27,350 nt of DNA. Source: a virus. The position numbers and the translations under genes were made by a program. Positions 1 through 27,350 of the stretch are shown piece after piece. The stretch lies in IMG/VR virus record IMGVR_UViG_3300021197_001232, positions 1-27,350 of that record; one strand, given 5' to 3'. The notes below the pieces were generated by a model. That model was not told the origin of the DNA, ran no database searches, and was given only the letters and a program-made list of their open reading frames with translations. How positions within the stretch are numbered: position 1 is the first letter of the stretch; every line of letters starts with the position of its first letter.

Positions 1-2
1 AT

Positions 3-602
3 CATAAGGTGAATTATACTTTAAATTCTTATGGTTATAGAACGAATGAATTTGAAGACATTGATTGGAAAAATTCAATCGTTCTTTTTGGTTGTTCTCA
101 TATGTTTGGTGAAGGAGTTGATGATAATGATACAATATCTGCAAATTTGGAGAGACTTATACGTGTGCCTGTAATTAATATGGGTATGAGTGGAACTTCT
201 ATACAATTTGCCCTACATAATTCTTTAATGTTATATAAGAAGTATGGTCCCCCCAAGGCAGTTCTGTATGGGTTAACAGGATTGACAAGGTATATGTTTT
301 ATCATAAGTATTATGTTTCAAATTCCACCAGGTATGAAGGTACACCTGAAGAAGAAAAATATATTTGTGATCATTTCATTCCGTATAATTTAATTAATCT
401 TGAGTTAATTAAAAGATTGTGGGAAGATAAATGTAAATGTCATATTTTTTCTACCTTTGAAAGAACATCAGAGATACTAAAATGTAAAAGATATGCATAT
501 ATAAGGAATGATTATGGAAGAGATTGTGAACATTTTGGAATAAGATCTACCAAACATATAGCGAGTTGTATTCATGCTGACTTACTTAAAAGAGATTCTT
601 AA
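3..602 (+). CDS. SGNH/GDSL-type hydrolase, 5'-partial and frameshifted near its end
   Basis: Likely an esterase or acetyl-hydrolase of the SGNH fold. Counting from the GTG at 9, block I reads FGCSHMFGEGV with the nucleophile Ser30 (GCSH replaces GDS). NMGMSGTS follows as the second block, and RDCEHFG gives a C-terminal D172-x-x-H175 pair. The reading frame is open to the left edge, and the first residues (NSYGYRTNEF) look like the interior of such proteins, so the true start is probably outside the window. The frame stops at 600-602, but the next frame continues the protein naturally (see 589-687). In phages these enzymes often sit near tail fibre or glycan genes; substrate unknown. Confidence 0.7.
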   Translation, partial: HKVNYTLNSYGYRTNEFEDIDWKNSIVLFGCSHMFGEGVDDNDTISANLERLIRVPVINMGMSGTSIQFALHNSLMLYKKYGPPKAVLYGLTGLTRYMFYHKYYVSNSTRYEGTPEEEKYICDHFIPYNLINLELIKRLWEDKCKCHIFSTFERTSEILKCKRYAYIRNDYGRDCEHFGIRSTKHIASCIHADLLKRDS

Positions 603-687
603 TCACATTAAAGATTATATTGAAGATAAGAAGTATTCAAGGTTAAAAAAAAGTCTTGCAAAAGATGATCCCTTTATTTACAAATAA
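589..687 (+). other. C-terminal tail of the SGNH hydrolase in the +1 frame
   Basis: Reading from 589 in the frame one base ahead of the SGNH gene gives KEILNHIKDYIEDKKYSRLK and so on to a TAA at 685-687, just before the ATG at 690. It is lysine-rich, helical and in phase with coding-like codon use. The original frame instead ends abruptly in LLKRDS. The junction is at a CTTAAAAGAG tract (585-594). This is best read as one base lost or gained (mutation or assembly error), less likely as a programmed +1 shift. Confidence 0.6.
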
Positions 688-689
688 CC

Positions 690-962
690 ATGACAAAAAT
701 CTATGAGTCGCCTGATGGTGGCAAAACAGTTTATGAACGTGAGGTAGGTAGTGATGAACCAAGGCGTCAGATCTACCCTGATATTATGAATCAGATTCAA
801 GCAACATCCCCATATAATGATGGATGGACGCAACAATTTTATAGAGAACAATGGCCTCCATATGTTCCTGAAGGGTTTAAAGATAAATACGATAGTTATC
901 AAGAAGTCCTTGCAGATGGTTGGGAATTTACTGGTGACGGATTCTGGATTAAATGTACTTGA
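690..962 (+). CDS. conserved hypothetical cyanophage-type protein, 90 aa
   Basis: Not recognised as a characterised family. Starts with MTKIYESPDGGKTVY two bases after the repaired end of the SGNH gene, so it is probably co-transcribed with it. Rich in Tyr, Trp and Asp, no membrane segment or signal peptide; the C-terminal half (EVLADGWEFTGDGFWIKCT) is compact and aromatic. The stop at 960-962 abuts a late-promoter-like box, so this gene probably ends its transcription unit. Function unknown. Confidence 0.7.
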   Translation: MTKIYESPDGGKTVYEREVGSDEPRRQIYPDIMNQIQATSPYNDGWTQQFYREQWPPYVPEGFKDKYDSYQEVLADGWEFTGDGFWIKCT

Positions 963-968
963 TAAATA
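961..968 (+). promoter_or_regulatory. T4-type late promoter box GATAAATA
   Basis: GATAAATA matches the NATAAATA late -10 used by T4-like phages with gp55/gp33-type late sigma factors. It lies 28 bp before the first collar-like gene, a structural (late) gene, as expected. A second AAATAA follows at 972-977 and an AAAGGAAA Shine-Dalgarno-like run at 976-983. Family knowledge supplies the late-promoter assignment; no transcript start is visible here. Confidence 0.55.
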
Positions 969-995
969 AGTAAATAAAGGAAATATGATTGTAAG

Positions 996-1559
996 ATGGC
1001 AACGCAATTAACCGCCACTGGGGTTACCTTTAATGACGGTACGTCTATAACATCGAAATATTCTGTACTTGCTCAAAATACAGTTAGTGTATTTTATCAA
1101 GCAGCAGCACCTACTGGATGGACTCAAGTTACTGCTCATAATGATAAAGCACTGCGTTTAGTCAATGGAACTGGTGGTGGATTTGGATATGGTAATCAAT
1201 CTGGAGGAGGTGGTAATACCTTTACTCAGACTTTTCCATCGTCAACGTCTTCCGTTAGTGTAAACTATAATTCTAATGTTCCAGTTACTGGAAGTGTTGG
1301 TGGTCACAACTTAGCAATTTCTGAGATACCTGACCATACACATAATTCTCTTGTTGGACCATCTGCTAGTGCATCTACTGGTAGTGGTAACTTTAGAACT
1401 TCTGGTTCTAACCAAACTGGTGGTGTTACTTCACCTCAGGGAATTGGTCAGGCACATGATCACCCTTGGAGTGGTAGCATTAATTTTAATGTGAATGGAT
1501 CTGGAAGTATTGATTTACGTCTTCAATACATTGATGTAATTATCTGCAACTTTAGCTGA
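996..1559 (+). CDS. tail-collar/short-fibre-like structural protein 1
   Basis: Probably a virion tail or fibre tip protein. The N-terminal half has a collar-type pattern (VFYQAAAPTGWTQ at 32-44, then NDKALRLVNGTGGG at 49-62). The rest is Gly/Ser/Thr-rich beta structure with two HxH motifs, DHTHN (H114/H116) and AHDHPWSG (H154/H156). HxH motifs in T4 gp12 and gp37-type fibres bind metal along trimer axes, so a metal-stabilised trimer is likely (inference). It has a paralogue starting 2 bp after its stop. Preceded by a late-type promoter box. Which receptor or baseplate position it serves cannot be told. Confidence 0.7.
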   Translation: MATQLTATGVTFNDGTSITSKYSVLAQNTVSVFYQAAAPTGWTQVTAHNDKALRLVNGTGGGFGYGNQSGGGGNTFTQTFPSSTSSVSVNYNSNVPVTGSVGGHNLAISEIPDHTHNSLVGPSASASTGSGNFRTSGSNQTGGVTSPQGIGQAHDHPWSGSINFNVNGSGSIDLRLQYIDVIICNFS

Positions 1560-1560
1560 T

Positions 1561-2115
1561 ATGGCAAGACTAACAGCGAACGGAATAGATTTTGATCTAC
1601 TGGATCCAAATAATAAGATTACTAGTTTTTACTGGCAATATCCTGCAGGAACAAAGAAGGTATTTTATCAAGCAGCAGCTCCTGTAAGGTGGACACAAGA
1701 TATTAGTTCTAATAATAGAGCACTTCGTGTTGTAAATTCTGCTGGAGGTGGTACTGGAGGTGTAACTAATTGGACTACAGTGTTAACTTCAACAGCATCA
1801 CTCGCAGTGTCCTTATCAGGAACATTTCCTGTAACTGGTAGTGTTGGTGGTCATACGCTGTCACTTACACAATTACCTGACCATACACACCCAAGTATTT
1901 TTGGTCCAGCAGGTGGTGCTGGTTCTACACCATTTAGTAATGTTGGTGTTAGATTGCAAGCTGGTAGTAATGCTACTGGTACTATGAGTCCTGCTGGTGG
2001 TGGTGGATCACATAATCACCCCTGGAGTGGAAGTGCAGTAGTAAACGAGAATACTAATCTTGTGATTGATTTGGGTCTTCAATATATTAATGTAATAGTT
2101 TGCAGTTTAAACTAA
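1561..2115 (+). CDS. tail-collar/short-fibre-like structural protein 2 (paralogue)
   Basis: Tandem paralogue of the preceding gene, aligned almost end to end: VFYQAAAPVRWTQ (34-46), NNRALRVVNSAGGG (51-64), VTGSVGGH (91-98), DHTHP with H108/H110 and HNHPWSG with H151/H153, and a matching end (LGLQYINVIVCSLN versus LRLQYIDVIICNFS). DNA similarity remains visible, for example in the segments encoding FYQAAAP and VTGSVGGH. It differs in its N-terminal 30 residues, which may dock to a different partner. No clear Shine-Dalgarno, so translational coupling to gene 1 is likely. Role inferred as virion tail or fibre component. Confidence 0.7.
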   Translation: MARLTANGIDFDLLDPNNKITSFYWQYPAGTKKVFYQAAAPVRWTQDISSNNRALRVVNSAGGGTGGVTNWTTVLTSTASLAVSLSGTFPVTGSVGGHTLSLTQLPDHTHPSIFGPAGGAGSTPFSNVGVRLQAGSNATGTMSPAGGGGSHNHPWSGSAVVNENTNLVIDLGLQYINVIVCSLN

Positions 2116-2147
2116 ATATGGTATGATGAATTTGACATGGAGTTGTA

Positions 2148-2483
2148 ATGGCTAAACTTGAAGTTGGTAAATTTTGCCCTCTAATCGGTAAAGATTGTAT
2201 CGGTTTAGAGTGTTCATGGTATACCCAAATCAGAGGAATGCATCCCCAAACTGGTGAACCAGTGGATGAATGGGGGTGTGCTGTCACATGGATGCCAATG
2301 TTGGCAATTGAAAATTCTAATCAGCAGAGATCTACTAGTGCTGCTGTAGAGTCATTTAGAAATGAGATGGTAACTGCAAATGAGAGTAACATTAGTGTTC
2401 TCTCTGCTGCTGCACAGATGCTTCATGAAGCAAGAACAACAAAAGTAATTCCAGCACAAGTTGAAGAGGTTGAGAAAGAATGA
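2148..2483 (+). CDS. conserved hypothetical protein with Cys/Trp-rich N-terminus, 111 aa
   Basis: Unknown function. The N-terminal half has four cysteines in a spaced pattern (FCPLIGKDCIGLECSWYTQ, then EWGCAVTWMPM), which could hold a metal or disulfides. The C-terminal half is helical and ends acidic. GGAG at 2139-2142 precedes the ATG by 5 bases. The stop overlaps the next start by ATGA, so the two are coupled. The family seems familiar from cyanophage genomes but carries no assigned role. Confidence 0.7.
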   Translation: MAKLEVGKFCPLIGKDCIGLECSWYTQIRGMHPQTGEPVDEWGCAVTWMPMLAIENSNQQRSTSAAVESFRNEMVTANESNISVLSAAAQMLHEARTTKVIPAQVEEVEKE

Positions 2484-3526
2484 AAAAATTTACTTTAGTC
2501 GAAGAAGATAGGTACATCAACATTGATGGAAAAGGTATCTGGTTTTCTGAAGAAGATTGGCCATTTAAAGGAATTGAACATCTTTGGGCAATTCAATGGA
2601 AAGATGATGGATCTGAGAATGGTGTTGGTCATATTGAATATGATTCTGCTGAAAGACAAAATGATCCAGTAACAAAGGAATGTATTCAACGGTATGTTGA
2701 TTTGTGGCAAGATGCTGTTGAAAAGCAGGAACAAGAAGATAAAGAACGATCTGAGCAAGAAAAAAAAGAACAATATTCTTGGTCTGAGGCAATGCGAGAA
2801 CTCGAAACTCAGATGGAGGAGATGCAAGCACGGCATGATAAAACTCTAAAAGATAATCTGTCTCAAGATAGAATGTTGTATGATAAGTTGCAACTACAAG
2901 TTCGTGAACAAGAAGAGCGTCACGCCTCTTCTATCATGGATATGATGAGAGAAGCGGAGAGTGATAGAAGTTTATATAATGAATTGACCTCAGAAATGCA
3001 TGGTCAAGAAGTTAGGCATGAAGAAGCACTTAATGAGATGTTGGTTGATCATGATCAACAGATGGATAATGTTCATAAGGAGATCTCCCGTCAACATGAA
3101 GAGTTGTTTTATGGACAGGACATTGTTGAGGGTCAGGAGGCAACATATACTAACAATGTAAAATACGATAATATCACCTTATTTGATGGTAATGTCGATG
3201 ATAGTTTGTTTGATGATGTAATTGAAGATAGTCACTTTGCTGATGAACCAGTTCCTTTGGATGAAGATGCTGAGGTAAAAGATGAACTTCCAGCATTATT
3301 GACAGAACAGGAACCAGAAGAATCTCAAAAAGAGATAAAAAAAGACTTCAACGATGTTGATATGTCTGTTCTTGATGATGAATTTAACTTAGAACTATTA
3401 TTTGATGATGATTCTGATGAACAAATTGTTGCTGAGATTGAAGAATTGATATCTGAGGATGATAGTGGAGCAGTATTGGAAAGTCTAGTTCAAGAAGTGG
3501 GTGATGATGAATCAAAAACTGATTGA
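2480..3526 (+). CDS. acidic coiled-coil protein, possibly structural
   Basis: 348 residues in three parts. Residues 1-75 form a globular, Trp-rich domain (GIWFSEEDWPFKGIEHLW). Residues about 75-205 are a long charged coiled coil with a repeating HE-rich unit (ARHDKTLKDN, ERHASSIMDM, VRHEEALNEM: three similar turns about 40-43 residues apart). The rest is very acidic and probably disordered (runs of Asp and Glu). Start overlaps the previous gene by 4 bp; the end overlaps the next start by about 20 bp. A scaffold or spacer role is possible, but nothing identifies it. Confidence 0.7.
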   Translation: MKKFTLVEEDRYINIDGKGIWFSEEDWPFKGIEHLWAIQWKDDGSENGVGHIEYDSAERQNDPVTKECIQRYVDLWQDAVEKQEQEDKERSEQEKKEQYSWSEAMRELETQMEEMQARHDKTLKDNLSQDRMLYDKLQLQVREQEERHASSIMDMMREAESDRSLYNELTSEMHGQEVRHEEALNEMLVDHDQQMDNVHKEISRQHEELFYGQDIVEGQEATYTNNVKYDNITLFDGNVDDSLFDDVIEDSHFADEPVPLDEDAEVKDELPALLTEQEPEESQKEIKKDFNDVDMSVLDDEFNLELLFDDDSDEQIVAEIEELISEDDSGAVLESLVQEVGDDESKTD

Positions 3527-4667
3527 GAACAATTATCTTCTTGTTCCTAACTTTATATCATCTTCAAGAGCAAAAGAGTTATCAGATAATTTTAATTCAC
3601 ACTATAAGCAATTTGAGACTGTACATGATCCTCAAGTGGATGGATGCATTGCAAAATATGATTTTCCACCGTTCATTGAATTGTTGGTAGAGAAGAATCA
3701 GACTGTGTGTCAGTTGGTGGGTGAGAATGTCTTACCAACATATTCTTATGCTAGGAATTATCGCCATGGTAACATACTTACTGGTCATGTAGATAAACCT
3801 CAATGTGAGATCTCTTTGACTGTAAATTTGGAGTGTGATAATGTATGGGATATATGGATTGAGACACCACATGGTAGAGAATATGTTTCTCTAAACCCAG
3901 GTGATGCTATGTTATATCTTGGTATGGAGGCACAGCATGGTAGAGATCCATTTGATGGGGAAACATGTACTCAGGTATTCTTGCATTATGTTAGATCACA
4001 AGGACCATTTTTTAAATATTATTTTGACAAAGACCACAGATATCGTGATGATAAACCTAAAAAAGAGGTGATGGAAGTAAAGGAAGTGAATAACTCTCAA
4101 TCTACATCAAACAGTTTGAATGATTACATTAAAGTATATAATAATATCTTTACACCAGATGAGTGTAAGATGATTCTTGATGAATATGCTGATTGTAGTG
4201 ATTGGGAGACTGCAAAGGTAAGTTCTGATGCGAGACAGAATAGAGATGTTCGTAATTGTGACATAATATCCATCTCTATGCCTGATGTTATTAAAAAAGA
4301 TTCTAATAGAATTAATATTGATCAACTGATATTTAAAAAAGCAAATCTTGCTGCTAAGTTATATGTAAAAGACTTCCCATCATGCTTCCTAAAAGAGGAT
4401 AGTGGATATGATCTACTAAGATATAAAACTGGTGGGTTTTATAGTCAACACACTGATAGTTTTAATGAACAACCTCGTACAGTAGCAATGTCCATTAATC
4501 TGAATGGTGATTATGAAGGTGGTGCCATGGCATTTTGGAATAAAGAAGTGCAAATAATGGTTGGATTGGGGGATGTAATATTATTTCCTGCCAATTTTAT
4601 GTACCCACATGAGATTATGGAAGTTACAAATGGTACACGTTACTCTATTGTAACTTGGTTCAGTTGA
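3507..4667 (+). CDS. double-domain 2OG-Fe(II) oxygenase (prolyl-4-hydroxylase-like)
   Basis: Two dioxygenase-like domains joined head to tail. Counting from the GTG at 3501, domain 1 (about 5-180) has an H96-V-D98 iron motif and a distal His at 146 or 162. Domain 2 (about 207-388) has YSQHTD (H317, D319), the distal H370 in YPHEIMEV and R380, which fits the 2-oxoglutarate-binding Arg. A Lys/Glu/Ser-rich linker (185-205) separates them. Such enzymes hydroxylate proteins, bases or small molecules using Fe(II), O2 and 2-oxoglutarate. Three start codons in a row (GTG 3501, ATG 3504, ATG 3507) lie inside the end of the previous gene; 3507 is my choice. Substrate unknown; virion protein hydroxylation is one option. 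Confidence 0.8.
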   Translation: MNQKLIENNYLLVPNFISSSRAKELSDNFNSHYKQFETVHDPQVDGCIAKYDFPPFIELLVEKNQTVCQLVGENVLPTYSYARNYRHGNILTGHVDKPQCEISLTVNLECDNVWDIWIETPHGREYVSLNPGDAMLYLGMEAQHGRDPFDGETCTQVFLHYVRSQGPFFKYYFDKDHRYRDDKPKKEVMEVKEVNNSQSTSNSLNDYIKVYNNIFTPDECKMILDEYADCSDWETAKVSSDARQNRDVRNCDIISISMPDVIKKDSNRINIDQLIFKKANLAAKLYVKDFPSCFLKEDSGYDLLRYKTGGFYSQHTDSFNEQPRTVAMSINLNGDYEGGAMAFWNKEVQIMVGLGDVILFPANFMYPHEIMEVTNGTRYSIVTWFS

Positions 4668-4676
4668 TGCTATAAT
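4648..4676 (+). promoter_or_regulatory. sigma70-like promoter TTGTAA-N17-TATAAT
   Basis: TTGTAA (4648-4653) and a perfect TATAAT (4671-4676) are separated by 17 bases. The predicted start near 4683 leaves a roughly 14-base leader before the ATG at 4697. The -35 overlaps the end of the oxygenase gene. An early promoter recognised by host RNA polymerase is the likely role. Confidence 0.5.
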
Positions 4677-4696
4677 AATATAAATGCATTTTTTAA

Positions 4697-4927
4697 ATGG
4701 CACTATCTAACTCAGTAACAGAATCACTTGATGATGCAGAAGCAAGTCTCCGCAATGCTCTAGCATTTGCTGCAAGAGGTGAAAAACCTTTTGTTTGTAA
4801 GACCATTGCTGAGATGATATCCAATATTGAGCAGATGAAGTCTATTGATGAGATCTTTGATAAACTGGACAATCGTAAAGATGGTGATTCTGGTACTTGG
4901 GGTCCGATCAATGGTTTAAACGACTAA
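4697..4927 (+). CDS. hypothetical protein, 76 aa
   Basis: Unrecognised small soluble protein: a helical N-terminus (SLDDAEASLRNALAFAARGE), a second amphipathic helix (MISNIEQMKSIDEIFDKL) and a polar Gly-rich tail. It starts just after a sigma70-like promoter with no Shine-Dalgarno in the short leader. Separate transcription from the oxygenase is likely. No function can be assigned. Confidence 0.65.
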   Translation: MALSNSVTESLDDAEASLRNALAFAARGEKPFVCKTIAEMISNIEQMKSIDEIFDKLDNRKDGDSGTWGPINGLND

Positions 4928-5003
4928 ATCTTAAGTAATATGGGAGGGAATTTACAACTATCCTAGATAATGTTAGAATCTCAAGACATTCCAATTACAT
5001 TCT

Positions 5004-5231
5004 ATGATTAACTTACATCAACGGTTCAACCACTATCTCCATACTAGTAGAAAGTTGGATATTCAAAATATTGATGAGAGAGTTATCAGTTATGGTTGGA
5101 CTGATGATGGTTCAAATTTGACTGGATATTATATTCAGACAGAGAATCATAGAATGTACTTTGATCTTAATGAGAAGTTTAGGTTTAAAGAAGATTGGAA
5201 AACTGATATAGATATTATTAAATCGCGATAG
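5004..5231 (+). CDS. hypothetical protein, 75 aa
   Basis: Unrecognised. Tyr/Asp-rich with a beta-strand-like centre (RVISYGWTDDGSNLTGYYIQ). It begins after a 76-base gap holding GGGAGGG (4941-4947) but no good Shine-Dalgarno next to the ATG. The following gene begins 5 bp after its stop, so both are probably one unit. Confidence 0.6.
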   Translation: MINLHQRFNHYLHTSRKLDIQNIDERVISYGWTDDGSNLTGYYIQTENHRMYFDLNEKFRFKEDWKTDIDIIKSR

Positions 5232-5236
5232 TTTTT

Positions 5237-5671
5237 ATGGAATGGGATAGTAGTAAGTGGAAGATCTTAAACAAAGTGGGATTGTTATGTCTTGCTCTTA
5301 ATAAAGACTATAGAAGAGAGAATCTTTGGCGCATAGGTAGGATAGAGGAGACTCAAGGTATTACTCTTGATACTAAATTTAAACGCAGAGAGCTTGAAAA
5401 TAACCTAGAGATAGGTGCATTTGTTATTGACTGCGAAAAACGTAATAAGAAGTACTTTAAAGTTTGTAGGATTGATGAAGAATTTGACCTCATTCCTCAT
5501 GCCTTTGTTGATTTTACTACAAGTAAAGTTCATAAAGCAAAAAGTATAAAATCTGCTGATAAAAATCTTGGTTGGGATATTGATTTTTGCATCAAATATT
5601 GTGACTGGAGAGGTAATTATTTAAATAAAGATCCTGAGAGGGAAGGTTATGGGCATGTTCGACAGCATTAG
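5237..5671 (+). CDS. conserved hypothetical, paralogue of the gene at 9267
   Basis: 144 residues. Its C-terminal half matches the product at 9267-9638: HAFVDFTTSKVHKAKSIKSA here against HAFIDKKTGEVYKAASYKAP there, both followed by a segment ending CDWRGNYL or ADWAGSYL. A preceding strand (KYFKVCRIDEEF) matches KYHKVMQCVDGQ. This is a small beta-rich domain common in cyanophages without known function. The N-terminal part, rich in Arg/Lys, is not shared. The end overlaps the next start by 23 bp. Confidence 0.7.
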   Translation: MEWDSSKWKILNKVGLLCLALNKDYRRENLWRIGRIEETQGITLDTKFKRRELENNLEIGAFVIDCEKRNKKYFKVCRIDEEFDLIPHAFVDFTTSKVHKAKSIKSADKNLGWDIDFCIKYCDWRGNYLNKDPEREGYGHVRQH

Positions 5672-6011
5672 AAATACTTACGATATTGGACCTGGATTTA
5701 ATAATAGAATCCTTCAAACTAAAAATATTTCTACAACGCCAATGATGCGTAATTTTTGGATAGATCCCGCAGGTAAATTGTGGGAGATCGTTTGTAATGG
5801 AACTCATGACTTTTGTGAAGATGCCAATCATGTACTTGGATTTAAATGGGTTAGGAATGGCAACCACGGTAGATGCATTCCTCATTACTTAACTTCTTCT
5901 ATCACGGTTTATCCTGCGAAGTGGGATTGTAAGTATGCCCCATTCCCCGAATGTAAACTATTATTTCGTGATGGTATCCTAGAAGTTATAACAAATGTTG
6001 TAAAACCTTAA
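5649..6011 (+). CDS. conserved hypothetical (MGMFDxIR family), 120 aa
   Basis: The N-terminus MGMFDSIRNTYDIGPGFNN and the later stretches LQTKNI, NFWIDPAGKLWEI and KWVRNGNHGRCIPHYLT follow a pattern seen in a phage family that opens MGMFD and recognises no known fold by eye. Beta-rich, no membrane segment. Two Met codons (5649, 5655) could start it; both overlap the end of the previous gene, implying coupled translation. It closes the unit: a 139-bp gap with promoter-like sequence follows. Confidence 0.7.
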   Translation: MGMFDSIRNTYDIGPGFNNRILQTKNISTTPMMRNFWIDPAGKLWEIVCNGTHDFCEDANHVLGFKWVRNGNHGRCIPHYLTSSITVYPAKWDCKYAPFPECKLLFRDGILEVITNVVKP

Positions 6012-6060
6012 GTTGTGTGACAAAGCAACAAATGTTAGTAAATTAACACAAAGTATGCTA

Positions 6061-6121
6061 TATAATATGGGTAGAGAAGAGGAGGGTTACTTATGTGATT
6101 AAATTGATCTATATCATGTAA
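6061..6121 (+). promoter_or_regulatory. TATAAT box, perfect Shine-Dalgarno and ATG-TGA minigene in a leader
   Basis: TATAAT at 6061-6066 lacks a good -35. Downstream AGGAGGG (6080-6086) is the best Shine-Dalgarno in the window, yet 6 bases later it meets ATG TGA (6093-6098), a start-stop. The overlapping GTG at 6095 would give the 8-residue peptide MIKLIYIM ending at 6121. The next true gene has its own AAGGGGG at 6137-6143. This may be a leader peptide or translation-control element; no activity is proven. Confidence 0.35.
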
Positions 6122-6150
6122 AAAAAGTACTTTTGAAGGGGGATGCTATC

Positions 6151-6348
6151 ATGCATAATTTAATTTCTTTTAATCAATTAGCAGAATGGAGAAGATTCGA
6201 GCAAAGAGTTGACCAATGCACTGCAATGGAGGGAGCAATCAACGATTACTTTGAATGTTTAATTGAATGTGATGACGCGCAATCAAAATGTAAAAGAATT
6301 TGTAAACAGATTTTATCGGATAAAACTTTGGAGAGTAAACTAATATGA
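6151..6348 (+). CDS. hypothetical protein, 65 aa, Cys-rich helical
   Basis: Start taken at the ATG 6151 because AAGGGGG lies 7-14 bases upstream; a TTG at 6133 would put that signal inside the coding region. The protein is helical with five cysteines (DQC, YFECLIEC, SKC, RIC), spaced like helix-face or metal-binding positions, and a basic C-terminus. It stands alone between a leader with a minigene and a promoter/hairpin. Function unknown. Confidence 0.6.
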   Translation: MHNLISFNQLAEWRRFEQRVDQCTAMEGAINDYFECLIECDDAQSKCKRICKQILSDKTLESKLI

Positions 6349-6373
6349 TCACTCTGTAAATTTTAATTCTATC

Positions 6374-6400
6374 CCCCCTTGACATAGGTGTCATGGGGGT
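6374..6400 (+). terminator. hairpin CCCCC..GGGGG overlapping a promoter -35
   Basis: CCCCCTTGACA (6374-6384) pairs with TGTCATGGGGG (6389-6399) over 11 positions with one mismatch and a 4-base loop. TCTTATAAT follows rather than a pure T run. It could end transcription of the upstream gene. The same bases contain the -35 TTGACA of the next promoter, so the element would serve both roles. Confidence 0.5.
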
Positions 6401-6408
6401 CTTATAAT
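6379..6408 (+). promoter_or_regulatory. consensus sigma70 promoter TTGACA-N18-TATAAT
   Basis: Perfect TTGACA (6379-6384) and perfect TATAAT (6403-6408), 18 bases apart. Predicted start is about 6415, which lies downstream of an ATG at 6411 and therefore favours the ATG at 6432 as the start of the next gene. The -35 is embedded in a hairpin stem. Confidence 0.75.
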
Positions 6409-6431
6409 ATATGGACATATGCTGGGAATAT

Positions 6432-6614
6432 ATGCAACCTTGGGATCGTATTGAACATAAACTGAAAGACATTGAGATGAAGATTGAGGAGATCCGTCAG
6501 GACGTGAACTCTTGGAGACCTCAAGAATGGGAATCATACTATGAAAATGATCCATTTACCACAAGTAAAAATACTAAGTTAAATACCAATAAAGATGTAA
6601 ATTTGGATCAATGA
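6432..6614 (+). CDS. hypothetical protein, 60 aa
   Basis: Start placed at 6432: the consensus promoter upstream would begin the RNA near 6415, after the in-frame ATG at 6411, and GGGAA at 6424-6428 can serve as ribosome site. The N-terminus is amphipathic helix (WDRIEHKLKDIEMKIEEIRQ), likely a short coiled coil, followed by a polar tail with Thr/Asn/Lys. Unrecognised. If initiation occurs at 6411 the protein is 67 residues. Confidence 0.6.
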   Translation: MQPWDRIEHKLKDIEMKIEEIRQDVNSWRPQEWESYYENDPFTTSKNTKLNTNKDVNLDQ

Positions 6615-6618
6615 GAAC

Positions 6619-6801
6619 ATGAACCCAGATGACATAAAACTGAATATTACTACCAATTTGTTTGCATATGAGAAGATTTCTAGGGAAATTGAGTCATGTA
6701 ATGATCCTACTGTGCTTAAGAATATGCTCAGATCTTACGTCAAACTATATTTGAAGCAAACAGAAACAATCAAATCTATAGCAAATATGCAGGTTGACTG
6801 A
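6619..6801 (+). CDS. hypothetical helical protein, 60 aa
   Basis: Nearly all helix (LFAYEKISREIESCNDPTVL, then MLRSYVKLYLKQTETI). In size and helical-hairpin layout it recalls NblA, the phycobilisome-degradation adaptor carried by some cyanophages, but the residues do not match the NblA pattern, so I do not assign it. It begins 4 bp after the previous stop, in one unit with it. Confidence 0.6.
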   Translation: MNPDDIKLNITTNLFAYEKISREIESCNDPTVLKNMLRSYVKLYLKQTETIKSIANMQVD

Positions 6802-6816
6802 CAATTACTTGTATAT

Positions 6817-7107
6817 TTGAACTCATATGATAGACTTAAACTGTTTATTGACGACAAAACTATGCCAGAATTAAGTAAACACCAATTAAGTCTCATTATC
6901 AAAGCATTGGAGAGTCGTCGTACTAACGAGGTTTGTAATAGTAAATGGTATAATGATTATACTGATATTATTGTTGCAATTAAAAACTATCAGACCTCCA
7001 CAGCACATTCAGACAGACTAACTAATATTACAGAAGCATCTGAAGACGATTGGGAAGAGTTTTGGTCAGGCAATTCACCAGAACTCACATCTAATAACAT
7101 GTATTGA
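6817..7107 (+). CDS. hypothetical protein, 96 aa, TTG start
   Basis: The frame opens at TTG 6817 and the next Met is at 6862; the extra N-terminus (NSYDRLKLFIDDKT) looks coding, so TTG is favoured with reserve. Two helices, then an acidic Trp-containing tail (EASEDDWEEFWSGNSPELTS). TATATT at 6812-6817 may be a -10 but has no good -35. It ends 10 bp before gnd. Function unknown. Confidence 0.6.
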   Translation: MNSYDRLKLFIDDKTMPELSKHQLSLIIKALESRRTNEVCNSKWYNDYTDIIVAIKNYQTSTAHSDRLTNITEASEDDWEEFWSGNSPELTSNNMY

Positions 7108-7117
7108 ATAGGTAATT

Positions 7118-8185
7118 ATGAAAGTTGGAATTATTGGACTTGGACGCATGGGAGAAGGAATGTCCCGTCGTCTTATTGCAGCAGGACATACGGTACATGG
7201 TTATCGCAACAACTATGAAAAATCTGAAGAACAATATGAGAAGGGTTATATTAATGGATGCACCACTTCTATAGAGACTCTTGTTCAAGTAGTAAAGCAA
7301 AAAGAATGCGTCTACGGAGAGAAGTCTGGAGAAACAATTTATACAGAACAACCAGGCATCTTTATGATGGTTGTTCCAGCAGAATCAGTAGAGGATACGC
7401 TTAATGAGTTACTACAATTTTGTGGTGAAGGAGATATTATTATTGATCATGGCAATAGCAATTTTAAGGACAGTCGGAGACGGGCAGAGTATTGTTCAAA
7501 GTTGGGTGTCGCGTATCTTGACTGTGGTACTAGCGGTGGTGTTTACGGTTTGGAGCGTGGATACTGTCTTATGGTTGGTGGTACAGATACTGCAGTATCC
7601 ATCTGCCGTTCTCTCTTCGATGCACTTGCTCCAGGAATCAGTGCTGCCTCACGCACAGGGGATGGTTCCTATGTAATGTATCCTGAAGAATTTGGTTGGA
7701 TGCATTGTGGTGCTCCTGGAGCAGGACATTTTGTGAAGATGGTTCACAATGGCATAGAATACGGTATAATGCAAGCATATGCAGAGGGATTCAACATTAT
7801 CCATGAAGCAAATGCAGGTTCTAAGTATGTCAAAGCAGGAGATGCCGAGGTCGCCCCAATGGACAACCCTGCCGATTATCAGTATGATATTAACGTTGCT
7901 AAAGTGGCTGAGTGTTGGAGGCGCGGTAGCGTCGTTGGCAGTTGGTTACTTGATCTTACCGCTGATGTTCTACGCAGCGATAGAGAACTTAGCAAGTTCG
8001 ATGGGGGAGTATCAGACTCTGGTGAAGGGCGTTGGACTGTTCACGCTGCTGTGGATCTTGGCGTACCCGCTCCTGTCATCAGCAGTGCGTTGTTTGCACG
8101 TTTTGAGTCGCGCCGTCTTGGTGCTTTCACTGCCAAGGTTCTAAACGGTATGAGAGCGATGTTTGGCGGTCATGATGTCCGATAA
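7118..8185 (+). CDS. gnd: 6-phosphogluconate dehydrogenase, decarboxylating (auxiliary metabolic gene)
   Basis: Oxidises 6-phosphogluconate to ribulose-5-phosphate, CO2 and NADPH in the oxidative pentose phosphate pathway; cyanophages use it to supply NADPH and pentose for dNTP synthesis. The Rossmann loop is GLGRMG (7-12). HGNSN is at 111-115, SGGVYG at 139-144 and the catalytic block HFVKMVHNGIEYG holds K207 and E214. WRRGSVVGSWLLD follows at 267-279. At 355 residues it is shorter than E. coli Gnd (468) and fits the short, dimer-swapping-tail-less type found in cyanophages and some bacteria. The 3' third is richer in GC than the neighbours. Preceding gene ends 10 bp upstream; no clear own promoter. 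Confidence 0.93.
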   Translation: MKVGIIGLGRMGEGMSRRLIAAGHTVHGYRNNYEKSEEQYEKGYINGCTTSIETLVQVVKQKECVYGEKSGETIYTEQPGIFMMVVPAESVEDTLNELLQFCGEGDIIIDHGNSNFKDSRRRAEYCSKLGVAYLDCGTSGGVYGLERGYCLMVGGTDTAVSICRSLFDALAPGISAASRTGDGSYVMYPEEFGWMHCGAPGAGHFVKMVHNGIEYGIMQAYAEGFNIIHEANAGSKYVKAGDAEVAPMDNPADYQYDINVAKVAECWRRGSVVGSWLLDLTADVLRSDRELSKFDGGVSDSGEGRWTVHAAVDLGVPAPVISSALFARFESRRLGAFTAKVLNGMRAMFGGHDVR

Positions 8186-8212
8186 AATGTAAAATCTTTG
8201 AACCTATTAAAA

Positions 8213-8569
8213 ATGATTTATGAATCTTCTGATGAGCAAATGAGTACAAAACCTTATACTTCTCAACGTAAAGAACGTCTTGACGAAGCAATGTTTGATT
8301 ATATCTCAGATGAACAATCTGATGCTCAACAAACATATGATGATCTTATTGATGTAATAAAAGGTGATGCCGCATATTTTAAACGGTATTACGAGAAGTG
8401 TAGGGATCTCCTTTGGAAGATGGGATACTATGGTTCTGTTGATGAAGAAGTGCCCGTGAAGGATAGCATCAGATCTGTTGTTGATGAATACTATATCTCT
8501 AACGATGATGATGATGGAACTATTAAGATAGATAAGTTCCGAGACCCGAACCTCCCAGAACGCTTCTGA
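8213..8569 (+). CDS. hypothetical protein, 118 aa, acidic C-terminus
   Basis: Two possible starts, ATG 8213 (MIYESSDEQ) and ATG 8240 (MSTKPYTSQRKERLDEAMFD); neither has a Shine-Dalgarno. The second resembles the opening of small cyanophage proteins that begin with a short polar stretch then QRKERLDEA, so 8240 may be the true start. A helical middle and a tail with four consecutive aspartates (SNDDDDGTIKIDKF). Not assigned a function. Confidence 0.6.
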   Translation: MIYESSDEQMSTKPYTSQRKERLDEAMFDYISDEQSDAQQTYDDLIDVIKGDAAYFKRYYEKCRDLLWKMGYYGSVDEEVPVKDSIRSVVDEYYISNDDDDGTIKIDKFRDPNLPERF

Positions 8570-8603
8570 TCTGCTATGATATGTGGGTAATGCACACGAT
8601 CTT

Positions 8604-8774
8604 ATGGCGTATCCTCTTGGACTTGACAATCCCATGGCAGTCAAGCAAGTATGGGGCAGCACTAGGTGGGCACTCTATTGGAAGGAGGACTGGATCTTGA
8701 TTGATACCTTCTCTTGTCAGTCTATGGCAATGGGTGCTCGTCGCGCTATTTTGAATGGTATGGGATATGAGTAA
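8604..8774 (+). CDS. hypothetical small Trp-rich protein, 56 aa
   Basis: Begins MAYPLGLDNPMAVKQVWGST; a GTG at 8583 in frame would add 7 residues but lies only 3 bases after a TATGAT box (8575-8580), so the ATG at 8604 is preferred. Four tryptophans and a beta-alpha pattern (WALYWKEDWILIDTFSC, then AMGARRAILNGMGYE). The end overlaps the next small gene by 8 bp. Looks like a small cyanophage conserved protein; no known role. Confidence 0.55.
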   Translation: MAYPLGLDNPMAVKQVWGSTRWALYWKEDWILIDTFSCQSMAMGARRAILNGMGYE

Positions 8775-8913
8775 GGTTAACGCTATCCAATACATGCTAG
8801 CATTTGTGATCACGATCCTTGCAATGTCATCTTATTTGATGTTCCTTGCACATCGTGATTCACAGATGATGAACTATTATGAATCAACAATTCAGAGGAG
8901 GACACCCGACTAA
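8767..8913 (+). CDS. small single-pass membrane protein, 48 aa
   Basis: MSKVNAIQ, then a hydrophobic stretch of about 20 residues (YMLAFVITILAMSSYLMFLA), then a polar tail with Tyr/Gln/Arg (HRDSQMMNYYESTIQRRTPD). The start overlaps the previous gene by 8 bp. The stop lies inside the hairpin at 8898-8919. A cytoplasmic-membrane location is inferred from the segment; role unknown. Confidence 0.6.
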   Translation: MSKVNAIQYMLAFVITILAMSSYLMFLAHRDSQMMNYYESTIQRRTPD

Positions 8914-8919
8914 GTGTCC
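8898..8919 (+). terminator. hairpin AGGACAC/GTGTCCT after the small membrane gene
   Basis: Perfect 7-bp stem (AGGACAC 8898-8904, GTGTCCT 8913-8919) with an 8-base loop that carries the stop codon's first bases. No T run follows, so its efficiency as a terminator is doubtful. It precedes a repeated promoter-leader element. Confidence 0.4.
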
Positions 8920-8945
8920 TAATGGGGTCAGTTGATGGACTCATT

Positions 8946-8981
8946 TGCCCTATACTAAGTTCATCAGCAAATCACCCATGA
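8946..8981 (+). repeat. 36-bp promoter-leader repeat, copy 1
   Basis: From TGCCCTATACT through to the ATG of the next gene. Contains a TATACT -10 box (8951-8956) and a CA-rich leader ending CAAATCACCC just before ATG 8978. Copy 2 at 9235-9270 matches at 35 of 36 positions. Neither has a good -35 or a Shine-Dalgarno. Confidence 0.85.
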
Positions 8982-9232
8982 TGACCACCACCATCGTCAA
9001 GCACTCCTTCTACAAGATCGAGATCGACACTCATGAGGCACCACAGCACCCCATCACCTACTTCCGTAAGTGTGGCAAGTGTACGACTGCTAAGGGCATG
9101 GATCGTCAGCACGACCGCATTGTGATGGAAACTGTTGAGCAGTGGCGTCCATTCTCCCAGCAGATCCGCCGCTACACTATCTCTCGTGTGCCAGCTGACG
9201 TAGTGGTCGGTGGTGAGATCCGCAAGGCATGA
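8978..9232 (+). CDS. hypothetical protein, 84 aa, GC-rich gene
   Basis: Start at the first of two ATGs (8978, 8981) at the end of the repeated leader. Begins MMTTTIVKHSFYKIEIDTHE and contains a CxxC (KCGKCTTAKG) in a beta-rich protein (YFRKCGKC, WRPFSQQIRRYTISR). A zinc knuckle is possible but there is only one Cys pair. Codon use is richer in C and G than in the neighbouring genes, hinting at transfer. Unrecognised family; ends 2 bp before the second leader repeat. Confidence 0.6.
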   Translation: MMTTTIVKHSFYKIEIDTHEAPQHPITYFRKCGKCTTAKGMDRQHDRIVMETVEQWRPFSQQIRRYTISRVPADVVVGGEIRKA

Positions 9233-9234
9233 TC

Positions 9235-9270
9235 TGCCCTATACTAAGTTCATCAGCAAACCACCCATGA
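9235..9270 (+). repeat. 36-bp promoter-leader repeat, copy 2
   Basis: Second copy of the element at 8946-8981: TATACT (9240-9245), AAGTTCATCAGCAAACCACCC and ATG 9267. Only one base differs (T to C in CAAACC). It lies right after the previous stop, so each of the two genes carries the same leader. Confidence 0.85.
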
Positions 9271-9638
9271 CTGCCACCTTCACAGACTACGTTGCTCAGA
9301 GGGATGCTCAGAACACCATTCAGTTGAATGTCACCAAGTATAGTCTGATGCTTTGTGATGCTCTCCAGCAAAATCATCAACGTCAGTATCCAAATAGTGG
9401 TCGCAACTATTCTTATGCACTGATCTCTGGTCGTAAGTATCATAAAGTGATGCAGTGTGTAGATGGTCAGACTGAATCTGTTCATGCCTTTATTGACAAG
9501 AAGACTGGTGAAGTATACAAGGCAGCATCATACAAGGCACCAGCAAAAGGTGTTCGTTATGATTTGCGATTGATTGAGCAACGTGAATGGTTGTTTGAGA
9601 ACGCAGATTGGGCAGGTAGTTATCTTTACAGTCGTTGA
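9267..9638 (+). CDS. conserved cyanophage protein, paralogue of the 5237 gene, 123 aa
   Basis: Start at ATG 9267 behind the leader repeat. The N-terminus (MTATFTDYVAQRDAQNTIQL) is a helix, followed by beta strands (SYALISGRKYHKVMQCVDG). HAFIDKKTGEVYKAASYKAP and ENADWAGSYLYSR form the shared C-terminal domain also present at 5237-5671. This pattern recurs in many T4-like cyanophages as an uncharacterised protein. Function unknown; two diverged copies in one genome suggest a dosage or target difference. Confidence 0.7.
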   Translation: MTATFTDYVAQRDAQNTIQLNVTKYSLMLCDALQQNHQRQYPNSGRNYSYALISGRKYHKVMQCVDGQTESVHAFIDKKTGEVYKAASYKAPAKGVRYDLRLIEQREWLFENADWAGSYLYSR

Positions 9639-9648
9639 GGATTGAATT

Positions 9649-9843
9649 ATGTTTATTGAATATGATTACCAGCAGGTAGAAGTACCTCAAGAGATTTTGA
9701 GGTACTGTGATCAGTTTACAATGGACTCTCATCGTAATGAGTTGAAGTATTTGGATTGTGTTTACATGAATATGGGATATTATGGTGGAGATCTTGAGCA
9801 ACTAAAAGAGATGCGTAGACGTTTGATGCCAGTATTTGAATGA
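9649..9843 (+). CDS. hypothetical protein, 64 aa
   Basis: GAGG (9637-9640), 8 bases before the ATG, supports this start, unlike the leader-repeat genes upstream. Helical: YQQVEVPQEILRYCDQFTMD, then GDLEQLKEMRRRLMPVFE. The stop overlaps the next start as ATGA. Unrecognised. Confidence 0.6.
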   Translation: MFIEYDYQQVEVPQEILRYCDQFTMDSHRNELKYLDCVYMNMGYYGGDLEQLKEMRRRLMPVFE

Positions 9844-10040
9844 CTTACACTAAAGAACAATTGATTGATGCCCTTGTTCATGAGTGGGAATATCTGTGTC
9901 ATGATGACTATGACCCAGAAGATCCAACACCAGAAGAATATCGAAAGGACATGGAATCACTCACAGTTGAAGAATTAATCGAAGAAACATCAACTGGGGA
10001 AGGTTACACCCTTGATGAGTTCATGGAGAATCATGGGTAG
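9840..10040 (+). CDS. hypothetical acidic protein, 66 aa
   Basis: Strongly acidic (YDPEDPTPEEYRKDMESLTV, then EELIEETSTGEGYTLDEFME) with an N-terminal helix MTYTKEQLIDALVHEWEYLC. It overlaps the previous gene by 4 bp and abuts the next small gene (ATG 10041). Acidic small phage proteins often bind host proteins or mimic DNA, but nothing here shows that; unrecognised. Confidence 0.6.
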   Translation: MTYTKEQLIDALVHEWEYLCHDDYDPEDPTPEEYRKDMESLTVEELIEETSTGEGYTLDEFMENHG

Positions 10041-10148
10041 ATGAAGTTATCCCTTACAGAAAAACTTTTATTTGTATCTTCCTTTGTCTGGTTTCTACAT
10101 TGGGGAACTATGGTAATAGATACTCTAATTACAAAACTGGTATATTGA
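10041..10148 (+). CDS. tiny membrane protein, 35 aa
   Basis: MKLSLTEKLLFVSSFVWFLH continues with WGTMVIDTLITKLVY; about 20 hydrophobic residues (LLFVSSFVWFLHWGTMVI) form one membrane segment. The ATG follows the previous stop with no gap, and the stop is 1 bp before the glycosyltransferase start, which points to a coupled coding unit. Size makes the call provisional. Confidence 0.45.
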   Translation: MKLSLTEKLLFVSSFVWFLHWGTMVIDTLITKLVY

Positions 10149-10149
10149 C

Positions 10150-11202
10150 ATGTATATTCTCTGTGATAATAATCCATCTCAATTTAGTTTTGATTTAGGA
10201 TTTGGTAGTAGGTTGTTTGCTTGGGCACAAGCATCTAAGTTTGCTGATAGCAACAATCTCACTATTGTACTCCCGTCTGATGAGTGGATTGAGCATATTG
10301 TGCTTGATCTACCTAATACTGAAGTTTGGGATAGGAATGATATTGATCAACATAAGTGGAAGAATGTAGTCCTAGAGGGTGAGATTGATGTCTCATCTTC
10401 AACATATTTGCGTATTGATGGAACTTGTAATATGAAGACATATTCTCCATCTAAAGATGATGTTGAATATCTTCAGACAATTACATTTAAAGAATCCAAG
10501 TTAAATGAGTTTCTTAATAGATTTACTTTTGATTGGGGATTCCATTTAAGGAGATGGGGAGGAGTAAAGTTACACCCAGATACTGCAATTAAAGTGTTGA
10601 ATACTCTTCCTAATAGAAATATTAAAAATCTATATTGGGATATGATTCTGCGTTGTGGGTTTAATAAAAATCCTAAAGAACATGATCCGTCGTGGATATG
10701 TGATCAAACATATTATCAATTTTTGGATATGATTGTTGAACATATAGGAGATAAATCAACAATCTATTTGAGTACAGATATTCCTGATGATTTGTGTAAT
10801 TATTATCTAGAAAAATATCCAATGATGGTGTCTAAGATTGGATATATTGATGAATGGTTGGATTTATTTAAAGAATATTATCCAGTAGATTCTGTGTCTA
10901 TCTTAACAGACCATAATACACCTTCTGGTTTTTCTCAATCACCTAAGACTGAGTGGTATAGAACTACACTTAATGATGTTGCAATAGATTTGCTTGACTT
11001 CTTTATGCTTGCACGTTCTAATATGTTCTTGTTATCGGAATATTCTCAGTGGGGTTTTGCTGCAAAGAGATATGCCTCTGCTGCAGAAGATAACATGTTC
11101 GTCATTTCCAGTTCTTCAAGTATCAATGATTTGGGCAATTTGCTGGGTGCAGATAAAATAACTGAGACTTTTGAAGATTTGCAACTTGAGGAACTATTTT
11201 AA
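10150..11202 (+). CDS. GT11-like (fucosyltransferase superfamily) glycosyltransferase 1
   Basis: 350 residues with the GT-B-type alpha-1,2/alpha-1,6-fucosyltransferase layout. FGSRLFAWAQA (18-28) is the N-terminal motif. FHLRRWGG (131-138) corresponds to HxRRxD, but the usual Asp is not conserved (WGG), so donor binding may differ or activity may be lost. STIYLSTD (203-210) and DFFMLARSNMFLLSEYSQWG (283-302) match the third motif (DL.LMS.C...I.SNSSFSWW). Role inferred: adding a sugar to a glycan, perhaps on virion or host surface. A second family member lies at 13525. Preceded by a tiny membrane gene 1 bp away. Confidence 0.65.
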   Translation: MYILCDNNPSQFSFDLGFGSRLFAWAQASKFADSNNLTIVLPSDEWIEHIVLDLPNTEVWDRNDIDQHKWKNVVLEGEIDVSSSTYLRIDGTCNMKTYSPSKDDVEYLQTITFKESKLNEFLNRFTFDWGFHLRRWGGVKLHPDTAIKVLNTLPNRNIKNLYWDMILRCGFNKNPKEHDPSWICDQTYYQFLDMIVEHIGDKSTIYLSTDIPDDLCNYYLEKYPMMVSKIGYIDEWLDLFKEYYPVDSVSILTDHNTPSGFSQSPKTEWYRTTLNDVAIDLLDFFMLARSNMFLLSEYSQWGFAAKRYASAAEDNMFVISSSSSINDLGNLLGADKITETFEDLQLEELF

Positions 11203-11204
11203 TT

Positions 11205-11639
11205 ATGTTTTATTGGGATATTACTGGATACGGTTCTCACAAATACCTTTGTGAGGATATTCTTTGCTGGTTCTACACATCGTTTTACCCAAGACATACG
11301 ATTGATATTACTGTCAATCATCGTGGATTGAAGCGTGAGGGTGTCTATGGGTGGTGTGATATTGCATCTGAGAACACATATAAACCTCGTAAGTTCCTGA
11401 TTGAAATTCAATCTAACATGCCAAAACGATTGTATGCTGAAACATTGGTACATGAGTTGATTCATGTAAAACAGTGGATTGATGGAACAATGAAGTATAA
11501 ACGTGGTGTGAGATATTATAAAGGAATAGAAGCACAGCAATATGAAGATGCACCACATGAGTTGGAGGCATATGAAGGTGAGAGTCAATATCTACTGAAG
11601 TTTTTGTGTGACAGTCCTAAGGTGTGGACAGGTTTATAA
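11205..11639 (+). CDS. putative zinc metallopeptidase with HExxH motif, 144 aa
   Basis: HELIH at 83-87 within AETLVHELIHVKQWIDG is a classic zincin motif, and PHELEAYEGE (117-126) supplies a candidate third Glu ligand. This arrangement is typical of small phage zincins of unknown target. GAGG at 11188-11191 is 13 bases from the ATG. N-terminus beta-rich (DITVNHRGLKREGVYGWCD). It may process a virion or host protein; no signal peptide. The gene ends its unit before a hairpin-rich gap. Confidence 0.7.
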   Translation: MFYWDITGYGSHKYLCEDILCWFYTSFYPRHTIDITVNHRGLKREGVYGWCDIASENTYKPRKFLIEIQSNMPKRLYAETLVHELIHVKQWIDGTMKYKRGVRYYKGIEAQQYEDAPHELEAYEGESQYLLKFLCDSPKVWTGL

Positions 11640-11651
11640 GTGTCACATTGG

Positions 11652-11736
11652 GGTTGGCCGCGGCAACCATTCCATGTATATTAAATGAGTGGAGGGGAGA
11701 CCTCCCACATCACACGCTAGTCTCCTAGGGACTAGC
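11652..11736 (+). terminator. three stacked hairpins, possible terminator or structured leader
   Basis: GGTTG/CAACC (11652-11668), GTGGAGG/CCTCCCAC with one bulge (11689-11708) and a perfect GCTAGTC/GACTAGC stem with 7-base loop (11716-11736). A T-rich tract (TTCTTTTTT) follows near 11746 and then the next ATG at 11757. The last hairpin plus the distant T tract may end the upstream unit; three in a row in 117 bases suggests structured RNA. Confidence 0.4.
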
Positions 11737-11756
11737 AACTCAAATTCTTTTTTATC

Positions 11757-11909
11757 ATGAACGAAGATCAATTCGATCAATTTGTTGACCAAATGATTGA
11801 CAAGGAGCAGGATGAGAGTGATATGGATCTTGGTGCATACCAGGATTACCATGATCACATGCTCAAGTTGGCACTAGAGGGACCAGGTTCTTCTTTTGAC
11901 TTGGATTGA
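11757..11909 (+). CDS. small acidic protein, 50 aa
   Basis: MNEDQFDQFVDQMIDKEQDE, then a helix with His/Asp (YQDYHDHMLKLALEGP) and an acidic end FDLD. Begins right after a TTTTTTATC tract, a leader also used at 15427. No Shine-Dalgarno. Its stop codon lies in the -35 box of the next promoter. Unrecognised. Confidence 0.55.
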   Translation: MNEDQFDQFVDQMIDKEQDESDMDLGAYQDYHDHMLKLALEGPGSSFDLD

Positions 11910-11934
11910 CACGTTACCATCTTTACATTATAAT
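11906..11934 (+). promoter_or_regulatory. perfect sigma70 promoter TTGACA-N17-TATAAT
   Basis: TTGACA at 11906-11911 and TATAAT at 11929-11934, exactly 17 bases apart: full consensus. Predicted start about 11941, with GGAG ribosome sites at 11937 and 11951 before ATG 11958. The -35 includes the stop codon of the upstream gene. Strong early expression by host RNA polymerase is expected. Confidence 0.85.
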
Positions 11935-11957
11935 TTGGAGGATCAAAGCGGAGACTA

Positions 11958-12197
11958 ATGAAGTACATGTACCTTGTGGAACACTATGTTCCCTTCCCAC
12001 AATCTGAGTATGGCGGTTTGTGGAGTGTTATTGCTCAAGATGATGAGGAATGCTTTGACCTCATCACACAGGATGATCAAAATTACTTCAATGAGAAGTA
12101 TTATGGTAACCTAAGAGAGCATATTGCTAAGGCACAAGTATTTGAACTCGCATCAAATGAAGTCACACCCCAAATTGCAGAGGCATTTACTACATGA
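11958..12197 (+). CDS. conserved hypothetical cyanophage protein, 79 aa
   Basis: First gene behind the consensus promoter; GGAG at 11951-11954 sets the ATG. MKYMYLVEHYVPFPQSEYGG starts a beta-rich N-terminus, then an acidic helix (AQDDEECFDLITQDDQNYFN) and a hydrophobic tail. Resembles a small protein seen in many T4-like cyanophages (MKYMYLVEHYVPFP opening); function unknown. Overlaps the next gene as ATGA. Confidence 0.7.
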   Translation: MKYMYLVEHYVPFPQSEYGGLWSVIAQDDEECFDLITQDDQNYFNEKYYGNLREHIAKAQVFELASNEVTPQIAEAFTT

Positions 12198-12340
12198 GTG
12201 TTATGATCAGTGATCCGCAATTTATTGCTGCACAAAAGGAGCGTATGGACCACCTCCAAGATCAACTGGCAACAATTGTCACCGAAATGAAATCTATTCA
12301 GGAGTTCTTAAATGGGTATGAAACAAAAAGTAGTTCATGA
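12194..12340 (+). CDS. small helical protein, 48 aa
   Basis: MSVMISDPQFIAAQKERMDH, then LQDQLATIVTEMKSIQEFLN: two amphipathic helices, the second likely coiled coil, then a Ser/Lys tail. Overlaps the previous gene by 4 bp and the following gene by 29 bp, and the ribosome site of the latter (AGGAG 12300-12304) lies inside it. Confidence 0.5.
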   Translation: MSVMISDPQFIAAQKERMDHLQDQLATIVTEMKSIQEFLNGYETKSSS

Positions 12341-12500
12341 ACTATGTGTTCGGAACGTTGAAGACTACTTTATGGATCGGGTGACTGATCTTGTTGGTGA
12401 GATGTCTATCGCTGACGCTGATGCACTTCATGAAGAATTTGTTGTTGATGGTATTGAACCTGAAGACTGGTTGTTTGTGAATGATTTAACTGATGTATAG
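12312..12500 (+). CDS. hypothetical acidic protein, 62 aa
   Basis: AGGAG 7 bases before the ATG supports this start. Helical and acidic (MDRVTDLVGEMSIADADALH, then EEFVVDGIEPEDWLFVNDLT). Translationally overlaps both neighbours: starts within the previous gene, and the next begins 8 bp before its end. Unrecognised. Confidence 0.6.
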   Translation: MGMKQKVVHELCVRNVEDYFMDRVTDLVGEMSIADADALHEEFVVDGIEPEDWLFVNDLTDV

Positions 12501-12729
12501 TCCCCGTGTCGATGATTATGTAATCTGGCACTGTAACCCGCCCTTCGAGGGGTGGGTTTATTTTGTTGATAGTGAATACATAACTATAGAGATTGGTGTA
12601 AAGGATAAACCACCTTGCCAATACACAAGAGATGAGAAACACAAAAAAATTCATACTCTTTTACTTTGCTATCCAACTAGATGGCATGAACTAGAGTATG
12701 TCAAGCATAGGAGACCGACTGATGATTGA
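12493..12729 (+). CDS. conserved hypothetical protein, 78 aa, SH3-like pattern
   Basis: Strand pattern VDDYVIWHCNPPFEGWVYFV and YITIEIGVKDKPPCQY recalls small SH3-type barrels; two cysteines near Pro (HCNPPF, PPCQ). HKKIHTLLLCYP and a Trp-containing basic end follow. The fold guess is inference. It is one of a run of overlapping genes, with the next start inside its 3' end. Confidence 0.65.
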   Translation: MYSPRVDDYVIWHCNPPFEGWVYFVDSEYITIEIGVKDKPPCQYTRDEKHKKIHTLLLCYPTRWHELEYVKHRRPTDD

Positions 12730-13519
12730 ATCTGGTATTATCGATGTATTTGATGAAGAAGGTGTAAATTATACACTTGAACAAATTGATGATCTTAATG
12801 AGTGGTGGATTCCGCGTGGAATGTATGGTGGTGAGGAGAAGGGATTTGCTCCTAGCGAAGATACTCCCATTGACTTCTATACTATTGGTCCTGCAACATA
12901 CTTAGACCGTGGTATGGTCTACGATATGATTAAGGAAGAAACTCAAACAGTTATTAGAGATTGGTTTGACTGGACATATGAAACTTTAGTATATTGCTTG
13001 TGGCAAGAGATTGGTCCTTGTCATATTAGTGATCATCTTGGAGCACCTGGATTCCATGTGTTTAGTGCAAAACCAGGTGGACAATACAAACCTGCAAGTA
13101 AAGAGTATTTGGAACGACCTGTTGCAACTATTCATTTTGATGAGCAACAAAATTCTCATAAAGGATTGTGGGATGATTATATTGATCAGGGAGCAGAGGT
13201 TGATCTAGAGAATTGCCTATCATTCACTTTATGTCTCGCTGCACCTAAAAATGGTTGTGGTTTGAGTACCTGGGGTGAAGAATCTGTCAAGTGCTATGAT
13301 TTGAATGATGATTATAGTAAGCATGTTAAATCATTAGAATATGGTGGATATGGTTCACCTGATGCGGTTATTCCATATATTCCTGGTAAATTGTTTTACT
13401 TTGTTGGTCCTTTGAAGCATCAGATGTCTCCTGGATTTGATCTTAGTCAGGATGATAGGCGCATTACTTTGCAGGGTCACGGTGTGAAGGTCAATGGTAC
13501 TTGGGAACTTTACTTTTAA
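12722..13519 (+). CDS. 2OG-Fe(II) oxygenase-like protein, 265 aa
   Basis: Start set at ATG 12722 because GGAG (12709-12712) is 9 bases upstream; an in-frame ATG at 12698 would bury it. The cupin-type core has ATIHFDEQQ (H138, D140), LSFTLCLAAPKNGCGLSTWG, the distal H233 in GPLKHQMSP, and an Arg in RRITLQGHG (246-247) that fits 2-oxoglutarate binding. Nearby are two glycosyltransferases, so a sugar- or lipid-modifying hydroxylase is conceivable. It resembles the dioxygenase domains at 3507 only in architecture. Substrate unknown. Confidence 0.65.
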   Translation: MIESGIIDVFDEEGVNYTLEQIDDLNEWWIPRGMYGGEEKGFAPSEDTPIDFYTIGPATYLDRGMVYDMIKEETQTVIRDWFDWTYETLVYCLWQEIGPCHISDHLGAPGFHVFSAKPGGQYKPASKEYLERPVATIHFDEQQNSHKGLWDDYIDQGAEVDLENCLSFTLCLAAPKNGCGLSTWGEESVKCYDLNDDYSKHVKSLEYGGYGSPDAVIPYIPGKLFYFVGPLKHQMSPGFDLSQDDRRITLQGHGVKVNGTWELYF

Positions 13520-13524
13520 TTAAT

Positions 13525-14649
13525 ATGGCAAAGATTAGATTAAGTCAATTATATTCTGCGAGTGGTACTGGATTGGGATATCAGATCTCATCTTATATGA
13601 TGATGCGTAATCTAGAAGGGACCACTAATAGAGTATGGGAGATTGGTAATAATTCATATAAAGCATTTAGAAATACATTCTCCAATGATATTAATGTAGT
13701 CTCTGATTATAATGATGTAAAACCCGACAAAATCATGTCTTTGGATGATGAAGTTGGATTTGATGAATTGTGTGTTCAATTAGAATCTAATAAAGATCTT
13801 GAATTGATTGAGTTGGACATTTATCCAACACCTAAAAATATTACAAATCCATCTTCTCCATTATTCTCTGCTCTGAAGAGAACATTGACATTTAAAGATG
13901 ATGTGTATACTGCTGCACAGGATTTTAGATCCAAATTTGATGGTGAAGTCATTGCTATGCATGTTCGTAGGGGTGATTTTGCAGACATTGCAAATGGTAT
14001 GTTCCTATGTGGTGAAGATTACTTTAATGATGCATTATCTAAATTACCACAAGATCTGCCAGTATTGATCTTTACTAATGATAAAGATAGTGTAATTTCT
14101 GATCATGCATTGATTGCGAGTGATCCTGCTCGGTTTACATTTATCACTGATTTGTACAATAATAATGAGTTATCTGATTGTGACTATGGTCAAGAATTGG
14201 ATAGGTTAGTTGATATTAGTGGTAATTGTAGATTTGATTATAAAATGGCACTTGCGGAGATTGTAAAGAGGGAGATGGGCATGGTTCCTCCATATGATGT
14301 CTTGAAGAAGGAGATGAAGAGGATTATATCTGAATTATCACCAGTATACACACGTAAATTAAAAAAGAATCTTTACAACTATTCTGTTGACCTCTGCTTG
14401 ATGACGATGTGTGATTATCACATTGTCTCTAATAGTACATATTCATTGTGGGGAACTGAATTGTCAGGTTCATCAAAACAAGTAATCTACCCTAAATATT
14501 GGATGCAGGGACATGAAGATGACATGACCCTAAAAACTGATCTTGGTGATTATAATCAAACAAAAGATATTGGTCACCTGTTTGTATCAAAACCAAATTT
14601 TGAAGGATTGGCAAATCCTGATCCCCGTTCATTTATCGTTGTAAATTGA
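13525..14649 (+). CDS. GT11-like (fucosyltransferase superfamily) glycosyltransferase 2
   Basis: 374 residues from ATG 13525. HVRRGDF (146-152) is an intact motif I for GDP-fucose-type donors, LPVLIFTND (178-186) and DLCLMTMCDYHIVSNSTYSL (289-308) with WGTELSG are motifs II and III, and YPKYW follows as the C-terminal strand. An insertion of about 75 residues (210-285) between motifs II and III is unusual. Unlike its counterpart at 10150 the catalytic-type HxRRxD is complete, so this one is the better candidate for activity. Likely adds fucose or a related sugar to a glycan; target unknown. Confidence 0.75.
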   Translation: MAKIRLSQLYSASGTGLGYQISSYMMMRNLEGTTNRVWEIGNNSYKAFRNTFSNDINVVSDYNDVKPDKIMSLDDEVGFDELCVQLESNKDLELIELDIYPTPKNITNPSSPLFSALKRTLTFKDDVYTAAQDFRSKFDGEVIAMHVRRGDFADIANGMFLCGEDYFNDALSKLPQDLPVLIFTNDKDSVISDHALIASDPARFTFITDLYNNNELSDCDYGQELDRLVDISGNCRFDYKMALAEIVKREMGMVPPYDVLKKEMKRIISELSPVYTRKLKKNLYNYSVDLCLMTMCDYHIVSNSTYSLWGTELSGSSKQVIYPKYWMQGHEDDMTLKTDLGDYNQTKDIGHLFVSKPNFEGLANPDPRSFIVVN

Positions 14650-14650
14650 C

Positions 14651-14857
14651 ATGTCAAGACGAGCAGAGAGATTAGAGTCAAACTATCTCAAAAAGTTATT
14701 CCACCTCAAAAAGACAACACATCATAAGCAAGTAAAGATTGGTTCTATGGCATTAGCAGACTTTATTAGAGTTCTTGTTGATGAGACACCATCAATGTCT
14801 TTGAAGACTGCAAAGGAATTATATGAAATTGCAGATGAATTGGATGAACTATACTAA
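14651..14857 (+). CDS. hypothetical basic protein, 68 aa
   Basis: N-terminal half is very basic (MSRRAERLESNYLKKLFHLK, KTTHHKQVK); C-terminal half is helical and acidic (ADFIRVLVDETPSMSLKTAK, ELYEIADELDELY). Such a layout suits nucleic-acid or membrane contact, but nothing proves it. Starts 1 base after the previous stop. Confidence 0.6.
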   Translation: MSRRAERLESNYLKKLFHLKKTTHHKQVKIGSMALADFIRVLVDETPSMSLKTAKELYEIADELDELY

Positions 14858-14902
14858 ACAAGTATTTTAAACCCCTTATAAGCGATTCTGGAGGCACTAC
14901 AG

Positions 14903-15124
14903 ATGATGAATGATGATTGGCGCTATAGTGATCAAAAAATGGATGTAAGGACACAAGGATTAAATATTCTATTAAAGAAGTTTGGTAGTGAATTGTGTTC
15001 TGATGGTTCGCCACGTTACAGCAATCAAGGCATTTATGAATGTATTCATGATTGGGTAAGTCAGGGCAATATGAGGACAGATGGGATAGTGGCATACTAC
15101 AAGGCATATTACGCTGATCAGTAG
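14903..15124 (+). CDS. hypothetical protein, 73 aa
   Basis: GGAGG at 14890-14894, 8 bases before ATG 14903, selects the first of two ATGs. Opens MMNDDWRYSDQKMDVRTQGL and ends YYKAYYADQ; Tyr/Asp-rich, helical. The WRYSD..VR..GLN opening recalls a small cyanophage family of unknown role. Confidence 0.6.
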   Translation: MMNDDWRYSDQKMDVRTQGLNILLKKFGSELCSDGSPRYSNQGIYECIHDWVSQGNMRTDGIVAYYKAYYADQ

Positions 15125-15133
15125 TGGTATACT
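15125..15133 (+). promoter_or_regulatory. extended -10 promoter TGGTATACT
   Basis: TG at 15125-15126, one base, then TATACT (15128-15133), the extended -10 form that can work without a good -35. The start would be about 15140, exactly the A of the next ATG, implying a leaderless mRNA. Confidence 0.5.
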
Positions 15134-15139
15134 AGATGC

Positions 15140-15406
15140 ATGTTCAACTCCACTGACATGCTGGTTTTAATTACCGAAGATCTTGGTTGTGCTCACACCA
15201 TTGATTCTGAAGGCACATTGATGTATTCTCCCCTGATGGTGGGTGGGGGACTTGAGACTGAAGAATGGATTGAAGTTGATCATCTGGCAATGCTTGGTGA
15301 AGATAAGCAGATTCGGGATTCTATCAATGAGATTCATGAGCAGTTGATTCTTGCAAATCAGGCACTGGGATGGTACTATACTGATGTACCGATCGCAGTA
15401 TCCTGA
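15140..15406 (+). CDS. hypothetical protein, 88 aa, possibly leaderless
   Basis: ATG lies 7 bases after a TATACT box, so transcript and start codon would coincide. Beta-rich N-terminus with many Gly (MFNSTDMLVLITEDLGCAHT, LMYSPLMVGGGLETEEWIEV), then helix (QIRDSINEIHEQLILANQAL). An ATG at 15137 in another frame is not followed by a long reading frame. Function unknown. Confidence 0.55.
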   Translation: MFNSTDMLVLITEDLGCAHTIDSEGTLMYSPLMVGGGLETEEWIEVDHLAMLGEDKQIRDSINEIHEQLILANQALGWYYTDVPIAVS

Positions 15407-15426
15407 ACACCTAATATTTTTTTATC

Positions 15427-15756
15427 ATGAACACATTTAAAGTCAAACTCATTTTTATTGATGAGAGTACACAAGAGAAGACATTGAATGTCGGATGTAG
15501 TTCTGAGGAATTACGTGAGATTCTAATGGATACTACACCAAACCTCAAGGATCTTGAGATTGGTGATAATGAACGCTGGCGTAGTGTAAGAGTCAGTAAG
15601 ATCGAAGCAATGATTGATGAACTACAGGATGCCGTAACTATTTGTTATGATGTTGATAACAGTAGTGAGGATCATGAGCGTAGTTATCCATATGCTGCTG
15701 GATATTCCCGTTCTGCGATGCAGAATGCAATCAGGACACTTACTGATTTGTTATGA
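15427..15756 (+). CDS. hypothetical protein, 109 aa
   Basis: Preceded by TTTTTTTATC and no Shine-Dalgarno, the same leader end as at 11757. N-terminal beta strands (KVKLIFIDESTQEKTLNVG), a central helix (SKIEAMIDELQDAVTICYDV) and a polar C-terminus with helix (SRSAMQNAIRTLTDLL). The stop overlaps the next start by 4 bp. Unrecognised. Confidence 0.6.
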   Translation: MNTFKVKLIFIDESTQEKTLNVGCSSEELREILMDTTPNLKDLEIGDNERWRSVRVSKIEAMIDELQDAVTICYDVDNSSEDHERSYPYAAGYSRSAMQNAIRTLTDLL

Positions 15757-15998
15757 TGTATAAGTTAGAATTAGATAAGGTTGCATTCAAGTATCTAAAA
15801 GGACTTGCATGTACTGATGATGGATTGCCTATGTTTGCACCCATTACTGGATCATATGAATTGCGTTCTGCGATTAAGAGAGCAGAGGCAGAAGTTGCAT
15901 GGGTGATGTATACTGAGAAGGAACCTGATGCAGCACATAGAGAATATGCAACCAAGGATCAATTTTATGCTAATGAATTCTTTTTGCCTGTAAAATGA
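15753..15998 (+). CDS. hypothetical protein, 81 aa
   Basis: Two adjacent ATGs (15753, 15756); coupled to the previous gene. Helical (LELDKVAFKYLKGLACTDDG, SYELRSAIKRAEAEVAWVMY). Ends in a polar Phe-rich tail (DQFYANEFFLPVK). Overlaps the next gene by 4 bp. Unrecognised. Confidence 0.6.
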   Translation: MMYKLELDKVAFKYLKGLACTDDGLPMFAPITGSYELRSAIKRAEAEVAWVMYTEKEPDAAHREYATKDQFYANEFFLPVK

Positions 15999-16216
15999 CA
16001 ACTAACATTGATCCAAATGATCCAAGGTATTTTACTGAAACAAGTAGTATATCATATGATCGCCATCATTATCGCATTGTGATGAAGGATGGCAGGAGTG
16101 GAGTGGTTGAGGATTATGAGAAGGTCAGAGCATTTTGGTTTGAATATGATTCAAGTATGTTGAGTCATGTAGATGTTCTTGATATAAAGAATACTGTCAA
16201 GGGTTTTGGAGGATAG
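15995..16216 (+). CDS. conserved hypothetical cyanophage-type protein, 73 aa
   Basis: Opens MTTNIDPNDPRYFTETSSIS, followed by HHYRIVMKDGRSGVVEDYEK, a beta-hairpin pattern also common in cyanophage small proteins. Its end contains the GGAGG ribosome site of the next gene, and that gene's start is 5 bases after its stop. Function unknown. Confidence 0.65.
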   Translation: MTTNIDPNDPRYFTETSSISYDRHHYRIVMKDGRSGVVEDYEKVRAFWFEYDSSMLSHVDVLDIKNTVKGFGG

Positions 16217-16220
16217 TACA

Positions 16221-17411
16221 GTGTCAGTCAGTAATGCGTATGTTGTTGGTTATGGAATGATTGATGCATTAGGAAGTAATCCTTCCCAGTGCTTCAAAGG
16301 AATGCTAGATGATAAAAACTACAGTATGGAGTTAGACTTCATGAGTAGTCATAAGATTCAGTATGGCATACCATGTCATCATGACACTGTGCTTCCCGAG
16401 GGGTTCGCGCCGAAAAAATTAAAGACCATGACACGGGCACAAGAACTGGCATTACATGCAACTGAACAAGCATTGAGGCATTCTAAGTTACCACACAGTT
16501 CTAATGTCGCTGTGATCATGAGTAGTTGCAGTAATGATGTTGAGTCGCTTGATGCAAACTATCAACGCCTCAAAGATAATAAGCGTGTGAATCCGTTTAC
16601 TATTGTCAATCGTATTCCAGATATGATTGCAGGGCAGATATGTACTTACTATCAGTTTCATGGTGCAAGTGTAGCATTACAAGCATCATGTGCAACTGGA
16701 ATGTATAGTATTGATTATGCAATGAGAATACTGGATGAGTATGACTATGTAATTGTCGGTGGTAGTGACGCAGGAGTATTTGAGATTGCATTAAAATACT
16801 TCTCAAGTATTGGCGCACTGGGTAATCATAACTGTCCTTTTGATGAAGAACGTGAAGGGTTTGTGATGGGTGAAGGTGCGGGAGTATTAATTCTACAGTC
16901 AATGGAGAAGGTACAAGAGTATGGATCAAAGATACATGCAAAGTTATTCCCTGTAGGTGCTGCGACTGATGGGTTTGATCTTACGTCACCAGCATCAGAT
17001 GGTAGGGGAGCAAAGATTGCATTGAATAAAGCATTATCAAAGTTACCAACAAAGAAGATTGATATGGTATCTGCACATGCTACCAGTACACCAGTAGGTG
17101 ATATTGTAGAGTATAATGTAGTCAAAGAATTCTTCAATAATATTCCGATGTATGCACCTAAGTCTAAGATAGGACATACCCTTGGTGCATCAGGTGTATT
17201 GGAGTGTATTTACAGTATTGAGAGTATGAAGAATAGAGTGATTCCAAGGTGTTATAATTTAAAGAATTGTAGTTATGATATTGATAATATATTGGTAAAA
17301 GATGCAGTAAAACTATCAGGGATTGATACGTTACGTACAATGAATAATAGTTTTGGATTTGGTGGTAAATGTGCATCTCAGGTAGTAGAAGTATCATGGT
17401 TTTATCCATAG
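16221..17411 (+). CDS. fabF: beta-ketoacyl-ACP synthase (KAS II/FabF-type)
   Basis: Condensing enzyme of fatty-acid elongation: malonyl-ACP plus acyl-ACP gives 3-oxoacyl-ACP. GTG 16221 is the start because GGAGG (16208-16212) lies 8 bases upstream. The full catalytic set is present: Cys157 in ASCATG, His286 in SAHATSTPVGD, Lys314 and His319 in KSKIGHTLGASG, with CPFDEEREGFVMGEGAG at 205-221 and FGFGG near 378-382. FabF's usual TN after FGFGG is KC here, a rare change beside the active site. At 396 residues it is close to FabF (412), so it looks intact. Low-GC, codon-matched to its neighbours, so not recently acquired from a GC-rich source. No ACP, FabD or FabG lies nearby; it must use host partners. 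Last gene of the train before the 488-bp gap. Confidence 0.85.
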   Translation: MSVSNAYVVGYGMIDALGSNPSQCFKGMLDDKNYSMELDFMSSHKIQYGIPCHHDTVLPEGFAPKKLKTMTRAQELALHATEQALRHSKLPHSSNVAVIMSSCSNDVESLDANYQRLKDNKRVNPFTIVNRIPDMIAGQICTYYQFHGASVALQASCATGMYSIDYAMRILDEYDYVIVGGSDAGVFEIALKYFSSIGALGNHNCPFDEEREGFVMGEGAGVLILQSMEKVQEYGSKIHAKLFPVGAATDGFDLTSPASDGRGAKIALNKALSKLPTKKIDMVSAHATSTPVGDIVEYNVVKEFFNNIPMYAPKSKIGHTLGASGVLECIYSIESMKNRVIPRCYNLKNCSYDIDNILVKDAVKLSGIDTLRTMNNSFGFGGKCASQVVEVSWFYP

Positions 17412-17468
17412 AGATACTGGGGATATACTGGGGAGTATCTTAGTGGTTACTCTCTGGTATATTGTATC

Positions 17469-17493
17469 GGTTTATACCATATAACCTTTTTTT
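17469..17493 (+). terminator. intrinsic terminator after the KAS gene
   Basis: GGTTTAT/ATATAACC pairs (one bulge) around a 3-base ACC loop, followed at once by seven T (17487-17493). It ends the train that closes with the ketoacyl synthase. A second palindrome, AACATT-ATT-AATGTT (17494-17508) followed by ATTTT, could act on either strand. Confidence 0.6.
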
Positions 17494-17598
17494 AACATTA
17501 TTAATGTTATTTTAAATGTATATGTGTGTTTTGTTCCGTCTGATACATCTTTTTTCTGCTACCCTAAATAAGACCTCTTTTACCCTGTATTTGTGTCG

Positions 17599-17659
17599 TT
17601 TTTAGTGCTCAGATCCTAGTGATCTTAGACGGCCTATTATAGCACGAGCACCAAAAAAA
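17599..17659 (+). repeat. large inverted repeat with internal hairpin (cruciform-like)
   Basis: TTTTTAGTGCTC (17599-17610) is complementary to GAGCACCAAAAA (17646-17657) with one mismatch. Inside lies a second stem, AGATC-CTAGT-GATCT (17611-17625). The two nested stems could fold as an RNA three-way junction or DNA cruciform. The right arm ends GAGCACCA, superficially tRNA-like, but the element is too short (61 bases) to be a tRNA. Confidence 0.55.
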
Positions 17660-17701
17660 TGCAAGGGGGCGCGAATAAAAACTATGAGGGTTCTCACAAA
17701 T

Positions 17702-17779
17702 CTCGTCGAGGGTATCACTTGACAATCTCGACGAGTCATGCTACCATAATCACAGGTACATTCATAATATCTCGACGAG
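17702..17779 (+). repeat. CTCGWCGAG motif cluster (three copies)
   Basis: CTCGTCGAG at 17702-17710, CTCGACGAG at 17727-17735 and 17771-17779. Each is a 4-bp palindrome around one base, and CTCGTCGAG is the exact reverse complement of CTCGACGAG. The first two start 25 bp apart and flank a TTGACA (17719-17724). Likely operator-type sites. Confidence 0.6.
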
Positions 17780-17839
17780 CATATGCATGAATGTCAAGGT
17801 ATCATAATATATCATGTATCATGTCTAAATAATCCGTTA

Positions 17840-17876
17840 TTGACACATTGACATCCACATTATCCCTTGTTATAAT
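17840..17876 (+). promoter_or_regulatory. consensus sigma70 promoter with tandem -35 boxes
   Basis: TTGACA occurs twice (17840-17845 and 17848-17853). The second is 17 bases from a perfect TATAAT (17871-17876). Predicted start about 17883, leaving a 17-base leader before ATG 17900. It drives the first gene of the cassette region. Confidence 0.85.
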
Positions 17877-17899
17877 ATCAAAGTCTGCACGGGGTTCTA

Positions 17900-18073
17900 A
17901 TGACATCAGTTTACGAAGCGACTCGCACTCGACGCCACCGCATCACATTGGATGTGCAAGCATTGGGTGACTTTAATCCACATCAAATCGACTTTTATAA
18001 ACTGTTTGGATTGCAGGAGAATGAATGTGTAGATGTATACGTTGAAGACCTTGACCCATGTGAGGTGTGGTAA
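17900..18073 (+). CDS. hypothetical basic-to-acidic protein, 57 aa
   Basis: First gene behind a consensus promoter and ended by a strong terminator, so a monocistronic early gene. MTSVYEATRTRRHRITLDVQ has a basic N-terminus, then an aromatic middle (HQIDFYKLFGLQENECVDVY) and an acidic end with VEDLDPCEVW. No family recognised. Monocistronic strong expression suggests an early host-takeover role (inference). Confidence 0.6.
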   Translation: MTSVYEATRTRRHRITLDVQALGDFNPHQIDFYKLFGLQENECVDVYVEDLDPCEVW

Positions 18074-18097
18074 TAAGAGATACTCAACAATCATATG

Positions 18098-18136
18098 TCC
18101 TTATGGGTTCTGGTGAGAATTCATAAGGATTTTTTT
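18098..18136 (+). terminator. strong intrinsic terminator
   Basis: TCCTTATG (18098-18105) pairs with CATAAGGA (18122-18129). GG/TT wobbles and TTCT/AGAA extend the stem to 14 pairs around a GGTG loop, then seven T (18130-18136). It ends the 57-residue gene. Confidence 0.85.
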
Positions 18137-18293
18137 ATAATGTTTTTTTATTAAAAAAATATTGCAGGTTCAGTGTCGATGTGTTGATCAGGAAGTTACC
18201 CCACTCCCGTTGTTGCTGATTGTCTTTAAATTATAGCGATTTTTAAATGTAATGGGGATAGAGTGTGCCAGTTCTACAAGTGGATTTTGATGG

Positions 18294-18348
18294 TTGCCAG
18301 GGTGCCTTGGCAGGGTTATGTTGGTCACAAGTCAACCACCACAGACTC
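18294..18348 (+). promoter_or_regulatory. promoter TTGCCA-N17-TATGTT and CA-rich leader
   Basis: TTGCCA (18294-18299) and TATGTT (18317-18322), 17 apart. The transcript would start near 18329 and carry the leader AAGTCAACCACCACAGACTC (18329-18348) up to ATG 18349. This leader recurs before seven other genes and lacks a Shine-Dalgarno. Confidence 0.55.
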
Positions 18349-18822
18349 ATGGGCACCAGATCACGAATCGGCATCGAACTCCAGGATCACAGCGTCGTCA
18401 GTTCCTATTGCCACTGGGATGGATACCCGAAGGGCAATGGCAGAACACTAGTGAAGCACTACCAGGACCGCGAAGCAGTCAAGGAGTTGATTGATGGCGG
18501 GTCAATGTCATCAGTGCGAACACGTAACACCTGGAACAGTGGTAAGATTTTAAAAGATGAGAACGGAGAGTACATCTTCGATTCTGAGGGTTATCTCATG
18601 AGTGAGAATGATCGTGACCCACAACCACAGTATCACTCCGAACGTGGCGATGGTATGGAACCGATGCACTCATCGTTTGATCAGTTCACAAAAGACAACT
18701 GTGATGAGGAGTTTGTGTATCTCTACAGTTTGGATGGTGAGTGGAAGTGCTGGGAGTTGGAGCGGATCACATTCGCTGGAGTATGGTACAATAAAACCAT
18801 ACGCACGGAGATTCCTGCATGA
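18349..18822 (+). CDS. conserved phage protein (RSRIGIEL family), 157 aa
   Basis: Start fixed by the shared leader; the frame is open upstream but that part overlaps the promoter. Opens MGTRSRIGIELQDHSVVSSY, then CHWDGYPKGNGRTLVKHYQD, a pattern typical of a phage family with RSRIGIEL and HWDGYP motifs and no known function. A repeated EREDG-like segment and acidic aromatic C-terminus (EEFVYLYSLDGEWKCWELER) follow. The stop overlaps the next start (ATGA). GC is higher than in the left half of the window. Confidence 0.75.
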   Translation: MGTRSRIGIELQDHSVVSSYCHWDGYPKGNGRTLVKHYQDREAVKELIDGGSMSSVRTRNTWNSGKILKDENGEYIFDSEGYLMSENDRDPQPQYHSERGDGMEPMHSSFDQFTKDNCDEEFVYLYSLDGEWKCWELERITFAGVWYNKTIRTEIPA

Positions 18823-18968
18823 ACCTTCCTGACGACTACTGGTTGGACAATGCCTTCATGGCAGCACTTGAAGAGAGAGCAGCATTCTTTGAGGTAACGG
18901 TAGACTATTACCTTGAAGAGTTCTTCTGTTCAGATCTCGACGAGCACATGTCACACGTTCTCGACTAG
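18819..18968 (+). CDS. small acidic protein, 49 aa, carrying two CTCGAC motifs
   Basis: MNLPDDYWLDNAFMAALEER, then a helical acidic stretch with Phe and Tyr. The last residues (SDLDEHMSHVLD) are encoded by a CTCGACGAG (18936-18944) and a CTCGACTAG (18960-18968). The latter supplies the TAG stop. Coupled to the previous gene by 4 bp. Whether it is translated or mainly a carrier of the motifs is unclear. Confidence 0.5.
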   Translation: MNLPDDYWLDNAFMAALEERAAFFEVTVDYYLEEFFCSDLDEHMSHVLD

Positions 18969-18988
18969 CACACACGCAATCATTCATC

Positions 18989-19270
18989 ATGAATTACACA
19001 CTCAAACAACTCCAAGACCGAGTATCACGAATGATCAAAGAACAGGGAGAAGATGCAGAATGTGCCGCATGGATCTATACTAAGAATGATTGTCATCTAA
19101 AGGATGAAGATGGTGAGACTGATTATGACCACAACGTAGAAGATGTTGAGGTTCTTCAACGTATCTTCTATCAAGTTGGTGATTCTGATTACATCTATCA
19201 GTGCATTCAAGATGAAGTAGATGAAGCAACAGAAGAGCAGTTGATGCAGTATCAGCAGGAGTTGGTCTGA
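18989..19270 (+). CDS. hypothetical acidic protein, 93 aa
   Basis: MNYTLKQLQDRVSRMIKEQG starts an amphipathic helix; later ECAAWIYTKNDCHLKDEDGE and the acidic VEDVEVLQRIFYQVGDSDYI, then a Gln-rich end. No Shine-Dalgarno; preceded by a CAATCATTCATC leader. Ends overlapping the next start by one base (TGATG). Unrecognised. Confidence 0.6.
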   Translation: MNYTLKQLQDRVSRMIKEQGEDAECAAWIYTKNDCHLKDEDGETDYDHNVEDVEVLQRIFYQVGDSDYIYQCIQDEVDEATEEQLMQYQQELV

Positions 19271-19488
19271 TGTCAAACTTTAAAACATACTTAGTCACTG
19301 CAATTGAACTTGATTGGGATGATGAACTGGATGAAGAAGGACCAATAGATGAAGAAATAAAAAAAGATATTGTATCGGATTGTCTTGGAGAATGGTTTGC
19401 ATACAGCGAAGACCACCTCATAGACGATTTGAGTGATACTGCTGGATTTTGTATTAAATCGTTAGAATACAAATTCATAATGCCTTAA
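19270..19488 (+). CDS. hypothetical acidic protein, 72 aa
   Basis: MSNFKTYLVTAIELDWDDEL starts as a beta strand, followed by EEGPIDEEIKKDIVSDCLGE. Very acidic centre. Stop-start coupled to the previous gene, so the pair probably forms one cassette. Unrecognised. Confidence 0.6.
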   Translation: MSNFKTYLVTAIELDWDDELDEEGPIDEEIKKDIVSDCLGEWFAYSEDHLIDDLSDTAGFCIKSLEYKFIMP

Positions 19489-19499
19489 GGTTTGAATGG

Positions 19500-19553
19500 T
19501 TGGCAGAGCATCCCGCCGTGGTATTGTTTGGAGGTCAACCACCACAGGACACC
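19500..19553 (+). promoter_or_regulatory. promoter TTGGCA-N16-TATTGT and CA-rich leader
   Basis: TTGGCA (19500-19505) and TATTGT (19522-19527), 16 apart; the leader contains GGTCAACCACCACAGGAC and ends at ATG 19554. The TTGGCAG core of the -35 recurs at 22043. Confidence 0.5.
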
Positions 19554-19808
19554 ATGGACGCCATAGACAACTGGATCATTAACGAAGGGATCGTTTTTGT
19601 GATCGATGATCGTTTGGCAAAGATTGACGACATGCTCTCAGAGGAACACTGCGGTATCCCCTGTTCGATGCTGTCTGAGGGTGAGACCTGCCACACCACC
19701 GACGCCATCCGCATGATGCTGGAGGGCATGGGAGACCGTGAGATCGCAGATTCTGTGATGCGCGACTTTGACCCAACACCACAGGAGACATCCTTCGACA
19801 TGTTCTAA
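19554..19808 (+). CDS. hypothetical protein, 84 aa, GC-rich gene
   Basis: ATG 19554 lies right after the shared leader; an upstream TTG (19500) belongs to the promoter. MDAIDNWIINEGIVFVIDDR is followed by a Cys pair (HCGIPCSM) and HTTDAIRMMLEGMGDREIAD, helical. GC content is clearly above that of the left half of the window. Unrecognised. A hairpin with promoter features follows. Confidence 0.6.
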   Translation: MDAIDNWIINEGIVFVIDDRLAKIDDMLSEEHCGIPCSMLSEGETCHTTDAIRMMLEGMGDREIADSVMRDFDPTPQETSFDMF

Positions 19809-19818
19809 AGAAATGTGA

Positions 19819-19853
19819 CAGGGGGTTCACAACGCCCCCTGATCATGTATTGT
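19819..19853 (+). promoter_or_regulatory. hairpin plus promoter TTCACA-N16-TATTGT
   Basis: CAGGGGG (19819-19825) pairs with CCCCCTG (19835-19841): a 7-bp stem, terminator-like. The loop holds TTCACA (19826-19831), which fits a -35, and TATTGT (19848-19853) a -10, 16 bases away. The leader GTCAACCAAACCACCACA then precedes the next gene. One element appears to both end and restart transcription. Confidence 0.5.
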
Positions 19854-19882
19854 AGACAAGTCAACCAAACCACCACAATGAC

Positions 19883-20146
19883 ATGTTCGCTTCCATCATC
19901 CGCACCGCAGTCCGCTCCCACCTTATCAATGGCGGACCTCAAACTTGCTCACAAGTGGTTGCTGCTATGGGACTCGATCCCAAACGCCACAAGGGAACCA
20001 TCCACGCCATCATGTGCGACCTGGAATCCAGCGGAGTGCTTTGGGCGGAACTCCACCACAAGACAATGAAGCGCACCAAGTGGCACATTGCCCCAGGCAT
20101 GATCCGCAAGCGTGACCGACTCGCTGCTGCATTCGCCATTGTGTGA
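19883..20146 (+). CDS. putative winged-helix DNA-binding protein, 87 aa
   Basis: Starts MFASIIRTAVRSHLINGGPQ; the TCSQVVAAMGLDPKRHKGTI segment reads as a helix-turn-helix, IHAIMCDLESSGVLWAELHH as the recognition helix and wing, and TKWHIAP as a closing strand. That is the wHTH order. A basic tail with RKRDRLAAAF follows. A transcription regulator or DNA-mimicking partner is inferred, with no known target. The gene is GC-rich. ATG 19883 is chosen over 19878, which opens another frame. Confidence 0.55.
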   Translation: MFASIIRTAVRSHLINGGPQTCSQVVAAMGLDPKRHKGTIHAIMCDLESSGVLWAELHHKTMKRTKWHIAPGMIRKRDRLAAAFAIV

Positions 20147-20157
20147 ACAATAGTTAC

Positions 20158-20194
20158 GGGAGGGGTCACACTCTCCCTCTTTGTTCGCTATGAT
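20158..20194 (+). promoter_or_regulatory. hairpin plus weak promoter before the 20219 gene
   Basis: GGGAG (20158-20162) and CTCCC (20173-20177) can pair, with GTCACA (20165-20170) as -35-like in the loop and TATGAT (20189-20194) 18 bases downstream. The leader AAAGTCAACCACCACAG then leads to ATG 20219. Confidence 0.45.
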
Positions 20195-20218
20195 TTGAAA
20201 GTCAACCACCACAGAACC

Positions 20219-20446
20219 ATGATCAAAGATCTTCCTTCCGAAATCCACAACGACCTTGATTGGCAGTCTGGACTCCGTGAGTTCCGCGATGAGATGGAAC
20301 CCACACTCTATGAGGCAGTTGATTGGGTCTGTCAGACTCACAACATAGAAAAGACTGATGCACTGGTGGAGGCAGTTGAAACCATTATCCTAGAAGATGA
20401 CTGGTTCAACGATCCCAACAGTGTCATGTCCTACCATCATTATTGA
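20219..20446 (+). CDS. hypothetical acidic protein, 75 aa
   Basis: Start at ATG 20219 behind the shared leader. MIKDLPSEIHNDLDWQSGLR, then EFRDEMEPTLYEAVDWVCQT and an acidic C-terminus ending in tyrosines and histidines. Alpha-helical, no recognised domain. A strong terminator follows 7 bases after the stop, so this is a single-gene unit. Confidence 0.6.
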   Translation: MIKDLPSEIHNDLDWQSGLREFRDEMEPTLYEAVDWVCQTHNIEKTDALVEAVETIILEDDWFNDPNSVMSYHHY

Positions 20447-20452
20447 TCAATT

Positions 20453-20474
20453 GGGGCATCTGCCCCTTTTTTTT
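20453..20474 (+). terminator. perfect intrinsic terminator GGGGCA/TGCCCC + T8
   Basis: GGGGCA (20453-20458), a 2-base TC loop, TGCCCC (20461-20466), then eight T (20467-20474). The tight loop may open to four bases, but the terminator call is secure. Confidence 0.85.
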
Positions 20475-20480
20475 AACATT

Positions 20481-20588
20481 CTGTAACTATCAATAGATTC
20501 TACCTTCAGTCTAGCACATCGGGGAAAGCACCTGTCAACACATTGAAATATATTGTTACTGACAATAGGCTCTACCCCAAGTCTAGCA
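20481..20588 (+). repeat. imperfect 36-bp direct repeat (two copies 72 bp apart)
   Basis: Copy 1 20481-20516 and copy 2 20553-20588 share CAATAG..TCTACC..AGTCTAGCA; 9 of 36 positions differ. They sit in a gene-free 260-bp gap between a terminator and the promoter of the 20707 gene. Each contains CTACC and GTCTAGCA. Their spacing (72 bp) suggests repeated binding sites or a remnant duplication; function unknown. Confidence 0.5.
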
Positions 20589-20678
20589 TTTTTTTAACCC
20601 ATAAAGCAACCAGTTCAACCAGTTTGCAAAGTGGCACAAGCGCCTTCGATCGATCTCCTCCCCCCGACTAATCCGTGC

Positions 20679-20706
20679 TATATTTTCTGTAAGTTGAACC
20701 ACCACC
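20679..20706 (+). promoter_or_regulatory. -10 TATATT and CA-rich leader
   Basis: TATATT at 20679-20684 with no good -35, followed by AAGTTGAACCACCACC directly before ATG 20707. This leader matches the family of leaders used at 18349, 19554, 19883, 20219 and 22095. Confidence 0.45.
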
Positions 20707-20901
20707 ATGACTATCAAGCAAATCGATCAACTCAAGAATGCTTATGCAGAGATGATTGTAGAGGGAATGGATATGAACTCTTTGATTACATTTGCTGTTG
20801 AAGAAATTGAACAGAATCTCAAAGATTACAATATGGATGAGTTGAAAGGGGAGATTATTGATTGCTATGGTGAAGAAACTTGGACTGATATGAATTCATA
20901 A
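20707..20901 (+). CDS. hypothetical acidic helical protein, 64 aa
   Basis: MTIKQIDQLKNAYAEMIVEG, DMNSLITFAVEEIEQNLKDY and an acidic end DELKGEIIDCYGEETWTDMN: two helices. Led by the CA-rich leader. Unrecognised; the small acidic style matches the neighbours. Confidence 0.6.
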   Translation: MTIKQIDQLKNAYAEMIVEGMDMNSLITFAVEEIEQNLKDYNMDELKGEIIDCYGEETWTDMNS

Positions 20902-20935
20902 TTAACACTCACTCACCTCACACTAACTAACACAA

Positions 20936-21154
20936 ATGAACAATCAACTCGAAATGCTATCACAAAGAGAACAACTAATGGAGGACATTGATTGTATCAT
21001 TGAATCATTTTGTTGGGAAATGTGGGAGGGAAAGTATCCTGAAACTCAAGAAGATTTAACCCGCATTCTGTGTGATGCTGTCTGTAAGAACTTCCCTGTG
21101 ACACTCAAGGAAGTGGCACAAACCACCTTCACAGCAGACTCAGACAGACTATAA
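20936..21154 (+). CDS. hypothetical helical protein, 72 aa
   Basis: MNNQLEMLSQREQLMEDIDC, then FCWEMWEGKYPETQEDLTRI and LCDAVCKNFPVTLKEVAQTT; helical with four cysteines. Its 34-base leader is nearly all C, A and T (ACTCACTCACCTCACACTAA) and has no Shine-Dalgarno. A GC hairpin follows. Confidence 0.6.
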   Translation: MNNQLEMLSQREQLMEDIDCIIESFCWEMWEGKYPETQEDLTRILCDAVCKNFPVTLKEVAQTTFTADSDRL

Positions 21155-21165
21155 TAAAGACATCA

Positions 21166-21187
21166 AGCGGGGGTGATGCATCCCGCT
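21166..21187 (+). terminator. hairpin AGCGGG/CCCGCT
   Basis: Perfect 6-bp stem (21166-21171 with 21182-21187), 10-base loop, no T run directly after (T-rich GCTTTTTTATTATC comes at 21211). Terminator activity is uncertain, but its position after a stop is typical for the region. Confidence 0.45.
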
Positions 21188-21224
21188 CAAAACAACATCA
21201 ACATTCAATCGCTTTTTTATTATC

Positions 21225-21446
21225 ATGATCAACGAATTCACCTCCTCTGCAATCGAAGCACTTAGCACCAACGACGACGGTCAGATCCTCGTCACCTTCA
21301 CTGGTGGTCGCCAGTACACCTACGGCGTTGCCGACGTTGAGCAGTTCTGCTCTGCCTTCAATGCTGCCGCTTCCAAGGGTCGTTATGTGAACCAGGAAAT
21401 CAAGGCAGAAGGCACCGCCACTGCGCTCAACGCTGTTGCTGTCTGA
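21225..21446 (+). CDS. KTSC-domain protein, 73 aa, GC-rich gene
   Basis: FTSSAIEALSTNDDGQILVT, FTGGRQYTYGVADVEQF and AAASKGRYVNQEIK follow the KTSC domain order (SS-start, strand, GG.YrY, then SKGRYxNxxIK). The family is small and its function unclear. The gene is high in GC and C-ending codons compared with the left half of the window, pointing to transfer. ATG follows TTTTTTATTATC. Two CTCGACTAG motifs come right after the stop. Confidence 0.65.
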   Translation: MINEFTSSAIEALSTNDDGQILVTFTGGRQYTYGVADVEQFCSAFNAAASKGRYVNQEIKAEGTATALNAVAV

Positions 21447-21449
21447 GAT

Positions 21450-21483
21450 CTCGACTAGACGTGCGCTCATAAGTCTCGACTAG
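21450..21483 (+). repeat. CTCGACTAG pair
   Basis: Two copies, 21450-21458 and 21475-21483, 25 bp start to start, each followed by a G/C-rich GTGCGC or GGGCGC. Same family as the motifs near 17702-17779 and 18936-18968. Confidence 0.55.
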
Positions 21484-21523
21484 GTGGGCGCATTCCACAT
21501 ACGCGATATTCTATCACATGATC

Positions 21524-21544
21524 AACTAGTCCTCACACCTAGTT
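21524..21544 (+). other. hairpin AACTAG/CTAGTT with TCCTCACAC loop
   Basis: Six-bp perfect stem (21524-21529, 21539-21544) exposing the 9-base loop TCCTCACAC. The segment TCCTCACACC resembles the conserved unpaired core (ACUCCUCACACC) of the cyanobacterial small RNA Yfr1. Upstream TATTCT (21507-21512) is a possible -10. Whether an RNA is made is unknown. Confidence 0.35.
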
Positions 21545-21593
21545 CATATCATATGGTAGGATATCTTTAATTCAATCATTCTCCTTCTCTACC

Positions 21594-21800
21594 ATGTCTG
21601 CTCAAATTGGAATCGAAGGATCTGTGCTTGCTTCACCAAAGTCTAGTAAAGCGAAGAATCGATTCTGTAACTTAATGTCATGCGATCCCGTATGCATTGT
21701 GGAACAGATTAAAGATGGGAGAATGTTCCTCCGAAGTGCTAACAACCGTTACCACTTTTGGATTGACGTGTCAAGCAGTGTAGATTGGTTTATAGATTAA
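21594..21800 (+). CDS. hypothetical protein, 68 aa
   Basis: MSAQIGIEGSVLASPKSSKA, KNRFCNLMSCDPVCIVEQIK, then RMFLRSANNRYHFWIDVSSS: three cysteines, beta-rich, basic. Preceded by a pyrimidine-rich leader without Shine-Dalgarno. No family recognised. Strong inverted repeats follow. Confidence 0.6.
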   Translation: MSAQIGIEGSVLASPKSSKAKNRFCNLMSCDPVCIVEQIKDGRMFLRSANNRYHFWIDVSSSVDWFID

Positions 21801-21802
21801 TG

Positions 21803-21859
21803 CTGATGAGAATCAGTCTCAAGGGTCTGTGGTGGGTTACTGCTACTGATTCTCATTAG
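21803..21859 (+). repeat. 15-bp-stem inverted repeat
   Basis: CTGATGAGAATCAGT (21803-21817) pairs with ACTGATTCTCATTAG (21845-21859), 15 bp with one G-U, over a 27-base loop. Each arm is itself partly self-complementary (CTGAT-gaga-ATCAG). No T run follows, so it is not a typical terminator. Confidence 0.7.
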
Positions 21860-21863
21860 AATT

Positions 21864-21910
21864 ATGCCAGTTCTGGAATCGTCTTATGACAGTTCTGGGA
21901 CTGGCATTTT
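21864..21910 (+). terminator. hairpin ATGCCAGT/ACTGGCAT followed by T4
   Basis: Eight-bp perfect stem (21864-21871 with 21900-21907), 28-base loop that repeats CAGTTCTGG twice, then TTTT (21907-21910). A possible terminator. A 34-codon frame (MPVLESSYDS) crosses it but is not supported. Confidence 0.5.
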
Positions 21911-22042
21911 GATTTGGAACGCTTATCACCCAATCGCCAAACGTCAACCCATCGTTAACAACACTTAACGCAACCCTTAATTAACATTTTGTAACCGCAT
22001 TGTCAGCGTTGCAGAACCTAGATTCTCTTAAGGTTTAGGGGG

Positions 22043-22094
22043 TTGGCAGGGCGGTTCAGATCGGGCATGATGGTTGCAACACCACCCCAGACCC
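22043..22094 (+). promoter_or_regulatory. promoter TTGGCA-N17-CATGAT and CA-rich leader
   Basis: TTGGCA (22043-22048), 17 bases, CATGAT (22066-22071). The leader GCAACACCACCCCAGACCC leads to ATG 22095. The -35 core matches that of the 19554 gene. Confidence 0.5.
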
Positions 22095-22706
22095 ATGGCA
22101 CACACTGACAGCATCATCGCGACATTCTTCCAAAGCAACATTTTAGATCGGCAGATTGGCATGAGTTGGTACAACAATGCTCACTCAATAAGTGTTACTT
22201 TTGCCCATAAGTATGGATTCACTATTGAACAAATAGCGGGTGCAATCGCTGCGCTATCTCCAAACAATAAGTGGGATCGGAATATCCATGATGCGGAACA
22301 ATTAGCAAGGGCGATTAGTATTGGAATCGATCCAAACGAGATTAAAGTTTGCACGTTTGGTAAGAATAAAGCAAAGGCGATCGAGATACTTAAGGGAGCG
22401 AATTACGAGGAAATAAAGTTAATCTTAAAAGGTCAGAAGGTAACAGCGTTTTTTGAAAACATCGCTTGTAACGGTATCATCGACGCGCCCGTAATCGATG
22501 GACACGCCTTTAACATCTACAACGGCACTGTGAGCGGTCTCAAGGAGGTTCCCTCCATGACGCCTAAGGCGTTCGCGAGAATCCAAGACGCCTATCGGGA
22601 CGCCGCTAGGATCGCCTCTCAGGTGACGGGCGAGACAATCACAGCGACCCAGATTCAGGCGATCACCTGGGTTTCGTACCGTCGCATCAACAAAGGTTTA
22701 ATCTGA
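22095..22706 (+). CDS. HhH-GPD-like putative DNA glycosylase, 203 aa
   Basis: Start at ATG 22095 behind the leader. YNNAHSISVTFAHKYG, LSPNNKWDRN (54-63) and VCTFGKNKAKAIEIL form a conserved phage-type layout. GQKVTAFFENIACNG then PVIDGHAFNIYNG aligns with endonuclease III's KTAN...VDTHIFRV: Lys115 and Asp135 sit where Nth has catalytic Lys120 and Asp138. This makes a base-excision-type or endonuclease-like activity plausible; it is inference by motif. The 3' half (from about 22470) is much richer in GC than the 5' half, a mosaic. A 12-bp direct repeat flanks the gene. Confidence 0.55.
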   Translation: MAHTDSIIATFFQSNILDRQIGMSWYNNAHSISVTFAHKYGFTIEQIAGAIAALSPNNKWDRNIHDAEQLARAISIGIDPNEIKVCTFGKNKAKAIEILKGANYEEIKLILKGQKVTAFFENIACNGIIDAPVIDGHAFNIYNGTVSGLKEVPSMTPKAFARIQDAYRDAARIASQVTGETITATQIQAITWVSYRRINKGLI

Positions 22707-22721
22707 CCCTTAGCACCGATC

Positions 22722-22746
22722 GCCCTTAACGCAACCGCTTAAGGGC
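22722..22746 (+). terminator. hairpin GCCCTTAA/TTAAGGGC
   Basis: Perfect 8-bp stem (22722-22729 with 22739-22746) and a 9-base loop. No T run directly after. Its left arm overlaps the CTTAACGCAACC repeat copy (22725-22736). Confidence 0.5.
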
Positions 22747-22771
22747 AGATTGACACAATCAGCGACTGATC

Positions 22772-22797
22772 AGCATCCCTTATGGGGTGCTTTTTTT
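22772..22797 (+). terminator. strong intrinsic terminator
   Basis: AGCATCCC (22772-22779), TTAT loop, GGGGTGCT (22784-22791), then TTTTTTT up to 22797. It ends the HhH-GPD gene's unit. A reading frame from 22782 begins inside the stem and is not accepted. Confidence 0.85.
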
Positions 22798-23244
22798 GTA
22801 CCCTGAATTGTTTCAGTTGGTTACAGTATTTCGGGGTGGACAGAAATATTAGTGGCACTGTTACGTTATATAATGAAACAATGCCAGTTCGTGGATTGGC
22901 ACAGTCGCTGAGATCCCTTGGTATGACTGGGTTCTCAGCGGTGTGGACACTTGTTCGTGCGGCACAACCCCTCTGATCAGCAGTCGTTATGGCAGTTATT
23001 TGATTGATAAGGTATGCTTATGTGTGCCCTCTGACCCCCCCCGATTAAAAATGGGTAACTACCCTAACCTACAGAGGTGACAGATCGAGTGAGTGATATC
23101 GAGTTCATATAAAAAATTTTTGCCAGAAAAAATAACCCCCAGGAGGTCGATATATAATAAGGGTGTCTGAGCGGTCTCGTCTGAATAACGATTCATTAAT
23201 AGTTCACACCCATGCTATACTGGTGCTAATGAGACTTCTCTAAG
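22798..23244 (+). other. 447-bp region with no firm gene
   Basis: Holds a TATAAT (22869-22874) 7 bases ahead of an ATG (22881) that opens a 31-codon frame MPVRGLAQSLRSLGMTGF, possibly leaderless. Also a TGCCA/TGGCA palindrome (22882-22902), AGGAGG (23141-23146) without a matching start, a TATAAT at 23153-23158 and an extended -10 TGCTATACT (23213-23221) before the 23245 gene. ATCGAGT occurs twice (23085 and 23098 region). Confidence 0.6.
23213..23221 (+). promoter_or_regulatory. extended -10 promoter TGCTATACT
   Basis: TG, one base, TATACT (23216-23221); -35 TTCATT (23192-23197) is weak. Transcription would begin near 23228, ahead of the ATG at 23245. Confidence 0.45.
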
Positions 23245-23376
23245 ATGCGCCGAAGAACTCCTTATTGGAATATGTGGAGGGTTATCCTAACGTATTGGAT
23301 TGCTCGACACCCTAAACCATTCTTCGTAGTTCTTGGAATTCTTATTATCACTCTCTATAATTCTTTAACGAATTAG
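23245..23376 (+). CDS. small basic membrane protein, 43 aa
   Basis: MRRRTPYWNMWRVILTYWIA, then RHPKPFFVVLGILIITLYNS: a basic N-terminus and one membrane segment (FFVVLGILIITLY). Follows an extended -10. Cytoplasmic-membrane location inferred. Six bases precede the next gene. Confidence 0.55.
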   Translation: MRRRTPYWNMWRVILTYWIARHPKPFFVVLGILIITLYNSLTN

Positions 23377-23382
23377 ACGATT

Positions 23383-23544
23383 ATGGACAAGATGTATCAT
23401 ATCTACGATATAAAAAGTAAATGTGAATACGCTGTACTCAGCGAAGAGGACTTCCAGTTACTATGGAAGGACTTGGACCAAACAAGATACGAGTATGAAG
23501 AACTAACGATTGACCATGCAGTGGTCTCCGATTCTTCGTATTGA
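23383..23544 (+). CDS. conserved hypothetical cyanophage-type protein, 53 aa
   Basis: MDKMYHIYDIKSKCEYAVLS, then EEDFQLLWKDLDQTRYEYEE and an end DHAVVSDSSY. This fits a small cyanophage family with an aromatic N-terminal strand and SEEDFQLLW-type helix; function unknown. Its last codons (TAT TGA) overlap the -35 of the next promoter. Confidence 0.6.
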   Translation: MDKMYHIYDIKSKCEYAVLSEEDFQLLWKDLDQTRYEYEELTIDHAVVSDSSY

Positions 23545-23569
23545 CATTTTGTAGATAAACTGTTAAAAT
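23541..23569 (+). promoter_or_regulatory. sigma70 promoter TTGACA-N17-TAAAAT
   Basis: Perfect TTGACA (23541-23546), 17 bases, TAAAAT (23564-23569). Transcription near 23576 leaves a short leader before ATG 23593. It overlaps the stop of the preceding gene. Confidence 0.75.
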
Positions 23570-23592
23570 TGAACTGAAAAAACTTTAACGCT

Positions 23593-24378
23593 ATGGCAAA
23601 AGGATTCACTGTTAAGGCGTCCGCGCCTACCAAACCCAAAGAGGATTGGGACTACCAAGCAATTAAAGAGCGTATGCGCGGCAAGGCGATTGTCTTTTGT
23701 CTTCCAGGTCGCAGTTGCTCATATACATTTTTAAAGAGTTTTGTACAACTCGCATTCGATCTTGTACAAAATGGAATGAATATTCAAATCTCCCAGGATT
23801 ATTCCTCCATGGTAAACTTTGCACGTTGCAAAGTACTTGGTGCGAATGTTCTTCGTGGACCTGATCAAGTACCCTGGGATGGAAAACTTCAGTATGATTA
23901 TCAACTGTGGATTGATAATGACATTGTGTTTAATACTGAGAAGTTCTGGCAACTGTGTGATCTTGCAGTTCCTGGTGCAGACAAAGACGGAATTCCACAA
24001 CCTGAGCGAGAGATCGCAGCTGGTTGGTATGCTACCGAAGATGGGCAGACTACCTCTGTTGCACACTGGTTGGAAGAAGATGACTTCCGCAAGAATGGTG
24101 GCGTCATGAATCATGAGACTGTAGAATCCATGGCAAAACGTCGCAAACCCTTCACTGTGGACTACACAGGATTTGGATGGGTTATGATTCGTAAGGGTGT
24201 CTTCGAGCGTCTCGAATATCCTTGGTTTGCACCTAAGATGCAAGTCTTTGAATCTGGTGGTGTACAGGATATGTGTGGCGAGGACGTGTCATTCTGTCTA
24301 GATGCTAAGGAAGCAGGTGTAGAGACCTGGTGTGACCCTCGTATTCGTGTTGGTCACGAGAAGCTCCGTATTATCTAA
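23593..24378 (+). CDS. GT-A-type glycosyltransferase-like protein, 261 aa
   Basis: After a polar N-terminus the core has AIVFCLPGRSCSYTFLKSF and YQLWIDNDIVF with a DxD-type motif D108-N-D110 for metal and nucleotide-sugar binding. GEDVSFCLDAKEAG (229-242) and WCDPRIRVGHEK fit the acceptor side and the final strand. The family is common in T4-like cyanophages near structural genes; activity is inferred. Starts MAKGFTVK without Shine-Dalgarno behind a strong promoter. The next small gene starts 3 bp after its stop. Confidence 0.7.
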   Translation: MAKGFTVKASAPTKPKEDWDYQAIKERMRGKAIVFCLPGRSCSYTFLKSFVQLAFDLVQNGMNIQISQDYSSMVNFARCKVLGANVLRGPDQVPWDGKLQYDYQLWIDNDIVFNTEKFWQLCDLAVPGADKDGIPQPEREIAAGWYATEDGQTTSVAHWLEEDDFRKNGGVMNHETVESMAKRRKPFTVDYTGFGWVMIRKGVFERLEYPWFAPKMQVFESGGVQDMCGEDVSFCLDAKEAGVETWCDPRIRVGHEKLRII

Positions 24379-24381
24379 TTA

Positions 24382-24534
24382 ATGCAAAGAGTCAACATTA
24401 CGTATATGGGACAGACGATACATTCCGATGTCCCTATGGAAAAAGCAGCAGAAATCCTTCAAGATCTTGCTGAGCAATACTATGAAGGTGCTGATTTTGA
24501 TCCCTCTGAACTTGAACTAGAACCCGTCGATTAA
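24382..24534 (+). CDS. hypothetical small acidic protein, 50 aa
   Basis: MQRVNITYMGQTIHSDVPME, a beta-hairpin then helix KAAEILQDLAEQYYEGADFD and an acidic tail. Three bases after the glycosyltransferase stop; likely co-transcribed. Unrecognised. Confidence 0.6.
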   Translation: MQRVNITYMGQTIHSDVPMEKAAEILQDLAEQYYEGADFDPSELELEPVD

Positions 24535-24536
24535 TT

Positions 24537-24683
24537 ATGGCAAAAGTTAAAGCATCACTCACTGGCAAAGTGTTTATTGAGTCTCAACCCAAAAAGACTA
24601 TGCAAGGATCTGGAAAAAACACAAAATATGCCGCAACGTCTCGTAACAATAAACCAAAGCGTTATCGCGGACAGGGGCGTTGA
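24537..24683 (+). CDS. small basic conserved protein, 48 aa
   Basis: MAKVKASLTGKVFIESQPKK, then TMQGSGKNTKYAATSRNNKP and KRYRGQGR: highly basic, disordered-looking, in the style of an RNA/DNA-binding or ribosome-like tail. Similar short basic proteins lie before gene 25 in T4-like cyanophages. Two bases after the preceding stop. Confidence 0.6.
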   Translation: MAKVKASLTGKVFIESQPKKTMQGSGKNTKYAATSRNNKPKRYRGQGR

Positions 24684-24713
24684 TTAAATAGTATACTTAT
24701 AGTATTAAGTATT

Positions 24714-25391
24714 ATGGCAGCATTAATCTGCAACCTTCCCTCAGTTGAAGTTTGGGTTCGTAAAGAATATCTTACTGATCATCAATCTGGGCATGGAGAG
24801 TTTGTTAAGGGCGTCTGGGTATCTTGTAAGAGTATACCTGGACGTGCTTTTTATTTTGAGACATATTTACCAGAATATGCTGCAATGTATGATAAACTAC
24901 CCATAAGCGCGTTTCTCTCGGAGCCATGTTTACCTGATCCTGATATGGATCTCCCCAATTTACAGTTTTGGAACTGTATGGACTATGGGGTAGTCTCTGT
25001 AACAAAGCAATTCATTGGTTCTATGGACTTTGAACTATATACTAGGGATCATGGTACACAAAAAGGTGAGTACATTTGTACAATAGACAATTATCATCAA
25101 GATCCTGATGTAATTGACTATGCAACTAGTGAAAATCCCGCTGAACACAAGTCACATAACCTCATTGAATTGAATAATGGTCAGTATGCATTGTATCCAA
25201 ACAATAGAATGCGTATTTTTGACAACAGTTTGACTCCTGTTGACCCCAAGATGCCTGATTTTAAGGTATCAACTCAATATTATAGTGTTGAGAATGGTTA
25301 TGATCGTCTTGGCATGGGTAGGGAGGATGAATATTTTTGGAAAACAGCAAAAGAACAAGAAAACCAACAAAAACAGGAGAACAATGGGTAA
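24714..25391 (+). CDS. conserved hypothetical protein, 225 aa, near baseplate genes
   Basis: Opens MAALICNLPSVEVWVRKEYL with beta-rich sequence (GRAFYFETYLPEYAAMYDKL, FWNCMDYGVVSVTKQFIG), acidic central part and a Gln/Glu tail. No known domain by eye; its place just before 25 in the late region suggests a structural or assembly role (inference). It is preceded by an ATTAAATA box and a TATACT/TATAGT-rich spacer. Ends overlapping the next gene. Confidence 0.7.
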   Translation: MAALICNLPSVEVWVRKEYLTDHQSGHGEFVKGVWVSCKSIPGRAFYFETYLPEYAAMYDKLPISAFLSEPCLPDPDMDLPNLQFWNCMDYGVVSVTKQFIGSMDFELYTRDHGTQKGEYICTIDNYHQDPDVIDYATSENPAEHKSHNLIELNNGQYALYPNNRMRIFDNSLTPVDPKMPDFKVSTQYYSVENGYDRLGMGREDEYFWKTAKEQENQQKQENNG

Positions 25392-25560
25392 TTATCACAA
25401 AGTTGATAAGGGAGAACTCTTTATTGAAGAGGGAATGACACTAATTACTGAAGTTGATAGTGACAAGTACCTTGATATCTCAAAAAAACGTAGGGTAACC
25501 AAGGAAAAAGAGGAGATTTTTCCAATTGAAGAGAATTCTTCCGATTATATTGCCGATTAA
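25384..25560 (+). CDS. hypothetical acidic/basic protein, 58 aa
   Basis: AGGAG at 25375-25379 ahead of ATG 25384 confirms the start; the longer frame upstream is a shadow of the neighbouring gene. MGNYHKVDKGELFIEEGMTL, then TEVDSDKYLDISKKRRVTKE and an acidic end. Overlaps the previous gene by 8 bp. Function unknown. Confidence 0.6.
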   Translation: MGNYHKVDKGELFIEEGMTLITEVDSDKYLDISKKRRVTKEKEEIFPIEENSSDYIAD

Positions 25561-25574
25561 ACTAAGAGAAGTAT

Positions 25575-25609
25575 CCTAAATAACTTTTAAGGTAAACTTT
25601 TCATAAATA
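25575..25609 (+). promoter_or_regulatory. late-promoter-like boxes CCTAAATA and CATAAATA
   Basis: CCTAAATA (25575-25582) and CATAAATA (25602-25609, an exact NATAAATA match). The second is only 2 bases from the ATG of gene 25, so the first is the likelier source of its transcript; AAGG (25588-25591) may bind ribosomes. Fits a late baseplate gene. Confidence 0.45.
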
Positions 25610-25611
25610 TC

Positions 25612-26013
25612 ATGCCTATAGAGCGTGTTAGTCGCGGATTTAGAGACATAAGTTTGACATTGAAGCGCAATCCCCTAACAAAAGACATCCTTGCACTCAA
25701 AAATGAGTATGCAATTTCACGTTCTGTACAAAACTTGGTATTAACCGCAAAAGGTGAGCGGGTATTTAACCCAAATCTCGGTTGTGCAGTTAGTAGATTA
25801 CTATTTGAGAACATAGACTTCTTTACAGCGAAAAGTTTAAGAGATGAGATTGAGATTGTTATTAAAAACAATGAGCCCAGAGTTCTTTTAACAAACGTTA
25901 AGGTAGACCCCAACTATGATTTGGGACAAATGGACGTTACTGTTAAATACAACATAATCGGCATCGATGCTCAAACTCAAGATTTACAGTTCGTATTACT
26001 GCCAACTAGATAA
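25612..26013 (+). CDS. 25: baseplate wedge subunit gp25
   Basis: 133 residues, as in T4 gp25 (132). MPIERVSRGFRDISLTLKRN, then VQNLVLTAKGERVFNPNLGC and VSRLLFENIDFFTAKSLRDE match the gp25/lysozyme-like family (the GERVFNPNLGC and LLFEN stretches). It forms part of the baseplate wedge joining gp6 and gp53. The next gene, 6, follows after the stop TAA with no gap, the usual order in T4-like cyanophages. Confidence 0.9.
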   Translation: MPIERVSRGFRDISLTLKRNPLTKDILALKNEYAISRSVQNLVLTAKGERVFNPNLGCAVSRLLFENIDFFTAKSLRDEIEIVIKNNEPRVLLTNVKVDPNYDLGQMDVTVKYNIIGIDAQTQDLQFVLLPTR

Positions 26014-27350
26014 ATGTCATTAGTAAATGTAGCGTCTCTAGACTTTGCAGAGATCAAAGAATCGATAAAGAGTTACCTAAGAGCAGAGGGTAGTTTCACC
26101 GACTATGACTTTGAGGGATCCAACTTTTCGATTCTTTTAGATGCTTTAGCGTATAACACTTATATAAGTGCGTATAACGCCAATATGCTGACCAATGAGG
26201 TCTTTTTGGATTCAGCAACGTTAAGAGAGAACGTTGTATCTTTAGCAAGAAACATTGGTTACTTGCCAAGATCAGTAACTGCATCTAAAGCAACCATTTC
26301 TTTGTATATTGATCTATCTTTATTTCCCACTAACCCCGTCGCAGTAACCCTCAGAAAGGGCATTGTAGCGACTTCAGGCATTACCTTTGGTGGTCGTAGT
26401 TATATTTACTCCATTCCAGAGGATATAACAGTTCCAGTCAGTCAATCACTGGCAGAGTTTGATGATATTCAAGTATTTGAAGGTTCTTATGTTCAGAATA
26501 CCTTCACTGTTAATAGTTCAAATAAAAATCAAAGATTTATACTACAAAATCCAAGAATTGATACCAGTTTAATTAGAGTTGAGGTTAGAGAGAGTAGGAA
26601 TAGTAATATTAGTAGACAATATTCATTTGCAAATAACCTAATTAACGTCAAATCAACTGACGATGTATTTTTCTTGAATGAAATTGCTGATGAAAGGTAT
26701 GAAATACTTTTTGGAGATGGTTCCTTTGGCAGTAAATTGCAAAATGACAATTATATTATAGTAACATATGTTGTTACTAATGGAGAACTTGCAAATGGAA
26801 TTGATTCATTCAAATTTTCTGGGAGATTCTTCGACAATAACGGCAGTCCAGTAAAGGTCACAGCACCCCTCGTAACGACCCTAGAAGCGTCTGGTTATGG
26901 GTCTGCAATAGAATCTATAGAGAGCATCAAAAAACTCGCTCCAAGGGTATATGCATCGCAGAACAGGGCAGTTACAGCAGGTGATTACGAGGCTTTGATA
27001 CCAGTAATATATCCAGAAGCAGATTCAGTATCAGTATTTGGTGGCGAAGAAGTTAATCCTCCAAAATATGGAAAAGTCTTCATATCAATTAAACCAAAAA
27101 ATGGTTCATATGTTCCTAATATTGTAAAAGACAATATTAAAACATCTTTGCGCTCCTATTCTGTTGCTGGGATTATTCCCGAATTTATTGATCTAAAATA
27201 TCTTTATATTGAATATGATTCAAGCACATATTACAATCAAAACCTAGGCAAGGCCGACAATATTAAAGAACAAATTTTTAAGAGTATTCAAAAGTACGCT
27301 GATTCTGATGAGTTAAATAGGTATGGTTCTAGGTTTAAATATAGTAAGTT
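26014..27350 (+). CDS. 6: baseplate wedge subunit gp6 (3'-partial)
   Basis: Starts MSLVNVASLDFAEIKESIKS and continues without a stop to the right edge (445 residues visible). FEGSNFSILLDALAYNTY (34-51), FLDSATLRENVVSLARNIGY (66-85), RYEILFGDGSFGS (229-241), and RAVTAGDYEALIPVIYPEAD (325-344) are the hallmark segments of the gp6/gpJ-like family. gp6 ties neighbouring wedges together in the baseplate inner ring. It follows gene 25 with no gap, so they are co-translated. Confidence 0.92.
   Translation, partial: MSLVNVASLDFAEIKESIKSYLRAEGSFTDYDFEGSNFSILLDALAYNTYISAYNANMLTNEVFLDSATLRENVVSLARNIGYLPRSVTASKATISLYIDLSLFPTNPVAVTLRKGIVATSGITFGGRSYIYSIPEDITVPVSQSLAEFDDIQVFEGSYVQNTFTVNSSNKNQRFILQNPRIDTSLIRVEVRESRNSNISRQYSFANNLINVKSTDDVFFLNEIADERYEILFGDGSFGSKLQNDNYIIVTYVVTNGELANGIDSFKFSGRFFDNNGSPVKVTAPLVTTLEASGYGSAIESIESIKKLAPRVYASQNRAVTAGDYEALIPVIYPEADSVSVFGGEEVNPPKYGKVFISIKPKNGSYVPNIVKDNIKTSLRSYSVAGIIPEFIDLKYLYIEYDSSTYYNQNLGKADNIKEQIFKSIQKYADSDELNRYGSRFKYSK

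Follow-up and report, generated by a model that had tools for sequence, protein, structure and literature searches.

The window analysed here, a stretch of 27,350 nucleotides (IMGVR_UViG_3300021197_001232), is part of the genome of a T4-like cyanophage and carries seven copies of a short, nearly palindromic site with A or T at its centre. An earlier note, made from the sequence alone, had placed copies at 17702, 17727, 17771, 18936, 18960, 21450 and 21475, and each of them starts where it was said to; the observation was right, and even understated. The first three copies make up cluster A (17702-17779), and the remaining four form a second and a third cluster. The relevant features are as follows.

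17702 to 17710, no strand assigned: putative operator copy 1, CTCGTCGAG, in cluster A just 5' of promoter P1; kept in the relatives L131, L129 and L130
17719 to 17747, + strand: promoter P1, sigma-70-like, TTGACA-17-TACCAT, with copy 2 in its spacer
17727 to 17735, no strand assigned: putative operator copy 2, CTCGACGAG, within the -35/-10 spacer of P1
17771 to 17779, no strand assigned: putative operator copy 3, CTCGACGAG, 3' of P1
17848 to 17876, + strand: promoter P2, perfect sigma-70 consensus, TTGACA-17-TATAAT, with no operator in its spacer
17900 to 18073, + strand: 57-residue ORF (lead57); 56 of 75 multi-cluster loci have it 3' of cluster A
18265 to 18822, + strand: phrog_1987 / T4-GC 66 protein, function not known, also common in motif-free cyanophages
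18819 to 18968, + strand: 49-residue ORF whose final codons are the second cluster
18936 to 18944, no strand assigned: putative operator copy 4, CTCGACGAG, without a promoter
18960 to 18968, + strand: putative operator copy 5, CTCGACTAG
19883 to 20146, + strand: 87-residue predicted winged-helix protein, the best local candidate regulator (AlphaFold model, PDB and Penicillinase_R matches, co-occurrence)
21225 to 21446, + strand: KTSC-domain ORF, ending 3 bp 5' of the third cluster
21450 to 21458, + strand: putative operator copy 6, CTCGACTAG, kept 3' of the same gene in L209, L210 and L211
21475 to 21483, + strand: putative operator copy 7, CTCGACTAG
21594 to 21800, + strand: 68-residue ORF, the gene 3' of cluster B in most relatives

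Measured from start to start, the copies are spaced 25 and 44 bp apart in cluster A, 24 bp in the second cluster and 25 bp in the third, and the asymmetric CTCGACTAG copies all lie on the + strand. The 24-25 bp pairs had been assigned to gene borders; the pairs are there, but the one at 18936/18960 is not strictly intergenic, lying instead at the 3' end of ORF 18819-18968, where the 18936 copy encodes Leu-Asp-Glu and, in the same frame, the 18960 copy reads CTC GAC TAG, supplying the last two codons and the stop that had been proposed for it.

Frequency, symmetry and folding of the site

Random expectation was measured by counting the patterns CTCGWCGAG, CTCGACTAG and CTAGTCGAG in 600 sequences generated from a third-order Markov model of the window. 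These controls held on average 0.057 copies, and at most two, against the seven observed, and pairs at 24-25 bp occurred in none of them. A position weight matrix with a threshold above 9 bits recovered exactly the seven sites and no others in the 27,350 bases. The family-wide consensus is ATCTCGWCGAGAT, in which A and T occupy the centre with nearly equal frequency (451:412) and the flanks prolong the palindrome, a pattern that fits recognition of double-stranded DNA by a dimer. An origin by chance, or by a bias towards Leu-Asp-Glu codons, is already refuted: some copies do lie in frame in small acidic ORFs (18936 in the window; 85701 and 85722 in S-SRM01), but the majority of the copies displayed lie outside ORFs, the symmetry runs on into the flanks and shuffled sequences never match.

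It had also been noted that the copies could form stems. They are indeed near-palindromic, but they do not share a common RNA structure, and self-complementary copies pair by construction. Folding scores for cluster C of S-SRM01 (z = -7.9) and for cluster A of the window (z = -3.2), together with a GC-rich stem that encloses the 21475 copy here and in relatives, would suit hairpins or terminators acting between genes; against this, the 18936/18960 pair is no more stable than its shuffled versions (z = +0.6), the cluster in the related contig G010 shows no notable folding (z = -1.8), the key site between -35 and -10 would not be transcribed from that promoter, and Rfam gave no match. Action of the copies as RNA is highly improbable.

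Conservation of the clusters and the cluster A promoter

The viruses that carry the site are large and infect marine and freshwater cyanobacteria. In these relatives the site occurs in clusters of two to eight copies, limited to a few kilobases and found at equivalent gene borders; among complete genomes, S-T4 and P-SSM2 have one cluster each, and the isolate S-SRM01 (240,842 bp) has three inside 5.4 kb plus one stray copy. The closest relatives of the window keep a spacing of about 25 bp, whereas the wider family also uses about 30-33, 39-43 and 60-67 bp, so that even spacing fails as a general rule; nor did the spacings show a clear 10.5-bp helical period, in a sample biased by the search patterns. 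The repeated operator postulated in the earlier note is nevertheless well founded, in that the site exceeds chance, is kept in relatives, is restricted to one genome region and falls between the -35 and -10 hexamers of an early-type promoter. Among the bacterial matches listed, those with three copies in genome contigs resemble in-frame repeats or chance occurrences in GC-rich sequence. The winged-helix gene near a five-copy array was met in L380 alone, a 3.9-kb contig that is binned with Rhodobacteraceae and is probably a stray phage contig.

Dense clusters in a single genome region could also be the iterons of a centromere-like or replication-origin array serving partition or replication, and the winged-helix model has a pNOB8 centromere-binding protein as one of its weak structural matches. 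However, one of the clusters incorporates a promoter, and the clusters occupy gene borders that are kilobases from one another; the window proteins scanned included no partition gene (ParA-type or segregation), and DSL-LC02, with a ParB annotated in its record, has no such sites. We consider this explanation very unlikely.

In cluster A, a sigma-70-like promoter with a 16-18 bp spacer and the site 0-2 bp 3' of the -35 hexamer was found in 30 of 38 non-redundant loci, compared with none of 49 at the downstream clusters B and C; these counts, like the others across loci, are not independent, because the loci share descent. One motif thus serves both an early promoter and promoter-less sites. The P-SSM2 promoter, TTGACA-ATCTCGACTAGATCTGG-TATAAT, has two perfect hexamers, and several cluster A promoters are close to consensus; in the window the strongest promoter is P2, the operator-free one. 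Known cyanophage promoters comprise the sigma-70 early kind, to which the cluster A promoter belongs, the late kind with NATAAATA, and those with NtcA and Pho boxes.

With an operator between -35 and -10 and others flanking it, a bound protein would exclude RNA polymerase. The copies are probably operators of a repressor acting on an early operon, with auxiliary promoter-less sites and the winged-helix protein as the best candidate binder; binding and repression are what we infer from this arrangement. A sequence-specific DNA-binding protein, probably a dimer, would recognize the consensus, and its occupancy of cluster A, which coincides in part with the host-type (sigma-70) promoter driving a small early operon, with sites in the spacer and both up- and downstream, would keep RNA polymerase off the promoter. 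The downstream clusters might then be auxiliary operators, acting by looping to cluster A or by a stoperator-like block of elongation. It is unlikely that the bound protein is instead an activator of early transcription. Cluster A does include sites 5' of the -35 hexamer, where activators sit (17702, for example), but the site kept most consistently lies between -35 and -10, a classical position for a repressor, and the several promoters near consensus should need no help.

The winged-helix protein and other possible binders

The earlier note had named the product of ORF 19883 as a candidate regulator. Its AlphaFold model is a winged helix (pLDDT 85) with the order helix-helix-helix-strand-wing-strand, and its PDB matches include MarR, PadR and related winged-helix proteins. 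Seven of 12 family members matched Penicillinase_R weakly (best E 0.0032), with no match for the window's own protein, and the S-SRM01-type protein (S-SRM01 90334-90633) matched MarR at E 0.015, below the cut-off. The proteins have 87-100 residues and a conserved RKRD or RKRE tail; two families are distinguished, A and a remote family B (hhalign E = 2e-5). Of the 15 loci in which clusters B and C both occur, 14 have a gene of one family or the other. When the winged-helix protein was used in a blind, protein-only search, 11 of the 14 contigs found had the motif. One of the three contigs without the standard motif, G010, whose protein (116022-116276) is 62% identical, shows the same gene order and carries a drifted site, CAACTAGATT, in three clusters; its promoter, TTGACA-17-TACAAT, has CATCTAGAAT between the hexamers. 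L443 and L452, which have the gene without the motif, are both fragments.

Linkage and predicted fold make the proposal plausible, but some phages with the same promoter-operator arrangement lack the gene: neither family was found in the complete genomes of S-T4 and P-SSM2, nor family A in the large contigs G003, G005, G008 and G009, all of which have cluster A. The linkage to clusters B and C could therefore be mere neighbourhood. It is thus quite possible that the sites are operators for another binder, either a host transcription factor or a phage protein encoded elsewhere, and that the winged-helix gene is simply part of the regulated region. One such protein, small and annotated as DNA-binding (S-SRM01 93311-93484), occurs in S-SRM01, P-SSM2, S-T4 and S-SKS1; it is, however, also found in many other cyanophages (64 records), was not detected at its customary position in the window, and is not supported by Pfam as a DNA-binding domain. 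The drift of the operator in G010, which bears the winged-helix gene, is also what would be expected of co-evolution with a phage-encoded binder. On balance we tentatively regard the product of ORF 19883-20146 as a credible candidate regulator.

Lead57 is disfavoured as the binder, its relatives occurring in cluster-free phages such as S-SCSM1, and Pfam gave no support for a cyAbrB identity of the 157-residue ORF adjoining the second cluster of G005 and G009. Separately, the genes common to S-SRM01, P-SSM2 and S-T4 and absent from four cluster-free genomes included no convincing regulator.

Known switches and the lifestyle of T4-like cyanophages

In lambdoid phages the CI-bound operators of oL and oR are palindromic and overlie early promoters in groups of about three, the two groups lying kilobases from each other. 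The cyanophage array is similar in its palindromic clusters over an early promoter, with more kilobases away, but has a small winged-helix candidate in place of CI/Cro; scans of window proteins, including a subset of the small ORFs, against Pfam and PHROGs turned up neither a CI-like nor a Cro-like gene. The predicted fold and weak family matches recall BlaI/MecI (Penicillinase_R) and MarR repressors, from which the candidate differs in its 87-100 residue length and its RKRD/RKRE tail. In Cluster A mycobacteriophages (L5, Bxb1), one short site likewise occurs in the early promoter and in promoter-less places, and the motif drifts between relatives (PMC6550527). Dual use and drift are shared with the cyanophage site, whose auxiliary copies may be likened to the stoperators at which the bound L5-type repressor blocks elongation. 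The L5/Bxb1 sites, however, number up to about 30 across a temperate genome and have a different repressor, whereas the cyanophage sites are grouped into one to three clusters within a few kilobases, in phages regarded as lytic. The L5/Bxb1 sites lie mostly in one orientation; the main cyanophage site is near-palindromic, and the asymmetric CTCGACTAG copies of the window share the + strand.

The words 'repressor' and 'palindrome' are absent from the main text of a 2010 survey of 16 cyanomyovirus genomes (PMC3037559) and from that of a review (PMC2984593), and the papers listed as containing the string CTCGACGAG are, judged by title, unrelated. As read from its sequence, the array of sites in an early promoter and at gene borders strongly suggests an undescribed gene-control switch. 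If the winged-helix protein, encoded near the downstream clusters, is the binder, it would close a feedback loop by which the early operon is turned off; we infer the timing and purpose of such control, and any role in immunity, from the arrangement of sites and genes.

T4-like cyanophages are regarded as purely lytic and are not known to possess a gene-control switch. A conserved array on an early-type promoter, together with a small candidate regulator, makes the question testable at the bench in the culturable phages P-SSM2, S-T4 and S-SRM01. It is conceivable, though doubtful, that some T4-like cyanophages possess a repressor-operator switch, with a co-evolving operator and winged-helix repressor, that can silence the early region; if so, such silencing would be a basis for superinfection immunity between relatives or for stalled (pseudolysogenic) infection.

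The putative operator site, its promoter and its neighbours

The seven motif copies that an earlier note had reported were all found where it placed them in the window (17702, 17727 and 17771, forming cluster A; 18936 and 18960; 21450 and 21475), and their number was far above random expectation: the copy set CTCGWCGAG/CTCGACTAG/CTAGTCGAG occurred 0.057 times on average, and at most twice, in 600 third-order Markov sequences, and a 24–25 bp pair of these copies in 0/600. When the whole window was scanned with a weight matrix derived from the family's sites, nothing but these seven scored above 9 bits. The family consensus is ATCTCGWCGAGAT, with CTCGACTAG, CTAGTCGAG and CTAGACGAG as frequent variants and with A and T about equally common at the centre base; the spacing distribution is biased by the search patterns used.

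Cluster A lies 5′ of a short acidic ORF and/or the 57-residue ORF lead57 (window 17900–18073). Of 38 non-redundant cluster-A loci, 30 have an operator lying 0–2 bp 3′ of the −35 element of a sigma-70-like promoter; of 49 B and C clusters, none has. Promoter calling was permissive, tolerating up to four mismatches among twelve positions, with the same threshold for both classes. Clusters B and C stand at gene borders, without a sigma-70-like promoter of the cluster-A kind.

Promoters with an operator in the spacer
Window, 17719–17747: TTGACA-ATCTCGACGAGTCATGC-TACCAT
Cyanophage isolate S-SRM01: TTGCAT-CTCGACGAGCATTATGC-TATAAT
Cyanophage isolate P-SSM2: TTGACA-ATCTCGACTAGATCTGG-TATAAT

The window also holds a perfect, operator-free promoter at 17848–17876, so occlusion of the first promoter alone would be insufficient to silence the operon. 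A leader resembling GTCAACCACCACA is repeated at window 18331, 19534, 19860, 20199, 20696 and 22075, immediately 5′ of small-ORF start codons, the expected position of a ribosome-binding site. The last operator copy is enclosed by a GC-rich stem (window 21450–21500; also in relatives L209, L210 and L129); base changes among relatives seem to preserve the pairing of this stem, which is possibly a terminator closing the operon.

In many contigs the order is cluster A, (acidic ORF), lead57, phrog_1987, cluster B, a 68-residue ORF, a winged-helix gene and cluster C; the window differs, its second cluster and winged-helix gene lying 5′ of the KTSC gene (21225–21446) and the last cluster. Many phages carry, 3′ of cluster A, a tiny Asp/Tyr-rich ORF (MYDDYDLDY...YRHYA), annotated as PSSM2_098 in P-SSM2 and lacking annotation in S-SRM01 and S-T4, whose coding sequence itself holds operator copies (DLDE codons).

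Asp/Tyr-rich ORF in stretches from relatives
L425:5651–5785
L453:3125–3280
L437

Conservation and confinement in relatives

The site is kept in relatives: clusters lie 5′ of IMG/VR relatives of ORF 18265–18822 (phrog_1987), and relatives of the KTSC gene retain two or three copies immediately 3′ of the stop codon. A scan found three-copy clusters in at least 119 viral stretches, and the pooled searches gave at least three copies in at least 177 loci with GC below 50%, loci that are kin to one another and partly redundant, many of the contigs being fragments. The isolate S-SRM01 (240,842 bp) has sites at 85571–85730, 88120–88252 and 90908–91005, with one stray at 154365; P-SSM2 has five (65996–66168) plus two weak strays. 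S-T4 has a single five-site cluster, which recurs at the far end of the record (L426:2748–2933 and MH412654.1 174317–174502, 171,569 bp apart); the duplication suggests that the record repeats its ends. The weight matrix gave no cluster, just 0–3 scattered matches, in cyanophages S-RIM12, S-PM2, DSL-LC02 and S-SCSM1. The system is local, not a genome-wide regulon.

The window is a T4-like cyanophage fragment, given its virus record, DNA matches in the phage collection to cyanophages only, and the assignment of its proteins to phage families. A beta-ketoacyl synthase gene, an unusual cyanophage passenger, lies immediately 5′ of cluster A (16206–17411). A winged-helix gene and five operators, each exactly 24 bp from the next, lie on L380, a contig of 3.9 kb that was binned with a Rhodobacteraceae genome and is probably a stray from a cyanophage.

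The winged-helix candidate and drift of the site

ORF 19883–20146 belongs to a conserved family with invariant HKGT and RKRD. Its AlphaFold model is a winged helix (mean pLDDT 85.4) with weak structural matches to MarR, PadR and related winged-helix proteins (best E 0.0017), and seven of 12 family members weakly match Penicillinase_R. Other phages encode a second winged-helix family in the equivalent place (S-SRM01 90334–90633, L425:10335–10634; 100 residues, unannotated), a remote homologue of the first (hhalign E 2e-5, probability 76.5%) with MarR as its best match (E 0.015). Either family is present in 14 of the 15 loci having both B and C, and a motif-blind search with the window protein gave 14 contigs, 11 of which carry the motif. 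A search of 50,697 phage records gave no match for the first family and, for the second, S-SRM01 records only. Both families are missing from the cluster-A phages S-T4 and P-SSM2, and large contigs G003, G005, G008 and G009 are without the first; there the same site would be served by another protein, or the binder would be a different one everywhere. We put the winged helix as binder at slightly less than an even chance. In a lineage without the first family, an ORF of about 157 residues ends just 5′ of the second operator cluster (L435:9492–9965 and L436:10222–10701, coordinates of the reverse-complemented locus); it could be an alternative regulator, and Pfam gives no convincing match for it.

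Relative G010 (215 kb) has no standard sites and instead three clusters of CAACTAGATT in unchanged gene order; its winged helix is 62% identical to the window protein and its promoter, TTGACA-17-TACAAT, carries CATCTAGAAT in the spacer. CAACTAGATT is also an extra element within clusters of standard-site phages, and L444 has CTAGTCTAG together with CTCGACTAG. Operator–regulator co-evolution would be expected to leave such a pattern, which is clear in one case. A second G010 repeat, AGATCTTAT, occurs on either strand in 13 copies within 6.4 kb around the operator clusters (L439:1446–7818).

Parallels and a proposed circuit

No description of the array was found in the literature searched (open-licence papers only): the 2010 survey of cyanomyoviruses does not use 'palindrom' or 'repressor' in its main text (PMC3037559), nor the S-SRM01 paper 'promoter', 'palindrom', 'repressor' or 'operator' (PMC8557907). 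Cluster A mycobacteriophages offer the nearest working parallel in their operator/stoperator system, where a single motif occurs both in an early promoter and at sites that lack a promoter, and where the repressors diverge in step with their sites (PMC6550527). With its local, near-palindromic sites and a different candidate protein, the cyanophage array falls outside the mycobacteriophage stoperator family.

These sites, confined, conserved and placed in the promoter as observed, would be bound by a dimeric protein, whose binding in the spacer would block polymerase; clusters B and C may either form loops with A or halt elongation. Such a circuit would provide negative feedback on an operon that its sigma-70-type promoter and small-ORF content suggest is early.
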